64,000 nt of DNA, from NCBI RefSeq assembly GCF_003627955.1, contig NZ_RBWS01000005.1:62001-126000 (forward strand). Direction: 5' to 3'. The DNA is from Sphingobacterium puteale. GTDB lineage: Bacteria; Bacteroidota; Bacteroidia; Sphingobacteriales; Sphingobacteriaceae. Shown here piece after piece: positions 1-64,000 of the stretch; position 1 is the first letter of the stretch, and every line of letters starts with the position of its first letter. The notes under the pieces were generated by a model, which had not been told where the DNA came from, searched no databases, and saw only the letters and a list, made by a program, of their open reading frames with translations. Position numbers and translations under genes: made by a program.

Positions 1-827
1 CCGTAGATTTTTCGGCACATTCTAACAATGCGGTAAATTACGCTGTGGGTCTGGCAACTCAGAAAGGGTACAGCATTCACCTTTACCACAATTACACTTC
101 AGCTTCCGCTGTATTCGAGGAGGAAACAGGTTCCACAGGTAAACAGAGTCCTATATTTAAAGCTGATATTCTGATTAAGAAGCTTGCCGAACAGATTACG
201 TCCATGAATGCTGCTCTTGAGGTTACGACCCAATGTGAGCGCGGCATGATCACAGAGACTTTACCTGATATCGCTACACCTGATCGCTTTGATTTCGTGA
301 TTATGGGCACAAAAGGGATTACAAATGATGACAGTCAACTTATCGGCAGTACAACCTATGTCATTAGTAAAAAATCAAAAATTCCCGTTTTGGCCATCCC
401 CGCAGAGGTGTCATTTGAACAACTTGACAAAGTTGGTTTATTGTCCAATTTCAAGGAAGAAGAGGTGCAGACGGTTCGGGATTTTGTCAATATCATGGGC
501 AAAGATTTTGAATTAAAACTGATGCATGTACATTATGATCATTCTTCAGAAAACCGGATTGAAGACAAATTGGAAGTGTGGAAATATAAAATCAAAAAAT
601 ATATCGGCGTCACCAACATCGCTATTGAAGTCGACTCGATACAGGGAGATATTGAAGATCTCGACACCGTCCCTGAGGTCATCAATGAAATGATCCATGC
701 TGAAAAGATCAAGATATTACTGGTGACACGTTCGCGAAAATCATTTTTTGAACGTGCTTTCACCCGATCAGTGGCAAAAGCATTGTTTAGCCATCCTTTA
801 GTTCCAATATTTTTTACCAAAGCATAA
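1..827 (+). CDS. Universal stress protein, double UspA domain (5' end outside window)
   Basis: The reading frame is open from the first bases and begins with VDFS, the usual UspA start, so the true start lies just upstream. An apparent GTG start at 45 is internal. The N-terminal UspA domain carries GTKGITNDDSQLIGS, which fits the ATP-binding pattern G-2x-G-9x-G-S/T. A second, degenerate Usp domain fills the rest of about 275 residues, giving the tandem architecture common in Bacteroidota. Usp proteins are cytoplasmic nucleotide-binding stress proteins. The gene lies 14 bp upstream of a second Usp gene, so the two are probably co-transcribed and arose by duplication. The specific role is unknown. 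Confidence 0.9.
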   Translation, partial: VDFSAHSNNAVNYAVGLATQKGYSIHLYHNYTSASAVFEEETGSTGKQSPIFKADILIKKLAEQITSMNAALEVTTQCERGMITETLPDIATPDRFDFVIMGTKGITNDDSQLIGSTTYVISKKSKIPVLAIPAEVSFEQLDKVGLLSNFKEEEVQTVRDFVNIMGKDFELKLMHVHYDHSSENRIEDKLEVWKYKIKKYIGVTNIAIEVDSIQGDIEDLDTVPEVINEMIHAEKIKILLVTRSRKSFFERAFTRSVAKALFSHPLVPIFFTKA

Positions 828-841
828 TTAAGTATATCGCT

Positions 842-1684
842 ATGTCTAAATTATTAATACCCGTAGATTTTTCCGAAAATGCACGAATCGCAGCAGCCTA
901 TGCAGCCCAGATCGCGCAGGAAACACATGATGAAATTACACTCTTTCACTCCTTCACTTCACATATCAATAAATTTGCAAATGCGAAGCATTTAGTAGAC
1001 CCGACCGAAGATGAGGCTCATCGTAAGATGGAGGAACTTGTCGCCGAACTGCTACAAAAATATCCTTCGTTAAAAATTTCTACTCTGTTTACGAACGGGA
1101 TTTTAGCAGAATCTTTGGATAAACAAGAGATAAAAGATAGCTATCGGGCCGTGATTATGGGAACAAAAGGAGTCACCGGACTCGAATCTGTACTAATCGG
1201 AAGCAACACTTATGACGTTATTAAAGAGTCAAAAATTCCCGTATTGGCAATCCCAAAAAATGCCGTAAAATTAAAAAAAGATAACATTGCATTGCTGACA
1301 AATTTTAAGCCCGGTGAGCTTGAAGTGCTTAAGCAAGCGATTCCTTTGTATGGGAAAAACTTCCATTTACAACTTATCCATATCAACAAAAGTGAACTAG
1401 AAATCAATACATTAGGCCAAAAACTCGAAAAATGGATTGAACAGATTATTGCTGAAACAGGCATTGAAGACATTTCATATATTGTCAAAGCGCCGAGCTA
1501 TTTCGCCGGTTCACGAGAGAACATCGCAAACGGAATACATACGATTATCAGAGATGAAGATATTGATGTGATTTTGATTACAAAAAGTAGAAAAACTTTT
1601 TTTCAAAACATTTTTACTGAAAATATTGTTAAGCACATGGCTTTTGAAATTGAGGTACCAAATTTTTTCGGCCGAGTAGATTGA
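842..1684 (+). CDS. Universal stress protein, double UspA domain
   Basis: 280 residues starting MSKLLIPVDFS. The first half is a full UspA domain with GTKGVTGLESVLIGS, an exact G-2x-G-9x-G-S nucleotide-binding motif. The second half (about 145-280) is a weaker Usp repeat without that motif. It follows the previous Usp gene by 14 bp on the same strand and resembles it over its whole length, including the near-C-terminal block TKSRKTFFQ (TRSRKSFFE in the neighbour), so this is a tandem duplication. Expected to be a cytoplasmic ATP-binding dimer. No ligand or stress can be assigned from sequence. Confidence 0.92.
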   Translation: MSKLLIPVDFSENARIAAAYAAQIAQETHDEITLFHSFTSHINKFANAKHLVDPTEDEAHRKMEELVAELLQKYPSLKISTLFTNGILAESLDKQEIKDSYRAVIMGTKGVTGLESVLIGSNTYDVIKESKIPVLAIPKNAVKLKKDNIALLTNFKPGELEVLKQAIPLYGKNFHLQLIHINKSELEINTLGQKLEKWIEQIIAETGIEDISYIVKAPSYFAGSRENIANGIHTIIRDEDIDVILITKSRKTFFQNIFTENIVKHMAFEIEVPNFFGRVD

Positions 1685-1774
1685 CCAAATAATTTTTGGC
1701 AAATTTATTGCAAGAGTAGTCAATGAATTAATTTAACAAGAATTTTATAGTAGAAAATTTTACAAGAACACATT

Positions 1775-3121
1775 ATGAAAATTAGCCTTAAAAAATCAGG
1801 ATTACTAATCGCGGCAGGAATTATCTCGACCGCATCCTTTGCACAAAGTGCAAAGCAGTCATCAATTGAAGGCACAACTCCATTTGGTCCGGCAACACAA
1901 TACAGGACTTGGTCCATCGGTGTGGGCGCTGGCGTAACTAGCTTACAAAACATTGCCAAGTTAAATAATGGAGGTTATGACAAACTGGACTGGAACCTAG
2001 GTTACAGTGCCTATATCAAAAAGCAAATCTCACCTTCGTTCGGAATCAAGGCAACTTATTTTGGCGGCAAAACCTCTGGCTATACAGCTGATGACAAGCA
2101 AACCGGTTTTGAAACAAAAACTCCTTGGTCAGTAGCTTTATCTGGAGAATTTTTAGCGGCCAATACCAACTGGAGATTCTTCAATAGCTTCATCAAACCT
2201 TACGCATCTATTGGTGTGGGTGTAATGAATGCCGAAACCGCTGGAATTACCGGAGGAAACAGAGGTGAGTATGGCGATTCTTATTCAAAAATCTTTGTAC
2301 CTGCTGATTTCGGTTTTAAATTTGCCGTTGCAAAAGGCATCAATTTTGAATTGGGTTATCAGCTGAACTGGGTAAATCAACGCTTCGACAATTTGGCTAA
2401 CCCAGCTGGCGGACCAAAAATTGACAAAAACGACTTGTTCACTTACGCACACGCAGGTTTAGAGTTTGCTTTGGGTAGCGGTAGCAAACCAGCCTTGAAC
2501 AATTCAAACCCTGTAGCGACCCTAGTAAGTGATTATACGGTAAAATACGATGACTTAAAAGCTCAAAATGATGCGTTAAACGCAAAAAACCAAGCTTTAC
2601 AAAGTCAATTGGATGGTTTGAACAGTGACCTGAAAGATGATGACGGTGACGGTGTTGCAAACAAATACGATAAATGTCCAGGAACACCTTCTGGTGTGCA
2701 AGTAGATGGTGCCGGCTGTCCAATCACAGTAAAAAACGAAACTAGAGTCGTAGAGAAAGTTGTTGTCACAGAAGCAGACAAGAAAGTTGTCGCTGATGCG
2801 ATCAAAAACTTAGAGTTTGATCTAAGCAAATCGACGATCCGTCCTACTTCATACGCAACATTAAACAAAGTAGCTGAATTGTTGATCGAGAAAAACTTTA
2901 GCTTGAAATTAGCAGGGCACACAGATAACACAGGTTCACGCGAATTGAATATGCGTTTATCCAAAGAGCGTGCTGAGTCAGTGAAAGCTTACTTGGTATC
3001 TCAAGGCGCAAATGCTTCACGCATCGAAGCTACAGGTTATGGTCCTGACCAACCAATTGCATCCAATAAAACTGCTGATGGTCGTCAACAAAACCGTCGT
3101 GTAGAGTTTACACTTTATTAA
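1775..3121 (+). CDS. OmpA family outer-membrane protein with TSP3 calcium-binding segment
   Basis: 448 residues. A signal peptide (about 1-23, ending SFAQ) precedes an eight-stranded OmpA-like barrel (about 45-235). A short coiled-coil linker with DALNAKNQALQ leads to a thrombospondin type-3-like acidic loop (DDDGDGVANKYDKCPG, with the paired Cys of GAGCP). The C-terminal OmpA/MotB peptidoglycan-binding domain (about 335-448) has GHTDNTGS and the NRRVEF arginine. The protein should tie the outer membrane to peptidoglycan and is typically abundant. It is followed by a strong hairpin terminator and looks monocistronic. Confidence 0.95.
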   Translation: MKISLKKSGLLIAAGIISTASFAQSAKQSSIEGTTPFGPATQYRTWSIGVGAGVTSLQNIAKLNNGGYDKLDWNLGYSAYIKKQISPSFGIKATYFGGKTSGYTADDKQTGFETKTPWSVALSGEFLAANTNWRFFNSFIKPYASIGVGVMNAETAGITGGNRGEYGDSYSKIFVPADFGFKFAVAKGINFELGYQLNWVNQRFDNLANPAGGPKIDKNDLFTYAHAGLEFALGSGSKPALNNSNPVATLVSDYTVKYDDLKAQNDALNAKNQALQSQLDGLNSDLKDDDGDGVANKYDKCPGTPSGVQVDGAGCPITVKNETRVVEKVVVTEADKKVVADAIKNLEFDLSKSTIRPTSYATLNKVAELLIEKNFSLKLAGHTDNTGSRELNMRLSKERAESVKAYLVSQGANASRIEATGYGPDQPIASNKTADGRQQNRRVEFTLY

Positions 3122-3146
3122 TCGATATTATTCGATCTCTACAGCC

Positions 3147-3178
3147 AAAAGGCATCACTTTCAAGTGATGCCTTTTTT
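3147..3178 (+). terminator. Rho-independent terminator of the OmpA gene
   Basis: A perfect stem of AAGGCATCACTT against AAGTGATGCCTT is followed at once by a run of seven T. It lies 26 bp after the OmpA stop codon. Confidence 0.93.
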
Positions 3179-3305
3179 TATGGAATCAATAGACTAAATC
3201 TGATAACTCTCTTGTGTTTATAGTAAATAAACATTTGAAAAACAAAAAGATAACACCAACAAAACTTACATTATCCGTATTTTTATTAAGCTAAGATCAT
3301 AAAAA

Positions 3306-4667
3306 ATGCGTAAACCACAAATTCTTGTTTTGGCCCTTTTTTCGCTGATTTTTTCCGCTTGTGAAAAAGACCCGCCCTTAAACGAACCAGGCTCAAATGA
3401 AGCGATCAATCAATGGACACTGAAACAGATGCGGCAATACTATTATTGGAATGATAAAATCAGACAACCAAACGACTATCAGCAAGCTCCAGATCTATTT
3501 TTTAAAGGTATTCTATTTCAAGACGACCGTTACTCCGGCATATTACAGACACTCAACAGCGACACCTATGGTAATACATTAACGAACACTTTTGGGTTCG
3601 ATATGGTGCAACTCCAAACAACCGACAAAACCATCCAACTTGTAACCCAAGTTGTTCCCTTCAGCGAAGGGGATTTAATGGGACTCAAACGGGGAGACAG
3701 CATCACCCACATCAACAACGAGCCCATTGGTCACAGCAACCTGAAATCCCTACTAAGCAAATCCTTGCTTTTACCGGCAATGCAATTGACGCGAAACGAT
3801 GGCAAAATATTTATCCTCCCCTCTTCTTATATTTCGCAGCCCATCCTCTATACCGCCAAGCTCATCTCCTCCTCCCCCAAAGTAGGCTATATGTTCTTAA
3901 GTCAATTTGACTTTAGTGGAGCTTATTCATTATTGGAAGCAGTTCAAAATTTCAAGTCCCAACAGGTACAGGAACTTGTTGTCGATTTACGTTACAATCC
4001 AGGTGGCCAAGTCGCTTTTGCCGCGTTTTGCGCGCTCTTATTGGCAGATATCAAAGAAAATGACATTTTTACCAAATACCAAGGCAACAAAAACCTCAAA
4101 AATAGAGCAGACAGCTTTGCAGCTGCGTTGGAAGGACAGCCCGACGGCTATTCATTTATGGCAACAGAAATTTTAAAGCAAGGTTTACATTTAAAAAGAA
4201 TCTATATGCTCACGGGACCAAATACGGCATCTGCATCCGAAATGTTAATCAATGGATTGCGTCCCTATTTACAAGTGATTCAAATTGGAGACAAAACGTA
4301 CGGAAAGGATATGGCTTCGACCACCATATCCACCCCCGAAGAAATTCATGGTACAGAACGAGCCTGGCATTTGATCCCTATGATTTATAAAATCTACAAT
4401 AAAGTGGGACAGGGAGATTATAGCGATGGAATTACTCCTTCTACCAAGATCGACGAATTTGCCTTTTTACCTTTGGCCCCAATAGGTGACACCAGAGATC
4501 CATTGATACAGGAAGTATTACAAATAATCGACAATAAAAATACCAGAACCAAAAGCGCTGCCAATAATACAACAGAAAGAACCAGTAATATAGCTCCCCA
4601 ATATATGGGAAGTAGCTATCAGACAATACCTATTGAAGTTAGCGCACAAGACAAGACCGAAAAGTAG
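3306..4667 (+). CDS. S41 family (C-terminal processing) peptidase, lipoprotein
   Basis: 453 residues with a lipobox LIFSAC (Cys19), so it is a membrane-anchored periplasmic or surface lipoprotein. An S41 N-terminal helical segment with QYYYWND precedes a PDZ-like region (about 85-165, SEGDLMGLKRGDSI). The tail-specific protease core contains VVDLRYNPGG, the catalytic serine in TASASE (about residue 311) and the general-base lysine in TYGKD (about 334). The dyad is therefore intact. Related Bacteroidota proteins degrade or process cell-envelope proteins, but the substrate here is unknown. The last about 50 residues are low-complexity and polar. The gene converges on the next gene with 5 bp between stops. 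Confidence 0.92.
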   Translation: MRKPQILVLALFSLIFSACEKDPPLNEPGSNEAINQWTLKQMRQYYYWNDKIRQPNDYQQAPDLFFKGILFQDDRYSGILQTLNSDTYGNTLTNTFGFDMVQLQTTDKTIQLVTQVVPFSEGDLMGLKRGDSITHINNEPIGHSNLKSLLSKSLLLPAMQLTRNDGKIFILPSSYISQPILYTAKLISSSPKVGYMFLSQFDFSGAYSLLEAVQNFKSQQVQELVVDLRYNPGGQVAFAAFCALLLADIKENDIFTKYQGNKNLKNRADSFAAALEGQPDGYSFMATEILKQGLHLKRIYMLTGPNTASASEMLINGLRPYLQVIQIGDKTYGKDMASTTISTPEEIHGTERAWHLIPMIYKIYNKVGQGDYSDGITPSTKIDEFAFLPLAPIGDTRDPLIQEVLQIIDNKNTRTKSAANNTTERTSNIAPQYMGSSYQTIPIEVSAQDKTEK

Positions 4668-4672
4668 TTTCA

Positions 4673-4987
4673 TCAGTGTGCGCAGGAATTTAATGAGGTA
4701 ATGACCATACGCAGATTAGCTCCAGTCTTCCCATTTTTGGCTAACTTGCGAAGAGGACGAGACAAGATTTCAGAACGTATGGTTCGTTCTTTCGTTTCAT
4801 AGTCCTGCACCAGTCTCTCTAATTGCTGTAATAGTTCGCTATATTGCCTGTACAGTTCATTCAGATTGGTAAATTCCCGACGCAATTTGTAAAGCACTTC
4901 CGAATCAATAACATGTTTCACATCTCCTTGGATTTCCAAAGAGATCGCCAATAGTTTACGATGTTTTAAATCACTGATACCTTTCAT
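4673..4987 (-). CDS. Small conserved-looking coiled-coil protein, unknown function
   Basis: 104 residues, no signal peptide and no membrane segment. The centre (about 35-75) is heptad-like and rich in Leu, Glu and Gln (LYRQYSELLQQLERL), predicting a coiled coil. The basic tail includes RPLRKLAKNGKTG. It ends only 5 bp from the convergent S41 peptidase gene. I do not recognise a family. Composition and the absence of a competing frame make it a plausible real gene. Confidence 0.6.
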   Translation of the reverse strand: MKGISDLKHRKLLAISLEIQGDVKHVIDSEVLYKLRREFTNLNELYRQYSELLQQLERLVQDYETKERTIRSEILSRPLRKLAKNGKTGANLRMVITSLNSCAH

Positions 4988-5055
4988 GATAAATTTATGC
5001 TAATTGATTTACCTATAATTTAATTATTGACTTGGCGGTATTTTCTTTAAATCTC

Positions 5056-5871
5056 TTATTTTTTTAACCATATATCAAACAATTCAAAACCGGGCCCATC
5101 AAGAAAAGTCACCCAATCACGATCGAAAATTACGTCGGGCTCTTTATTAGGAAGATATAAAATAGAAATTGGTTTATCTACATTTAATCCTCCAATAAAC
5201 ACATAGGCTGATTGCCCATTGACCAAGAATGGCTTGGCATCTTTATCCAGTACCGTTGCTCTTAAATATGAAGATCTTTCAAATGGTATCTGAATAAAGC
5301 TGTCTGGTATTTGATCACTTATCAAATCAGTAATCAAAAGAGGTTCATCATCATAAACCATCTTTTCCTCAAATGTGTTTTCATTAAAAACCATTGTTCC
5401 ACTATAAATAGCCAGGCGTATCGGTTCACTATTTGGAGAAATAATCTTATTGTAGTTCAATATTTTGACTTGAAAATTCCCCTGATTTGGTTCTGACCCA
5501 TCTAAGGGATTCTCCCCAACTACTAATGTTGGGTCTATCGGACTTTTGGGATATACTCCAAAAATATTGCTTCCACTTTTCAACGGCAAGCGCTGTTGCA
5601 GCACGATTTTCTCATCATCACCAAAAGCAATCACATCAGAAGTATCTTTACTCTTATCAAAGAAAAAAAGATAGTTAGCTTGATCCTTATCATATTTAGT
5701 GTATTCACCATCTATGGATATCTTTTTTATGCCTAAATTTTCGCCCGAATAAGCTTTAAAAGACACGCGTGCCAATTGCCGCTGATCTTCAATGACCTCC
5801 CCTTTTTGACAGGAGGACAACACACATCCAACCCATAGAGTTACAAAAAAGATAAATATATTTTTAATCAT
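5056..5871 (-). CDS. Lipoprotein of unknown function, last gene of a TonB receptor operon
   Basis: The start is placed at the ATG giving MIKNIFIFFVTL with lipobox VLSSC (Cys21). The longer frame upstream overlaps the preceding gene and adds no signal. The protein is 271 residues. After the lipid anchor it is beta-rich, with no recognised domain. It lies 55 bp downstream of the beta-helix lipoprotein and in the same orientation as the sigma/FecR/receptor genes, so it is probably the distal member of that operon. I infer a surface or periplasmic accessory role in the same uptake system. Function is unassigned. Confidence 0.75.
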   Translation of the reverse strand: MIKNIFIFFVTLWVGCVLSSCQKGEVIEDQRQLARVSFKAYSGENLGIKKISIDGEYTKYDKDQANYLFFFDKSKDTSDVIAFGDDEKIVLQQRLPLKSGSNIFGVYPKSPIDPTLVVGENPLDGSEPNQGNFQVKILNYNKIISPNSEPIRLAIYSGTMVFNENTFEEKMVYDDEPLLITDLISDQIPDSFIQIPFERSSYLRATVLDKDAKPFLVNGQSAYVFIGGLNVDKPISILYLPNKEPDVIFDRDWVTFLDGPGFELFDIWLKK

Positions 5872-5926
5872 ATATAAAGTAATTAAGAAAGTGAGCCATA
5901 GAAATGGCTCACTCAACAAATAAATA

Positions 5927-7279
5927 TTAATAAGTTTTTGGCGCAAATTGCGTCCAACCAGCAGTCCAGACAGTATTTGTTGGATGGAATGCACCTTTAT
6001 AAGTTGTACTTCCATCACCATATGCCGGTGAAGTCGATAATGGCCTCAAAACAGCTGGATTATATGGGCTTGTTGGATAAAAGATATTAGCAGCACCAGC
6101 CAATTTCAAATACGTTGTTGCATCCGTTGAAACATTTGTTTGATTTCCAGCGGGTGTTGCACCACTGAAAGCTGCTGTATACGCATGTATAACATTACCC
6201 GTAAATGTACCTGTTGCGCCATCTTGGAATGCAGCACCTGTGGCATAACCTGCAATAATCGAATTTTGAATATCATACTGTGAAGCTCTTCTCCAACGGT
6301 TACCAAATTTCAGTTTTGTACCAGCTACAGCAGCATCCTTAATTCCCAGGAATGTAAAATTTTTCAATACTGGGCGAGTCTTAGGCGTCGCTGCATATGG
6401 CGTTGTACCTTCGTTATCCGACTCCAAACCATTTGAATCCGAGCTACCGCTTGATGTGCTATTTGTAGAATTAGGATCCTTTAGTGATAAGGCATATTGA
6501 ATTGTTCCTGTATAACCATGATCGAAATCAAAATCATCATCGTCGTTTGATAATGCAACTAAGTATTTCGCATTGACAGTACCACCAAAGAACTCGAATC
6601 CATCATCTTTACCCCAAGATACTTGGATATTTTCTAGCGTCGTACCAGTACCAACACCACCTAAAGTTAGTCCGTTGATTTCGTTATTATTATTAAGATT
6701 GTAACCTGCAAATTCAATCCGTACATATTTTAATGAGCCTGAATTATCTGCAGCATTTGCGCCACCATATGACACATCAGTTCCTATTGGCTGTGGCAAT
6801 CCTTCAATTTTTGTTGTTGTAGGTTGGTTTGTTGTTGCGCTACCCAATAATACAACACCACCAAAATCACCAGGATTACGAGATCCCGCCGCGTTTGGAG
6901 AAGTAAATACGATCGGCGCAGAAGCTGTACCGTTAGCAATTAATTTCGCTGTTTTTGGCACAACCAATACCCCTTTAATATGATGTGTCAATCCGGTCGT
7001 TTGATCACTGTAAGCTTTTGTTGCTCCCGAAGTAATATACGTACCTGGTAAAATAGTCAATGTAGTACCTGGTTTTACGAAAGCAACACCATCAATTTTC
7101 CATACGGTATCTGCAGATAGCGTAGTTTTAGTAATAATACCGTTCGCATCTGTTGGGATTGTTGCCTGAGGTTTGCTCGGCAAACCAGCATTCAAATCTG
7201 AATTAGGTCCTACGTTGTCTTTGTTACAAGAAGCCAATGCGATTGCGCATACGCTTGCTACTGTTAAGATTTTTTTCAT
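5927..7279 (-). CDS. Right-handed beta-helix lipoprotein paired with a TonB-dependent receptor
   Basis: 450 residues with lipobox ALASC (Cys18), so a lipoprotein. The body is a repetitive Gly/Thr/Asn-rich solenoid containing NGTASAPIVFTS, GDFGGVVLLG, INGLTLGGVG, FEFFGGTVNA and the acidic block DDDDFDFDHGYTG. This is typical of parallel beta-helix folds, and the acidic block could bind calcium. It sits directly downstream of a TonB receptor. A clear paralogue (46384-47763) sits directly downstream of another receptor of the same type. I infer that it is a surface partner of the receptor, analogous to but unrelated to SusD. No ligand can be named. A 213-bp gap separates it from the receptor. 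Confidence 0.85.
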   Translation of the reverse strand: MKKILTVASVCAIALASCNKDNVGPNSDLNAGLPSKPQATIPTDANGIITKTTLSADTVWKIDGVAFVKPGTTLTILPGTYITSGATKAYSDQTTGLTHHIKGVLVVPKTAKLIANGTASAPIVFTSPNAAGSRNPGDFGGVVLLGSATTNQPTTTKIEGLPQPIGTDVSYGGANAADNSGSLKYVRIEFAGYNLNNNNEINGLTLGGVGTGTTLENIQVSWGKDDGFEFFGGTVNAKYLVALSNDDDDFDFDHGYTGTIQYALSLKDPNSTNSTSSGSSDSNGLESDNEGTTPYAATPKTRPVLKNFTFLGIKDAAVAGTKLKFGNRWRRASQYDIQNSIIAGYATGAAFQDGATGTFTGNVIHAYTAAFSGATPAGNQTNVSTDATTYLKLAGAANIFYPTSPYNPAVLRPLSTSPAYGDGSTTYKGAFHPTNTVWTAGWTQFAPKTY

Positions 7280-7492
7280 TTTGTGTTAAATAATTACTAG
7301 TTTTGCCATCACAAGATCATTTTTTAGACTATGCGCCCTATGGGATAGCATTTCATAAGGTTGCATAGTTGTTTTCAATCACCCATTTTTGTTTCTATTT
7401 TATCTTCCTGTTGTGCTATTGGACAAACCCGGAATTCATTTACATTATTAAGGAGTGATATGAAACTGCCTCGCGCAGATAGTTTTATCTTA

Positions 7493-10400
7493 TTAAAAAT
7501 TATATGTCAGGGATAGATTATATCTTCTCCCGTCTTTTTTGCGATAGGTTATAATATCCCCATCCGCTTTATTGTATCTATTATCCCCTTTTAATTTCTC
7601 AATTGAGTATATCCCGTTTTCATTTCCTATATTATATCCTTCGGTATTCTGATAGTAGCGTGTCCAGTCATCAAGCAGATTGGCCATATTTAACTTAGCT
7701 TCTAACCTGTTTTTAAAAAAACGTGCATATATTTGAAAATCTAATTGCTTTGGTGCCAGTTCGTATTCTATCCTATTGGGATTCACTGAGGTAATATTCG
7801 TTCTATAGCCCCTATGGTTATAACTAGCAGTCGCTCCAAAAGAGTCCCCCCAATAGCCAATTCCAAAATTTAACAACCATGGTGACTGACCAATCAAAGG
7901 ACGATCCTGATTAGGAGATCTATCTTTGATCCTATCTGGCAACTCCTTTCCGTCAACAATCTTATACTTCCACGAACTCAGTACATTTACTTTAGAACTT
8001 AAAAATGTTGTATTTGCTGAGATAAAAAGCTTAGTGAGCCAATCTTTATCGCCTATAAAACTTAAATTTTTACGGATTTCAAATTCTATTCCTTTATTTT
8101 TAGCAGATTCCATATTATTAAAAACATAATATTCACCACCCGAAAATGATTCATCTTCGACCAATTCAATGGGTTTATCCAGATATTTATAAAATCCAGT
8201 TAAGGATATAATTTCACCAGGACTTGGATACCATTCCAACCGCAGATCTGCATTATCAATAAAGGTTGATTCCACATTATCCCCTGAAATAATCGCATCC
8301 AGTTCAAAGTCATAAAATCCAAAAAAACCTGTTTCTCGAAAATCTGGACGGATTGCGGTTTTTGAATAGCTAGCTCGAACATTAAAGGTATTGGTCACAC
8401 TATAAGTAGCATTAATGGATGGTAAAAATTTCCAGTTATTTTCACGCACTAGCAATTTGTACTTTATAAAATTATTTTTGTCATCATTCGGATCACCATT
8501 CTGCTTTCTAAACATCTCATCTTGGCGATTTTTCAGGTTATAATATTCTGCACGGACGCCATACACCAAGCGTAATTTATCCCAAAATTTCTGATCCAAC
8601 ATAAAATATCCAGCATGTGATTGCATACTTCCATCATATACGTTCCCTCCAATGAGCTCAGGGTAGTAATAAGCGTGCCCTACATCATTTCCAATATTCT
8701 CCGGAGAAAACAATACATCATAGGGCGCTTCAATTGCAGGAGCTGGTTTTGAAGGATCATTGGGCAAATAAGAACGAGTAAAAGGTAATAAACGGAATAT
8801 GGAAAGATCCCGTTGCTTCGACCAGCCCTGATAGCCAATTTTGGCTAAAGTGCTGACTGATTGCCCTTCTCCAAAGATGCGGGAAAATGCCACAGCCCAA
8901 TTATAATCATTCTCATTAATCTGTGTCCACATCCGGGAATCTTTTCCTAGCACAGATGAATTAGACCATCCTGAAATATTTAGTAAATTTGGAGTTTGAA
9001 ACATATATTCACCATCCATTACAGTTGTCAATCTATATCTTAATTTTCGTTCATCTAAAATCTGCTGTTTGATTTTATTATAAGCAAACATTCCTTCGGC
9101 TTTAATCTTCCAAGGCAGTTTATACTCACCACTTATCTGGTGTTGTTGTAAGGACATTGCTTCTGGCAACTGATATTGATTTTTTGCAGGAACATTACTA
9201 AGATCGGCGAAAGCTGCTCGAATATTTTCATTATAGGTATTATTATAAGTACGGGCATACATATTTTTGAATGCGAGCTTAAAATCCTTCCCCTGTAGCC
9301 CAAAATTTGCGACTAAACCACCACTGCTACTAAAACGATAAGAAGTGCCAGCTCCATTTAAGCCGATTCCTGTACTGTCAATGTAATGTGCTCCATTAAT
9401 AGCGGATCCTCTCACATTATTGAAGGCTACAATATTCTGTTCATTTCGAATATTCGTAGAAGCAGAGAAACCAAACAATAATCCATTTGAAAGATTATAC
9501 CGTCGCCCCAATGCAAACCGAAAATTTTGATTGGGATTGGCTTTATAACGATATAGTTTCATAGCGTCTGCATTGACCTGTTTCGATTGGGATATTGCAT
9601 CAATGTCATTATACTTGAGATTTGAACCCGGCATTAACAATTCTTCATTTAACTTTGGATCGTTCAGTACATACCCGGGAGGCGCATCCAGACGTCGGGC
9701 TTCACCATTCCAATACCAAGGCAATATCCCTTCAGGTTGTTTTGAAGAAGAATGATTAAAACCAAAAAATTCAGATGCTTTCCGCTCCCCAAGACGGTAA
9801 AAGTCTTTGCCTGTTGTACGGGAATTTCCTCCTATCCCATATTGTATTGTCGTAAAATTCTTCTCCGGAATATCTAATGTATTCACCGAAACCTGTCCGC
9901 CCGAGAATTCAGCGGATACATCCGGTGTTGCCGTTTTATTGACCACCACCGAGCTGACCATCTCTGTTGGGATAATATCAAAGGAAAAATCACGTCTATT
10001 CTGCGAAGTACTTGGAATCACGACCCCATCCAGCATGGCCTGATTGTAGCGGTCCGACATACCCCGTACTATTACGTTTCTATTATTAACCGTTGTCACT
10101 CCGGTAACACGTTTCAAAACTTGTCCCATATCATTGTCCGGTGTGCGGGAGATTTGTTCAGCCGAAATACCATCCGTTACCGAAGCTGCGTTTTTTTGTG
10201 CCGCATACAATCCCGCTACGGAAGCTTTTTTAAACGATACGCTGACAACAGCTGTCTCCAACGCATTTACCTGCGCCTTCATGGCAATATTTAATCCTGT
10301 CCGTTGTCCGACCTGTATTTTGACCCCCTCAATACGCTGGGTCTGGTAAGAGAGATAACTAACTTCCAGTATGTAGGTTCCCGGTTCGGCATTCAACACA

Positions 10401-10888
10401 TAGCTACCATCGATACCGCTTTGGGTTGATTTATTGGCACCGATCAGTTTGATGCTGGCATTAGCCAACGGCTGACCGCGATCATCAATCACTTTACCTG
10501 AGATGCGCCCATCCTGCTGTACCGGCTTTTCGACCAATGTAATATAGACCCCGTTGTCATGAGCCATCAGATTAGTCTCTCTGAGCAGATAACGCATGAC
10601 GTCCCGGACGCTGTTACTTTTAAAAATTTTGGCATTGACCTTTTTCTTTGCCAGATTGTATTTCGTGGCATCGAAAGCGATATGTATATTTTGGGATTCC
10701 AAACGCTCGAAAGCTGCCGGAATATTGGATTCACTAAAAGAAACTGTAATCTTTTTATTGAGTAACTGGCCGTATGCGCCCGAAGCAAAAAGCATTTCGG
10801 CCGACACGATCGAAAGAAGTAAACCTACCAACGATGTCCTTATCATAAACTTAATATCGTTTTGCGTAACGTATTGCTTAAAATTCAT
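7493..10888 (-). CDS. TonB-dependent receptor with STN signalling domain
   Basis: 1131 residues. A signal/TM segment near 15-40 is followed by an STN (secretin/TonB N-terminal) domain at about 45-115, the module that contacts FecR-type anti-sigma factors. A CarboxypepD_reg-like beta-sandwich (about 128-205, SGKVIDDRGQPL) follows. The plug domain has the hallmark VIVRGMSDRYNQAMLDGV and FSFDIIPTEMVSSV, and a long 22-strand barrel ends YNLSLTYNF. The SDRYN-type plug differs from SusC proteins and is not paired with a SusD. The upstream sigma and FecR genes make this a self-regulated surface-signalling receptor. Substrate unknown. Confidence 0.93.
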   Translation of the reverse strand: MNFKQYVTQNDIKFMIRTSLVGLLLSIVSAEMLFASGAYGQLLNKKITVSFSESNIPAAFERLESQNIHIAFDATKYNLAKKKVNAKIFKSNSVRDVMRYLLRETNLMAHDNGVYITLVEKPVQQDGRISGKVIDDRGQPLANASIKLIGANKSTQSGIDGSYVLNAEPGTYILEVSYLSYQTQRIEGVKIQVGQRTGLNIAMKAQVNALETAVVSVSFKKASVAGLYAAQKNAASVTDGISAEQISRTPDNDMGQVLKRVTGVTTVNNRNVIVRGMSDRYNQAMLDGVVIPSTSQNRRDFSFDIIPTEMVSSVVVNKTATPDVSAEFSGGQVSVNTLDIPEKNFTTIQYGIGGNSRTTGKDFYRLGERKASEFFGFNHSSSKQPEGILPWYWNGEARRLDAPPGYVLNDPKLNEELLMPGSNLKYNDIDAISQSKQVNADAMKLYRYKANPNQNFRFALGRRYNLSNGLLFGFSASTNIRNEQNIVAFNNVRGSAINGAHYIDSTGIGLNGAGTSYRFSSSGGLVANFGLQGKDFKLAFKNMYARTYNNTYNENIRAAFADLSNVPAKNQYQLPEAMSLQQHQISGEYKLPWKIKAEGMFAYNKIKQQILDERKLRYRLTTVMDGEYMFQTPNLLNISGWSNSSVLGKDSRMWTQINENDYNWAVAFSRIFGEGQSVSTLAKIGYQGWSKQRDLSIFRLLPFTRSYLPNDPSKPAPAIEAPYDVLFSPENIGNDVGHAYYYPELIGGNVYDGSMQSHAGYFMLDQKFWDKLRLVYGVRAEYYNLKNRQDEMFRKQNGDPNDDKNNFIKYKLLVRENNWKFLPSINATYSVTNTFNVRASYSKTAIRPDFRETGFFGFYDFELDAIISGDNVESTFIDNADLRLEWYPSPGEIISLTGFYKYLDKPIELVEDESFSGGEYYVFNNMESAKNKGIEFEIRKNLSFIGDKDWLTKLFISANTTFLSSKVNVLSSWKYKIVDGKELPDRIKDRSPNQDRPLIGQSPWLLNFGIGYWGDSFGATASYNHRGYRTNITSVNPNRIEYELAPKQLDFQIYARFFKNRLEAKLNMANLLDDWTRYYQNTEGYNIGNENGIYSIEKLKGDNRYNKADGDIITYRKKDGRRYNLSLTYNF

Positions 10889-10933
10889 AAATTTGTATGC
10901 GTATATAATATCTCTATAAGTTGTTGTATATGT

Positions 10934-10999
10934 TATTTATACCATCTCCAAATGGTGTATGATTCAGAGTTGACGATGGCCGTCGTCAGCTCTTTTTTT
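10934..10999 (-). other. Hairpins in the fecR-receptor intercistronic gap
   Basis: The main stem pairs AGAGTTGACGA (10966-10976) with TCGTCAGCTCT (10983-10993), with one G-T wobble. On the plus strand it is followed by a run of T. On the coding (minus) strand an A-tract precedes it. A smaller stem (ACCAT/ATGGT, about 10941-10956) lies next to it. On the minus strand the core reads CGACGGCCATCG, nearly the same as the hairpin in the other fecR-SusC gap (31558-31579). It could uncouple fecR from receptor mRNA or stabilise a processed end. Confidence 0.6.
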
Positions 11000-11007
11000 A
11001 TCCCGCA

Positions 11008-11970
11008 TTAGTAAATATGCACTATTCCGCCCTCCTTTCTGGATTTGTTGTGATGAATTGCTTTGATACTTTCGAGGGTTGCGGCCCAGGAAAGCTGCTT
11101 TGATATCGGCATGCTATACCGTTGTTGAGCAATCCGCTCATCGTCAGCTTTAATATCCACATCATAGATATTTTTGACCGCCAGTGCCAATTCTGCAAAA
11201 CTGCTTTGCTTAAGGTAAACTCTCCCCTCAATCCAGCTATTACGTGTCGTCAGATCAAAAGCCTCCTGATTACTATGGTGGTTATTTTTAGAATATCGGA
11301 CCTCTTCGCCACGAGTCAACACACCCAACGGATGATTATTGGCCGTGACCTGCACTTTACCTGTAAATACAGATACCGATATATCATCCAATTCCGCATA
11401 GTTTTTCACAGTAAACGAGGTTCCCAGGACCGTTGTCTGTACTTGTTGGGTATTTACAATAAAAGCCTTTGTAGAATCTTTCTTGACCTCAAAAAACGCC
11501 TCTCCGGCTAACAGTTCCACAACACGGTCCCTCCTGTCATAAGAAACAGTATCCAATTTAATTTTGGAATAGGCGTTCATTACGACAGTTGATCCGTCAG
11601 CCAAAAGTACCCGTTTACGTTGCGAGGCCCCTGTTTCAAAAATCCGGTAACCCGGTTTTAAATGCGTTTCTTTTGCGATTAAATTAAGTTCCTGCTGTTT
11701 TTTCCAAAATAAAATACCAAAGCACAACAGCAGGCTTGCGGCAACTGCTCCACTCCAATAGCTTATTTTCCGAACCTCTGATTTTTTAGGAACTGTACCT
11801 CCGATACGTTGCTGTATACTATTCCACAACTGAACCTCATCTATCTCCTTTACAGGAAGTTCTTCCTGATCGAGCGTATCGTACCAACGATCAATCATGG
11901 ACCGCTCAGCCTTGTTGGCTTTGTTCTGCTGATATCTATAGATTAAGGATTCAAAAATTCTTCTTTTCAC
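11008..11970 (-). CDS. FecR family anti-sigma factor
   Basis: 320 residues. The N-terminal cytoplasmic part has a zinc-free anti-sigma helical region. One TM helix (about 72-92, SGAVAASLLLCFGILFW) leads into the periplasmic FecR domain (about 110-225, LADGSTVVMNAYSKI, GEAFFEVKKD, VLGTSFTV). A short DUF4974-like C-terminal domain ends the protein. FecR proteins hold an ECF sigma factor until the cognate STN-containing receptor signals substrate binding. The gene lies between its sigma gene (upstream) and its receptor (downstream), the standard arrangement. Confidence 0.93.
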   Translation of the reverse strand: MKRRIFESLIYRYQQNKANKAERSMIDRWYDTLDQEELPVKEIDEVQLWNSIQQRIGGTVPKKSEVRKISYWSGAVAASLLLCFGILFWKKQQELNLIAKETHLKPGYRIFETGASQRKRVLLADGSTVVMNAYSKIKLDTVSYDRRDRVVELLAGEAFFEVKKDSTKAFIVNTQQVQTTVLGTSFTVKNYAELDDISVSVFTGKVQVTANNHPLGVLTRGEEVRYSKNNHHSNQEAFDLTTRNSWIEGRVYLKQSSFAELALAVKNIYDVDIKADDERIAQQRYSMPISKQLSWAATLESIKAIHHNKSRKEGGIVHIY

Positions 11971-12099
11971 TTTTCTTGCCTGCTGTTTATATACAAGTCT
12001 TTAAAAAAGCCGGAAAGTACTTCAAGAAATGGTTAATGTTTTATAAAAGAATTGTTAAGTTGATTTTTATTCCTGCGATCGCCTTTAAAAGCATAATCC

Positions 12100-12714
12100 C
12101 TACTTGGAGAGCTCATCCAAAACAAAAATAAGTAAGAGAGTAAAACTGCCGTTTTGAACATTTTGATAGCCGACAATCGCTTTCTTCAGCCTTTTGGACG
12201 CTTCTGTGAGGTTGTTTTTTACGGTTTGTTCAGAGAGCCCCATCCGCAGCGCTATCTCACGAATTGATAGATGCTCCCACTTCAACAAGAGTACCTGCCG
12301 CATATTATGCGGCATAATTTCCAATTCATCTTCCAGCATCTTTTCTAGCAAGAGGTAAGTTTCAAGTTCTTCCGGATGATGCTGTACGTAATCAAAAATA
12401 TGTTTGCTCCAATGATCCAAAAGTTTATCTTTTGCTTTATTGGAATTGAAAAAATCTATAATTTTATATTTGAGCATTCCCTTGAGATAGGCAGGAAGAT
12501 TCATCTGGATATCGATCGTATGACGTTTTTCCCAAAACTGAACAAACAGTTCCTGAAGAATATCCTCTACATCCTGCGAGTCAATGATACGGCGGGCAGC
12601 ATGTTGATAAAGATCTTTCCAACAGTACCGATATAACTCAGCATAAGCATTCGTATCATTTCGCTCTTTAATCGCCCTTAGCCATTGCTGATATATAATT
12701 GGTAACTGATCCAT
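12100..12714 (-). CDS. ECF-type RNA polymerase sigma factor (FecI-like)
   Basis: 204 residues. Region 2 (about 20-90) includes DVEDILQELFVQFWEKR and LKYKIIDFF. Region 4 (about 125-180) includes LSIREIALRMGLSEQTVKN, a helix-turn-helix for the -35-type element. The tail is short and hydrophobic. It heads the operon sigma-FecR-receptor-lipoproteins and presumably drives the receptor promoter when FecR is triggered. A TATTTTTG box lies directly before the start, but its spacing to the ATG would make a nearly leaderless mRNA, so I do not call it a promoter. Confidence 0.93.
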   Translation of the reverse strand: MDQLPIIYQQWLRAIKERNDTNAYAELYRYCWKDLYQHAARRIIDSQDVEDILQELFVQFWEKRHTIDIQMNLPAYLKGMLKYKIIDFFNSNKAKDKLLDHWSKHIFDYVQHHPEELETYLLLEKMLEDELEIMPHNMRQVLLLKWEHLSIREIALRMGLSEQTVKNNLTEASKRLKKAIVGYQNVQNGSFTLLLIFVLDELSK

Positions 12715-12905
12715 ACTAATACCAAAAATAAGGTTGAGATATTAAGTTTCTATTAATAAATGAATAAAGAAAGCACAAGGAAGCAAAATTGTTTACAATC
12801 AAAAGAATACTTTTCAGTCCGTCATTAAAGGTATACCTCAACTAAAGTTTTTATCCCCTCAATTTGAAATTCTTCAATCCTATTAAAAACCAATCATTTA
12901 AATTC

Positions 12906-12936
12906 TTTGATTATTCAAATATTATTCTTACCTTTG
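12906..12936 (+). promoter_or_regulatory. Bacteroidota-type promoter of the DEAD-box helicase gene
   Basis: TTTG (12906-12909), a 19-bp spacer and TACCTTTG (12929-12936) match the -33/-7 consensus of this phylum exactly. Transcription should start near 12943, giving a leader of about 35 nt. Confidence 0.85.
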
Positions 12937-12976
12937 CAACGCCTTAGGCAATAGTGCCTATTGTATATAATATTTC

Positions 12977-14836
12977 ATGAACCCATTTTTAGAACTGGGA
13001 ATCCGTGAGGAAGTTGTTAATGCCATCTCAGAATTAGGTTTCGAAAAACCTTCTGAAATTCAGGAAAAAGCCATTCCTGTTTTATTGACTGGTAACGACG
13101 ATTTTGTCGGATTAGCCCAAACTGGCACAGGAAAGACCGCGGCATTTGGTCTTCCATTATTAGAGCAATTAGACTTTTCTCAAAAACACCCACAGGCATT
13201 AATCCTTTGCCCTACTCGGGAATTATGTTTACAAATCTCAAAAGATTTAGAAAAATTTGCTAAATACGTTGACAACGTACATGTTGTTGCTGTATATGGA
13301 GGTGCAAATATCTCAGACCAGCTACGTCAAATCAGACGTGGAGTGCAAATTGTAGTAGCGACCCCTGGTCGTATGTTGGATATCATTGGCAGGAATGCAA
13401 TTGATTTTTCAAAAGTAAAATATGTTGTATTAGATGAAGCGGATGAGATGCTCAATATGGGCTTCAAAGAAGACATCAACAGCATTTTGTCAGAAACTCC
13501 TGACGAGAAAAAAACTTGGTTATTTTCGGCGACAATGCCTTCCGAGGTACGTCGTATTGCAAAAAATTATATGACCGATCCTGTTGAGCTTACTGTAGGT
13601 ACAAAAAATACCGGTAATGCCAACATCGAACACCATTATTATTTGATCAAAGCAAAAGATAAATATGCTGCGTTCAAACGTATTGTGGATTCAAACCCTG
13701 ATATCTTTGGTATCGTATTCTGTCGTACAAAAATCGAGACACAGGACATCGCCGAAGCGTTGATCAAAGATGGTTACAATGCAGACTCGTTGCACGGTGA
13801 CTTGTCCCAACAACAACGCGACAAAGTAATGAAACGTTACCGTGACCGTAGTTTACAACTATTGATCGCAACAGACGTAGCTGCTCGTGGTATTGATGTA
13901 AGTGATGTAACTCACGTGATCAATTTCTCTTTACCGGATGAAACAGAAAACTATACGCACCGTTCTGGTCGTACTGCCCGTGCAGGTAAAACTGGTATCT
14001 CGCTTTCATTGGTCAATGTAAAAGAGCTCAGCAAAATCCGTCATCTTGAAAAGATCATCGGTAAACCTTTTGAGAAAAAACAAGTTCCTCAAGGTGCTGA
14101 AGTATGCGAAAAACAATTGTTCTCTATCGTTAAGAAGATTGAAAACGTTGAAGTAAATGATGAGCAAATCAGTCCTTTCTTGCCTGCAATTATGGAAAAT
14201 CTGGAATCTCTTTCAAAAGAAGATATCATCAAAAGATTTGCATCCCTTGAATTCAACCGTTTCTTGGATTATTATAAAAACGCTCCGGATCTAAATATCG
14301 AAGCCCGCGAAGGTTCTCGTGAAGATCGTGGCGACAGACGTGATGGTCGTTCTCGTGAAGGTTCAAAAGGTTATACCCGTTTGTTCATGAACTTAGGTTC
14401 AGTAGATGAATTCTCCCGTGGAGACATGTTAGGTTTTATCTGCAACAACGCGAACATCTCCGGAAAATCTATCGGTAAAATTGACTTAAAAGGTGTATTT
14501 ACATTCTTTGAAGTTCAAGATGCTGAAGTAGAGAAAGTATTCCAAGGATTCCAAGGTGTGGATTACAACGGTCGTCAAGTACGTATCGAAGTATCTGGAG
14601 AAGCAAAAAGCGAAGGCCGTGGAAGAAGCCGTGGTGGTGACCGTGGCGGAAGACGCGAAGGCGGATATCGTGGTGGTGATCGCGGTGGAAGACGTGAAGG
14701 TGGATACGGAGGCGGTGACCGTGGCGGAAGACGTGAAGGCGGATTCAGCGGCGAAAGACGTGACCGTGGCAGCAGCAATGGCGGAGGTTTCCGTGATTTC
14801 TCAGGTAAACGTAAAGAATCTAAAAGCAAATACTAG
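12977..14836 (+). CDS. DEAD-box ATP-dependent RNA helicase with RGG-rich tail
   Basis: 619 residues. The helicase core carries the Q motif (FEKPSEIQEKAI), AQTGTGKT (motif I), PTRELC, TPGRM, DEAD (about 157-160), SAT and, in the second RecA domain, HRSGRTARAG. A DbpA-type RNA-binding domain follows (about 470-545, YTRLFMNLGSVDEF). The C-terminal Gly/Arg tail contains three 13-residue repeats. This layout matches DeaD/CsdA-type helicases that remodel structured RNA and help ribosome assembly in the cold. The gene has its own promoter and terminator and is divergent from the sigma gene. Confidence 0.95.
   Translation: MNPFLELGIREEVVNAISELGFEKPSEIQEKAIPVLLTGNDDFVGLAQTGTGKTAAFGLPLLEQLDFSQKHPQALILCPTRELCLQISKDLEKFAKYVDNVHVVAVYGGANISDQLRQIRRGVQIVVATPGRMLDIIGRNAIDFSKVKYVVLDEADEMLNMGFKEDINSILSETPDEKKTWLFSATMPSEVRRIAKNYMTDPVELTVGTKNTGNANIEHHYYLIKAKDKYAAFKRIVDSNPDIFGIVFCRTKIETQDIAEALIKDGYNADSLHGDLSQQQRDKVMKRYRDRSLQLLIATDVAARGIDVSDVTHVINFSLPDETENYTHRSGRTARAGKTGISLSLVNVKELSKIRHLEKIIGKPFEKKQVPQGAEVCEKQLFSIVKKIENVEVNDEQISPFLPAIMENLESLSKEDIIKRFASLEFNRFLDYYKNAPDLNIEAREGSREDRGDRRDGRSREGSKGYTRLFMNLGSVDEFSRGDMLGFICNNANISGKSIGKIDLKGVFTFFEVQDAEVEKVFQGFQGVDYNGRQVRIEVSGEAKSEGRGRSRGGDRGGRREGGYRGGDRGGRREGGYGGGDRGGRREGGFSGERRDRGSSNGGGFRDFSGKRKESKSKY
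14636..14752 (+). repeat. Three 39-bp tandem repeats encoding an RGG tail
   Basis: Three consecutive in-frame units of 39 bp (14636-14674, 14675-14713, 14714-14752) each encode GDRGGRREGG plus three variable residues. They lie within the C-terminal RNA-binding tail of the helicase. Copy number could vary between strains by slippage. Confidence 0.9.
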
Positions 14837-14859
14837 GTTTAGTATTTAGATAAGCGTAT

Positions 14860-14907
14860 AAAGACTCTGATCTGGAAAGCCCCGGCTTTGCAGATCAGAG
14901 TCTTTTT
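14860..14907 (+). terminator. Rho-independent terminator of the helicase gene
   Basis: A 15-bp perfect stem, AAAGACTCTGATCTG with CAGATCAGAGTCTTT, encloses a smaller AAGCC/GGCTT stem and ends in a T run. It lies 23 bp after the stop codon. Confidence 0.93.
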
Positions 14908-15048
14908 CATTTATAATTCCCCGACGGATTCACAACCAGTTCCTCCCTACTCTTCTCTTCAGCTTAATGCGATTATTCCATTTCCCATCTGCTTTAATAT
15001 CCTCAAAAATCCGTAAATTAGCTTAATTACACGAACGGGATTTCCATC

Positions 15049-16812
15049 ATGCTAACAGCAACACGATTATTTGACTTAGCCTATCTGCAACAAGAAACTG
15101 CGCCCGGCTTTCCGATGTTTTCCTACAAAAAAGGAACAAATTGGGTAGCGGTAAGTAATACAGAATTTATCGAACAAGTCAATCAGGTATCCAAAGGTCT
15201 GATTGCACTAGGTGTTCAAGCAGGAGAAAATGTTGCTTTAATCAGTGAAAACCGTATCGAATGGAATATTCTTGATTTTGCAATCCAGCAGATCGGCGCA
15301 GTCGTTGTAGCAATTTACCCCAATATTTCTGAATCCGATTACAGGTATATATTCAACCATGCTGAGATCAAAACTTGTATCGTAAGTTCCAGGAAATTAT
15401 ACACTAAAATCACTTCGATCAAAGACTCATGCCCGCTTCTGGAGCATATTTTCACCTTAGATAAAGAAGCGGATTTACCAGATTGGCAGCTTTTTGTAGC
15501 TGCCGGCGCTTCCATTACCGATGAGCAGGTTCAGGGACTTCGAAATGCCGTCAATACCGATAGCCTGGCTTCAATCATCTATACATCGGGCACAACCGGA
15601 AATCCGAAGGGAGTAATGCTGGCTCACCGTAATCTATTGGCCGATACTATGAGCAGTGAGTATTCCTTTCCTGTTGAACGTGGCGACCGGGCCCTTTCCT
15701 TTCTTCCGGTTTGCCATGCCTACGAACGTGTGTTCCAATATGTCTATATGTATAAGGGATTGACAATCTTTTTTGCACAATCGATGGATACTATTGGTGA
15801 AGACTTTAAATCAGTCCGGCCCCATATTTTCTCTGCTGTACCGCGTGTGCTTGAAAAAGTATATGAAAAAATTAAGGCCAAGGGTGATCAACTGACCGGA
15901 TTAAAACGCAATATATTTTTTTGGTCGCTTCGTATCGGAGAACAATATACATTGGAGAACCGTTCTTGGTGGTATGACATTCGATTAAGTATTGCACGAA
16001 AATTAGTCTTTTCGAAATGGAGAGAGGCATTAGGCGGAGATATCAAAGGTATCGCATCTGGCAGTGCAGCTTTACAGGAAAGATTAATCCGACTATATAT
16101 GGCTGCTGGCATACCGATATATGAAGGCTATGGTTTAACTGAAGCAGGTCCCTGTATTGCGGTGAACTGCTTTAAAAGAGGAATGAAAATCGGTACTGTC
16201 GGTCTGCCACTGATCAATATCGAAATCAGACTTGCCGATGATGGAGAGATCCTCACCAAAGGTGAAAACAATATGATTGGCTACTATAAAAATGAAGAAG
16301 CCACTGCTGAGGTCCTAAAAGACGGTTGGCTGTATACAGGAGATATCGGTCAATGGGTGGACGGTAAGTTTCTTAAAATAATCGACCGCAAGAAAGAGAT
16401 GTTCAAGACTTCCGGCGGAAAATACATTGTCCCACAACAGCTTGAGTCCAAAATTGCGGAATCTTCTTTTATTGAGCAAGTGATGGTAATTGGTGAGTCA
16501 CAGAAATTCCCCGCAGCTCTCATTGTTCCAAGCTATGTCAATCTGTTGGAATGGGGCAAACAGACTGTTCCGGCTTTGACAGAGCTTTCGAAGATAGAGT
16601 TCTTAAACAGTCCAGAAGTTAAACGGCAGATTGAATCTGAGCTCGATCGTATCAATCAAAATTTTGGCAGTTGGGAGCAGATCAAAAAATTTGCGATTAT
16701 TCCAAATGAAATGACGATAGAGACGGGTGAATTGACCCCCACCTTAAAGATGAAACGAAAAGTCATCCTGCAAAAGTATGCGAAGGAGGTTGAGACGATC
16801 TACAATACTTAA
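15049..16812 (+). CDS. Long-chain acyl-CoA synthetase (AMP-forming, FadD-like)
   Basis: 587 residues with the ANL-superfamily core. The P-loop is YTSGTTGNPKG (about 178-188), then YEGYGLTEAG (A5), GWLYTGDIG with the ribose-binding Asp, and IDRKKEMFKTSGGKYI with the hinge region. A C-terminal lysine (TLKMKRK) is consistent with the catalytic residue of the adenylation half-reaction. The enzyme should activate free fatty acids to acyl-CoA at the inner membrane for beta-oxidation or lipid recycling. It appears monocistronic. It could use another medium- or long-chain carboxylate; the sequence alone does not decide. Confidence 0.93.
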   Translation: MLTATRLFDLAYLQQETAPGFPMFSYKKGTNWVAVSNTEFIEQVNQVSKGLIALGVQAGENVALISENRIEWNILDFAIQQIGAVVVAIYPNISESDYRYIFNHAEIKTCIVSSRKLYTKITSIKDSCPLLEHIFTLDKEADLPDWQLFVAAGASITDEQVQGLRNAVNTDSLASIIYTSGTTGNPKGVMLAHRNLLADTMSSEYSFPVERGDRALSFLPVCHAYERVFQYVYMYKGLTIFFAQSMDTIGEDFKSVRPHIFSAVPRVLEKVYEKIKAKGDQLTGLKRNIFFWSLRIGEQYTLENRSWWYDIRLSIARKLVFSKWREALGGDIKGIASGSAALQERLIRLYMAAGIPIYEGYGLTEAGPCIAVNCFKRGMKIGTVGLPLINIEIRLADDGEILTKGENNMIGYYKNEEATAEVLKDGWLYTGDIGQWVDGKFLKIIDRKKEMFKTSGGKYIVPQQLESKIAESSFIEQVMVIGESQKFPAALIVPSYVNLLEWGKQTVPALTELSKIEFLNSPEVKRQIESELDRINQNFGSWEQIKKFAIIPNEMTIETGELTPTLKMKRKVILQKYAKEVETIYNT

Positions 16813-16980
16813 CGAGATAAAAAGACTAACCTATTTCTCAGGATCAAACAACAAAGTATGTAAGATGACAGTGTCTGGACCAGGCTTTTGTCTGTGTATT
16901 GAAATAAGAATCAGCAAGATCAGTATAAAATTGCTCCCGCTTTTGTTTACGCATCGAGTAAACGCAACAAGATCGGTATT

Positions 16981-17014
16981 CAAAAAAATAGCCTTTGTCA
17001 AAGACAGAGGCTAT
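16981..17014 (-). terminator. Rho-independent terminator of rlmB (and dnaX readthrough)
   Basis: ATAGCCTTTGTC pairs with GACAGAGGCTAT around a 3-nt loop with one G-T wobble. On the minus strand it is followed by a run of T (16982-16987). It lies just after the rlmB stop codon. Confidence 0.88.
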
Positions 17015-17035
17015 GTTATATCATAGATTTTATAC

Positions 17036-17830
17036 TTATGACTTCTTGGGCAGGCGTTGACGAATTGCCTCATAAATAACAACCGCAGCCGATACAGACA
17101 CGTTAAGAGAGCCTATTTCGCCATACATCGGTATCTTTGCGAGATTATCCGCGATACGGATTAAATCATTTGATACACCGACATCCTCGGCGCCCATGAT
17201 GACGCAGGTCGGTGCTGTATAATCGACATCATAGATGCTCGATGTTGTTTTTTCCGTACTAACAACCAATTGCACCCCTGAATCTATCAGAAATTTACCC
17301 ACTTTTGATAGACTATCATGACGGCAGACCGGAATTTTATACAACGCTCCAGCTGATGTTTTAATGGCATCCGGATTGACTTCAGCAGACCCTTTTTTCG
17401 GTACGATGATCGCATGTACGCCCGAACATTCAGCTGTACGTGCAATCGCTCCCAGATTACGGACATCAGTCACCCCATCTAGCATCAAAAGTAAAGGCGT
17501 TTCACCTTTTTCGTAGATCTGAGGGAGGAGCTCTTCAATATTTTGATAGGTAATTGGCGATATCACCGCAATAACACCCTGATGGTTTTTCCGAGTGATA
17601 CGGTTCAATTTTTCGATGGGCACCTGTTGAAAAGCAATATTATGCTCTTTCAGTAAGGATTTCAGTTCCAGAATCAAACTACCACTTAATCCGCGTTGTA
17701 CAAATAACGATTCAATTTCTTTACCACTATCGATCGCTTCGATGACAGCTCGGATACCGAACACCATCTGATTTACTTCACGTTTTTCGCCGTGATCACG
17801 ATCACGTCTCTGAAAATTTCCTTGCATCAT
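17036..17830 (-). CDS. rlmB: 23S rRNA (guanosine-2'-O-)-methyltransferase RlmB (SpoU family)
   Basis: 264 residues. A SpoU substrate-binding N-terminal domain (about 22-95, VFGIRAVIEAI) precedes the trefoil-knot SPOUT domain with the motifs DVRNLGAIARTAECSGV, IMGAEDVGVS and IPMYGEIGSLNVSVSAAV. It should methylate a 23S rRNA guanosine, G2251 in E. coli numbering, using S-adenosylmethionine. The basic N-terminal extension is normal for this family. It lies 73 bp downstream of dnaX on the same strand but has its own TACCTTTG promoter box. Confidence 0.93.
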   Translation of the reverse strand: MMQGNFQRRDRDHGEKREVNQMVFGIRAVIEAIDSGKEIESLFVQRGLSGSLILELKSLLKEHNIAFQQVPIEKLNRITRKNHQGVIAVISPITYQNIEELLPQIYEKGETPLLLMLDGVTDVRNLGAIARTAECSGVHAIIVPKKGSAEVNPDAIKTSAGALYKIPVCRHDSLSKVGKFLIDSGVQLVVSTEKTTSSIYDVDYTAPTCVIMGAEDVGVSNDLIRIADNLAKIPMYGEIGSLNVSVSAAVVIYEAIRQRLPKKS

Positions 17831-17866
17831 AAAAACTAAATATTACCTTCCAAATAGAAGAGATTG

Positions 17867-17874
17867 CAAAGGTA
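17867..17874 (-). promoter_or_regulatory. Promoter -7 box for rlmB
   Basis: On the minus strand TACCTTTG matches the TAnnTTTG element and lies about 37 bp upstream of the rlmB start. A clear -33 TTTG at the ideal spacing is not seen. Confidence 0.55.
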
Positions 17875-17903
17875 CAAAAATTAACAGGAATTAAAGCTTT
17901 GAT

Positions 17904-19760
17904 TTAGCTTAAACCTAAGTTAAACTCCTTACGCAAAGTATCCAAAAGTGGATTTTTGCTCACCATAGCCTGATACTTTTCCTGGGAGGTGTATGGTTTA
18001 CGGGATACGGTAAATTCCATCATAACCCCTTGTAGATCGAGCGCAAAATTTTGCAGCTTGACGCGAAGATAATTCAACACATCCACTTTCGCACTTTGCA
18101 ATACATCCATCTGTACAGCATTCTCGACATCTATCTCGATCAATGTGCCCTTCAAGCGAGGTTGCGTAGCCGTCATCATCGTATATAGATTGATTTTATT
18201 TTCTGCTTTCAATTGCTCGGCATAAGCATTCCAGATGGCTATAAATTGATTGAAGCTTACCTCACGCTGTTCGGTACCTCTTATTAATTCAGGTTCATCC
18301 CCCTCTTTGGCAACAGAATTATTGTCATAAATGGTGTTCAGATCGGGCAGCGATGGAATAATTGCTGAGGCAGAGGATCCCCATCCTCCTTTTTTGACTT
18401 TTGGGGGCACGTTTGAAGCTCCCTCATTTTTTACTTCGGGTTTGACGGTCGAAGTCTGGGGATTGGAAATTGTTGTTGGCGGGCTGGGGACAGGCGCGTG
18501 AGCCGATAAAGCTGGTGCTGATGGCGCATTTTGTCCTGTATTTACAGAAGATGCTGCCGTAGAAGAACTTTCCTTCACCTGCGAAACTACTGGCTCAGGG
18601 AGTTTTTTTTTTACTCCTTCAGCAGCTGAAGGAATCTGTACGGAACCAAGCTGGCTTAATTTAATGGCACTTGCGATGTGACACATTTTCAACAAAGCGA
18701 GCTCTACCTGCAAGCGTTGATTTTTACTCGTCTTGTAATTTATTTCACACTGATTTGAAATATTCAATGCTGACAATAGAAGTCCCGAAGAAGCTTTCTG
18801 CGCTTGCTGTAAATATTTTTGACGTATGCTATCACTAACTTCCAATAGTTTTAAGGTAGCGGGCTCTCGGGCCACCAGCAGATTACGGAAATGGGCCGAC
18901 AAACCAGCAATGAAATGACTTCCGTCGAAGCCATGGTTCAAAATCTCATTAAATGTCAAAAGCGTTTGTGCAGCATCTTCAGCCAAGATCGAATCCGTTA
19001 ACTTAAAATAATAATCGTAATCCAGAATATTCAGGTTATCGATTACAGCTTGATAGGTTACGTTTTTATTGGAGAAGCTGACGATCTGATCAAACATGGA
19101 CAGGGCGTCACGAAGACCACCATCTGCCTTTTGGGCAATGATATGCAAACCATCTTGGTCATAAGCTATCGCTTCACGATCAGCTATTCTCGCCAGATGA
19201 CCTGCCATGTCCTCCACTTTTATACGGTTGAAATCAAAGATCTGACAGCGCGAAAGGATCGTGGGTAAAATCTTATGTTTCTCTGTTGTAGCCAAGATAA
19301 AAATCGCATACGAAGGCGGCTCTTCCAAGGTCTTCAAAAAGGCATTAAAAGCAGCCTGCGAAAGCATGTGCACCTCATCAATGATATAGATCTTATACTT
19401 TCCGGCCTGCGGCGGTATACGGACCTGATCGATCAGATTGCGAATATCGTCTACAGAGTTGTTGGATGCAGCATCAAGTTCGTGTATACTGAAAGAATTA
19501 CCGTTTTGAAAGGATTTGCAGCTATCGCATTGACCACAAGGCTCCGTTCCGGATAAGATCTGTTCACAATTTATTGTTTTGGCCAAAATACGCGCACAAG
19601 TAGTTTTACCAACACCCCGTGGCCCACAGAATAAAAATGCCTGCGCCAACTGATTGTTGTGAATTGCATTCTTTAGGGTGCCTGTGATGTGTTGCTGACC
19701 TACAACCGAATCAAAGGTAATCGGGCGGTATTTACGTGCAGAAACAATAAAATTATCCAT
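17904..19760 (-). CDS. dnaX: DNA polymerase III subunit gamma/tau
   Basis: 618 residues. The clamp-loader AAA+ module has FCGPRGVGKTTCARILAKTINC (Walker A), the four-Cys zinc module CEQ...CGQCDSC, the DEVH Walker B, ATTEKHKILPTILSRC (SRC arginine finger) and domain III to about residue 375. A low-complexity Ser/Pro linker (about 384-460) precedes a tau-like C-terminal region. This loads the sliding clamp and couples polymerase cores. At residues 384-386 the mRNA carries ten consecutive A directly after AAGGAGT. A one-base slip leads to a stop within three codons, so a short gamma form is likely (see findings). Confidence 0.96.
   Translation of the reverse strand: MDNFIVSARKYRPITFDSVVGQQHITGTLKNAIHNNQLAQAFLFCGPRGVGKTTCARILAKTINCEQILSGTEPCGQCDSCKSFQNGNSFSIHELDAASNNSVDDIRNLIDQVRIPPQAGKYKIYIIDEVHMLSQAAFNAFLKTLEEPPSYAIFILATTEKHKILPTILSRCQIFDFNRIKVEDMAGHLARIADREAIAYDQDGLHIIAQKADGGLRDALSMFDQIVSFSNKNVTYQAVIDNLNILDYDYYFKLTDSILAEDAAQTLLTFNEILNHGFDGSHFIAGLSAHFRNLLVAREPATLKLLEVSDSIRQKYLQQAQKASSGLLLSALNISNQCEINYKTSKNQRLQVELALLKMCHIASAIKLSQLGSVQIPSAAEGVKKKLPEPVVSQVKESSSTAASSVNTGQNAPSAPALSAHAPVPSPPTTISNPQTSTVKPEVKNEGASNVPPKVKKGGWGSSASAIIPSLPDLNTIYDNNSVAKEGDEPELIRGTEQREVSFNQFIAIWNAYAEQLKAENKINLYTMMTATQPRLKGTLIEIDVENAVQMDVLQSAKVDVLNYLRVKLQNFALDLQGVMMEFTVSRKPYTSQEKYQAMVSKNPLLDTLRKEFNLGLS
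18603..18612 (-). other. A10 slippage tract in dnaX
   Basis: On the coding strand GGAGT is followed by ten A and ACTCC-type sequence, at the exact junction between domain III and the linker. The zero frame reads GTA-AAA-AAA-AAA-CTC. The -1 frame reads ACT-CCC-TGA and the +1 frame meets TAG after five codons. Confidence 0.8.
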
Positions 19761-19830
19761 TGCACGAAGATACGGATTTTAAAAAAGAAAATGGAGAAAC
19801 TAAAACCTAAAAATCACAAGTTAGTAATTC

Positions 19831-19880
19831 ATAGGGATGTCCAACTTTCTGGAGTCACTTCAAAGATCGGACATCCCTAT
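19831..19880. repeat. 12-bp inverted repeat, possible remnant of an IS end
   Basis: ATAGGGATGTCC (19831-19842) and GGACATCCCTAT (19869-19880) are perfect inverted copies. The interior read on the minus strand, AGTGACTCCAGAAAGTTGGA, resembles the terminal repeats of IS3/IS150-group elements as I remember them. A T-rich run follows on the plus strand, so it may act as a terminator. No transposase is near. It lies in the 227-bp gap between tlpA-like and dnaX genes. Confidence 0.45.
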
Positions 19881-19987
19881 TTTTCTTTAATTTTATTCAC
19901 CCCTTCGGGGCTCCTTTCAGATTTTCTATTCTCAGGGGCAATTCGCTTATTAAACAGCTTCTTTATCCCATTGAGATAGCACATCTT

Positions 19988-21136
19988 TTATAGAAGCGTC
20001 TTTAACAGATTGCTTAGGGCATCACCGTGGAGGTTTTTTGCAATGATTTTACCTTGGGGATCAATTAAGAAATTCTGCGGAATCGCTTGTATCCCATACA
20101 ATGCAGCTACTTCATTTTTCCAGCCTGTCAGATCACTTACATGGTGCCAGGGCAGTCCGTCCTTTTCGATTGCTTTCAGCCAATCATCTTTTTTACCCGG
20201 ACGATCCAGAGATAGTCCAAGGATCGTAAATTTCTTATCTTTAAACGCGGCATAAGCTTTGACTAAATTGGGATTATCGGCGCGACAGGGTCCACACCAG
20301 GAAGCCCAAAAATCCAAAAGCACATATTGTCCTCTAAAATCAATTAGTTTCACTGGTTTTCCGTTGGCATCTGGCTGTATAAAATCAGGTGCTACATTTC
20401 CAATTGCAAGCCTTTTTGCGATCTCAATTCCTTTTGCTAAAGTTAGCCCTTCTTTTTTTGATTTTAGGTCAGCGCTCAAAAGTTCGAATAAGGGGTTTAC
20501 ATAATTTACATCCATCGCGTAGCCAGCGAGGTCCTTCAACGCCAGTAAGCTAAAGTAAGAAGAGGGATTGGATTTAATATACTGTTCTTTGGCCTTATCC
20601 TTACGACGGTCAAGATCATTCATTGCCTGCAAAACAGCATTCAGTTCCGTTTGATCCGCGCTCTCCTTTTGCTGATACAAAGCCGATCGCTTAGCAGTCA
20701 ACTCCTCCGTTTCAGCCGCCAGATTTTTCATATAGTCAGCATAGTGCGCGTAAGCTGTCTGCGTAGCGCCTCCCTTTATCACGGCATCCGCAATTTCATC
20801 TTTCAAAGTCACCACAGTTGCCCCCTGATCGACATAAAGGTTAACGCGATCCATGCGTCTATTCACTTTTCTTCCGAAAAATGACGTTCCGTCGGGCGAA
20901 TAATACAAATTCACCAATGTCGGCTCGGGACAAAGGCCTTTATAAGTTGCCTCCCGATTTCCCAACATCACAGAATCCAATACCAATTGATTTTCCTTGA
21001 AATAGCGTATAAACACTTTCGCCCTCTTATCCGTAGGCTTCTGAGAAACAATACGGATGCTAAAGTTATTTTCTTGGGCCTGCAGGGAACCTATTGCCAT
21101 GCAAGCCGCTAATGTTATTGTTGATAGAATTTTCAT
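19988..21136 (-). CDS. TlpA-family thiol-disulfide oxidoreductase with N-terminal DUF4369-like domain
   Basis: 382 residues with a Sec signal peptide (about 1-20, ending LQAQ), so periplasmic. The first part (about 24-130) is a beta-rich DUF4369-like domain and a helical linker follows (about 130-235). The thioredoxin fold (about 240-382) has FWASWCGPCR with both catalytic cysteines and the cis-Pro in IPQNF. It is the last gene of a SusC/SusD operon, 3 bp after another thioredoxin-fold gene. Such proteins reduce or resolve disulfides in exported proteins. I infer that it matures or processes components or substrates of this uptake system. Confidence 0.9.
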   Translation of the reverse strand: MKILSTITLAACMAIGSLQAQENNFSIRIVSQKPTDKRAKVFIRYFKENQLVLDSVMLGNREATYKGLCPEPTLVNLYYSPDGTSFFGRKVNRRMDRVNLYVDQGATVVTLKDEIADAVIKGGATQTAYAHYADYMKNLAAETEELTAKRSALYQQKESADQTELNAVLQAMNDLDRRKDKAKEQYIKSNPSSYFSLLALKDLAGYAMDVNYVNPLFELLSADLKSKKEGLTLAKGIEIAKRLAIGNVAPDFIQPDANGKPVKLIDFRGQYVLLDFWASWCGPCRADNPNLVKAYAAFKDKKFTILGLSLDRPGKKDDWLKAIEKDGLPWHHVSDLTGWKNEVAALYGIQAIPQNFLIDPQGKIIAKNLHGDALSNLLKTLL

Positions 21137-21139
21137 GTT

Positions 21140-22330
21140 TTAAATACTTTTTGCGCGCGCCAACAAAGCGTCGGCAAGTTTGATTATTTTAGACGTTTCA
21201 AGTTCTGCCAATGCTCTGGCCGCTTCCGCAGCTTTGACCGCTTCTTTTTTCTTCTTCAGCTGGATACAGATATCCGCAAATGTCCCTTGATTGGAGTAAT
21301 CATTCGGATTCAGTTGCACTGCCTGTTTGGCCAAAACATAACATTGCTGCAGCTTGATGTTCTTTGCTCCCTTCTCTGTATCTTTTGCAAAACGTCGTGC
21401 AATAAAGCTCAAGCGCTGATCCTCGTCTTTCAGCACGCCTTTTCTAAGCTCATTTGTCACACGGACAAATTCTTCTGGTGTCCCTTGATTACCGACCCAT
21501 TCCGCACGAAATAATGCGACCTCTATTTTTGCCTCAGCTCCTTTCAAACAGGAAAAATAGGCCAGTCCTGCATCAAAATCAGCTTTTTTGCCATCACGGA
21601 TAAATCCGTACATCGCATAACGTATCAGGTAAGTTTCCTTCGCTTCAAAATCTTCGGGTTTAGCGATGGATTTGAAATAGGCCTTATTCGCCTGAAAAAA
21701 ACGTGCATATTTATCCTGATCTGATCTCGCCATCATTTTGATGACCTCCCAGCCATCCGGGCTTTTTAAAAAGTTATCATTCGCAACGCCTGCCAATGCC
21801 TTTCTTCCCTCTTCTGCCAAAGCTTGGTCAACATTATTCATGACCAATATATAGCGCAGTAAAAAATTTGGCTGACGATCACCGGCCTGGAAAGCGGCTT
21901 TCAATACAGGAATCTGATATTCACGCATATTTGCACGTTGCCCCTGCTCTAAAAATTCATTTGCTTCCATCTTCGATTGTGTCCGGTAGATCAGCTCACC
22001 ATCTCCATTGATGAAGAGATAGGTTGGAAAACTCCTGATCTGGTAGTTTTTCGCAATTGCTATCCCCTCTCCCGCTTCACAATCAAACTTTACATTGATA
22101 AACTTCGTATTGAAATATTGTACGACCTGGCTTTGGTTGAAGACATTTCCTTCCATCCATTTACACGGAACACACCAAGAGGTGTAGCCGTCCAAAAATA
22201 TCAATTTGCCAGTTTCTTTGGCTTGTTTCTTCGCATCCTCAAAACTGATTTTCTGAAAAGCGATATGATCTTGTGCATGTAGTGATAATATCCCTACAAA
22301 CAGCAACAAGGCTGTGATAATTTTCTTCAT
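21140..22330 (-). CDS. Periplasmic thioredoxin-like protein with helical repeat C-terminal region
   Basis: The start is placed at the ATG giving MKKIITALLLFVGILSLHAQ, a clean Sec signal; a longer frame adds eight residues before it. The protein has 396 residues. An N-terminal thioredoxin fold (about 25-135) contains YTSWCVPCKWME, a DsbD-gamma or thioredoxin_7-like active site with both cysteines. The remainder is alpha-helical with repeated Ala-rich helices. Operon position between the esterase and the TlpA-like gene suggests a dedicated redox partner in the same envelope system. Confidence 0.87.
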   Translation of the reverse strand: MKKIITALLLFVGILSLHAQDHIAFQKISFEDAKKQAKETGKLIFLDGYTSWCVPCKWMEGNVFNQSQVVQYFNTKFINVKFDCEAGEGIAIAKNYQIRSFPTYLFINGDGELIYRTQSKMEANEFLEQGQRANMREYQIPVLKAAFQAGDRQPNFLLRYILVMNNVDQALAEEGRKALAGVANDNFLKSPDGWEVIKMMARSDQDKYARFFQANKAYFKSIAKPEDFEAKETYLIRYAMYGFIRDGKKADFDAGLAYFSCLKGAEAKIEVALFRAEWVGNQGTPEEFVRVTNELRKGVLKDEDQRLSFIARRFAKDTEKGAKNIKLQQCYVLAKQAVQLNPNDYSNQGTFADICIQLKKKKEAVKAAEAARALAELETSKIIKLADALLARAKSI

Positions 22331-22354
22331 TTTATTTTTTTTAAACACATACAA

Positions 22355-22384
22355 GGAATCGGAGGAGTAAAGTCCCCTGATTCC
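22355..22384 (-). other. Intercistronic hairpin upstream of the thioredoxin genes
   Basis: GGAATCGGAGG (22355-22365) and CCCCTGATTCC (22374-22384) pair over nine of eleven positions. It lies in the 69-bp gap between the esterase and thioredoxin-like genes with no T run on the coding strand. It could separate expression of the distal redox genes. Confidence 0.45.
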
Positions 22385-22399
22385 CCATATGATTATTAA

Positions 22400-24199
22400 T
22401 TACTTCGTTATCCGTTTAATTGGTCTCGTGGAGACATTTGGTGAATTATCAGCTGCATTCGCTGCTACATTATAATATCCATGCCAGCTTGGATTGGTAT
22501 TGAAGTCAAAGGTATTGAACTGCTTTTTCCCGGCACTATTGGTCACCGTTGATGACAAATGATAAGATCCTGTCGCAGAAGAAATGTCCAGTATTGCCCC
22601 ACCATTGGCCTTTATCGCATTATTCACAGCGGTCAGATTTGCGTCGACCAATTTTAGTTCATCTACGGCAGGAAGATACCAGCCCGCAGTCTTACCAGCA
22701 CCGGCTTTATATTCATAGGCATACATAAATCCGCTTGTCGCTGCATTCAGCCCCAAGTTCTGTTCCTTATTGCGTTCTACCAATGACAGGGTATTACCAT
22801 AGCCATCTGATGGACTCGGTGTGAAGAAAGCGGTTCCTACGGCACCGAAAGGTCTCGCAGTATGCTCTAAAGCAATGATTTTGGCTTCTTTAACATTGGC
22901 AGGATTTACCCAAAAAACAATACCGGTAGGCTTAAAGTCTGCGTCATATACAAGATCGCCTAGCTCATAAAAGGTTTTTGGTGCAGCTAAGCTATAAGGC
23001 AAAGATAGCTCTGCTGTTTTCCCGTTATACTGTGCCCGCAGTTTAATTTCACCTTTTCTATTGACTGTGGTTGCCGCAAAGAAATCATTTGGAGCCTTCA
23101 CTTTTAGGGTATTCCCTGACAAAGTCACCGTCCAATCTGATGGAGCTGACACCAGACTCAGCGTAGCACCTTGATTACAGCGGATCTCCGAACTAAAAGG
23201 CTGTCCTTCTACCGCATCAAAGCGTTTCAGCTGTGAGGACAGATAAATGCTCGTAGAAGTCGCATTTTTAGGATGGGTATTCATAAATTCCCACATTAAT
23301 GGAGCAATATAGTACCAACTTACACCATGCCCCTCATCTAATATCGTATAGAATTCAATATCTGCCTTACCACCGTTCCATTTTCTGGTCATGTAAGACT
23401 TGTAATTGTCAATCTTTAAAGTATCGCTCACCAATGCATCCGAGGCAAAATAACCACCTACCAAATTAGCCCATGCATTGATATTTTCTAATGCTGCCGA
23501 GTGAATTACGATGTTATCATTTTTGCCATTGAATGCACGAATAGGAACAGCCCGTGCCGGCAGATTCGATTCAGCGAGCTTCATCTGCCCAGATACGGGT
23601 ACCGCTGCGGCGAACACCTCAGAACGGTAATAGGCCAGTACAAAAGAAAAGATCGCACCACTAGACTGACCACAGGTATAGATCCTGTTCTCATCCACAA
23701 CGGGCGTATGCGTTTTAAAATAGTTTACCATAGCATCCACAAAAGGAAAATGATAATCAGAATTCTGCCAGTTTACAGCAGCCCCTGTATCCTCTCCAGC
23801 GGGATAAACAATAATACAATTTTCACGGATGGCCAACTGTGCCAATGGATCACTCATGGATACACCCGCAATCGGATCCGACCCCGTACCATAGCTACCA
23901 TGAAAATTAAATATCAGGGAAATCGGTTTTGACTTGACTATCGATACCGGCATAAAGTACTTGAACCTGCGTTCCGTTTCCTTCCCGTTATGGGTCACCT
24001 TTAATTTAACCAGCTGTACCCCCGGAGTCAGTTCTCCCTCGACAGCTCCCGGCCCTGTTCCGTCTTTATCGTAGTCATCTACATTGACCTCTTTTTTATT
24101 TTGCGATAAGTATAGGCTTGTATCTTTGACGCAGCCCGAAAAACTAAAAAGAGACAATAATAAAAATGAAAAATATATTTTCTTAAGAATCTTCTTCAT
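22400..24199 (-). CDS. Lipoprotein with PHB-depolymerase-like esterase domain
   Basis: 599 residues with a lipobox FSGC (Cys22). The first half is an alpha/beta hydrolase of the LpqC/polyhydroxybutyrate-depolymerase type. It has the oxyanion motif NFHGSYGTG, the nucleophile elbow CGQSSGA and the likely catalytic histidine in DEGHGVSW, so it seems active. A beta-sandwich segment follows (about 325-410). The C-terminal region with GWYLPAVDEL resembles DUF1566-like modules. Lying between PKD-like and thioredoxin genes in a SusC/SusD operon, it probably acts at the cell surface on an ester-bearing polymer or peptide. The exact substrate is unknown. Confidence 0.82.
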   Translation of the reverse strand: MKKILKKIYFSFLLLSLFSFSGCVKDTSLYLSQNKKEVNVDDYDKDGTGPGAVEGELTPGVQLVKLKVTHNGKETERRFKYFMPVSIVKSKPISLIFNFHGSYGTGSDPIAGVSMSDPLAQLAIRENCIIVYPAGEDTGAAVNWQNSDYHFPFVDAMVNYFKTHTPVVDENRIYTCGQSSGAIFSFVLAYYRSEVFAAAVPVSGQMKLAESNLPARAVPIRAFNGKNDNIVIHSAALENINAWANLVGGYFASDALVSDTLKIDNYKSYMTRKWNGGKADIEFYTILDEGHGVSWYYIAPLMWEFMNTHPKNATSTSIYLSSQLKRFDAVEGQPFSSEIRCNQGATLSLVSAPSDWTVTLSGNTLKVKAPNDFFAATTVNRKGEIKLRAQYNGKTAELSLPYSLAAPKTFYELGDLVYDADFKPTGIVFWVNPANVKEAKIIALEHTARPFGAVGTAFFTPSPSDGYGNTLSLVERNKEQNLGLNAATSGFMYAYEYKAGAGKTAGWYLPAVDELKLVDANLTAVNNAIKANGGAILDISSATGSYHLSSTVTNSAGKKQFNTFDFNTNPSWHGYYNVAANAADNSPNVSTRPIKRITK

Positions 24200-24212
24200 G
24201 ACATCATCTTTA

Positions 24213-25880
24213 TTAAATATTATCTAACTCTGTTACACCGCCATTGGATCTACCATCGCGCCAATGCGTCTGATACTTAATCTTGACATCGACCGGAATT
24301 CCGGACACCCCTTCGTACTTTTCTTTTAAGGTCAGCCCTAAGCTCGTTTTATCGAGATCAAATCGTAAAATATCACCTTTATTGGCGTCACCATTGCCCT
24401 CTTTATCTGCACCATAGCGGGATACGCCCAAGAGCAAAGTCTTCTCCGTGCGCGATACGGTCATACTGGTAATCACTGCATCTTCCGTATAACCAAGAGA
24501 TGAAAGTGAAAGTGCAACGTGTCCCGAATTAGGTACCATATTGGATGTCACATCCAAAATATTATACTTATACAATTTGTTACCGGCTGTGAAGAATACA
24601 TAAGGCGAAGTTTTCATATTGTAAAACTTACTTTGATCATTGGCGGCGCCACCGCTTACTTCACCTACTAAGCTGTATTTATTACCCGATTTGCCCAATA
24701 ACAAAAATTTCAGGGCACTTGCAGAAGCTTTCAACACCGCAAACGAAGTTCCTGTTTGACTTGTAGCAGCCCCATAGAGAAGATCATGACCGGGAAAAGC
24801 TTTTAGCTCCGTCGTTGGTATGGTATAACTACTGCCATAACTAGCATAAGTAAAACGGCCAAAAACACGATCAAACAACATAAAATTACCTAAGGTATAA
24901 CCGTGATGGAATAAGTTTCCACTAGGAGTTGGTGTCATCGTGTCAAAATATCCAAATGGTGAAAAATAGCCTGTGGGACCATAAGCGCTCTTACGGTTGT
25001 AGGAAAAACTCGTTGTAAAAGGCGGTGGAGCCAAGTTCGCAAAATATAAGGCGCCACCGGAAATCAATTGAAAATGTATGCTCTGATGGAAATTGCTTCC
25101 ATAAGGATTATTACGCCACATTTCTACTCCTTGTGCCATAAACTCTGGCTTGTAGCCACTGATATCTGGGGCAGGATAAGATGCTGAACGTGTATAAGCT
25201 TCTCCTTCTAATGTAGGAACGACATTGGGTTCCAATGTGCTCTTATCAATAAGAACCAGACGATCGTCTGCTAATACCAAGACTCTGCCAAACTGATTGG
25301 CAAATGGGGCAATATTTGTTAACGCGGTCTGAGAGGTAGGTTCTACCATCAAAAAATCCAACCGTTGCGGATTTACACCCAAAGGTTTCCCAAATCGGGA
25401 CTCATAGTAGTTGATTGCCCAATTAGCCGGTTTATCCAGACGCAAGTAGGATAATTCCGCTTTCCCCTTGGACTTGCTCAATACCATGATCAAATTTCCG
25501 GCTGTGGAGGAGGAAACATTAAGGTCAAACCTAAAGTAATTTTTCACCTTGGTGGCCTTATCTTCCACAATAAAACGGGATATTTTGTTTCCGGGAACCA
25601 GAGATACCTTGAAATTTAGGTTCAAACTATTAGAAACAATCGTATTATTTATATCCCAGCTATAGTTAAATTTGCTTGTATCACTATAATGTGTCCCCTG
25701 AAGCTGAGGTGTTATCTTCAAACTATCATCCATATCACGGGCATATTGTCTATCGATACCTGCTATGGTCAGTTCATTGATTTCCACATAATCCCCTGGC
25801 CCTGTGCCCAGATCCTTATAACAGGAACCCAACATTGCGCCGAGGGGTAACATTAGAACTAGTTTATTATAAAATTTCAT
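24213..25880 (-). CDS. PKD-like family lipoprotein of a SusC/SusD locus
   Basis: 555 residues with lipobox MLGSC (Cys20). The N-terminal about 100 residues are a PKD-like beta-sandwich with YSWDINN. The rest is a repetitive beta-rich region of about 430 residues that resembles a beta-propeller. This architecture is known in Bacteroidota from operons encoding SusC, SusD, DUF4843 and TlpA proteins, where it is usually called PKD-like family lipoprotein. A surface-exposed binding protein is the best inference. It lies 27 bp after the DUF4843 gene and 13 bp before the esterase gene. Confidence 0.82.
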   Translation of the reverse strand: MKFYNKLVLMLPLGAMLGSCYKDLGTGPGDYVEINELTIAGIDRQYARDMDDSLKITPQLQGTHYSDTSKFNYSWDINNTIVSNSLNLNFKVSLVPGNKISRFIVEDKATKVKNYFRFDLNVSSSTAGNLIMVLSKSKGKAELSYLRLDKPANWAINYYESRFGKPLGVNPQRLDFLMVEPTSQTALTNIAPFANQFGRVLVLADDRLVLIDKSTLEPNVVPTLEGEAYTRSASYPAPDISGYKPEFMAQGVEMWRNNPYGSNFHQSIHFQLISGGALYFANLAPPPFTTSFSYNRKSAYGPTGYFSPFGYFDTMTPTPSGNLFHHGYTLGNFMLFDRVFGRFTYASYGSSYTIPTTELKAFPGHDLLYGAATSQTGTSFAVLKASASALKFLLLGKSGNKYSLVGEVSGGAANDQSKFYNMKTSPYVFFTAGNKLYKYNILDVTSNMVPNSGHVALSLSSLGYTEDAVITSMTVSRTEKTLLLGVSRYGADKEGNGDANKGDILRFDLDKTSLGLTLKEKYEGVSGIPVDVKIKYQTHWRDGRSNGGVTELDNI

Positions 25881-25907
25881 TATTTATGCTATTTATAGGG
25901 TTCTTAA

Positions 25908-26678
25908 TTAGTCTTGCAACACCATCTTATCCATATAAATTCGAGCTCCGGTCTCATCATCAAAAGTTGGCACAGCATCCAAATACCTAGCCAAGCCATT
26001 AAAATATTCCCGCCCTACATTGTTAATATCGAAATCACATTTTTCTTTATTGGAGAATTTCGCATTGAATGAAATCAGTATTTTCCATTTTTTCGGATGA
26101 TAGAATCCTAGGTAGGGGCCGCGCAGCGGGTCGGTCCACCATATTGGCTGGGACAGATAATTATTGAGATATAAATAGGTTCTCAGCCCACCTTTCATCC
26201 CAAGATTAAAGTCATCCGTAGGTTTCAGATCTAAAGCAATCCGACGGTCTTCACGCGTTATAAAACTGCTATTTAAGTTTGATCTCAACACAACAATTTT
26301 TAGCGTATCCTTCATTCTACCTGCTCGAAAGGTTTGTGTAGGCGAGATCGGCTTATAATGCACACCCTCTACAGCAGTTGTCGAATCTGATCCTACGATA
26401 ACTCCATAAGTTCGATCTCTATCTGCAGCTGACCCCAAAAACTCAACGACAATCCGCGCTGTATCTTCTTTGGTATCCTCTGCGGCCATACCAAAAGAAT
26501 AAACACTTCGGTCAACATAAGTCCGTGTTATTTTCTGCAAAATGGTATCCTCTTTATAGTATCTAAATTGGATACGTGATTTTTCTGTATATAAATTGTC
26601 TATCGATTGGTCACAAGAAGAAAAATGGACCACTGCGACCAAAAAAGACAGCAACATGATAATATATCTACGTTTCAT
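25908..26678 (-). CDS. DUF4843 domain lipoprotein
   Basis: 256 residues with lipobox HFSSC (Cys23). A beta-rich region typical of DUF4843 occupies about 35-170 (IQFRYYKED, YSFGMAAED, GVHYKPISPTQTF). The C-terminal part, about 190-256, contains GFYHPKKW, which is conserved in this family. DUF4843 proteins occur almost only beside SusC/SusD pairs and are thought to be part of the outer-surface complex, but no biochemical function is established that I know of. It is 11 bp downstream of SusD. Confidence 0.87.
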   Translation of the reverse strand: MKRRYIIMLLSFLVAVVHFSSCDQSIDNLYTEKSRIQFRYYKEDTILQKITRTYVDRSVYSFGMAAEDTKEDTARIVVEFLGSAADRDRTYGVIVGSDSTTAVEGVHYKPISPTQTFRAGRMKDTLKIVVLRSNLNSSFITREDRRIALDLKPTDDFNLGMKGGLRTYLYLNNYLSQPIWWTDPLRGPYLGFYHPKKWKILISFNAKFSNKEKCDFDINNVGREYFNGLARYLDAVPTFDDETGARIYMDKMVLQD

Positions 26679-26689
26679 ATTATTCCATT

Positions 26690-28087
26690 TTAATTTCGGT
26701 TTCCAGTTTCAATTTCCTTTAATGGCATAGGGAATACAAATATTATATTCGGCATACCCTGAATCCATCTTTTCATGGCGTACCATAGCTGGCCTTCGCC
26801 CAAAAATTCCCGTTGCGACTCCCGCATAATATATTCCATGGTCAGATATGACCAGTGCGCATTGTTCCGGATACGATGATCTCGTAATTGATTGATATAT
26901 GATTGGGCTTGTTGGTCATCTTTTCCGAGGTAACATTCGGCCAGTATTAAATACATCTCAGAAAGTTTGATCATCGGCATTTTGGGGAAGAACTTATCTT
27001 TATTGTCCACCTTATATTTGATAAAGGAACCGTCTGTGGTCGAGAACCATTTGATATAACGGATATCATCATTATTCGCCTCATACAGTTGCGCTACATT
27101 TGCGAAAGGTAAGAAAGCCAAGGTTGTGGTGCCTTTGTCATCTGTATGCGAATAATGAATTTCGGTCGTAAAATCGGAAAGCTTTTTGTTACGCAGTGAA
27201 AAAATATGCTCATCTGAGAACAACATATCAATTTCCTTCTCCGATTTATCCACACTGGCAAAATCCAAAAGTCTAAATCTTTGTGATTCTACAACCTCCT
27301 TAGCATATTTGATCGCATTGTTTTTATCCCCACGCATTAGACTTACACGGGCCAACAGCGCTTTGACTCCATATAGATTAAAGCGGGCTACATATTTGTC
27401 GGCCTCGTTTTTATTGACCATTTCGTAAGGCTTTACTTTCGTAATCGGATCGTTTGCCAGGTATTTTTCGGCAGCTTTAAGATCGTCAATAACCAATTGC
27501 ACATTTTCCTCTACAGTATAAATTGGTGGCAATGAAACACCAAACACCAAATTGTATGGAATTCCTGATGCTTTTGGTGAAGCGACGACATCCGGACAGA
27601 ACATACGCATCAGATCACAGTGCAGGTAGGCTCTAAGCGCGTAGGCTTCACCCAATATCTGATTTTTTAGATCAGGACTTAATACATTTACATCTTTATT
27701 AGCCCATTCTATAATATTATTGGCTCCGCCAATGGCACTGTACAACTGGTTCCATATTTTTGCAATGATTACCTGTGAGCCGGCATCTTTATAATCATAA
27801 GCCCTAAGTTTAGCATACCTGGCCGCAACATTATTGGTACCATAATAATCTCCCATTAAATCCATCACCTCCATGCTCAACTTTTTTCCATAGAGGCTCG
27901 AATCCGCCATTTGGCTATATACACCCGCCAGGGCTTCCTGGTAACCCTGTGGTGTACTAAAAAGTTTTTCCTGCGTTACTTTATCAGCCAATTCTACATC
28001 TAGCCATTTATTACAGGCTGACAAAAAGAATAAAGCCCCTAGTAGTAACACAAGTTTTAGTTTCATCAGAATAAATTGTTTATTCAT
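26690..28087 (-). CDS. RagB/SusD family substrate-binding lipoprotein (locus 1)
   Basis: 465 residues with lipobox FLSAC. The SusD-like fold is recognised by the N-terminal block around GYQEALAGVYSQMAD, the TPR helices (LRAYLHCDLMRMFCPDV) and the C-terminal segment MIKLSEMYLILAECYL. It also has LRDHRIRNNAHW and the terminal AMKRW block. It forms the lid of the SusC channel and binds ligand at the surface. It follows SusC by 10 bp. An ATG eight codons in is an alternative start. Confidence 0.93.
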   Translation of the reverse strand: MNKQFILMKLKLVLLLGALFFLSACNKWLDVELADKVTQEKLFSTPQGYQEALAGVYSQMADSSLYGKKLSMEVMDLMGDYYGTNNVAARYAKLRAYDYKDAGSQVIIAKIWNQLYSAIGGANNIIEWANKDVNVLSPDLKNQILGEAYALRAYLHCDLMRMFCPDVVASPKASGIPYNLVFGVSLPPIYTVEENVQLVIDDLKAAEKYLANDPITKVKPYEMVNKNEADKYVARFNLYGVKALLARVSLMRGDKNNAIKYAKEVVESQRFRLLDFASVDKSEKEIDMLFSDEHIFSLRNKKLSDFTTEIHYSHTDDKGTTTLAFLPFANVAQLYEANNDDIRYIKWFSTTDGSFIKYKVDNKDKFFPKMPMIKLSEMYLILAECYLGKDDQQAQSYINQLRDHRIRNNAHWSYLTMEYIMRESQREFLGEGQLWYAMKRWIQGMPNIIFVFPMPLKEIETGNRN

Positions 28088-28097
28088 ATCTATTTCT

Positions 28098-31000
28098 TTA
28101 GAATGTCAGATTAAGTGCCAGCGAAAAGGTCTGGGCATAAGGATAGATTGTTCCTCTTTCCATTTTTACTGTGGAAAAACGAAACAGATCGTTACTAGTC
28201 AACATAATACGGGCACGTTCCAGCTTTAGATTCGTCAATACATTGGCAGGTAGATCATAGGTCAACGTCAGGGTTTGTAATCTTAGGAAATCATTCCTTT
28301 GCACTAACCTTGTCGTTTGGTAAGGCGGTTCTGTATCATCGATACGTTTATACAGAGCAATGTCGCCTGGGTTTTTCCAGCGCTCGTAAAGTACGCGTCG
28401 GTCTGCGTTAAAGAGAGGATTGGCCCCTTCAACCTTTTGCGCCAATGTTGAATTATAAATTTTACCACCATATTCATAGGCCAGGATGAAATATAAATTG
28501 AATCCTTTATACAGTAGATTGGACTGAAAGGTTCCCATCCATTTAGGGTTCATATCCCCTACAATAATTTTATCTTTCGGATCATAATCAAAAGTTAGAT
28601 CGCCGTTTAATTTCCGGTAGATTTCATTACCAGTCATTGGGTCGATGCCCAGAGATTCAACCACCATTAATGCGCTCTGCGATCTTCCTGCCTGATAAGT
28701 ACGTAATGGCTTAGGTCCAGTAACATTATCTTTTTTACCAGCCTCTTCATTCATTGCCTCTAACGCATTGGAGAGGTGCTTGATTTTGTTTTTGTTTGTC
28801 GCTGCTCCCAATGTAAAGTTCCAGTTGACGGGATTTTTTCCACGAAGGACATTAAAGCGTAAACGCATATCCATCCCCCTATTTTCCATGGAACCTAGGT
28901 TTTCGGTATAACTCAAAAATCCGGTCGAAGGTGCGATATCAATTGGCAGCAACAAATTTTGGGTTTGCTTGATATAAGCATCAATATTTAAAACGAGCAA
29001 GTTTTTGAACATTGTCAAGTCTGCACCGATATTATTCTGAAGTGTATTTTGCCATTTCAACGCAGGGTTACCGTACCCTAATAATCGAGCACCATAATAT
29101 CCATTATATTCATATAGCGGATCATAGCCATATTTGGTCAATGCCTGATCTGCTGAAAAATTAACAGATCCAGTACTACCTACTGAAGCCCTGACCTTAA
29201 GGGTCGCATCACTATCCCACCACTTTTCACGATCCGCATTCCATGCAACACCGGCAGACCAGAAAGGTGCAAAACGCGATTCCCGTCCAAAACGGCTGGA
29301 ACCATCAGTACGAAAGGAAAGATCGACAAAATAACGATTTTCATAACCTACATTGGCATTAAGGAAAAAACCGATCATCTTTGACTTATCAAAATAGCCC
29401 TTAGGGCTGGTATTTTCCTTAAACTGCTGTGCATATTGGATAAAGTTCATATTATCGCTCAAAAAGCCAGTAGCTGTGTATCCTTCTCCAACGGCAGAGG
29501 TCGTTACCGCATTCGCGCCAATACCGATATTCGTGGTAATTTTATCCATGAATATCTTATTATATGAAGCAGTAACGGTACCATCAAAATTCAGGTCATC
29601 CTGGTCATAAATCTCATAGCTACCTTTTTTATCCGATTCGGTTTCCCGATCGAATTTGGAAGAGAATGGCGAGGTATACTTCTCGGCCTTAGCTAATTTT
29701 TTGCTTAAAGAAGCCCGTCCTGTGACCCGAAAATTAGGGTTAATTCGCCAATCCATATTGAAATTGTCCTGAATTTCCGTGTAGCGATTGAAATCTTTAT
29801 TGGGCAAGAAAGCGTCAAGCATAGGATTCAATGTGCTATTAAATTCGTAAAAACGAATGACATCCCCGGTCTGCCTGTCGTAAATGCGGTCAATGGGATT
29901 TTGTTTGGCATAAGTATCAAAAGTCCCATAAGGAGAATTGAAACCTTTTACATTATTGACAGAAACATCGTTTCGGATCAAAAAATCTTTCCTTGGGTAG
30001 TAATTGAAGCTGACATTGATACCATAACGATCACGGCCAGATTCCTTCATCACCCCTTTATCTTTATCGTAATTCAAATTGACACCATAACGAAAACTTC
30101 GGTCTCCCCCTTCAACAAAAGCATTATAGCGTTGATTAACACTGGTTGTAAGCGGTTTAGATAACCAGTAGGTATCCACTCCCCTTTCAACTTCCGCCAG
30201 TCTGTCGCTATATTTAAGATCTAGAAGAATCTGTTCTTCACGGCTATTGGTCCTACTGGTATACAAACCAGCCAATCGTTCATACTCAAGTTTCTCACGG
30301 GCACTCATCAGATTATAGTCCCGAAGATCAGGCACGGACACATTCGAAGTGGCATTAAAGGAAACACGAACTGCCCCCTCTTTGGGTGGAATCGTTGTGA
30401 TCAGAATGACGCCATTGGCGCCTCTCGACCCATATAAGGAAGTAGCAGATGCATCCCGCAAAATCACAAAAGATTCAATGCGGTTCATGTCCAAATCATA
30501 GATCCGCGTTGCAGACACTTCGATACCGTCAAGCAAATATAAGGGGCCATTTGGATTACTTCGTGAATCATCCGCGCTGGAACGTAAATCAAAACCATTT
30601 TCTCCCCGTATAGTGATCTCAGGTACTCGGTTTGGATCGGAACCGAAGTCTAAATTGGGTGTTGTCCGCACTGAAGGGTCAAATGCATTGAGCGCCTGCA
30701 TCAGATTCAACGACCCTACTTTTCTCAGGTCTTCCCCAGATACAACGACCTGAGACCCCGTTACACTTTGTTTGGTCCGGCTAAAATAACCTGTCACAAC
30801 GACATCACTCAATTGCTCGTGCGACGATTGCAGCTTGATCTCATATACTCCCGATTTAGCTGTTAAGACCTGTACATGTTTTTTATAACCGACAAAGCTG
30901 AATGTAGCTTCTTTTCCGTCAACCGATGTAGGAAGATTAAACTCACCTTTTGCATCAGTAGTAAAAGAAAGATCTTTGCTAAATACAATTGAAACACCCG

Positions 31001-31496
31001 CCAGCGGTTTTCCATTATCATCTGTGACTTTCCCTCGAATTCCTTTTTGGATAAGCGTTTCTTTGGTTTCGATGATCCGTTCATGCTTTGGCAATAGAAC
31101 AATTGTATTTTCTTCAATCCTATAATTAAACCCTTTAGCTGCCAATATCTCCTCCATGGCTTTGGACAGGGGAGCGTTCTTCAGATCAACAGAAATACTA
31201 CTTTCTACATCCAGCATTTTGGAATTATAGAGAAAGCCATATCCGGTTTGCTTGGTAACTGTTCGCAGGGCATCCTTTATTTTCACCCGCTGACCTTTAA
31301 GGGTCACTTGCTGCGAATAAACCGAAGCACTTAAGTGCAACAGCGGAACAAAGGTCAAAACTCCAGTTAATTTCATAATTCTCCAGACTTTTTGCGTCCT
31401 CAGGCGATTGATATCCGATATATCGTTCGGAGAGGACAAATGAATACGGCAAAGCCACCTTGCAAAAGGAGCTTTTTTATCCGAATAGATTTGCAT
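28098..31496 (-). CDS. SusC/RagA family TonB-linked outer-membrane transporter with STN domain (locus 1)
   Basis: 1132 residues. The signal sequence is around the internal Met41 (MKLTGVLTFVPLLHLSASVYS); the long N-terminal form is usual for this subclass but a start at Met41 is possible. The STN domain (about 67-140) is followed by CarboxypepD_reg (about 150-225, GKVTDDNGKPLAGVSI), the SusC plug motif (LYLLDGIEV, ILRDASATSLYGSRGANGVI) and a TonB barrel. The STN domain and the linked FecR/sigma pair indicate surface-signalled self-regulation. It imports a large ligand with SusD. Confidence 0.94.
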   Translation of the reverse strand: MQIYSDKKAPFARWLCRIHLSSPNDISDINRLRTQKVWRIMKLTGVLTFVPLLHLSASVYSQQVTLKGQRVKIKDALRTVTKQTGYGFLYNSKMLDVESSISVDLKNAPLSKAMEEILAAKGFNYRIEENTIVLLPKHERIIETKETLIQKGIRGKVTDDNGKPLAGVSIVFSKDLSFTTDAKGEFNLPTSVDGKEATFSFVGYKKHVQVLTAKSGVYEIKLQSSHEQLSDVVVTGYFSRTKQSVTGSQVVVSGEDLRKVGSLNLMQALNAFDPSVRTTPNLDFGSDPNRVPEITIRGENGFDLRSSADDSRSNPNGPLYLLDGIEVSATRIYDLDMNRIESFVILRDASATSLYGSRGANGVILITTIPPKEGAVRVSFNATSNVSVPDLRDYNLMSAREKLEYERLAGLYTSRTNSREEQILLDLKYSDRLAEVERGVDTYWLSKPLTTSVNQRYNAFVEGGDRSFRYGVNLNYDKDKGVMKESGRDRYGINVSFNYYPRKDFLIRNDVSVNNVKGFNSPYGTFDTYAKQNPIDRIYDRQTGDVIRFYEFNSTLNPMLDAFLPNKDFNRYTEIQDNFNMDWRINPNFRVTGRASLSKKLAKAEKYTSPFSSKFDRETESDKKGSYEIYDQDDLNFDGTVTASYNKIFMDKITTNIGIGANAVTTSAVGEGYTATGFLSDNMNFIQYAQQFKENTSPKGYFDKSKMIGFFLNANVGYENRYFVDLSFRTDGSSRFGRESRFAPFWSAGVAWNADREKWWDSDATLKVRASVGSTGSVNFSADQALTKYGYDPLYEYNGYYGARLLGYGNPALKWQNTLQNNIGADLTMFKNLLVLNIDAYIKQTQNLLLPIDIAPSTGFLSYTENLGSMENRGMDMRLRFNVLRGKNPVNWNFTLGAATNKNKIKHLSNALEAMNEEAGKKDNVTGPKPLRTYQAGRSQSALMVVESLGIDPMTGNEIYRKLNGDLTFDYDPKDKIIVGDMNPKWMGTFQSNLLYKGFNLYFILAYEYGGKIYNSTLAQKVEGANPLFNADRRVLYERWKNPGDIALYKRIDDTEPPYQTTRLVQRNDFLRLQTLTLTYDLPANVLTNLKLERARIMLTSNDLFRFSTVKMERGTIYPYAQTFSLALNLTF

Positions 31497-31557
31497 ACTT
31501 TTGGTTAAGAGTTAGTTAATGAACACTATAAATTCTGTAGAGGCTAGCTCCAATTTT

Positions 31558-31579
31558 AGTCCCGATTGCCGTCGGGACT
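31558..31579 (-). other. Hairpin in the fecR-SusC gap
   Basis: AGTCCCGA (31558-31565) pairs with TCGGGACT (31572-31579). A T run follows on the plus strand. On the coding strand the core reads CGACGGCAATCG, almost identical to the core in the other fecR-receptor gap (10966-10993). Confidence 0.65.
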
Positions 31580-31649
31580 TTTTCTTTACTTTTCTGTAGA
31601 TAAATCTTTTACATATTTTTTTTGTTTAGGTTATTTGACATAATTGTTG

Positions 31650-32840
31650 TTAGTTACTATTGCTGTTCGTTTGGGAAACGACCACTTTTCTTCCTTTTAT
31701 TTTAAATTCCAATTGCTGCGAAGCGCCCAAAATATTCAGGACTTCCTGTATACTTTTCTTCTTCGGAATCATCGCGTCAAAAACACAGTTGCTATAATCC
31801 CCATTTTCAAAAGAGAATTCGATATCATACCAACGCGCTAGAACCTGCATAATTTCGGTGATATTATTATGATCAAAACAAAACATGCCCCCTTTCCATG
31901 ACAGCAGGGTCTCCGGGTCCGGAATCCGACCAACTTTCAGTCCGCCTTGGCTTTCTTGCCATACTGACATTTGCCCAGGAAGTAGCTGTACTTGTTTTCC
32001 TCCGGCAATTACAGCAACACTGCCCTCAAGCAAGCCCGTTTGTACAGCATCATTTTCAGGATAAGCATTGATGTTAAAATGGGTACCCAGCACTTTGACC
32101 GTTTGCTGTCTGGCATGGACCAAAAAAGGTTTCGTTGGATTTTTGGCTACCTCAAAATAGACTTCGCCCGTGATGCTTACATCTCTTGTGTGCTGAGCAA
32201 AAATTGCGGGAAAGCTGATAGAAGATTCGGCGTTAAGCCAAACTTTGGTTCCATCTGAAAGTAAAACAGCGAACTGTCCACCTTTAGGAGTACTGAGGGT
32301 CCGTTCGCCCGACTTTTTATCCGTAGCAGGTAATCCCCGGGTATTGAATGTCATCATTCCGTTGGTATCGGCAAAAACATAGCTATTTTTTACCCCCGAT
32401 CCAATACTGCTATCCAAGTTAATAATCCGGCCATCTTCCAATTCCAGAATCGCTTTATCCTGTCCAGGGGCAATAACTTCTTGTCGAGTGCTTGTAAAAA
32501 TTCCGGCACCTTCTTGAATTCGCTCCAAAGCAATCCAAAAGCCAGCGATTATAACTACAGCAGCTGCAGCTGCCCAGCGGACGTACAATCTACGTAAGCG
32601 AACCTTCTCATTTCTGATACCATACTTCAATACCGAAGATACCCGATCTAGAATAGCATGCTGCTCCTCGGTTGTTTCCAAAGCTTCCTCCTCCTCAAGC
32701 TCCGCTAAAATCAATGCGCGCAATAAAGCGGAATCTTCTTCCAACTTGAAAAAATCCAGTAAATGCAAGAGTTCACCCTCAGAAGCTTTGCCTGTAAGAT
32801 ACTTGTTGAATAGTTCCTTTAGATTCGTTTTTTCTTTCAA
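31650..32840 (-). CDS. FecR family anti-sigma factor (locus 1)
   Basis: 396 residues. The cytoplasmic N-terminal helices are followed by a TM helix (about 88-105, WAAAAAVVIIAGFWIAL). The periplasmic FecR domain (about 185-285) has LSTPKGGQFAVLLSDGTKVWLN, GEVYFEVAKN and VLGTHFNI. A DUF4974 domain (about 320-390) ends the protein. It should sequester the adjacent ECF sigma and relay a signal from the STN domain of the downstream SusC. It lies 110 bp after the sigma gene and 153 bp before SusC. Confidence 0.94.
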   Translation of the reverse strand: MKEKTNLKELFNKYLTGKASEGELLHLLDFFKLEEDSALLRALILAELEEEEALETTEEQHAILDRVSSVLKYGIRNEKVRLRRLYVRWAAAAAVVIIAGFWIALERIQEGAGIFTSTRQEVIAPGQDKAILELEDGRIINLDSSIGSGVKNSYVFADTNGMMTFNTRGLPATDKKSGERTLSTPKGGQFAVLLSDGTKVWLNAESSISFPAIFAQHTRDVSITGEVYFEVAKNPTKPFLVHARQQTVKVLGTHFNINAYPENDAVQTGLLEGSVAVIAGGKQVQLLPGQMSVWQESQGGLKVGRIPDPETLLSWKGGMFCFDHNNITEIMQVLARWYDIEFSFENGDYSNCVFDAMIPKKKSIQEVLNILGASQQLEFKIKGRKVVVSQTNSNSN

Positions 32841-32950
32841 TTGATTAGGTCCTTTAATAGCTAATACGGACTGCTATTAAAAAGTACCTAATAGAAAGTT
32901 AACTTTTTTTTAATATGGAAGAATTGAGCTCATTGTAGTAACATCCATAT

Positions 32951-33529
32951 TCAGTAACTGCGCCATAATATGGTAAAGGCAATTGCGATCCAATGCCCCA
33001 AAAAGGGGAATTCTTTTTTTAAAACAGCGTTTGCTTTTGTCAAGTGATTATTGATCGTTGATTTGCTGATCCCCATCAGCTCAGCTATTTCAGCATAGCT
33101 TTTGCCTTCCAATTTAAAAAGTACATATACTTGCCTACATTGTGGAGGCAGTTGATTGATCGATTGCATCAGACGTTCTTCGGTCTGTTTGAAGATAATA
33201 TCTTCCTCCACATGTCCGTACAATTCCGAATAGCCCCGTACAAACTCATCTTTATACCGCTCATTGATGCTCAATTTCCGAAAGTGATCATACACAAGGT
33301 TCTGCGCAATAGCAAACAGATAGCCTTTAAAAGGTCTATCAATATCTATCTGTTCTCTTTTTTCCCAAATTCGGAAAAAGAGATCCTGTAAAATTTCCTC
33401 GGCGACATACTCACTTCCCAATAAACGGATCAGTCGACCCAATATCTTGGGGCTATAGATCTTATAAAGTGCATCGAAAGCATGATAGTCTCCTTTCTTC
33501 AAAAGCATTAAATGCTCCCGTTCTTCCAT
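32951..33529 (-). CDS. ECF RNA polymerase sigma-70 factor (locus 1)
   Basis: 192 residues from the ATG giving MEEREHLMLL. A longer frame would start at a TTG at 33622, but that codon lies inside the promoter -7 box, so the shorter form is preferred. Region 2 has AEEILQDLFFRIWEKR and YLFAIAQNLVYDHFRK. Region 4 has LEGKSYAEIAELMGISKSTINNH. It starts the locus-1 operon and, with the FecR protein, should control SusC/SusD expression. A hydrophobic C-terminal tail resembles that of other FecI-type factors of this phylum. Confidence 0.92.
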   Translation of the reverse strand: MEEREHLMLLKKGDYHAFDALYKIYSPKILGRLIRLLGSEYVAEEILQDLFFRIWEKREQIDIDRPFKGYLFAIAQNLVYDHFRKLSINERYKDEFVRGYSELYGHVEEDIIFKQTEERLMQSINQLPPQCRQVYVLFKLEGKSYAEIAELMGISKSTINNHLTKANAVLKKEFPFLGHWIAIAFTILWRSY

Positions 33530-33619
33530 ATCACAACTAAGACTATTTCTGCTTAACATCTGTATTTTTACATAGGTTCCAAATGGATGAAAGGAACATA
33601 CTTGCAGCCATTTGGTTTT

Positions 33620-33650
33620 CAAACTTAGATAAATTTGCCTTTATATACAA
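33620..33650 (-). promoter_or_regulatory. Promoter of the locus-1 sigma gene
   Basis: On the minus strand a TTG (33648-33650), a 20-bp spacer and TAAGTTTG (33620-33627) fit the Bacteroidota consensus. Transcription should start near 33613, which excludes the TTG start at 33622. Confidence 0.65.
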
Positions 33651-33825
33651 TATCTAATTACATCACAGACGAAACAATCGAACTATGGAATAAGGTACAA
33701 TTATTCATGAGATGCTTCCTAGCGAACTATCGCATCTTCGATGGGTTGATATTTATCCTCATCTTTGTAGCGTAGCCTTAATAATGATCGTTATATTATT
33801 ATCAAAATAATTAAAACCAAATTTT

Positions 33826-34521
33826 ATGAAGCAAAGGATAACTTTATTTTACACCATTTTATTCAGTATTTTTCTATTTTCCGGATGCAAAAAAGAAGAT
33901 AATTACGATGAGCTTTCTAGACTGGCGGATCTCAAAATTCAGGAAGCGGTAAAACTTACTGAAAATCTTTCTTGCAATGATCTGAAGGAATGCCGTATTG
34001 ACACACTTTATTATACCTACGTACCCGTACATCCGAGCTTCGAGCAAACCTATAATAAATTACTTGCCGAGGCCGCAGATCTTAAAGAGAGAGCACAGAA
34101 AGTATATAAAGGACCAATTATTTACAACACGAGCGTAGCCCCTAATTATCTTCCACCCCATTTTGGGATACGTTGCATCGCCGGTAAACTGAAAGTCGCT
34201 TCGGCTAGAGATCTGGAATTATCCGAAATCAATCAACGATTGGCGGATCTGCTCCCCAAATTGCAGACATTTTTTGATGACATTCCCTGCAACGACCCAA
34301 GTAAATGGCACATTGCCACCTTTCGTAAAGACTGTGAATTTATCTCCATATTGTATACGGACAAAGAAAACTTTGCTGAGTTTGGAAATATGGCAGAACA
34401 ATATAATCATTTGGACAATGCCAAAAGAATACTGGACAAAAGCTTAAATTGTAGTGAGACAAATGAAAAACCGGCTAAAGGTGTGATCTGTGAAAATGGC
34501 AAGCCTAAAGTAACGTATTAA
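33826..34521 (+). CDS. Lipoprotein with internal duplication, unknown function
   Basis: 231 residues with lipobox LFSGC (Cys21). The mature protein holds two similar units of about 90 residues. The first runs from LADLKIQEAV through LSCNDLKECRI to IRCIAGKLKV. The second runs from LADLLPKLQT through IPCNDPSKWHI to VICENGKPKV. Each unit has a CND motif and ends with a Cys about six residues before KV, so paired disulfides are likely. It lies alone on the plus strand between two SusC/SusD loci. I do not recognise a family. Export as a lipoprotein is well supported; the role is unknown. Confidence 0.8.
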   Translation: MKQRITLFYTILFSIFLFSGCKKEDNYDELSRLADLKIQEAVKLTENLSCNDLKECRIDTLYYTYVPVHPSFEQTYNKLLAEAADLKERAQKVYKGPIIYNTSVAPNYLPPHFGIRCIAGKLKVASARDLELSEINQRLADLLPKLQTFFDDIPCNDPSKWHIATFRKDCEFISILYTDKENFAEFGNMAEQYNHLDNAKRILDKSLNCSETNEKPAKGVICENGKPKVTY

Positions 34522-34635
34522 TTTCTCTTAAAAGATTATAGAGCCAGTTTTTGGGCTTGGACTTGTATAAAATAACAACATGCAAAAGCCGTCTAAGTTT
34601 GTGATAGCGGTTAAAAACTATTCGACGGAGGGCAC

Positions 34636-34683
34636 AAACTAGCCCATGTAACTTTTCACAAAAAGGTATACATGGGCTAGTTT
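34636..34683. terminator. Bidirectional terminator between convergent genes
   Basis: A 15-bp perfect stem, AAACTAGCCCATGTA with TACATGGGCTAGTTT, has a T-rich flank on the plus strand. It lies just after the stop of the BACON lipoprotein (minus) and downstream of the duplicated lipoprotein (plus). Confidence 0.85.
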
Positions 34684-34685
34684 TA

Positions 34686-35969
34686 TTATTTAGTTACTGT
34701 AACAACGATATCGTCGACAAAAATACGGTTAACGGTAGCTGGCCAATTACCAGCACGCTGATCAAAAGCGCCACCCAATAACCAAATTTGAGTCTCCGCA
34801 GTAGCTCCCGTAACAACAAAAGAATAGGTCGCCTCTGGAGCTTGCCATGCAGCTCTGCACGATTCTAAATTCGAATTAGGAGTTGCAACGTTCATCACAT
34901 TAAATTGGCTCACACTGACCGTTCCTGGTCCTTTGACACCAACATTGAGTAGATGATGATCACCAGTGGCATATCGCACAGCTTTGAAGGTAACCAACAG
35001 ATTTTTTGTACGCTGTACATTGGCCAGCTTCGGCGAAATTAGATCGCCGCCGTAGTTCGTACGTCCTAATTTAATAAAACCCGGTCGCGCATAAATCGAT
35101 GCATAATTACCGCCACCTTCCGTCGTATTGATCGTACTGGTCCAGCCTTTGGCCAACTCTTCGGTACTCCATAAAGCAATCCTGGTTTCGCCTGACGTCG
35201 CATTAAAGATCTCGCTTCCATAAGTCAGCCAGTTAAAGTCCTCCTTAAGAACGACATCGCCCTCTACCTGCAATTTTACACCTTTCTGATATACAGCTAG
35301 CGGAGATGCCTGTTGCACGTCGTCTAAAAACAACAATAGATTTGCTGTACGCTCAATGTCGGTATTTTTATTTACTGTGATTGTTATTGGAGTATCGCCC
35401 TCACCTTCCATAGGAGCAACATTCACCCATTCAGATTCATCTTCCAAAGCGACTTTCCATTTCCCCGTAGCGCGGAGAATATACTGCCCAGTTATACCAG
35501 CTTCCAGAACTTCCAAACGGTTGGATATGCCATCTATTTTTAAATAGGGATCTTTCACCTGTCCTTGATCTGTGGTTCCTGCCTGCTCTACCTTCAGCAC
35601 GTTATTTTGTAACTTTCCATCTAAAGTAAAAAACAAAGTCAGTTCACGCGCTTCGGGATCGGTATTTTTGTGAACGGTAACGGTAAATGTTCCATTTCCA
35701 TTCCCCTCCATTGGATCTATTTTAACCCAGTTTTCTTTTCGGAGGGGCTCAACCTTCCATTTGCCAGTCGCCTGAACAGTGTAGGTTTCAGATACACCAT
35801 TAGCCGCAGCGGCCAATTTTGATGGGTTATCTTTTAGTGCAAAATCACCATGTACCGCAAGATCGTCTTTACAGGATGTTAGTATCATTATCAAACTAAG
35901 ACAAAAGACAACTATTGATTTTGGAAGCGTATCCAATTTGTAATAATTAATCGTATTCATGAATTCCAT
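34686..35969 (-). CDS. Surface lipoprotein with two BACON domains and a C-terminal beta-sandwich module
   Basis: The start is placed at the ATG giving MEFMNTINYYK, which avoids overlap with the upstream gene; the protein has about 427 residues. The lipobox is ILTSC. Two BACON-type domains follow, each with a TGKWKV core (ATGKWKVEPL and ATGKWKVALE) and the matching ends FTVTVHKNTD and ITITVNKNTD. The last about 200 residues form a beta-sandwich-like module with FVDDIVVTV at the end. BACON domains serve as spacers in surface glycan-binding proteins. It ends the locus-2 operon and is probably a surface ligand-binding protein. Confidence 0.83.
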   Translation of the reverse strand: MEFMNTINYYKLDTLPKSIVVFCLSLIMILTSCKDDLAVHGDFALKDNPSKLAAAANGVSETYTVQATGKWKVEPLRKENWVKIDPMEGNGNGTFTVTVHKNTDPEARELTLFFTLDGKLQNNVLKVEQAGTTDQGQVKDPYLKIDGISNRLEVLEAGITGQYILRATGKWKVALEDESEWVNVAPMEGEGDTPITITVNKNTDIERTANLLLFLDDVQQASPLAVYQKGVKLQVEGDVVLKEDFNWLTYGSEIFNATSGETRIALWSTEELAKGWTSTINTTEGGGNYASIYARPGFIKLGRTNYGGDLISPKLANVQRTKNLLVTFKAVRYATGDHHLLNVGVKGPGTVSVSQFNVMNVATPNSNLESCRAAWQAPEATYSFVVTGATAETQIWLLGGAFDQRAGNWPATVNRIFVDDIVVTVTK

Positions 35970-35973
35970 AATT

Positions 35974-36867
35974 TTATTTAGCCTGCATTTCAACACGTTC
36001 CTTCATAATTGTCGTCACATTGCCTATTGTATACTGATATGACAATAGAAACACGTTTGTGCGCATACCAAATGCTTCTTCCACTTTGAATTTATTCGGA
36101 TACATGGGGTCATTGTCCAATTGTACGACCTGAATATCTTTGTAAGGCTTTATCTTTACGTTATTAAAATCATCTATCTCCAAGGTAAGACAGTTTTTCT
36201 CAATATTAGGTACTTTAGATATAAAGGTCTCATTGCCGGCGACCATCCGCACGCTATTGCTGGTTAATGGAAATAGCTGTTTATTCGCCGCTGTAGACAA
36301 ACCATTGGCAAACCCCACCATTGAATACATGGTATTTTTGGCCTGTGATGCATATTCATTCTCTATGATAACCTGGTACAACATGGTGCTTTTCTTAGGA
36401 TTGATTTCAACACCGGATGAGCCTGTCGCTTTCAGTCCAATAAAATAGGTAGAGTCCGGAGATAATCCATCTGGTCGCAATTTAACCATGGTACGGCCTG
36501 TTAGCTCACCTGCTTTGATCACAATCTTTTTGTCCATGATGTCATACTTCTCTTTGGGAAGTAATTTGGCATACAGATCTTCCGAATTATCATAAACAGC
36601 AAAATTGTATTTTACTAAAGGTTCTGAATCCTCTTCCAGTGCAATAACAAGATCTTTATCAGGCGCATGTGTACCTCCTGATGATGCCGCTACATAGCCA
36701 ATTACCTCTTCTCCGGTCAAGCGAACCACTTCTTTAAACGTATTGTGATAATCAGAACTTATTAATGCTACCTCATTTTTATACATTTCCTTCTCGAATA
36801 CTTCGTTGTCCTTACAGGCAACTAAAGCCATCGAAGATGTCAGTATAGCGATAAAACTTCGTTTCAT
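35974..36867 (-). CDS. DUF4361-type (BT_3987-like) lipoprotein of SusC/SusD locus 2
   Basis: 297 residues with lipobox ALVAC (Cys18). The N-terminal DUF1735/BT_3987-like beta domain (about 25-165) includes YKNEVALISSDYHNTFKEV, SGGTHAP and LRPDGLSPDSTYFIGL. The C-terminal half resembles DUF4361. Such proteins are outer-surface companions of SusD in glycan-uptake loci. The gene is 78 bp downstream of SusD and nearly abuts the BACON lipoprotein gene. No catalytic motif is visible. Confidence 0.82.
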   Translation of the reverse strand: MKRSFIAILTSSMALVACKDNEVFEKEMYKNEVALISSDYHNTFKEVVRLTGEEVIGYVAASSGGTHAPDKDLVIALEEDSEPLVKYNFAVYDNSEDLYAKLLPKEKYDIMDKKIVIKAGELTGRTMVKLRPDGLSPDSTYFIGLKATGSSGVEINPKKSTMLYQVIIENEYASQAKNTMYSMVGFANGLSTAANKQLFPLTSNSVRMVAGNETFISKVPNIEKNCLTLEIDDFNNVKIKPYKDIQVVQLDNDPMYPNKFKVEEAFGMRTNVFLLSYQYTIGNVTTIMKERVEMQAK

Positions 36868-36945
36868 AATTTAATATTTTAATGTCTTCCACAAACCAAA
36901 ACGGTTATGGAAGACGGTTATATTTTCCTTTTCTAATGCTTAATC

Positions 36946-39003
36946 CTAATTATAGCCCGGATTCTGATCCAATGATGGTAATCTGCGCATTTCGGCACGA
37001 GGTATAGGCACCCAAATCAACTTTTTATCGACCTGCCTTGTCAGGAATGACGATGTACCTGGTGAAACTCGCTTGTAGAAAGATTCCCGATCCGCACCAT
37101 CGGGGTTCATACCGCGAATAGGCTCACGTTCTGTTTCTTCGTACTTGCCCCAACGGCGTACATCGTAAAAGCGTCTGTTTTCCCATAGAAACTCCACCAT
37201 ACGCTCACGTTCTATTTGCTTCTGCACCTCTGCCTTGTTGGCAAGCTGCGCAGAGGACAATCCTGGTAAACCTGCACGATACCGAACAGAATTAAAAGAA
37301 GCTTTTATTTCACTTTCATCCCGGTTCGCGGTATAGGTTTTATCACCAAGCTGTACTGTATGGCTTCCAGTAAGGTTATTTAGTGCTTCAGCGTAGGATA
37401 ACAATATTTCTGCATAACGGATAATAGGATATGCTTTGGGCATCATTCTGGCCCCCGTACCACTGATTGCATCAAATGGGTTTACCCATTTCTTAATAAC
37501 ATAACCAGTTAATGGATAGTTAGGTGAAGATGCCGAGACACCACCTCGACCATCAGGTTCCTGGTAAAAATATTTAGCCGTATGTGTATTCAACGTCGTA
37601 CTCGACAAAGCCTGCCACACAGCACCGTTGAAACCTATCGATGCATAAAAACGCATTTCCCGGTTTGCATACATCTTAAATATCCCTGCATTCAGTGGGT
37701 AACCCGAAAAATTACGCGATTGAGCCGTAAATAAATCGTCAAAAGTGCCACCGGCAGGAAGATCAGCCACTGCCTCAAAATACGTATCGCCACGTGCTTC
37801 TTCTTTGGTACGTCCGTCATCCATCAGATAGGCATCTACAACTTTTTGTGTCACCGAGAAACGTCCCCATCCTCCTAAAGTTGGCGGAAATGCCCCCTGA
37901 TTCAAATCCGTTCTAAAATATTCTGTATTACGCCCCCAAATGTATTCAGGATTGATTGAAGCGACAGCTTCACCGGTAAAGACATCAGAATATGATCTAA
38001 ATGCATCAATACCACCCGCCCCATTCGGATAGCTTCCATAAAAGTTGGGGTCGGAAGTTACGCCAGCCGGAAGTGTGGGCGTTCTTTCGTCCGCTGGCAC
38101 TGTATATAATTTATACCGGCCCATATCCATGACACGCTTAGCAGCGGCAGCGGCTACTGCCCAACGTTTTTCATCGTATTGTTGTGATACATAATGTGTA
38201 CCATCGGTCTTGCGAATCCAGCTACCAAAATAGGATGCGGCAACCGGTCCGCCATTAAACAATGGACTGGCATGGATCAAGCGCAAACGGGCGATCAATG
38301 CAAATGCTGCTCCTTTTGTCGGTTTGCCAAAATCCAATAGACTAACATCAGTGGGAAGTTGTATTGCAGCCTTTTCAAATTCACCACAGATGTATTCCAT
38401 AGCCTCATCATACGTTGCCCGGGGCCGGTCATAATACGCAATATCCTCATTGGTATTCACAACTTCATCTCCCAGCAAGATCGGTGGGCCAAAATCTATA
38501 ATGAGGTTATAGTATGCGTAAGCTCTAATAAAACGTGTATATCCTTCGATACGGTTACGGTCTGCGTAGCTCATATCCCTTGGCACATCGAGGTTCTTTA
38601 AAACATTATTAGCTTTACGAATGATTTTGTAGTATTTTCCCCATTGATTAAGTCCACCGTAAAAATCAGGCGTAATATTTCCGGTTACAAAATCCATCCC
38701 GTAATAAATATTAGTAGTTCCAGTGCCTGTAAGGCCATTTATAGCTTCATCTGTCGCCATTGGCCCGGGCGTATAATTTGATCTGATCGTATTGGATTCA
38801 TCAGGGAACAGTGCTGCCGCCCCCCACATATACGCTTCGATATAACGCGTATTTGTATAAGCTGAATCAATATTAAACTCATCATCAAAGTATTTATCAA
38901 TATTTAGATAATCTTTACAGGATGCCACCATAAACAACAGTTGTATGGCTAAGACGAATTTGGTTATTCTCTTTATGATTACTGACGTTTTCATGTCCTT
39001 CAT
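36946..39003 (-). CDS. RagB/SusD family substrate-binding lipoprotein (locus 2)
   Basis: 685 residues, long for the family, with lipobox MVASC. SusD hallmarks are GYTRFIRAYAYYNLIIDFGPP, the PRATYDEAMEYI helix and the C-terminal YAEILLSYAEALN and ERMVEFLWENRRFYDVRRW blocks. It caps the SusC barrel and binds ligand. The extra length suggests surface loops for a large substrate. It starts 14 bp after the SusC stop. Confidence 0.94.
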   Translation of the reverse strand: MKDMKTSVIIKRITKFVLAIQLLFMVASCKDYLNIDKYFDDEFNIDSAYTNTRYIEAYMWGAAALFPDESNTIRSNYTPGPMATDEAINGLTGTGTTNIYYGMDFVTGNITPDFYGGLNQWGKYYKIIRKANNVLKNLDVPRDMSYADRNRIEGYTRFIRAYAYYNLIIDFGPPILLGDEVVNTNEDIAYYDRPRATYDEAMEYICGEFEKAAIQLPTDVSLLDFGKPTKGAAFALIARLRLIHASPLFNGGPVAASYFGSWIRKTDGTHYVSQQYDEKRWAVAAAAAKRVMDMGRYKLYTVPADERTPTLPAGVTSDPNFYGSYPNGAGGIDAFRSYSDVFTGEAVASINPEYIWGRNTEYFRTDLNQGAFPPTLGGWGRFSVTQKVVDAYLMDDGRTKEEARGDTYFEAVADLPAGGTFDDLFTAQSRNFSGYPLNAGIFKMYANREMRFYASIGFNGAVWQALSSTTLNTHTAKYFYQEPDGRGGVSASSPNYPLTGYVIKKWVNPFDAISGTGARMMPKAYPIIRYAEILLSYAEALNNLTGSHTVQLGDKTYTANRDESEIKASFNSVRYRAGLPGLSSAQLANKAEVQKQIERERMVEFLWENRRFYDVRRWGKYEETEREPIRGMNPDGADRESFYKRVSPGTSSFLTRQVDKKLIWVPIPRAEMRRLPSLDQNPGYN

Positions 39004-39017
39004 TTATTTCTATACTA

Positions 39018-42000
39018 TTAAAAATTAATATAAGCCTGTAACGAGTAAGTCGTCGGAATTGGATATTTACGCCCTCCCCAGGCCGCTTGTTCGGGGTCAA
39101 AAATCTTAACATTATCCCAGATATAAAGGTTATTCCCAACAAATTGAAGATCCATAGATCTGACACCCAGTCTCTTTAAAAACTTAGGGCTTAGGGTATA
39201 ATTCAAAGTAACCTCCTGTAAGCGCAAATAGCGGGCATCATCCATCCAAAACGAAGACAGCTGACTGTTGTTACTGTTGTTTCCGTATTGCAAACGGGGG
39301 AATTTAGCATTTGGATTTTCAGCTAAAGATAGATCAATACCATGCTGTAACGCATAGTCTCTTGGGATCCAACGGTTGGCAGGGTCATTAGCCAAGGTAA
39401 TGACGTTACCATCTGTACCGCCAAAAAACGGCATATAACCCATACCGGTATTTTCAGTAACATCTTTATATGTCATTGGCTGCCCCACATAGAAAAAGGA
39501 CGTCTTCCCTGTACCTTTGAATAACACTCCTAGAGATAGATTTTTGTAACGAAACTCTCCTCCGAAACCATACATGGTCAATGGATAGTTGCTATGGGTC
39601 AATGGAACTTTATCCAGCGTATTGATGATACCGTCACCATTTACATCTTTATATTTGATATCACCAGGTAATACCGTTCCAAAGCTTTGTGTCGGACTGT
39701 ATTTGATATCGTCTTCGTCCTTAAATAATCCTAATGATTGATAACCACGAATAGAGCCGTAAGGATAGCCGTTAAACTCCAAGTAAGAATACTCCAGGTA
39801 AGCCTGTTCCCAATTTTGTACGACATTCTTTGAATAGGTAAAATTACCCCGCAAAGTAAGAGTCATATCGCTATTGAGTTTGGTGGTGTAGCTCAAATTA
39901 CCATCAGCACCCGAGCTTTTCATACGCCCCACATTGGCGTAAGGATTGGATATTACACCCACATAATCCGGCACCTGAACCCGTGGCTGGAAGATACCGT
40001 TGCGCTGATCCTGGAAAAAATCAATCACAAAATCAATTTTGTTATTAAAGAGCTTTCCCTCTATTCCTAGATTGGACTTAATCGAGCGTTCCCATGCTAG
40101 GTTGTCCGCCCCGATACGCGTTTCAGAAATTGTTTCAATGCCACCAACACCCCAAACACCGCTATTGTAAATATCCGCTTTCGTCAGATAAGGGAAACGG
40201 ACAGCATTTAAAATCCGGTCATTACCTACGGTACCATAAGATGCCCTGATTTTGAAATAGTCTAACCAAGGTGCTGCATCTTTCACAAATTGGTAACTTG
40301 AAGGTACCCATCCCACTGCCACCGATGGGAAGAACCCATACTGACGGCCGGGCTGAAAGTTTTCAGAACCTGTATATCCAAAATTGGCGTCCAATAAGTA
40401 TGTATCCTTATAACCATAGGTAAACCTACTGGAAACCCCTTGATAACGAACAGGTATTGCGGTCATATTACTGGTTGCATCATCGGTATCTTTAGCATCG
40501 CTCAGGTAATAATAAACCAAAGCTGAGGTACGATGATCCTCACCAAATTTTTTCTCATAATTAAGTGTAGACTCAAAATGATATTTTCGGTACTGACTTA
40601 CGGTCTTCAGATAGGAAGCCGGACTTTCCTGTACCTTTTGAACCATGATTAGCGAACCGTCTAAGTTTCGGCCGGTTGCCTCATACAATGCCGGTTGCAT
40701 CCATCTACGTTCGGCAAAATAACTCTGAATGTCATAAGCACCCTGACCACGAATTTTCAGACCTTCCAGGAGACTACTTAAGTCTTGATCAAGCGCCACG
40801 GTTACCTTACCTTTATAGTTTTGATTATTATAGTTACCCGTACGATTGATCATCACATAAGGTGATGAACGTTGGCCTGCTCCTAAACCAGGCAATAAGC
40901 CATTGGAATATTGAAGCGGAATGGAAATTGGCGTAAGTGTCGATTGTGTTTTCCAGATCGCATCCGTATTCCCATAACCCGGTTCTTTTTTAACCGATAA
41001 AAATCCATCTGAACCCAAAAACACCTTAGTCGTTTTTGTCAGGTTGATATCAAGGTTAAGCCGATAATTGTAAGTATTGTAACCAACATTAGAACTGTAA
41101 ATACTATTCTTATCAACTTTGTAGGCCGCTGTTTCGCTATTACCGCCCAAACTCAGGAAATATCGTGCAACCTCAGAACCTCCACGTCCCGAAGCATAGT
41201 AGCTTTGACGCCAGAAACTTCGGTTTAGAATCTCGTCTTGCCAGCTGACATCAGGATACATATCTGGATCTAGATGTTGTTGTATAATACCTAATTCAGT
41301 ATCATTAAACAAGGGCTCGCTCCCCCGCACTACGGAAGCTTCATTAGCCAATAGGGCATAATCATAAGCACGTAGGTATTTCGGTAAACGATTCAGTCTG
41401 GATAAGGTCGTATTTGCACGCCCTGTGATCTGTATCCGATCTACGGTACCACGTTTAGTGGTCACCAATACCACTCCGTTTGCACCCCGCACACCATATA
41501 CTGCTGTTGCTGAAGCATCTTTCAGAATGGAGAAGCTCTCCACGTCTGCAGGGTCTATGGTATTTAAATCGCCTTCAAGCCCATCAATAAGCACTAAGGC
41601 TTTCGCGTTGGCACCAAATGTACCTATACCACGCACCCAAAAATCAGAGATATTTGATCCCGGTTCACCCGAAGTCTGCATGGATATAATGCCTGCTGCA
41701 CGACCGCCCAGCATATTCGCGATAGAAGGCGCGGGACTTTGTAACTGTTTTACATCAACTGTTGTAATGGCACCTACAGAACTAATTTTCCGTTGTTTTG
41801 CGCCCAAACCAACTACGACGACCTCATCAATATTCGTACTCTTATTGAGCATTTTTATTTCCAGATTGTTGGTCGATTCTACCACCAAATGCTCGGCAAC
41901 ATCATAGCCAACACTGGTAAATACCAACCAGTCTCCATACACAGCTTTAATAGTAAACTTTCCCTTTTCATCTGTAGAAGTTGCTCCTGTCGGTTTATCC

Positions 42001-42149
42001 TTGACGTAGATTGACACTTTAGATATAGGTTGCCCCTTGCTATCAACGACAGTTCCGGCAATCGCTAACTGTTCTTCTGCTTGTTGTGCAAGTGCAGGTG
42101 ATAGCCAGAGGCACAGCGGCAGGATGCACAAAAAATAAAAAATCTTCAT
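39018..42149 (-). CDS. SusC/RagA family TonB-linked outer-membrane transporter (locus 2)
   Basis: 1043 residues with a cleavable signal (about 1-21, ending ALAQ). There is no STN domain. CarboxypepD_reg (about 29-105, GTVVDSKGQPISKVSIYV), the linker VDEVVVVG-type segment, the plug with ALVLIDGLEGD and ILKDASATAVYGVRGANGV, and a large barrel ending YSLQAYINF follow. Lack of STN agrees with the absence of a linked sigma/FecR pair. It forms the import channel with the following SusD and lies 19 bp after the IPT/NHL gene. Confidence 0.95.
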   Translation of the reverse strand: MKIFYFLCILPLCLWLSPALAQQAEEQLAIAGTVVDSKGQPISKVSIYVKDKPTGATSTDEKGKFTIKAVYGDWLVFTSVGYDVAEHLVVESTNNLEIKMLNKSTNIDEVVVVGLGAKQRKISSVGAITTVDVKQLQSPAPSIANMLGGRAAGIISMQTSGEPGSNISDFWVRGIGTFGANAKALVLIDGLEGDLNTIDPADVESFSILKDASATAVYGVRGANGVVLVTTKRGTVDRIQITGRANTTLSRLNRLPKYLRAYDYALLANEASVVRGSEPLFNDTELGIIQQHLDPDMYPDVSWQDEILNRSFWRQSYYASGRGGSEVARYFLSLGGNSETAAYKVDKNSIYSSNVGYNTYNYRLNLDINLTKTTKVFLGSDGFLSVKKEPGYGNTDAIWKTQSTLTPISIPLQYSNGLLPGLGAGQRSSPYVMINRTGNYNNQNYKGKVTVALDQDLSSLLEGLKIRGQGAYDIQSYFAERRWMQPALYEATGRNLDGSLIMVQKVQESPASYLKTVSQYRKYHFESTLNYEKKFGEDHRTSALVYYYLSDAKDTDDATSNMTAIPVRYQGVSSRFTYGYKDTYLLDANFGYTGSENFQPGRQYGFFPSVAVGWVPSSYQFVKDAAPWLDYFKIRASYGTVGNDRILNAVRFPYLTKADIYNSGVWGVGGIETISETRIGADNLAWERSIKSNLGIEGKLFNNKIDFVIDFFQDQRNGIFQPRVQVPDYVGVISNPYANVGRMKSSGADGNLSYTTKLNSDMTLTLRGNFTYSKNVVQNWEQAYLEYSYLEFNGYPYGSIRGYQSLGLFKDEDDIKYSPTQSFGTVLPGDIKYKDVNGDGIINTLDKVPLTHSNYPLTMYGFGGEFRYKNLSLGVLFKGTGKTSFFYVGQPMTYKDVTENTGMGYMPFFGGTDGNVITLANDPANRWIPRDYALQHGIDLSLAENPNAKFPRLQYGNNSNNSQLSSFWMDDARYLRLQEVTLNYTLSPKFLKRLGVRSMDLQFVGNNLYIWDNVKIFDPEQAAWGGRKYPIPTTYSLQAYINF

Positions 42150-42168
42150 AATATAATAAGTAGGTTAA

Positions 42169-43491
42169 TTATTCGATAACTAATTTACGGATACGCGCAT
42201 TGTTCCAATCGGCGATATAGATATCACCCTGATCATTCACCGCAACTCCCCAAGGTTGGTTGAACTGCGATTCTACAGGCCCACCGTCTTTATAACCAGC
42301 TTTAGTCGGTTGTCCCGCAACAGTAGAAACAATTCCATCAGCCGATAACATGCGGATACAATGGTTACCGTAATCGGCAATAAACATATTTCCGGTCTTA
42401 TCAAATTTGATATCTTTTGGATAATTGAATACAGCATCTTTGACGGGGCCATCACGAAATCCCGACCCACCCGGTGCATTGATACGTTTGAAGCCTTCGT
42501 TGATATGGTCAGGACGTAGGTCTAATACAGAAATGCCCTGTGCAAACGTGTTCGGGCTAGCGTTTGAGTGCAACGTAATATACAATTCCCAAGGTTTTGC
42601 AGGATTAATAGCCTGTCCATATTGTGAACCATAAGGCCCTTTGTGCACGATCGTCGCAGCATATGTCACCGGATCTATTTTAGCGATATGACCATCACGA
42701 AAGCGTGTATATAAATGTCCATCGTAGGGGCAAAAAGTCACAAAGTTGGCATAACGGTCGGCCTGAACGATCTTCGCATAATCCGCAGCTGAGAACTGTG
42801 CATTCCGCTGGCGAATGGTCCAAGCTTCCCTTGGATCAAAGGAAAAAAACACTTCGGCAACCGACTCATGTGAAACCGTCATAATACCAGTCACCCGATC
42901 TACCGTCACTCCATTGGCATAAGGGTTCGGTGATGATGCCGCTGAATATAAAGGGGTAACAATATTTTCCTTTTCGTTGATACGCGCTATCCCAAATGAC
43001 CCACCATCACGCCAGGTCATAAACAGGTTGCCTTGCGCGTCCATATCTAGGTATTTACCGTAGACATGTGCTTGATCAAGGGTACCCGTCAAAAAGTTTT
43101 TATCCCCCGTACCGGTTACAGTACTAACTTGTGCCTGGATATGATAGGTAAATGATTTATCATAAACCAATGAATCTTTACCGATGACAACCGAGATTTT
43201 GGGATCATCGCCAGGGAGGCGTGGTACAATGGCATAAATGCGTTCTCCGCTCGAGGATACTACGGCGGCCCGTGCATTATTAAAATACACTTTGATCTTA
43301 TTTGGATCGGATCCAAAATTTTGACCATCTAATAAGATTTTATCCTTAGCCCCGCCTTCTGCAGGATAGAAAGAAGAAAGCACGACCGGTTTATTGGGAT
43401 CATGCTCGCTCTGTTTTGTCGCAACATCTTCCTTACAGGAAGAAGAAAACAGCAACATTAACAAAGAAAATGTTAATTGACTACATTTCAT
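42169..43491 (-). CDS. IPT/TIG and NHL-repeat lipoprotein (locus 2)
   Basis: 440 residues with lipobox LLFSSSC. An IPT/TIG immunoglobulin-like domain (about 35-115, YPAEGGAKDKILLDGQNFG) is followed by a six-bladed NHL-type propeller. Characteristic NHL blades are seen at the C-terminus (GNMFIADYGNHCIRML and GDIYIADWNNARIRKL). This combination is frequent as the first or last gene of SusC/SusD loci and is thought to act in surface ligand binding. It is the first gene of locus 2, preceded by a 1.1-kb gene-free stretch. Confidence 0.9.
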   Translation of the reverse strand: MKCSQLTFSLLMLLFSSSCKEDVATKQSEHDPNKPVVLSSFYPAEGGAKDKILLDGQNFGSDPNKIKVYFNNARAAVVSSSGERIYAIVPRLPGDDPKISVVIGKDSLVYDKSFTYHIQAQVSTVTGTGDKNFLTGTLDQAHVYGKYLDMDAQGNLFMTWRDGGSFGIARINEKENIVTPLYSAASSPNPYANGVTVDRVTGIMTVSHESVAEVFFSFDPREAWTIRQRNAQFSAADYAKIVQADRYANFVTFCPYDGHLYTRFRDGHIAKIDPVTYAATIVHKGPYGSQYGQAINPAKPWELYITLHSNASPNTFAQGISVLDLRPDHINEGFKRINAPGGSGFRDGPVKDAVFNYPKDIKFDKTGNMFIADYGNHCIRMLSADGIVSTVAGQPTKAGYKDGGPVESQFNQPWGVAVNDQGDIYIADWNNARIRKLVIE

Positions 43492-43842
43492 AATAACTTC
43501 GGTTAAGTAAATCTACAATTGGTTCTAAAAGTTAGATCGAATATAATTTAGAAAAACAAACAAAACAAATATTTACAAAATCAAAATTGAAACATAATAA
43601 AGTTATTTTAATAAAATATGAAAGCATTAGAAATATATAACATAAGCTATCACAGGTAATAAGACCTTCGATTAGAACGCTGCAAAACTAACAACAAGCC
43701 CACACAAACCGTCATTCAGCTAGTTATTAAATCATTAAGATTGTTTTAATTTAATGCTAAGAGTGTATTTTGAACAGAAAGAAAATTAACAAATCAAATA
43801 AAACAAAAATGTTACAAAAAACAACAAAATGAAACCTTCATA

Positions 43843-43870
43843 TTGTAACATCTTGTTAGCAATAATTTTG
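43843..43870 (+). promoter_or_regulatory. Candidate promoter facing the array region
   Basis: TTG (43843-43845), a 17-bp spacer and TAATTTTG (43863-43870) resemble a promoter with a short spacer. A TGTTAC/GTAACA inverted repeat (43810-43815 and 43845-43850) spans the upstream part. No gene starts within 700 bp downstream. Confidence 0.4.
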
Positions 43871-43950
43871 CACAGGAAAACAGATTTAAAAAACAAACAA
43901 AGAAAATAGTGCTGTATTTGGGATACAACCAACTAGTTATTTTCCTTTAG

Positions 43951-44064
43951 TAATTACCTGCCGTAATACCGTATTTCAGGTATAGTTTTCCTACTGTTGG
44001 CCTACATTTGGTTTACTGGGATAGGAGAATAGTAGGCCAACAGTAGGTCAGTGGTACGTCAGTG
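43951..44064. repeat. Divergent 11-bp-phased GTAGG array A
   Basis: On the minus strand, 11-mers starting at 44016, 44005, 43994, 43983, 43972 and 43961 read GTAAACCAAAT, GTAGGCCAACA, GTAGGAAAACT and then weaker units. On the plus strand units at 44021, 44032, 44043 and 44054 read ATAGGAGAATA, GTAGGCCAACA, GTAGGTCAGTG and GTACGTCAGTG. The phase is exactly 11 bp in both directions. Identical GTAGGCCAACA units produce a 15-bp perfect inverted repeat (43991-44005 and 44032-44046). Confidence 0.75.
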
Positions 44065-44192
44065 TGCAAATAAGATCAGGAAAAATAGCAACGAACATAG
44101 GAAGTTAGTGCGATTAGCATTATCTAAAATTGTTCATCCTATTTTCGGAACTCATTCGGGAATGCTTCGCCCCTTCTTCGCCGATCACCTTA

Positions 44193-44265
44193 CTTTTCTC
44201 CACTCAACACCTACTCTTTCCCTACTGATTATGTAGGCAATATGTAGAGAATGAGTAGAGAATCT
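44193..44265. repeat. Divergent 11-bp-phased GTAGG array B
   Basis: Minus-strand units at 44225, 44214 and 44203 read GTAGGGAAAGA, GTAGGTGTTGA and GTGGAGAAAAG. Plus-strand units at 44233, 44244 and 44255 read GTAGGCAATAT, GTAGAGAATGA and GTAGAGAATCT. The two halves point away from each other across 7 bp. Weaker 11-bp periodicity (CGAAG-type units) continues on both sides. Confidence 0.75.
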
Positions 44266-44379
44266 ATATGGGCATTCCGAAGACGGTACGGACAAAAGGC
44301 GAAGAAATACTGTACAAATACCGAAGCAAACACCAAAAAATAGTGCTTAAAAGCCCAATTTTTTGGTATCCCACTTCCC

Positions 44380-44387
44380 TAACTTTG
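44380..44387 (+). promoter_or_regulatory. Candidate promoter -7 box for the transglutaminase-like gene
   Basis: TAACTTTG matches TAnnTTTG. It would give a leader of about 210 nt before the TTG start at 44607. No -33 element at ideal spacing is seen. Confidence 0.4.
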
Positions 44388-44606
44388 ATTTGATAACATT
44401 CCAAAAATCAGGAAAATGAAAAGGCATATAGCTTCATACAACCATTGTTCAGGGCGAGCATACTCGATTTATGAGCAGTACATGGTATGTATTATTTAAA
44501 GGTTTCCAACCATTGCAATCCCAAAAACATTTTTCAATAATCGCTATAAAAAGCAACTATAATTTGTTAAATTTATATTACACTAATGTTATTAAATTGT
44601 TAAGAA

Positions 44607-45806
44607 TTGAACATCAAAGGATACTATATTGCGTTTTTGACCATTTTATGCTGGTTAACCTACAGTCCACAACTTGTTAGCGCTCAAAAGCATGTGTTCG
44701 ATTTCTATGATGGGAAAGTTTGCATTAACGTATCACCATCATTCAATATTCCATTCAATGACAGTTTAACAGGATCTCTCGTACAGGAGTTCTACCAAAC
44801 TGCTGATCAGACAGACTATCGTGATCTGGTAAATAGTTTGCTAGAATACAAAGATAAACAGCATCTCAACGACTGGGTATATTATCAGCTCGTGCGTCGA
44901 ACAGCGCAACAGATAGCGCCAAAAACGGAAAATTACGCACGTTACACATTATACAAATGGTTTCTAATGTGTAAATCTGGATATGATGCACGTTTGGCGG
45001 TAGGAAACAATCAGATTATCTTTTTTATCCAAAATAATGAGGATATTTCTGATATTCCTTTCTTTGAAATTGATGGTAAAAAATATACCTGCTTAAATTT
45101 CCATGACTATGGAAAGCTATTTCAAAGAGCAGATGCCTATATACCCGTAAAGATTAAAGTACCGGAAGCCACCAACGATTTCAGCTATAAAATCACCAAG
45201 CTTCCAGATTTTATACCTGCAAACTATATTGAAAAACAGATAGCATTCAATGATGGTCATAAGGCTTATCATTTTAATGTTAAACTGAACAATGATATTA
45301 GCGATCTTTTTAAAAACTATCCTGGAGTTGATTTCGAAACCTATTTTAATATTCCATTGAGCAAGGAAACTTATCAATCGCTTATTCCAGCATTGAAAGA
45401 AAATTTAAAGGGCAAGAACGAAAAACAAGGTGTTGATTATTTAATGCGATTTACACGTTATGCTTTTTTGTACGAAAACGATGAAGAGAATTTTGGCACA
45501 GAGAAACGTTTATCTGCGGAACAGACTTTGTTAAATAAATATAGTGACTGCGATGATCGTGCAGCGCTGTTCTTTTATCTCGTTAAGGAGATCTACAATC
45601 TACCAATGATCACTCTCCTCTACCCTACGCATATCACAATGGCCGTCCAATTTGAACATCCTATTGGTGACGCAGTTTTGTACAATGGCAAATACTATTC
45701 GATATGTGAGCCTACTCCACAAGCCCAAAGTTTAGCTATCGGTCAATTGTCCGATAAACTCAAGAATCAATCGTATCAGATCGTTTATCATTATGAACCT
45801 AGGTAA
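44607..45806 (+). CDS. Secreted transglutaminase-like superfamily protein
   Basis: 399 residues starting at a TTG; no in-frame ATG precedes the signal peptide (about 1-27, ending VSAQ), so TTG is probably used. The C-terminal third (about 275-375) looks like a papain-like transglutaminase core, with YSDCDDRAAL containing the nucleophile Cys (about 314) and THITMAV containing the His (about 341). The third position reads SICEPTP, where the family usually has DPT, so Glu may replace Asp. The N-terminal region is of unknown fold. It is expected in the periplasm. Activity could be a protease or amidase rather than crosslinking. Confidence 0.75.
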   Translation: MNIKGYYIAFLTILCWLTYSPQLVSAQKHVFDFYDGKVCINVSPSFNIPFNDSLTGSLVQEFYQTADQTDYRDLVNSLLEYKDKQHLNDWVYYQLVRRTAQQIAPKTENYARYTLYKWFLMCKSGYDARLAVGNNQIIFFIQNNEDISDIPFFEIDGKKYTCLNFHDYGKLFQRADAYIPVKIKVPEATNDFSYKITKLPDFIPANYIEKQIAFNDGHKAYHFNVKLNNDISDLFKNYPGVDFETYFNIPLSKETYQSLIPALKENLKGKNEKQGVDYLMRFTRYAFLYENDEENFGTEKRLSAEQTLLNKYSDCDDRAALFFYLVKEIYNLPMITLLYPTHITMAVQFEHPIGDAVLYNGKYYSICEPTPQAQSLAIGQLSDKLKNQSYQIVYHYEPR

Positions 45807-45842
45807 AATTTCCGGCAAAAAATAGCCACTTAGCTGTAGTTA

Positions 45843-46274
45843 TTACATCTTATTAATAAAGTCTAATAGATCAGTATATCGACCATCTGTACGGTATGCT
45901 GCAATGGTTACCGTATTTTCTCTGCCTTCGGATTTAATTGTGATCACATAATCAAGTCCATCCGCACAACGTGCGCATTCATTAATTTTAACATCCATTA
46001 ATTTATAAGTATTGATATAGCTGGACAGCTGTTTTAATGTGGCCTCACTTGTTTTATAAACTTTATCTTTTTTTGATCCTGATAGACCATCTTTAGGATA
46101 TTTAATTTCAGTCTTATTTTGATCAATGCTGATGTTCACCCCATCACCCCAGCCAGAAATTCCCTTTATTTCCATTTTTAGTCCGGAATCTTCAGGATTA
46201 ACTTTGTCATCAGACTTTTTACAGCCCAAAAACAGAAATATGCTTAACGCAAATAAATAGATTGTCTTTGTCAT
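45843..46274 (-). CDS. Small lipoprotein, unknown function
   Basis: 143 residues with lipobox FLFLGC (Cys18), followed by a Ser/Asp-rich linker. The rest is a compact alpha/beta domain with a CARC motif (about 108-111) that could bind metal or form a disulfide. It converges with the transglutaminase-like gene (36 bp between stops) and lies downstream of a terminator, so it is probably transcribed alone. I recognise no family. Confidence 0.72.
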   Translation of the reverse strand: MTKTIYLFALSIFLFLGCKKSDDKVNPEDSGLKMEIKGISGWGDGVNISIDQNKTEIKYPKDGLSGSKKDKVYKTSEATLKQLSSYINTYKLMDVKINECARCADGLDYVITIKSEGRENTVTIAAYRTDGRYTDLLDFINKM

Positions 46275-46330
46275 AATTCTAAAGTTTATACATTTTGATT
46301 ATATAACGATATATTAGAATTTGATGCTAC

Positions 46331-46358
46331 AAAAAAATCCTGCTTTCAGCAGGATTTT
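46331..46358 (-). terminator. Terminator of the receptor/beta-helix operon
   Basis: AAAATCCTGCT and AGCAGGATTTT form an 11-bp stem around a 3-nt loop. On the minus strand it is followed by seven T. It lies 25 bp after the beta-helix lipoprotein stop codon. Confidence 0.92.
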
Positions 46359-46383
46359 CTATTTTACTAAACTATAAATTATT

Positions 46384-47763
46384 CTAGTATTTATTGTTTT
46401 TAGGATCCCAACTAGCCCAGCCTTTTGTCCAGTCTGTTGTAGTCCCCATTGCTCCAATAAACGTCTCTTTTGTTAAAGAAGCTAGATCTCCCTCATATTT
46501 CGCTTTTCCCAAAGCTGGTGAATCAGCTTTCAATAAAAGGTTCGGAGCTGCAATGGTTGTATTTGTAAGTCCAGCTGCAGCTAGATTAGCAACTGTAAAA
46601 TCACCAAATCCATTTAAATAACCCGTTAAGTCAGCTACTGATGCAAACGATGTAACATCTTTTAAAACATAGTTTGCTTTATTACCAAATACCATATTAT
46701 TTGAGAGAATTGAGCGACCTGCTTTCAATTCAGCAGCAGGGAAGTCCGAGTTAAACTCAATTCCAGCTGTTTTACCATCTACTATAATTGAATTTGCTAG
46801 AACCATACGGCTGTTTAGCCCAAAATGTACAGTAGCTCCGTGTTTATCAACATCGGTCCCCACTCCAGGCCCAATAAAAGTAAAGTTAGATAAGACTGGT
46901 CTAGAGTACATATTATTTGCCACAGCAGCCTTATTTTCTAGCTCAATTCCACGTGAAGTACCAGCTCCGTCAGAAATCATTGGATCTTTTATAGAAATTC
47001 CGTACTGGATTGTTCCGGTATAACCTTGGTCAAAATCGAAATCGTCATCAGTACCTCTATAAGCTATTAAATGAGATGCATTTACTGTCCCCCCGAAAAA
47101 TTCGAAAGCATCATCCCCCCCATAAGAGACTTGAATATGGTGAATTTTAGTTTCAGAACCAACTGCACATAATGTTAATCCATTGATTTCTTTATCTGTT
47201 TGAATTGGGTTTCCAGCAAATTCGATACGTGCATAAGTTAACTCTCCAGAATTATCATTTAAAACCGGATTTGTTCCACCTCCGTACGTTGCAACCGTAG
47301 CACCTAATACACCACTTTCATATTGAGAAGTACCATCAGCAGAATTCACCTTAGATTTACCACAAATAATTATTCCTGACCAATCTCCCACGTTTCTATT
47401 TCCAGATGTTTGATCTGATGTAAAAACAATAGGATTTGTTGCTGTACCATTTGCTTTTAATTTGCCTCCTTTTTCAACAATCAGCGCAGCCTTCGTTGCT
47501 TTCTCTCCTTTTATGATAGTACCTGCTGGTATTTCCAAAGTTCCCCCATCCATTACCTGCACATAACCTCTTAACAAGTATGTTTTGGAAGCACTTAAAA
47601 CTTTATTGCTCGTAATTTTCCCTTCAATTACCTCTACATCTCCACTTCCAGGGTTAGGATTAGGGTCAACTGGGCTTGGATCTGACTTACTGCAGCTTGC
47701 AATACTCATAGAAGTCGCTACTAAAGCTAACGCAAACCATTTTGAACTCATGTTTAATTTCAT
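46384..47763 (-). CDS. Right-handed beta-helix lipoprotein paired with a TonB-dependent receptor (second copy)
   Basis: The start is placed at the ATG giving MKLNMSSKWF, because the upstream TTG at 47781 lies within the promoter box. The protein has 459 residues with lipobox IASC. Solenoid motifs are shared with the protein at 5927-7279: NGTATNPIVFTS, GDWSGIIICG, FAGNP, INGLTL, FEFFGGTVNA and DDDFDFDQGYTGTIQY. It follows a TonB receptor of the same SDRYN type by 67 bp. Conserved pairing in two separate loci supports a functional partnership with the receptor. The ligand is unknown. Confidence 0.86.
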   Translation of the reverse strand: MKLNMSSKWFALALVATSMSIASCSKSDPSPVDPNPNPGSGDVEVIEGKITSNKVLSASKTYLLRGYVQVMDGGTLEIPAGTIIKGEKATKAALIVEKGGKLKANGTATNPIVFTSDQTSGNRNVGDWSGIIICGKSKVNSADGTSQYESGVLGATVATYGGGTNPVLNDNSGELTYARIEFAGNPIQTDKEINGLTLCAVGSETKIHHIQVSYGGDDAFEFFGGTVNASHLIAYRGTDDDFDFDQGYTGTIQYGISIKDPMISDGAGTSRGIELENKAAVANNMYSRPVLSNFTFIGPGVGTDVDKHGATVHFGLNSRMVLANSIIVDGKTAGIEFNSDFPAAELKAGRSILSNNMVFGNKANYVLKDVTSFASVADLTGYLNGFGDFTVANLAAAGLTNTTIAAPNLLLKADSPALGKAKYEGDLASLTKETFIGAMGTTTDWTKGWASWDPKNNKY

Positions 47764-47778
47764 AATTTGTTTTTTTTT

Positions 47779-47811
47779 CAAAGCTACAAGCCAAGTGTAA
47801 CCTTAATGTTA
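47779..47811 (-). promoter_or_regulatory. Promoter with TAACATTAA element upstream of the beta-helix lipoprotein
   Basis: On the minus strand TAGCTTTG (47779-47786) is the -7 box. In place of a -33 TTG there is GTTAACATTAA, with the 9-mer TAACATTAA at 47803-47811. The same arrangement is found upstream of the receptor gene. Confidence 0.5.
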
Positions 47812-47830
47812 ACTAATATTTATTTAATCT

Positions 47831-50704
47831 TTAAAATCTATAACCGAATGAGAGAGACACGTTTCTACCATATTGAATAGAATTTATTAAACGATCTCCC
47901 GCCTCATTGTACCTACCACTTTTATCTACGTCCTGATAGAAAATTGATTTGCTATCCAATAGATTGCCAATATTTAGCTTTAGTTCTGCTTTCTTAGAAA
48001 TAATTCTTTTAGAGAGTTGAAAGTCCAAAACACTCCTTGGGGCCTCGAAAATGTCAGGGTACTCACTTATAAAGTTTGCATTTTCATAACGCCCAAAACC
48101 TACTATATCGATTCTTCGACCGATACGATTAAAGAAAAGATTCGCATCAAAAAGACGGTCAGATGAATATTGAAGACCAAAATTCAATAAGAACGGTGAT
48201 TGCCCATACAATGACCTTTTGTTCTCCATCGTTGGTTGTGAACCTTCAAAATTCACCTCAGACTTCATAATTGCTGCATTTGTACTAAAAACCAAATTTT
48301 TGAAGAACTCTGTATCTGGATCAATAAATCCAAAGTCATGACGTATTTCAATTTCCCCACCTAGTATATATGCTTTTGGAGCATTGGTGAAAGACATTAA
48401 CTTACTGGCAGGTGAAGATCCTGAGATAATATTTGATTCAATCGGATCTTTCAAATCTTTATAGAATGCCGAAACTGAGATCAATTTTCCAAGACTTGGA
48501 TAAAATTCATAACGCAAATCAAAATTTGAGATTCTAGTTCTCTTAACATCAGGATTTCCTTTTTTTGTAATACCAGTCACAAAGTCATAAAAGGAAAAAG
48601 ATGCCAATTCACGAAATTGCGCTCGCGCCAAGGTATTTGAAAAGCTAAATCGTAAATTAGTCTTTGGATTTAGTTCATATGTCAAGTTAAGTGATGGCAA
48701 AAAATCATTATATGTATTGTTTACATTATTTTCTTCACTGGAATTTAGGTTACCAGTTAACAATTTTTCCTTATAATTTTCGTAACGAACGCCTAAACTA
48801 GCTTTCAACTTTTCTGTAACTTTTCCAGAAAGCATGGCAAATGCAGCATTTAGATCCCCTGTACCTTCATAATAATTATCGGGATTAGTAATATCTTCCA
48901 AAACTAAAGTTTTATTTGAGATATTATCTGGAGCAAAAATTTTATCTAATGGCATCGCTAATAAATTCTTCTGATCAGCCGTACTTTCACTTAAATCTCT
49001 ATATGCCAAAACTCGAGCATCAACCGTACGCTTTTTATTTTGTTTTAAAATTCCCGTTTTAAATGTTTGTTCCTGACCTAACAGCTTTGTTGATATAGAC
49101 CAATTTACTGCCCCACCATAAATATTCTCATTCAAAGTGCTATAAAACCGTCCTGCTCCTGATGGAGAAGGGATTGTACCCACACTAGCAGAATATGGAC
49201 TATTCGGATCACTACCTTCTTTTTTCGAATAAATTGTCCTTCGTAAATCTGGCTGATCCACATTGACATTACTATAAGAAAGATTCCAAGAAAGTTTGGA
49301 TTGCTTATCGTTATTAAGTAAATACTCGCCATCGAAAACAGAATTAAACATTCTTTTTTGAACCGTTTCGAGTAAGGTTACTTTCCTCATCTCTTTTGTT
49401 CCGTCATCAAACCATCCTTCTCGTTGAGTATAGGATTGCTCTAAACCTTGATTAAAGATATTTTTAAAGGATAGCTTAAGATCGTCTTTGATATATGATA
49501 TGTTACCCAATGCTCCTATATTAGAATTGAAGCGATAGTATGTATCATTATAACTAAAGATTTTGAGATCTTTACCTTGATCAAGAGTATTAAAGTCATT
49601 TCTTACTTCTGGTGAAATTGTTTCAGAATTGCGGTAAGATAAGGATCCAATAATACCTAATTTTCCCGCATTACTAAGTAGATAAGAATTCCCAAACGTA
49701 ATCTGTGCATTTTGAGCTGGTAATACTTTTCCTAGTTTTTCAGTTACCCAAGTATTTTTAAATTGTTTACTATAATTTACTTTATCACTAAGATTTAAAT
49801 TGGAGTAGTCTTGAAAAGAGCCTGGAAAGCTATTGGGTAATTTATTGTCAGGATTTAATGTCGCAAAATAATTACCAGCTGATCTTTTATTTCCATAGAA
49901 ATCTTTAAAAGTACTTAAAGAATTATAGCCAAGACCGACTGACACTTCAAAGGATTTTCGATCTGGAAAGTCCTTTGTCTTTACATTTATCGCCCCTCCT
50001 GTCAAATCCCCAGGTAGATCTGCGCTTGCCGTTTTACTGATAACAATATTATCGATCAATGACGAAGGAATAATATCGAATGAAAATGCTTTACGATCGG
50101 ATTCCGTACTTGGTAACGGACTATTATTTAGCAATGCTGAATTATAACGATCACTTAGTCCGCGGATAATAATGAATTTATTATCCTGAACACTTGCACC
50201 ACTGACACGCTTTAACACTTCTCCCGTATTTTTATCTGGGGTTTTCTTAATCACTTCGGCTGAAATACCATCAGAAATAGAAATGCTATTCTTCTGCTGC
50301 GCATACAATGCACCTATTGATTCTTTTTTAAATGTACCCGTGATCACAACCTGATCCAACACTTTTCCCTCGGAATTGTCAAGAACCACATCTAAATTCG
50401 TTACATCCTTATCTTTAATCTCTACATCAGTAATTTGCTTTGTCGCAAACCCCAAGTAGCTAAATTCTAAGGTATACTTTCCTGCGGGTACAGCCGGAAT
50501 ATTGTAATTACCTGTTACATCCGAACTTCCTACACGTGAAGTACCAAGAACCTTTACCGTCACCCCCGCGATGGTCTCTCCTGTCTTGACATTTGTAACT
50601 TTACCTGCAATCTTCCCACTCCCCTGTGCATAAACTGTTGTTGACGCAGCTACGACGAACGTAATGGCAGCAGCGATTCTTTTAAGTTGTAATTGTGGTT
50701 CCAA
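47831..50704 (-). CDS. TonB-dependent receptor without STN domain (second receptor/beta-helix pair)
   Basis: 957 residues. It starts at a TTG; no in-frame ATG exists between the promoter box and the signal peptide (about 1-27, ending VYAQ). CarboxypepD_reg (about 30-105, AGKVTNVKTGETIAGV) is followed by the plug with FIIIRGLSDRYNSALLNN and FSFDIIPSSLIDN and a barrel ending NVSLSFGYRF. The plug matches the receptor at 7493-10888, but STN is missing, which fits the absence of sigma/FecR here. It is divergent from a metal-type ABC operon and upstream of the beta-helix lipoprotein. Substrate unknown. Confidence 0.92.
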   Translation of the reverse strand: MEPQLQLKRIAAAITFVVAASTTVYAQGSGKIAGKVTNVKTGETIAGVTVKVLGTSRVGSSDVTGNYNIPAVPAGKYTLEFSYLGFATKQITDVEIKDKDVTNLDVVLDNSEGKVLDQVVITGTFKKESIGALYAQQKNSISISDGISAEVIKKTPDKNTGEVLKRVSGASVQDNKFIIIRGLSDRYNSALLNNSPLPSTESDRKAFSFDIIPSSLIDNIVISKTASADLPGDLTGGAINVKTKDFPDRKSFEVSVGLGYNSLSTFKDFYGNKRSAGNYFATLNPDNKLPNSFPGSFQDYSNLNLSDKVNYSKQFKNTWVTEKLGKVLPAQNAQITFGNSYLLSNAGKLGIIGSLSYRNSETISPEVRNDFNTLDQGKDLKIFSYNDTYYRFNSNIGALGNISYIKDDLKLSFKNIFNQGLEQSYTQREGWFDDGTKEMRKVTLLETVQKRMFNSVFDGEYLLNNDKQSKLSWNLSYSNVNVDQPDLRRTIYSKKEGSDPNSPYSASVGTIPSPSGAGRFYSTLNENIYGGAVNWSISTKLLGQEQTFKTGILKQNKKRTVDARVLAYRDLSESTADQKNLLAMPLDKIFAPDNISNKTLVLEDITNPDNYYEGTGDLNAAFAMLSGKVTEKLKASLGVRYENYKEKLLTGNLNSSEENNVNNTYNDFLPSLNLTYELNPKTNLRFSFSNTLARAQFRELASFSFYDFVTGITKKGNPDVKRTRISNFDLRYEFYPSLGKLISVSAFYKDLKDPIESNIISGSSPASKLMSFTNAPKAYILGGEIEIRHDFGFIDPDTEFFKNLVFSTNAAIMKSEVNFEGSQPTMENKRSLYGQSPFLLNFGLQYSSDRLFDANLFFNRIGRRIDIVGFGRYENANFISEYPDIFEAPRSVLDFQLSKRIISKKAELKLNIGNLLDSKSIFYQDVDKSGRYNEAGDRLINSIQYGRNVSLSFGYRF

Positions 50705-50726
50705 TTTATTTTGTTTTTTGTTTCTG

Positions 50727-50803
50727 CAAAGCTATTGCCATAATATTATATTAACATTAACAAGGAATTACCATTACGTAAACCACTTGTTAATTTAATG
50801 TTA
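50727..50803 (-). promoter_or_regulatory. Promoter region of the receptor with TAACATTAA elements
   Basis: The -7 box TAGCTTTG lies at 50727-50734 on the minus strand. TAACATTAA occurs on the plus strand at 50752-50760 (at the -33 position, read as GTTAATGTTAA on the minus strand) and on the minus strand at 50795-50803. The lipoprotein promoter at 47779 shares these elements. Confidence 0.5.
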
Positions 50804-51044
50804 CTCATTAGGGTTTTGTGTTTATATTTTGGTCAAAAACACATCTAAACTGCATTTTGAGCGGAGATTTTATAATTTCTATCGAATTATATTAAAGCAG
50901 TGTAATAAAATTATTAAGTCAAAAAGTTATTAACATATAATAGCTATTTCCACGTTTTTGGTATAGTTCCTCTTATTCTATAGCTTATCACAAGAAAAGT
51001 ACTCCCCTATTTATGGAACAAAATGCCAAGAATGATCTTATTAT

Positions 51045-51085
51045 TGCAATATAATTGCATATACAAAGCAATTTCTCTAAGTTTG
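51045..51085 (+). promoter_or_regulatory. ABC operon promoter overlapped by a TGCAAT-ATA-ATTGCA palindrome
   Basis: TTG (51055-51057), a 20-bp spacer and TAAGTTTG (51078-51085) form a consensus promoter about 25 bp before the ATG. The perfect inverted repeat TGCAAT-ATA-ATTGCA (51045-51059) covers the -33 element, the usual place for a repressor site. Confidence 0.6.
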
Positions 51086-51109
51086 AATATATTTTCAATT
51101 TTTGAGCAT

Positions 51110-51751
51110 ATGAGCAACCCGATCGTATCTACTGAACAGCTAACATTCCAATATACGAATGCAAAAAGCATCGCATTTCCTGATATCCATATTGAGAAAG
51201 GGCAACACACGCTATTATTGGGCGATTCAGGTACAGGAAAGACAACCTTGCTGAATATGTTGGGGGGGTTATCCAGACCGAAAACTGGTCATGTTAAAAT
51301 TAATGATCAAGATCTTTCGCTATTATCAAATAGCAAAATAGATAAGTTCAGATCGCAATATATTGGGTTTATCTTCCAGGAAGCTCACCTTCTCAAAAAT
51401 TTAACTTTGCTAGAAAATATCAAATTAGCACAATCGCTCGCCGGAAAAAAAGTCAATGTAGATGAGATTCATCAGGTATTGAAACAATTGCAGTTGGAGG
51501 ACAAAACTGGTGCCTATCCAAATGAATTAAGTCGTGGCCAACTGCAACGCGCCGCTATTGCGCGTAGTGTGATCAATAAGCCGGCGCTGCTCATTGCGGA
51601 TGAACCCACAGCAGCCTTAGATGACACCAATACAAATCGCGTGTTGGAGCTTCTTATGGATATCGCAGACACTGCCGGCTCGACCTTGTTGATCACCACG
51701 CATGATAAACGGATTAAAGATCAGTTTTCAAAAATGTATCTCTTAAAATAA
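51110..51751 (+). CDS. ABC transporter ATP-binding protein (LolD/MacB type)
   Basis: 213 residues from the ATG giving MSNPIVSTEQ; the longer upstream frame runs through the promoter. It has Walker A GDSGTGKTT, the Q-loop FIFQEAHLL, the signature LSRGQLQRAAIARS, Walker B LLIADEP and the H-loop THD. The closest architecture is the LolD/MacB family, which partners FtsX-like permeases rather than classic importers. It lies 46 bp before the permease gene. Together with the His-rich permease and the DUF3299-like protein, it matches the layout of zinc-regulated operons such as PA4063-PA4066 of Pseudomonas and zrgABCDE of Vibrio. Confidence 0.9.
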   Translation: MSNPIVSTEQLTFQYTNAKSIAFPDIHIEKGQHTLLLGDSGTGKTTLLNMLGGLSRPKTGHVKINDQDLSLLSNSKIDKFRSQYIGFIFQEAHLLKNLTLLENIKLAQSLAGKKVNVDEIHQVLKQLQLEDKTGAYPNELSRGQLQRAAIARSVINKPALLIADEPTAALDDTNTNRVLELLMDIADTAGSTLLITTHDKRIKDQFSKMYLLK

Positions 51752-51797
51752 TGGCGCACGCCAAATATTCATCACCCTTTTAGATTCAAAATTTGCT

Positions 51798-53204
51798 ATG
51801 AACACGATACAGTTGGTTTGGAAAAATTTAAGTAGACAATTCGGTTCTGTCTTTTTGAGCATTTTACTGACAGCTTTTGGAATCTCCATACTGGCTGTAC
51901 TCTCGATTACAGGTGAAACATTCGAAAAGCAGCTCGACAACAACAGTAAGAACATTGACCTGGTCGTCGGAGCCAAAGGTAGTCCTCTTCAATTGATCCT
52001 ATCCAGCGTATATCATATTGACAACCCAACGGGAAATATACCTTTGAACGAACTCGAGCCACTGCGTCAGAACCCGCTTGTACAATTAGCGGTTCCCTTG
52101 TCATTGGGTGATAACTTTAAGGGACATCGAATTGTCGGTACGGACTCTTCTTTTCTAGCCATCTATGGTACCAAAATAAATAACGGCCGCATCTGGAAAA
52201 AAAACTTTGAGGTCGTTATCGGTGAACAGGTAGCTAAAAAAAACAACTTGAAAATAGGTGACCAGATCAACAGCTCACATGGACTGAGCAAGGATGGCCA
52301 TAGTCATGACGAACATCCTTTTACTATTGTGGGTATTCTAAAGCAAAACAACAACGTAACTGACAACCTCATATTGACCAACCTCGAAAGCGTCTGGGAT
52401 GTTCATGGTATCGCCCATGATCATGCCGATCACGAAACAGCAGCTCAAAAAGAAAAACGTGAACGGGAAGAAGACCGCGAAGAAACGGTTAAAGCACACC
52501 TGCACCACCATGGCGAGGATTTGCCGGAAAATTCTACTGCTCAAGTAGCAACCAATGAAAAGGAGCATCATGATCATGACCATGAAGGACATGCTGATCA
52601 TGAACACGAAGAGGAAGGTGTATTTGTTAAATCCATCGGCGCGGATATGGTGAAACAGAATGGTCTTGAAATAACGGCTATTTTAATAAAATACCAGTCA
52701 CCGGCAGCCATCGGTATATTGCCCAAAATGATCGACCAACAAACTGATATGCAAGCGGCTTCTCCGGCAATGGAAAGTACGCGTCTGTTTTCACTCCTAG
52801 GTGCAGGAATAGATTCTTTGGCTATCCTTGCTTATGTCATCATGCTCATTGCTGGCCTGAGTGTATTTATTAACCTCTACAATGCGTTGAAACAACGTAA
52901 GTATGATCTGGCCATTATGCGTACACTCGGTGCGTCTAAAGGAAAGTTATTCAACATTGTTCTGTTGGAAGGTCTGATCATAACGATCGTTGGTGGACTG
53001 GTGGGACTTTTATTCGCACATCTGGCTTTATACTATATCAGTAACCAAACGAGCCAGAGCGCTGACTTTATCGAAGCTTTTAGGCTACATCCAAAAGAAT
53101 TGGTATTTTTGCTTGTTGCTTGCCTCATCGGCGTGCTCGCAGCGCTGATTCCCGCTGTGAAAGCGTACAGGACAAGTATCGCTGGTACTTTATCAAACAA
53201 ATAG
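51798..53204 (+). CDS. FtsX-like ABC permease with histidine-rich extracytoplasmic loop
   Basis: 468 residues. TM1 is at about 20-42, then a large periplasmic MacB-PCD-like domain (about 45-310), then three TM helices (about 335-360, 385-410, 430-455), as in MacB/LolC permeases. The periplasmic domain contains two His clusters, GHSHDEH (about 168) and a longer stretch (about 205-275) with HLHHHGED and EHHDHDHEGHADHEHEEE. Such loops bind Zn2+ or other metals. The stop codon lies inside a 15-bp tandem duplication. I infer metal-linked transport or metal-dependent lipoprotein handling. Confidence 0.9.
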   Translation: MNTIQLVWKNLSRQFGSVFLSILLTAFGISILAVLSITGETFEKQLDNNSKNIDLVVGAKGSPLQLILSSVYHIDNPTGNIPLNELEPLRQNPLVQLAVPLSLGDNFKGHRIVGTDSSFLAIYGTKINNGRIWKKNFEVVIGEQVAKKNNLKIGDQINSSHGLSKDGHSHDEHPFTIVGILKQNNNVTDNLILTNLESVWDVHGIAHDHADHETAAQKEKREREEDREETVKAHLHHHGEDLPENSTAQVATNEKEHHDHDHEGHADHEHEEEGVFVKSIGADMVKQNGLEITAILIKYQSPAAIGILPKMIDQQTDMQAASPAMESTRLFSLLGAGIDSLAILAYVIMLIAGLSVFINLYNALKQRKYDLAIMRTLGASKGKLFNIVLLEGLIITIVGGLVGLLFAHLALYYISNQTSQSADFIEAFRLHPKELVFLLVACLIGVLAALIPAVKAYRTSIAGTLSNK

Positions 53205-53224
53205 GACGAAAACAAATAGGACGA
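53195..53224 (+). repeat. 15-bp perfect tandem duplication across the permease stop codon
   Basis: AAACAAATAGGACGA occurs twice in a row (53195-53209 and 53210-53224). The first copy includes the TAG stop codon of the permease. Confidence 0.9.
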
Positions 53225-53406
53225 CTGGGTATTGGTGTTAAAAAACGTAAGAATAGCAGATACAAGATAAATTCTGGATGTGCATCGGCAAAATCTCAGT
53301 ACGCAATACAATATACTCAATACTAAAACAGATGAAACCATTATGATTTATTCATCATACAGAATAAATCTGATCGCTTCATCGCAACTACAAAAAAATT
53401 AAACAG

Positions 53407-53883
53407 ATGAAAAAAATTATCACGGCATTTGCCTTCATATTCTTCAGCATTATACAGGTACATGCACAGATCGGTAGCAATCCCGATGTGCCTGATCATA
53501 CACCCATGATGAACAAAACATGGGATGCCATTGATAAGATGGCTTATAAAGTGACTTATAATGGCGCAAAAAAAGTATATACCCCATTTTATCCCAAAGA
53601 ACTCAAAGCACTGGAAAACAAAGTGGTTGAACTCCCAGGTTATATGGTTCCGCTGCACAGTGGACGCAATCACAAGAATTTTATGATGTCTGTCTTACCT
53701 GTCATGCAATGTCAGTTTTGTGGTTCCAATGGAATACCACCTATGGTAGAAGTAACTTTAAAAGGGGGAGCTATAAAATTTTCCGAAGACCCTATCAAGC
53801 TCAAAGGAAAAATGGTTTTTACAAAAGATCCGCTGAAAGGAAATTCTGAGATTCAGATCGTCGACGCTGAACTGATAAAGTAA
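53407..53883 (+). CDS. DUF3299-like exported protein
   Basis: 158 residues with a signal peptide (about 1-21, ending VHAQ). The mature part is a small beta-rich domain with VELPGYMVPL, MQCQFCGSNGIPP and a CxxC pair (about 98-101). The layout resembles DUF3299 proteins that accompany FtsX-type zinc-regulated ABC operons in Gammaproteobacteria. It is 202 bp after the permease on the same strand and may be co-transcribed. The cysteines could bind metal. Assignment to DUF3299 is from memory of the motif pattern. Confidence 0.72.
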   Translation: MKKIITAFAFIFFSIIQVHAQIGSNPDVPDHTPMMNKTWDAIDKMAYKVTYNGAKKVYTPFYPKELKALENKVVELPGYMVPLHSGRNHKNFMMSVLPVMQCQFCGSNGIPPMVEVTLKGGAIKFSEDPIKLKGKMVFTKDPLKGNSEIQIVDAELIK

Positions 53884-53896
53884 TAGAAAAAGTATC

Positions 53897-53940
53897 TTCA
53901 ATGTTGAATCTGATCTACTCCAGATTAGATTCACATTGAA
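53897..53940. terminator. Hairpin between convergent DUF3299-like gene and rsmE
   Basis: A stem of about 19 bp (53897-53916 with 53922-53940) has one bulge and one wobble. On the minus strand TTTTT follows 6 nt later, so it fits the end of the rsmE operon, and it may serve both sides. Confidence 0.65.
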
Positions 53941-53961
53941 TCACTAAGAAAATAGTATAAA

Positions 53962-54675
53962 TTATCTATTGAGTAGTGAGGTTTCAAGACAGGCTGCCAA
54001 AGCCGCTGTCTCTGTCCGTAAACGGGCTTCCCCAAGCGATACTGGATGAAAGCCGGCTGCTAAGGCCATATCGATCTCCTCTGCTGAAAAATCTCCTTCC
54101 GGACCTATCAAAATGATATAATGTTGTCCAGCTTCAAATACTTCGTTCAAATACTTCTTATCCGAATCAACACAGTGTGCTATTGCTTTTTGAGCACCTT
54201 CCTTTGGAAGATCTTTTAAAAACTGTTTAAAGGGTGTTGCAGGATTCAGTTTTGGCAGATACGCTTTCAAAGACTGTTTCATGGCTGATACAATAACTTT
54301 ATTCAAGCGGTCCAACTTCACCTCCTTACGCTCGGAATGCTCACAGATAATAGGCGTAATTTCCTGAATTCCCACTTCGGTAGCTTTTTCCAAAAACCAC
54401 TCGATACGATCGATGTTCTTAGTGGGCCCAACAGCAATATGCAAATGATAATTTGGTTTTTGGTAGTTCTCCGTAATGTCCAAAATCGCTAATACGGTAC
54501 GTTTTGGATGTGGGTCCATAATTTCAGCTTCGTACAGGCCGCCGCGACCGTCTATTAAATTTAACCGGTCTCCAGCATTCATGCGAAGCACACGCACAGC
54601 ATGCTTACTTTCTTCCTCACTAAGGATAAAATTCTGTAAAGAAGGATTTAATTCCGGTGTAAAAAATAATTGCAT
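53962..54675 (-). CDS. rsmE: 16S rRNA (uracil-1498-N3)-methyltransferase RsmE
   Basis: 237 residues. A PUA-like N-terminal domain (about 1-70, HAVRVLRMNAGDRLNLIDGRG) precedes a SPOUT methyltransferase domain with IIGPEGDFS-type residues (LIGPEGDFSAEEI) and the C-terminal knot LGEARLRTETAALA. It methylates U1498 of 16S rRNA. It is the last gene of the DedA-ppa-CorC operon, 19 bp after the preceding stop. Confidence 0.95.
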   Translation of the reverse strand: MQLFFTPELNPSLQNFILSEEESKHAVRVLRMNAGDRLNLIDGRGGLYEAEIMDPHPKRTVLAILDITENYQKPNYHLHIAVGPTKNIDRIEWFLEKATEVGIQEITPIICEHSERKEVKLDRLNKVIVSAMKQSLKAYLPKLNPATPFKQFLKDLPKEGAQKAIAHCVDSDKKYLNEVFEAGQHYIILIGPEGDFSAEEIDMALAAGFHPVSLGEARLRTETAALAACLETSLLNR

Positions 54676-54694
54676 GTACTGCTTCCTTATAATC

Positions 54695-56008
54695 CTATTC
54701 TTCTATATCATCATCAGCTGACTCAACCAGTTCTAACTTGACAAACTCGATGTTCTGTTGTGCTTTGCGGATAATTGTAAATACGTATCCATATTCTTCT
54801 TTCCGCTCGCCTACTTCAGGAATTTTATCAAAGATTTCACTGACCAATCCCGCCATTGTATCGTAATCCTGACTTTCGGGTAATTCTATCGGAAGAAACT
54901 CATTCACATCATGAATACTAGCCCCTGCATCTACCATATATTCTGTTTCAGATATACGTTCTACAACTGGGGTTTCCTCATCGTACTCATCTTGGATCTC
55001 TCCTACCAATTCCTCCACAATATCCTCCAGGGTAGCCATCCCTGCTGTCCCTCCAAATTCATCCAGTACAATGGCCAGTTGCAGGCGTCGCTGCTGAAAC
55101 TCGGCCATCAGATCATTGATCTTTTTGGTCTCAGGGATAAAATAGGGCTTGCGCATAATATTTCTCATCACCACCTCTTTGCCTTTGGCCAATAGCGGAA
55201 GGATATCCTTGGTATGCACAATACCAACAATCTGATCAATGTTATCTTCGTAGATCGGAAGACGTGAATAGCCTTCCTCCGTCATAGTCTCAATCAATTC
55301 CGAAGCGTCCGCTGTTATTTCGACCGCGACAATTTTCGTCCTCGGCACCATAATATTCTTGACGATACGTTCATTAAAATCAAAAACATTTTTAATTAAC
55401 TCATGTTCAGAAATATCCAATGCGCCGGATTCTTTTCCTTTATCCAAGAGGTATTGTAATTCTTCCGAAGAGTGGGCAGATTCACCTTTAGTCACCTCAA
55501 ATCCTAAAATTTTAAGCAGAAAATTAGCAAAACCGTTTAGGATCCATATAAAAGGTCTAAAGATAAAGTAGAAAAATTGCAGGGGAACCGCAATCTTCAT
55601 CGTTGTTGCAACGGGTTTTTGAATCGCAATTGACTTGGGAGCCAGCTCGCCAAAGACAATATGCAGTACGGTAATAATTGTAAATGCCAGCACATGTCCT
55701 GCGTTGGTCGCTATCGTACCGGTCAATTCAACACCAAAGAAACCTAAAGCCCCCTGCACAATCTGGGTCATTACAGCCTCTCCTACCCAACCTAAGGCCA
55801 GTGAAGAAAGTGTAATACCCAATTGTGTAGCGGCCAAATAACCATCCAAATGCTCCGTTATACTTTTGGCTATTGTAGCAACTTTACTACCTGTTTTTGC
55901 CTGAACTTCAATTTGGGAGATTCGGACTTTGACAATAGCAAACTCGGCCGCAACGAAAAAGCCGTTGGCCAGTACTAAAAACAATGTCCAAAAAATATCG
56001 AGCGCCAT
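54695..56008 (-). CDS. CNNM/CorC family transporter-like protein (hemolysin-III-unrelated, TlyC type)
   Basis: 437 residues. The DUF21/CNNM membrane domain (about 1-195) has four TM segments with FFVAAEFAIVKVRISQIE and LGITLSSLALGWVGE. A CBS pair (about 215-335, VPRTKIVAVE, EDNIDQIVGIVHTKD) and a CorC_HlyC domain (about 345-425, EFGGTAGMATLEDIVEELVGEI) follow. Members act in Mg2+/Co2+ efflux or ion homeostasis. It lies 8 bp after the pyrophosphatase gene, which needs Mg2+. Confidence 0.93.
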   Translation of the reverse strand: MALDIFWTLFLVLANGFFVAAEFAIVKVRISQIEVQAKTGSKVATIAKSITEHLDGYLAATQLGITLSSLALGWVGEAVMTQIVQGALGFFGVELTGTIATNAGHVLAFTIITVLHIVFGELAPKSIAIQKPVATTMKIAVPLQFFYFIFRPFIWILNGFANFLLKILGFEVTKGESAHSSEELQYLLDKGKESGALDISEHELIKNVFDFNERIVKNIMVPRTKIVAVEITADASELIETMTEEGYSRLPIYEDNIDQIVGIVHTKDILPLLAKGKEVVMRNIMRKPYFIPETKKINDLMAEFQQRRLQLAIVLDEFGGTAGMATLEDIVEELVGEIQDEYDEETPVVERISETEYMVDAGASIHDVNEFLPIELPESQDYDTMAGLVSEIFDKIPEVGERKEEYGYVFTIIRKAQQNIEFVKLELVESADDDIEE

Positions 56009-56016
56009 GCTGGGGG

Positions 56017-56559
56017 TTATTTGTTAACAAATTCTGTTTTGTACAACTCAATAGCCTCTATCAAGATTCTTTGTGCTTCTTCACGTCCTTTCACCCCTTC
56101 AACGATAACTTGTTTCTTTTCTAAAGCTTTGTAACTTTCAAAGAATTGTACAATTTCCTTCATTGTATGCGGCGGCAATTGATCAATGTCTTTAATGTAG
56201 TTGAATATAGGATCATTTTTGGCAACAGCAATGATTTTATCATCTTGCTCTCCGCCATCAACCATATTCATGACACCGATAACCTGTGCTTCTACCAATG
56301 TTAAAGGTAAAATATCAACCGAACAAATTACCAAAATATCCAAAGGATCTTTGTCATCGCAATAAGTCTGTGGAATGAAACCATAATTGGCTGGATAGAC
56401 GACAGAGGAACTCATTACTCTGTCCAAAAGCAACAAACCTGTTTCTTTGTCTAATTCGTACTTTCCTTTGGATCCGTTTGTAATCTCAATGATAGCATTT
56501 ACGGCATTTGGCACATTCTCACCTGGAGAAACCATGTGCCAAGGGTTTTGTTTACTCAT
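56017..56559 (-). CDS. ppa: Inorganic pyrophosphatase, family I
   Basis: 180 residues, the usual size for bacterial PPase. Family-I signature residues are seen in YPANYGFIPQTYCDDKDPLDILV, including the DxDPLD metal ligands, and EIxxGSKGKYELDKETG near the N-terminus. It hydrolyses PPi to drive biosynthetic reactions in the cytoplasm. It sits 8 bp after the DedA gene in the same transcript. Confidence 0.96.
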   Translation of the reverse strand: MSKQNPWHMVSPGENVPNAVNAIIEITNGSKGKYELDKETGLLLLDRVMSSSVVYPANYGFIPQTYCDDKDPLDILVICSVDILPLTLVEAQVIGVMNMVDGGEQDDKIIAVAKNDPIFNYIKDIDQLPPHTMKEIVQFFESYKALEKKQVIVEGVKGREEAQRILIEAIELYKTEFVNK

Positions 56560-56567
56560 TTTTTATT

Positions 56568-57218
56568 TTACTGTATATTTTGTTTGTTTCTTTTGTCTTT
56601 TATTCGCTTTTTGAGCAAAGTTATTGCAATAGGCAAAAATGCGATCACAATCATCCCAACCACAACGTATTCCACATAATGGATAATCCAAGGAAACTCT
56701 ATCCCTAGGAAATAACCGGAAAGTGTTAATACCAAGACCCAAATTAAAGCTCCACTGATATTATATAAAACGAATTTTTTGAAGTCTAATTTTACAACAC
56801 CGGCAAAGATCGGAGCAAAAGTACGAACTATTGGAACAAATCTACCTATAATTAATGCGGTTCCCCCATATTTATGGTAAAATTCTTCCGCCATCACCAC
56901 ATATTTCCGTTTAAAGATAAAACTATCCTTTCGCTTGAATAACATGGGGCCGGCTCGATAACCGAACCAATAACCTGTAAAATTGCCCAGTATTCCTGCT
57001 CCCAATAAGCCCAGACAAAGCGTATAAATGCTCACATCGATCTTATTGAGCGCGCAAAATAGTCCTGCTAAAAACAATAAATAATCGCCCGGTAGAAAAA
57101 AACCAAAAAACAGACCTGTTTCGGCAAATACGATTAATATAACTAAATAAAACCCGCCTGAACTCAGGAGCTCTTCGGGGTTCATTAGTTGTTGAAATGA
57201 CAACAAAAGTTCATGCAT
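56568..57218 (-). CDS. DedA family membrane protein
   Basis: 216 residues with several TM segments and the SNARE-associated (VTT) domain. Motifs include FAETGLFFGFFLPGDYLLF (acidic and Pro residues), GNFTGYWFGYRAG and YGGTALIIGRFVPIVRTFAPIFAGV with the conserved arginines. DedA proteins are inner-membrane lipid scramblase/flippase-like factors needed for membrane homeostasis. It leads a four-gene operon with ppa, the CorC-like gene and rsmE. Confidence 0.94.
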   Translation of the reverse strand: MHELLLSFQQLMNPEELLSSGGFYLVILIVFAETGLFFGFFLPGDYLLFLAGLFCALNKIDVSIYTLCLGLLGAGILGNFTGYWFGYRAGPMLFKRKDSFIFKRKYVVMAEEFYHKYGGTALIIGRFVPIVRTFAPIFAGVVKLDFKKFVLYNISGALIWVLVLTLSGYFLGIEFPWIIHYVEYVVVGMIVIAFLPIAITLLKKRIKDKRNKQNIQ

Positions 57219-57305
57219 AACTTTCAGTAAAAATCAATGTTGTTTTCTCCATTTTAGAATCAAAATCTACTTTTTTCCCCTGTACAATTTTAAAACAACA
57301 AAGTA

Positions 57306-57313
57306 CAAATATA
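57306..57313 (-). promoter_or_regulatory. Promoter -7 box of the DedA-ppa-CorC-rsmE operon
   Basis: On the minus strand TATATTTG matches TAnnTTTG and lies 88 bp upstream of the DedA start. The -33 element is poorly conserved. Confidence 0.45.
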
Positions 57314-57359
57314 GTATTCTTCTAAAAAACGAAAGTAAATCAAGTGTAATATAATCTTG

Positions 57360-57776
57360 TTATTGATTTTGTGCAGTTATGCTGATAATAGACTCACGGA
57401 TTGTTTCAGCGATCTGATGTAGTTCATCTTCGCCTAAACTCAACTTAGGCCCAGCAAAATTTAGGTCACTTATTTTATTGATCGGAACAAGATGAATATG
57501 CGCATGCGCAACTTCCAATCCCACAACAGCCACGCCAACTTTAACACACGGTATTACTTTTTTTATCCCCTGCGCAACGATTTTTGCAAATACCCAAAGC
57601 GCCATGTACTCATCATCTTCAATATCGAAAATGTAATCTGTTTCTTTCTTAGGTATCACCAAAACATGACCTTTCGCCAAAGGACTGATATCCAAAAAAG
57701 CCAGAAAATCATTACTCTCCGCAACTTTGTAAGCTGGAATCTCTCCAGCGACGATTTTTGAAAAAATTGTTGACAT
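57360..57776 (-). CDS. HIT family nucleotide-binding hydrolase
   Basis: 138 residues. The N-terminus STIFSKIVAGEIPAYKVAE and the C-terminal histidine triad HAHIHLVPI are diagnostic of the HinT branch. It should hydrolyse adenosine phosphoramidates or related nucleotides. It is downstream of greA on the same strand, separated by 284 bp that contain the greA terminator. Confidence 0.95.
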   Translation of the reverse strand: MSTIFSKIVAGEIPAYKVAESNDFLAFLDISPLAKGHVLVIPKKETDYIFDIEDDEYMALWVFAKIVAQGIKKVIPCVKVGVAVVGLEVAHAHIHLVPINKISDLNFAGPKLSLGEDELHQIAETIRESIISITAQNQ

Positions 57777-57965
57777 ATTATTCTATATTGGAATAAACTC
57801 CTTTTGTAATAAAGTATTGAGATATTAATAATGCATAGGAAACTTCGATTCTACCGGCCATCGGCCTGCAGAAAGAAAGTCTAACGTCTACCATTTACTA
57901 TCTAAATACATTTGATAAAAAACGACCATAAGTAACATTAAGTATGATGTTCTCAACAAATATAA

Positions 57966-57999
57966 ACAAAAAAGGTCGCGATTACTAGAACCCGACCTT
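57966..57999 (-). terminator. Terminator of greA
   Basis: AAGGTCG (57972-57978) pairs with CGACCTT (57993-57999). On the minus strand it is followed by a T run. It lies about 60 bp after the greA stop codon. Confidence 0.82.
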
Positions 58000-58060
58000 C
58001 TTAATATAAAGTTAATTTGCGGATGTGCGGTTATGGCATACCGCACATAACCGACATATG

Positions 58061-58534
58061 TTATCTCGAAATCTCTACAATTTCAAATTCAATCTTACCT
58101 GCAGGTACTTCGATCTCTGCCGTGTCACCTTTCGACTTGCCCAATAATCCCTGAGCAATAGGAGATTTAACGGAAATCTTGCCCGACTTAAGGTCCGCCT
58201 CTGATTCGGCAACCAATTGATAAGTCATCACAGCACCATTCTTTTTATTTTTGATCTTAACGATAGACAAAGCTAGCACCTTAGACGTATCCAATTTGGA
58301 TTCGTCAATCAATCGGGCTGTCGCCAAGGTATTCTCCAAGTTGGCTATTTTAGCTTCATGGAGTCCTTGAGCTTCTTTAGCAGCATCATACTCCGCATTT
58401 TCAGACAAATCTCCTTTGTCTCTTGCCTCTGCAATAGCATTGGCAATTTTAGATCTTCCTTCCGTCTTCAGATAAGCTAATTCCTCTTTAAGCTTACGCA
58501 ATCCTTCTTCCGTAAAATAAGTTACTTCTGCCAT
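58061..58534 (-). CDS. greA: Transcription elongation factor GreA
   Basis: 157 residues. The N-terminal coiled-coil hairpin has ARDKGDLSENAEYDAAKEAQG, with the acidic tip (DLSENAEYD) that enters the RNA polymerase secondary channel. The C-terminal FKBP-like domain has SPIAQGLLGKSKGD. It stimulates cleavage of backtracked transcripts. It is monocistronic, with its own terminator downstream. Confidence 0.97.
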   Translation of the reverse strand: MAEVTYFTEEGLRKLKEELAYLKTEGRSKIANAIAEARDKGDLSENAEYDAAKEAQGLHEAKIANLENTLATARLIDESKLDTSKVLALSIVKIKNKKNGAVMTYQLVAESEADLKSGKISVKSPIAQGLLGKSKGDTAEIEVPAGKIEFEIVEISR

Positions 58535-58569
58535 AATTTTATCTTTTTCTTATTTTCTACATTTAAAAA

Positions 58570-58612
58570 AAGAAACAAGACCATATTACCCTCTTCGGGT
58601 AACATGGTCTTG
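58570..58612 (-). terminator. Terminator of the S9/histidine-kinase/response-regulator operon
   Basis: A 16-bp stem with one mismatch (58576-58591 with 58597-58612) encloses a TCTTC loop. On the minus strand a T-rich run follows. It lies 55 bp after the response-regulator stop codon. Confidence 0.9.
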
Positions 58613-58666
58613 CTTTCAATCTATACGAAGATAATAATTGTTTTCAACAAAACAAATTCTTATCCA

Positions 58667-59365
58667 TCAAATCTCTTCTTCATCAACAAATTTATAGCCC
58701 AATCCGCGTACTGTCTGCAAATAATGCGGTTTGTCAGGATTTGTTTCTATCTTCTTCCGCAGACGTACGACGTGCATGTCCAGCGTCCGTGTATTCACAT
58801 TGGAGCTATACCCCCATACCACTTCCATCAACTCCTCACGTGTGATCTCCCTACCTAAGTTTTGAAGAAAATGTAATAAGATTCTATTCTCTAAAATAGT
58901 TAATTCGACCTTTTTACCATCCCGTATCAAGGAATGGATATTTGGATGGTGTTCTGTCTGTCCAAACTTGTAGATTTCGGGGCTGTTCTTGGGCAAGAAA
59001 AACTTCACCTTATTATCTATCATTGCGATCAACACGTCCATATTAAACGGCTTGCTAATATAGTCTGTCACACCAAAGCTATAAGCTTCAATCTTGTCCA
59101 CATCCTGGGACTTGGCTGTCATCATAATAATGATATTCTCAAATCCTGCTTTACGGACATCCTCGCAGATCTCGTTACCTTCTTTTCCCGGGAGCATCCA
59201 ATCTAAGAGGACCACGTCCGGTCGTTTCTCCAAGATTAAACTTTCTGCTTCATTCCCATTTCCGCTTTGGATGACTTGATAGCCCTCAGATTCTAATCGA
59301 TGTTTTACCAAGAAACGTAAGTTCTCATCATCTTCAATAACAGCAACAGTGATGTCTTTATTCAT
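58667..59365 (-). CDS. OmpR-family response regulator
   Basis: 232 residues. The receiver domain has EDDE near the N-terminus, the phospho-acceptor Asp in VVLLDWMLPG (about residue 52), the Thr in MTAKS and the Lys in SKPFN. The C-terminal winged helix (about 135-228) includes REELMEVVWGYSSNVNTRTLDMHVVRLRKK. It is the output of the histidine kinase whose gene ends 102 bp upstream on the same strand. Target genes are unknown. Confidence 0.95.
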   Translation of the reverse strand: MNKDITVAVIEDDENLRFLVKHRLESEGYQVIQSGNGNEAESLILEKRPDVVLLDWMLPGKEGNEICEDVRKAGFENIIIMMTAKSQDVDKIEAYSFGVTDYISKPFNMDVLIAMIDNKVKFFLPKNSPEIYKFGQTEHHPNIHSLIRDGKKVELTILENRILLHFLQNLGREITREELMEVVWGYSSNVNTRTLDMHVVRLRKKIETNPDKPHYLQTVRGLGYKFVDEEEI

Positions 59366-59467
59366 AAGTAAATAATTTGTCTTTTAAATGTCTTATGAAA
59401 TATCCAGTTTATAATTATAAGTTTACAAGCTTTCTAAACATGGATATTTCATATTTAAATTTAGTTT

Positions 59468-61126
59468 TTAAACCGGAAATACTAACGTGAAGGTAGTGCC
59501 TTGCCCCAATTGGCTTTTTACCGTAATATCTCCACCAATAAACTCAGTGATCTCCTTACAGAAAGCCAAACCTAAACCAATACTTCCTTGCTGATTATAT
59601 TGACTTTTTATTCTATAAAACTTTTTGAAGATATTGTTAAACTCTGCCTTCTCTATCCCAATTCCTTCGTCCTTAAAAGTAATAACAAAATTCTTCTTAT
59701 TTTGTTGTATCGCAATATCCAAGATTTTATGCCCATTTTTCGAATATTTGTAGGCATTGTCTATCATATTTTGAAATACACTGCTCAATAACACCGGATC
59801 GGCAAGCATCGATGTTCTTACATCAATTTTTGTGCTAATTTTGAAGTCAGCATATTTTATTCTTGAGGAAGCAACCAAATTTTCGGTAAATTCCTCCAAG
59901 TCTACCTCCTCTTTATTTAATTTGATGGTTTTATTTTCAATTTGACTAAATGACAATAATTTATTCATCAGATTATTGAGCCGGTCAGCTTCCTGATCCA
60001 AAATATTACCATACATCTTTCGCTCCTCATCGGATAAAACTTGTGCACTCTTGATGTTATTTCCAGCAATTTTTATAACGCTTACAGGCGTCTTAAACTC
60101 ATGGGTCAAATTGTTGATAAAATCATATTGCAATTTAAAAAGTCTCCCGTTAATTTCTAAATTTCTATAAATTAAATATAGAATAGCGATCAAAATAATA
60201 TAAATCAAGGATATACCTCCCAATACGGGCCAAAAACTACGGTTTATTTCCTTCGAGAGAAAACTTTTACTTGATCTAAAGAGCAGTTTATAATCTGCCA
60301 AAGCTCCCGGTAAAGGCATTTCTGTAGAAATTTCATCGTTCTCGGGCGTAATCGGTGCCCCTACCAAGGGGACGATCTCCACTTTTTCGTAGAGATTGGC
60401 ATAACTATTTTTTACCTCCAGAAACATTGGGTCGATCTGAAAATTGAACATGTCCTGTTCATAGCCGACAGTATGGTCCAGATTACCCTCCATAATGGCT
60501 TTATAAACGATCAAATCATTGACCCTTGGTATATTTAAATAGGTAATCTGTCCGGGTCTGATCGTATAGAATACCTTTAAAATATCCTTGTCAGAAAGTT
60601 TAGCATTCGGCTGCAACTTGTCAATATAAGTAGCGAGCTTAACCCCAATGTTATTGATTTCCTCCGAATGCAGCCCCATCTGACCACGGTCACGGATCGT
60701 ATTTTTGTTCAGCCCCGAGCGGGATACCGTAAAAAAAGTAATGGTCTTAGGCTGAATTCTCAAATTATTGACTATAAAACCGTAATTTAAATTATGATCA
60801 TTGTTAAATTGTAAATCAAAAAAACCGATTTCGCGCACAAAAGGATAAGAACTTAAAATACTGTAGGCATATTTTCCGGCTTGTACAGAGTCCAAAAAGC
60901 CCTGATAAAACGAGACCTCAGGAATTCTATTTTGGAAAAAGTCATTGAAAGGAACCAAGGTCTGATCAAAAATTTCCGATTTCCTATTGGTAAATTCATT
61001 CTTTATATGGGACTCGGTATAGCTTCTGGATAGAAAAAGCGCAAAAATATACAAACCACTGATGACGATGAAAAACATCAACAATAGTCCGTAATTTTTT
61101 CGATAGCTGTATTTCTCTGCTTTCAT
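59468..61126 (-). CDS. Sensor histidine kinase with large extracytoplasmic domain
   Basis: 552 residues. TM1 (about 13-32) and TM2 (about 300-322, GGISLIYIILIAILYLIY) flank a periplasmic domain of about 265 residues with no recognised fold. HisKA (about 335-400) contains the phospho-acceptor in NLTHEFKTPVSVIK. The HATPase_c domain has NMIDNAYKYS, DEGIGI and GLGLAFCKEI. It starts 9 bp after the S9-like lipoprotein gene, so the two are co-transcribed, and the envelope lipoprotein may modulate the sensor. Confidence 0.94.
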   Translation of the reverse strand: MKAEKYSYRKNYGLLLMFFIVISGLYIFALFLSRSYTESHIKNEFTNRKSEIFDQTLVPFNDFFQNRIPEVSFYQGFLDSVQAGKYAYSILSSYPFVREIGFFDLQFNNDHNLNYGFIVNNLRIQPKTITFFTVSRSGLNKNTIRDRGQMGLHSEEINNIGVKLATYIDKLQPNAKLSDKDILKVFYTIRPGQITYLNIPRVNDLIVYKAIMEGNLDHTVGYEQDMFNFQIDPMFLEVKNSYANLYEKVEIVPLVGAPITPENDEISTEMPLPGALADYKLLFRSSKSFLSKEINRSFWPVLGGISLIYIILIAILYLIYRNLEINGRLFKLQYDFINNLTHEFKTPVSVIKIAGNNIKSAQVLSDEERKMYGNILDQEADRLNNLMNKLLSFSQIENKTIKLNKEEVDLEEFTENLVASSRIKYADFKISTKIDVRTSMLADPVLLSSVFQNMIDNAYKYSKNGHKILDIAIQQNKKNFVITFKDEGIGIEKAEFNNIFKKFYRIKSQYNQQGSIGLGLAFCKEITEFIGGDITVKSQLGQGTTFTLVFPV

Positions 61127-61135
61127 ATAATGTCC

Positions 61136-63022
61136 CTAGTCCGCTAGATATTTTGCCAAAAATCGCTCCAGTTCATTATAGTAGCCAAATATATTCTCAT
61201 CTTTTTTAAAAGTTCTGTCTTCATCTTCCTTTAGGAAATATTGCACAGGAACATGGTTATTCTTCAGTTTCTGAACAAATTGGTTTGCATCTGTCACCGA
61301 ACTAAATCGATCTTTGCCCCCTTGGACTAACAGTACAGGAATCCGTACCTTATCCGAATGAAAAACAGGAGATATATTTTTAAACAGCTCCGCTTCCCGA
61401 ATAGGATTCCCTACGATCTGATACATTTTCTGCACATAGGACTTAAAATACGGTGGAATATCCCTAAAATAGGTAAATAGATTGGTATATCCTGAATAAG
61501 AAACAGCACATTTATAAAGGTCTGAATTGAAGCAAGCAGCATGTAATGCCGAATATCCCCCAAATCCTTTCCCCACAATGGCCACACGATCTTTATCGGC
61601 AATCCCCTCTTTGATCAGCCATTTTACCCCGTCCGTAATATCATCTTGAATTTTCCCACCCCATTCCTTAAATCCAGCAGTCCAAAACTTCTTTCCAAAC
61701 CCTGTTGAGCCCCGATAATTCATCTGAAAAACCAAATATCCCCTGTTGGCTAAAAATTGTGCTTCATTGTCAAAACCCCATACTTCGCGTCCATTGGGAC
61801 CATCGTGCGGCAGTACCACCATCGGCAGATCTTTTCGGTTGGAATGTATAGGATAGGTCAGATACCCTGAGATCGTCATGCCATCTCTCGCTTTGTAGGT
61901 AATAAATTCATTGGGAGCCAATTCCTTACTTTTGAGATCCGAGTTATTGTCGGTTAATTTGGTCAATTTTTTTGACCTAAAATCGTAAAAATAAATCCCG
62001 CCGGGATTCACATCTGTATAGGTTTTAATAATGACTCTCTCTCCCGAAACATCGGTATTGAGTACCTGGAATTCAAAACCATCAATTTGCTTAGACAGTT
62101 CATCATATTTCCGTTTTGTTTGTTCGTCAAAAAAATGCCGGCTCTGTCTCGAAGTTGTATAATTAACAAACAACAAGCGGTTTTGCTCCGCGAAGTAACC
62201 TCCGGGACTTACATCGACCTCTTTATGGCTATACAGCTCTCCCAATTCCCTTTCGTTGACCAGATCATAACTAATGAGAGCCAGCTTGTCACGATTTATA
62301 TTTGAAAGTGCATAAATAATACGGTCTGAACTATCCTTATATCCCAACGGAGTGAAACTACTCTCGACATCACAGCGTATAATCTCCTTAAAAGGTTCTT
62401 TCTCAGAAACCCGAAAAAGAACTGATTGCTGTACCGAATCATTTGCAATTGCTAAACGCACCTGCCCATCATTGGAAGCAATCCAAGAACTCATATTACC
62501 GGGGTTTTGTAGAATCAGTTCCCGGGGTCTTCCGTCCAAATAAATGCGATACAGATCAAAAAACGAGGAATCACGGTCATTGATTCCAGCAACAAAACTA
62601 TCGCCGTTGGAAACCATCGGATGAACCCACCTGAATCTTGCACGGGCAGGTTTAATTAATGGCCAAATCTTTTCTGTGTTGATGTCCACAGCATATAAAC
62701 GTAAACTATCCTGGGCAGATTGCTCGGTCAAAAAGGAAATTTTGGAATCGTTATTCCAGACAAAGGATTTTACATTGATATCATTCTGATAAGTGAGCTG
62801 CTTGGAGCTGTCCTTCTCCATCAAATCTATCAAATAGATATTTTTGCAATGATTGTCCATACCGATATAAGCAATGAACCGCCCATTGGGAGAAATTTTA
62901 AAATTTGATTTTTCAGGTGTGGAAAAGAATTGATTAATGGGTATAGGGTCAACCTTATGTTGTTGGCACCCTAACATAGTCAATGCACAAAAAAATAAAA
63001 CAGTCCAAAATTGCAACCTCAT
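61136..63022 (-). CDS. S9 peptidase-like lipoprotein with degenerate catalytic triad
   Basis: The start is placed at the ATG giving MRLQFWTVLFF with lipobox TMLGC; an upstream frame adds 21 residues without a signal. It has 628 residues. A beta-propeller (about 30-380) precedes an alpha/beta-hydrolase domain (about 400-628) with MVVLPHDGPNGR and NYRGSTGFGKKFW. The nucleophile elbow reads GKGFGGYSAL where S9 members have GGSFGGY, so Gly (about 486) replaces Ser. The segment that normally holds DEGHGF reads DEDRTF, so the His is lost too. The Asp in GGKDR remains. It heads an operon with the histidine kinase. Confidence 0.9.
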   Translation of the reverse strand: MRLQFWTVLFFCALTMLGCQQHKVDPIPINQFFSTPEKSNFKISPNGRFIAYIGMDNHCKNIYLIDLMEKDSSKQLTYQNDINVKSFVWNNDSKISFLTEQSAQDSLRLYAVDINTEKIWPLIKPARARFRWVHPMVSNGDSFVAGINDRDSSFFDLYRIYLDGRPRELILQNPGNMSSWIASNDGQVRLAIANDSVQQSVLFRVSEKEPFKEIIRCDVESSFTPLGYKDSSDRIIYALSNINRDKLALISYDLVNERELGELYSHKEVDVSPGGYFAEQNRLLFVNYTTSRQSRHFFDEQTKRKYDELSKQIDGFEFQVLNTDVSGERVIIKTYTDVNPGGIYFYDFRSKKLTKLTDNNSDLKSKELAPNEFITYKARDGMTISGYLTYPIHSNRKDLPMVVLPHDGPNGREVWGFDNEAQFLANRGYLVFQMNYRGSTGFGKKFWTAGFKEWGGKIQDDITDGVKWLIKEGIADKDRVAIVGKGFGGYSALHAACFNSDLYKCAVSYSGYTNLFTYFRDIPPYFKSYVQKMYQIVGNPIREAELFKNISPVFHSDKVRIPVLLVQGGKDRFSSVTDANQFVQKLKNNHVPVQYFLKEDEDRTFKKDENIFGYYNELERFLAKYLAD

Positions 63023-63160
63023 AATCCCGAATACGTCCTTATCATTTAACCCAAATATTGTAATTAAATACCAAATTGCAGCCAATGCAACCTTATTTTT
63101 ACAAGATATAGTAATTAAACGTAATATTCAAAAATAGCGTATAAAACCGTATTTTTGTTT

Positions 63161-63451
63161 ATGTTTTTATACAATGTATCTGTTATAGCAGAAGAAACAA
63201 TCCATCACGAGATCGTTTCCTGGATTGAAGATAATATCGTACAATCCCAAAAATTTCGAGTGCATTTTCTGGAAATGCTCCAGTCCCCGCACGAAGGAAT
63301 GACTTATTGTATTCAAGTCGTCCTGCCTTCCGAAGAACATATCACGGATTTTCAGCAGGTGCATTTGATACCATTACAACAACTTATTTCGGAGTCGTAC
63401 AAGGATAAAGTTTTCCTTTTCGACAGTACAATGAAATACTTAAAAAAATAA
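63161..63451 (+). CDS. DUF4286 family protein
   Basis: 96 residues from the ATG giving MFLYNVSVIAEE; a TTG two codons earlier is less likely. The pattern (YNVSV, HFLEML, YCIQVVLPS, FLFDSTMKYL) matches the DUF4286 family of small cytoplasmic proteins in Bacteroidota. Function unknown. Its last codons form one arm of a 23-bp terminator stem. It converges with the DUF983 gene. Confidence 0.85.
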   Translation: MFLYNVSVIAEETIHHEIVSWIEDNIVQSQKFRVHFLEMLQSPHEGMTYCIQVVLPSEEHITDFQQVHLIPLQQLISESYKDKVFLFDSTMKYLKK

Positions 63452-63484
63452 AGAGCTAAAAAGCTCTTTATTTTTTTAAGTATT
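63435..63484. terminator. Bidirectional terminator with a 23-bp perfect stem
   Basis: Positions 63435-63457 and 63462-63484 are perfect inverted copies around an AAAA loop. They have A and T runs inside the stem and T-rich flanks on both strands. It includes the last codons of the DUF4286 gene and ends 2 bp before the DUF983 stop codon. Confidence 0.93.
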
Positions 63485-63485
63485 G

Positions 63486-63917
63486 TTATTTCTTCTTATT
63501 ATCCTGCGCCTCCTTATCTTTCTCTTTTATTTCCAAAGCGAGCTCATAGCGAGGTTCATAGCTTATTTTTGGCGTTAAAAAATGTAATAGGATCAAGCGG
63601 GAATACCTGAAATTAAAGGGAGCGAAAACTAAGATGGTCACAGCCAGACCTCCCAAATAGAACCAAGGCGACTCACTTCCCGTCAAAATCGCAATAGCAA
63701 CAGACACTGACACAATTTCAGCTACGGAAAGTGCATAGCTAACATACATTGCTGCATAAAAATAGCCGGGCTCGACCTCATATTTAACACCACAATGTGG
63801 GCATATTTCATTCATATGCTGCTTCCGCAAGCTATATACCTTTCCTTCAAATACATTTCCGACATGACATTTAGGACATTTGGAATGTATCATTGCATGA
63901 AATTTAGATGTCGGCAT
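63486..63917 (-). CDS. DUF983 membrane protein with two CxxC motifs
   Basis: 143 residues. The N-terminal zinc-ribbon-like part has CPKC (about 14-17) and CPHC (about 40-43). Two TM helices follow (about 55-80 and 85-108), then a basic tail. DUF983 proteins often occur near respiratory or cytochrome-oxidase genes, but the function is not established. It starts 6 bp after the stop of a partial upstream gene, so it is probably its co-transcribed partner. Confidence 0.9.
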   Translation of the reverse strand: MPTSKFHAMIHSKCPKCHVGNVFEGKVYSLRKQHMNEICPHCGVKYEVEPGYFYAAMYVSYALSVAEIVSVSVAIAILTGSESPWFYLGGLAVTILVFAPFNFRYSRLILLHFLTPKISYEPRYELALEIKEKDKEAQDNKKK

Positions 63918-63923
63918 TGGATT

Positions 63924-64000
63924 CTACTTTATCTCGTTAACAAACTTTTTGGTTGGCGGATTCTTTTTTCGGTATTTTTTATACCATAGATAGCCCAGTC
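63924..64000 (-). CDS. C-terminal fragment of a membrane-protein gene (continues beyond window)
   Basis: One minus-strand frame is open to the window edge and ends in a TAG at 63924-63926. It encodes a tail with LGYLWYKKYRKKNPPTKK and a few more residues, the look of a last TM helix plus basic cytoplasmic end. It lies 6 bp upstream of the DUF983 start, as in an operon. About 24 codons are visible, so identity cannot be given. Confidence 0.5.
   Translation of the reverse strand, partial: LGYLWYKKYRKKNPPTKKFVNEIK

Follow-up and report, generated by a model that had tools for sequence, protein, structure and literature searches.

Relaxed B-DNA completes one turn in about 10.5 bp. In the parC centromere of plasmid R1, which is plasmid-borne and adjoins parM/parR, the ParR iterons come in sets of 11-bp units, and these are unmirrored. 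As for the Bacteroidota, the organisation of the nucleoid has, to our knowledge, been little studied. Winged-helix proteins of the BldC/RdfS/Xis type form head-to-tail filaments in which a protomer takes up about one turn of DNA (PMC11963761, PMC5859096). The gyrase motif of E. coli is symmetric, spans about 130 bp and has a composition phased at 10.75 bp in both arms (PMC6379681). In bent DNA, the pyrimidine-purine (YpR) step has been described as a flexible hinge (PMC12393610). REP/BIME palindromes, which go with RAYT transposases, are dispersed intergenic palindromic repeats (PMC3733652). Genome-wide 11-bp signals are reported to fit negatively supercoiled or wrapped DNA (PMC4132750).

The window, that is, the whole 64-kb stretch of DNA that was analysed, holds two arrays of short words repeated at 11-bp steps. 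These arrays are real, they are larger than first noted, and they form one copy of a scattered element class. The class is apparently undescribed: no element of such kind was found among the families tested or in the open-access literature, and an account published in a subscription journal may have escaped this scope. The parts of the window copy and its surroundings are as follows.

43843 to 43870, plus strand: promoter-like match TTG-N17-TAATTTTG, a putative promoter that reads towards the element
43943 to 44330, unstranded: whole element, about 390 bp (388-bp), intergenic, two mirrored 11-bp-phased arrays with a conserved stretch between them (homology span in G022; lag-11 z 7.7)
43954 to 44019, minus strand: left half of array 1, CTAC/CCGTA-type words, TpA or CpG every 11 bp (YpR phase)
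44018 to 44019, unstranded: dyad of array 1, TA-to-TA distance 8 bp, a centre that recurs in related copies
44020 to 44063, plus strand: right half of array 1, GTAGG words every 11 bp (autocorrelation, YpR phase)
44064 to 44140, unstranded: inter-array stretch, CAGGAAAAATAGCAA...AGGAAGTTAGTGCGAT, conserved both in the orthologs and in the copies found at further loci
44141 to 44184, minus strand: left outer arm of array 2, four TTCG units (autocorrelation, YpR phase)
44185 to 44228, minus strand: left inner arm of array 2, CTTAC/CCAC/CTAC/CTAC units (autocorrelation, YpR phase)
44229 to 44229, unstranded: dyad of array 2, crossed by an unbroken 11-bp phase (TA-to-TA distance 11 bp)
44229 to 44272, plus strand: right inner arm of array 2, GTAGG/GTAGA units (autocorrelation, YpR phase)
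44273 to 44330, plus strand: right outer arm of array 2, CGAA/ACGG units (YpR phase)
44416 to 44499, plus strand: short ORF MKRHIASYNHCSGRAY..., matching MKKxxxxYSHCxVRACS ORFs beside orthologous elements

The sequence-only reading had proposed two centres at about 44018 and 44229 in a gene-free region, with a change of strand at each. All of this holds: each centre has CTAC words on its left and GTAG words on its right, and the gap without a gene-sized ORF, which contains the element, runs from 43492 to 44606. As for the extent, the CGAA units on the right of array 2 had been recognised, but the TTCG left outer arm that mirrors them (44141-44184) had been missed, and the element occupies 43943-44330. 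When this sequence is set in rows of 11, its words fall in register. In array 2, the units follow each other as four TTCG, CTTAC/CCAC/CTAC/CTAC, the dyad, three GTAG plus TATA, and then CCGAA, ACGG, GCGAA ... CCGAA. The promoter-like match upstream follows the general promoter consensus, a pattern that occurs 17 times on the two strands of the 64-kb window.

The excess at 11 bp is evident against shuffled sequence. Autocorrelation of 43951-44330 at lag 11 is 0.43 vs 0.26 in dinucleotide shuffles, and with 1000 such shuffles z reaches 7.7 at lag 11, 7.3 at lag 22 and 4.3 at lag 33 (7.0, 6.7 and 3.5 for 43951-44265). Lag 10 of the element shows no elevation over the shuffles and lies below their mean. 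The sole TRF match here has 2 copies (44043-44064), and because TRF reports nothing longer the units are, as had been supposed, too degenerate for a recent tandem repeat. A tandem minisatellite or slippage array was accordingly rejected, the unit identity being too low for TRF beyond 2 copies. Tandem repeats of another kind, 39-bp and 27-bp and high-scoring, occur at 14629-14763 of the window in an apparently coding glycine/arginine-rich segment. Further along, at 51798-53204, a permease-like ORF adjoins an ABC ATPase-like ORF and has a long His/Asp/Glu-rich loop, HDHDHEGHADHEHEE, whose composition suggests metal binding.

What do units with such different words have in common? Whatever the word, a YpR step (CG, TA, CA or TG) returns every 11 bp. 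In array 2 (44141-44330), it stands at a fixed phase in 16 of 17 turns, a best-phase fraction of 0.94 vs a shuffled maximum of 0.39 (P<0.0005, dinucleotide-keeping shuffles). In array 1, the step is found in 7/7 turns of 43943-44019 (P=0.0015), and the right half has a best-phase fraction of 1.0 with a marginal P of 0.04, because this stretch is short. The dyad of array 1 is an 8-bp phase change, and each half is therefore in phase with itself only; the same 8-bp centre is present in the related copies L010, L011, L012 and L019, and as 8+11 in L005. The left words are pyrimidine-rich before the YpR step and the right words are purine-rich after it, so that the halves mirror each other. The constant feature of the element is its helical phase, not its sequence. 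The sequence-only reading had placed protein contacts on one face of the DNA, and the 11-bp phase supports contacts of this kind.

It had also allowed for an unrecognised element, which a dispersed class without a match among the families tested now supports. The supposition that no other array exists in this or related genomes clearly fails, given that arrays are dispersed in the genus and in other Bacteroidota. G009, G016 and G005 have orthologs of the window copy near the same SusC operon. In G022, identity is 90% over exactly 43943-44330 and both flanks differ. Partial copies (about 72%) occur at other loci, e.g., G000:C48 (the window's own genome) and G016:C4. Four TTCG at 11-bp steps are found in 42/61 congener genomes, with few matches to the reversed-pattern control. 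About a third of the sampled congeners have no TTCG arrays; therefore, any function is dispensable or served by other words. In the complete genome G061, a three-unit search returned 59+49 matches vs 1+0 for the reversed control. With one genome per species, the mirrored pattern occurs in Sphingobacterium, Olivibacter, Parapedobacter, Pedobacter, Breznakibacter and several Bacteroidales. The matches inspected in other phyla (cyanobacterium L072, Paenibacillus L120, Verrucomicrobia L134 and others) were discarded, being simple TTCGAA or similar tandem repeats.

Within the window's own genome, the inner words are CTAC, ACAG/CCAG, CGGACTC or TTCG, and outer TTCG/CGAA arms are present in most arrays. 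Many arrays are ~200-240 bp long, with 20 or more turns. Some copies have companions. Short ORFs of the MKKxxxxYSHCxVRACS type, 37 to 93 aa, stand beside orthologous elements in the window (44416-44499, altered), L002, L003, L004 and L006. Proteins of 214 aa (MGTIxxGxNGGFxGKxGxVIGxSWKSI) have their start 300-400 bp away from a CTAC array in each of two species (L252:3389-4033 and L026:6113-6757), and a possibly related family lies near arrays in 14 loci. In a Bacteroidaceae MAG (L077:4889-5218), further 11-bp-phased words, TCATG/CATGA, are found outside the TTCG array, and CAAG/CTTG words surround the arrays in L112, L113 and L126.

The phase is locked between the two sides. At loci gathered with a one-sided pattern, and thus not selected for mirroring, a mirrored right run within 150 bp lies at exactly 0 mod 11 for 62 of 74 left runs, and at +/-1 for nine more; chance would give 0 mod 11 in about one in eleven. 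The best evidence that the phase, not the sequence, is the conserved property comes from a single site that no pattern had selected for its change of words. There, at G000:C11:233 kb, the window's genome has a TTCG array, while G016, G021 and G062 have another one built of ACCAACTCC / TGAGTCC words. In these three the top lag is again 11 (z 5.4, 6.3 and 7.0), and the YpR step is phased in the two that were tested (P 0.001 and 0.02). G024 has about 20 bp only at this site. A second site, G000:C12:25 kb, carries the element between convergent genes in seven species, and in G005, G017, G021, G026 and G063 the same convergent genes are separated by 35-45 bp instead of about 500.

Sub-family 3, from the G000:C12:25 kb site (eight members, 71% mean column identity), has internal indels of 22, 11 and 11 bp only, and the window family has one 11-bp indel and two 1-bp indels. 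Slippage between units would also yield 11-bp indels; therefore, these support, and do not prove, selection on phase. Substitutions differ between the arrays: among the window orthologs, core positions of array 2 have changed less often (12/204) than its spacers (34/254), and in array 1 the core is not more conserved (26/116 core vs 29/147 spacers).

These data bear on whether the arrays are a selfish or neutral repeat, grown by slippage and strand-switching, spread by some mobilising activity and of no use to the host. The 11-bp indels are what slippage predicts, presence is patchy, sites are occupied in one species and empty in another, and the copies of G061 are homogeneous. Yet the words change while the phase is kept, even at one site across species, the window's genome and most carriers have no RAYT-type transposases, and the mirrored pattern is without a match in a viral contig collection, on which ground a phage origin was discarded. 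Spacing points the same way: the 31 copies along the 3.9 Mb of G061 have a mean gap of 130 kb with a CV of 0.44 vs 0.95 for random placement, and no gap is below 41 kb (P<5e-5), a deficit that could also come from recombination between copies close to each other. All considered, a selfish or neutral repeat is very unlikely. Over-dispersion along the chromosome was not significant in G029, G017 and G026. By eye, and with dnaA located, neither an ori/ter nor a strand bias of the arrays was seen in G061 and G029. Beyond dnaA, G017:C1 has seven DnaA-domain-like matches in two groups of identical score (bits 29.7 x3, 22.0 x4), which we take to be probably transposon-encoded ATPases.

Another question is whether the arrays serve the genes next to them. 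The sequence-only reading had suggested a local regulator of the SusC/SusD or transglutaminase-like gene, in which case the element would be an operator array of a transcription regulator. The window copy does lie between two divergently transcribed genes. In several Sphingobacterium species, SusC and thioredoxin-like genes are also preceded by conserved leaders of 1-1.7 kb that contain a separate group of ~20-unit arrays, so that arrays may have a role at some SusC loci. Predicted HTH proteins lie upstream of some leaders. As a general role, however, local regulation is unsupported. The G061 copies are intergenic and adjoin genes in all orientations, and in roughly half of the cases the neighbouring gene turns its 5' end to the array (counted by eye); the arrays of the window's own genome adjoin unrelated genes too; and in G005, G009 and G016 the element has a different gene on its other side. 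We consider an operator array for the adjacent genes distinctly unlikely.

The leaders themselves deserve a few words. In L131:6095-7802, L170, L156, L133 and L136, a conserved leader of 1.3-1.7 kb with a 20-unit array comes first, next a signal-peptide segment that stays constant, SLSAQTPRKDSGADGLS, and last a thioredoxin-like gene that differs, an arrangement that looks like a cassette or shuffling. Upstream of the thioredoxin-type leaders is a 124-aa protein, IYDVHKVDYDPIKEIEAFWNHY (L131:7151-7525, with homologs in L135, L156 and L170), and its L131 copy has no Pfam match. Long ORFs across arrays look like read-through of leader regions, and the array as coding sequence was discarded.

Might the element act as RNA instead, as a transcribed hairpin or other structured RNA? 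Eleven nucleotides are one turn of A-form RNA, the plus-strand fold energy of the whole region has a z of -6.5, a promoter-like match is directed into the element, and some Bacteroidales copies are near-perfect inverted repeats. Moreover, complementarity of the arm spacers is higher inside one array (0.50) than across arrays (0.36). Most of this complementarity, however, is retained when the partners are offset by whole units (0.37-0.47), and permuting units within the arms leaves the window arrays as stable (z 0.04 and -0.5; mean z -0.67 over 45 arrays). Covariation is about nil: in alignments of 8 and 5 sequences, both sides had changed in 4/29 pairs of sub-family 3 and in 1/102 of the window family. 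Rfam gave sub-threshold chance matches only. Despite the fold z, the hairpin is unsupported after unit permutation and covariation, and a structured RNA is highly improbable.

The REP/RAYT elements, which the arrays recall by their dispersed, intergenic and palindromic nature and by a GTAG tetranucleotide, are excluded. REPs are stem-loops of 20-40 bp tagged by one terminal GTAG/CGTC, whereas the elements here are phased arrays of ~200-390 bp; the 388-bp window copy has many units, and its arrays show no partner-specific pairing. A RAYT (Y1_Tnp, PF01797) is likewise absent from the window's genome, from G006, G078 and most carriers, and 13/61 congeners have one. As an RNA is unsupported, REP/RAYT is excluded and viral copies were not found, recognition of double-stranded DNA is the most likely.

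The proposal to which we give about an even chance is that the elements are double-stranded DNA sites with an architectural role, where a putative mirror-symmetric protein assembly contacts or wraps the DNA once per turn. One face of the helix would show a flexible YpR step with short purine/pyrimidine-asymmetric flanks every 11 bp, mirrored about the dyad. Putative protomers, one per helical turn, may sit there in two oppositely facing runs, or the DNA may wrap a two-fold symmetric core; either arrangement would bend or wrap about 200 bp. The architectural role is suggested because the copies are dispersed and indifferent to neighbouring genes: they may be architectural or topological chromosome sites (nucleoid organisation, supercoil anchoring, gyrase-type action), not operators of one neighbour gene. 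A fuller version can be put forward only tentatively, as a possibility short of a probable one: Bacteroidota chromosomes would carry architectural elements with a conserved YpR hinge phase in mirrored halves and exchangeable words, read by a putative two-fold symmetric filament or wrap and marking domains, ~every 130 kb in one species. If true, selection keeps the rhythm of DNA shape rather than the sequence. The arrays are also ready bait for finding the protein, given their exact phase and mirrored halves, with the natural empty sites of sister species as controls.

A specific form of such an assembly is gyrase. The elements could be strong gyrase (or topoisomerase IV) sites, in which the mirrored arms would wrap the enzyme's two C-terminal domains in the manner of the strong gyrase site of Mu. 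The E. coli sites and the arrays share symmetric arms phased once per turn, flexible DNA and a dispersed intergenic placement (BIME-2 in E. coli); phased anisotropic bending is a feature proposed for the Mu site (with YpR steps as hinges, PMC12393610), and the orientation-free placement of the arrays fits as well. The E. coli sites, however, have 130 bp, a composition phased at 10.75 bp, a non-periodic centre of ~36 bp and no fixed words (PMC6379681). Many arrays reach about 200 bp or more, often >=20 turns, with a period of 11.0 that crosses the dyad unbroken and with conserved, discrete mirrored words, a more specific feature than a phased composition. Moreover, gyrase should be universal, whereas TTCG arrays are missing from a third of the congeners. 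We regard the gyrase sites as unlikely.

Returning to a protein assembly on double-stranded DNA, how does the locus compare with the other systems? The exact 11.0-bp step, longer than the relaxed turn, fits negatively supercoiled or wrapped DNA. The ~11-bp periodicity of bacterial genomes is a weak global composition bias (PMC4132750, PMC3940949), and the element here is local, discrete and mirrored. The parC of plasmid R1 has 11-bp repeat units too; here, in contrast, these are mirrored and present in many chromosomal copies between unrelated genes, and a reading of the window's ORF list showed no obvious par genes near the element. With the sites of BldC, lambda Xis, P2 Cox and RdfS (PMC5859096, PMC11963761), the likeness lies in direct repeats, head-to-tail protomers ~one per turn, variable length and distortion of the DNA. 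Within each half of our arrays, direct repeats do recur about once per turn in variable number. Those sites, as described, hold few protomers (2-4) and are unmirrored, whereas the halves here mirror each other and the protein is putative; two mirrored once-per-turn runs would fit two opposed filaments of the BldC, Xis, Cox and RdfS kind.
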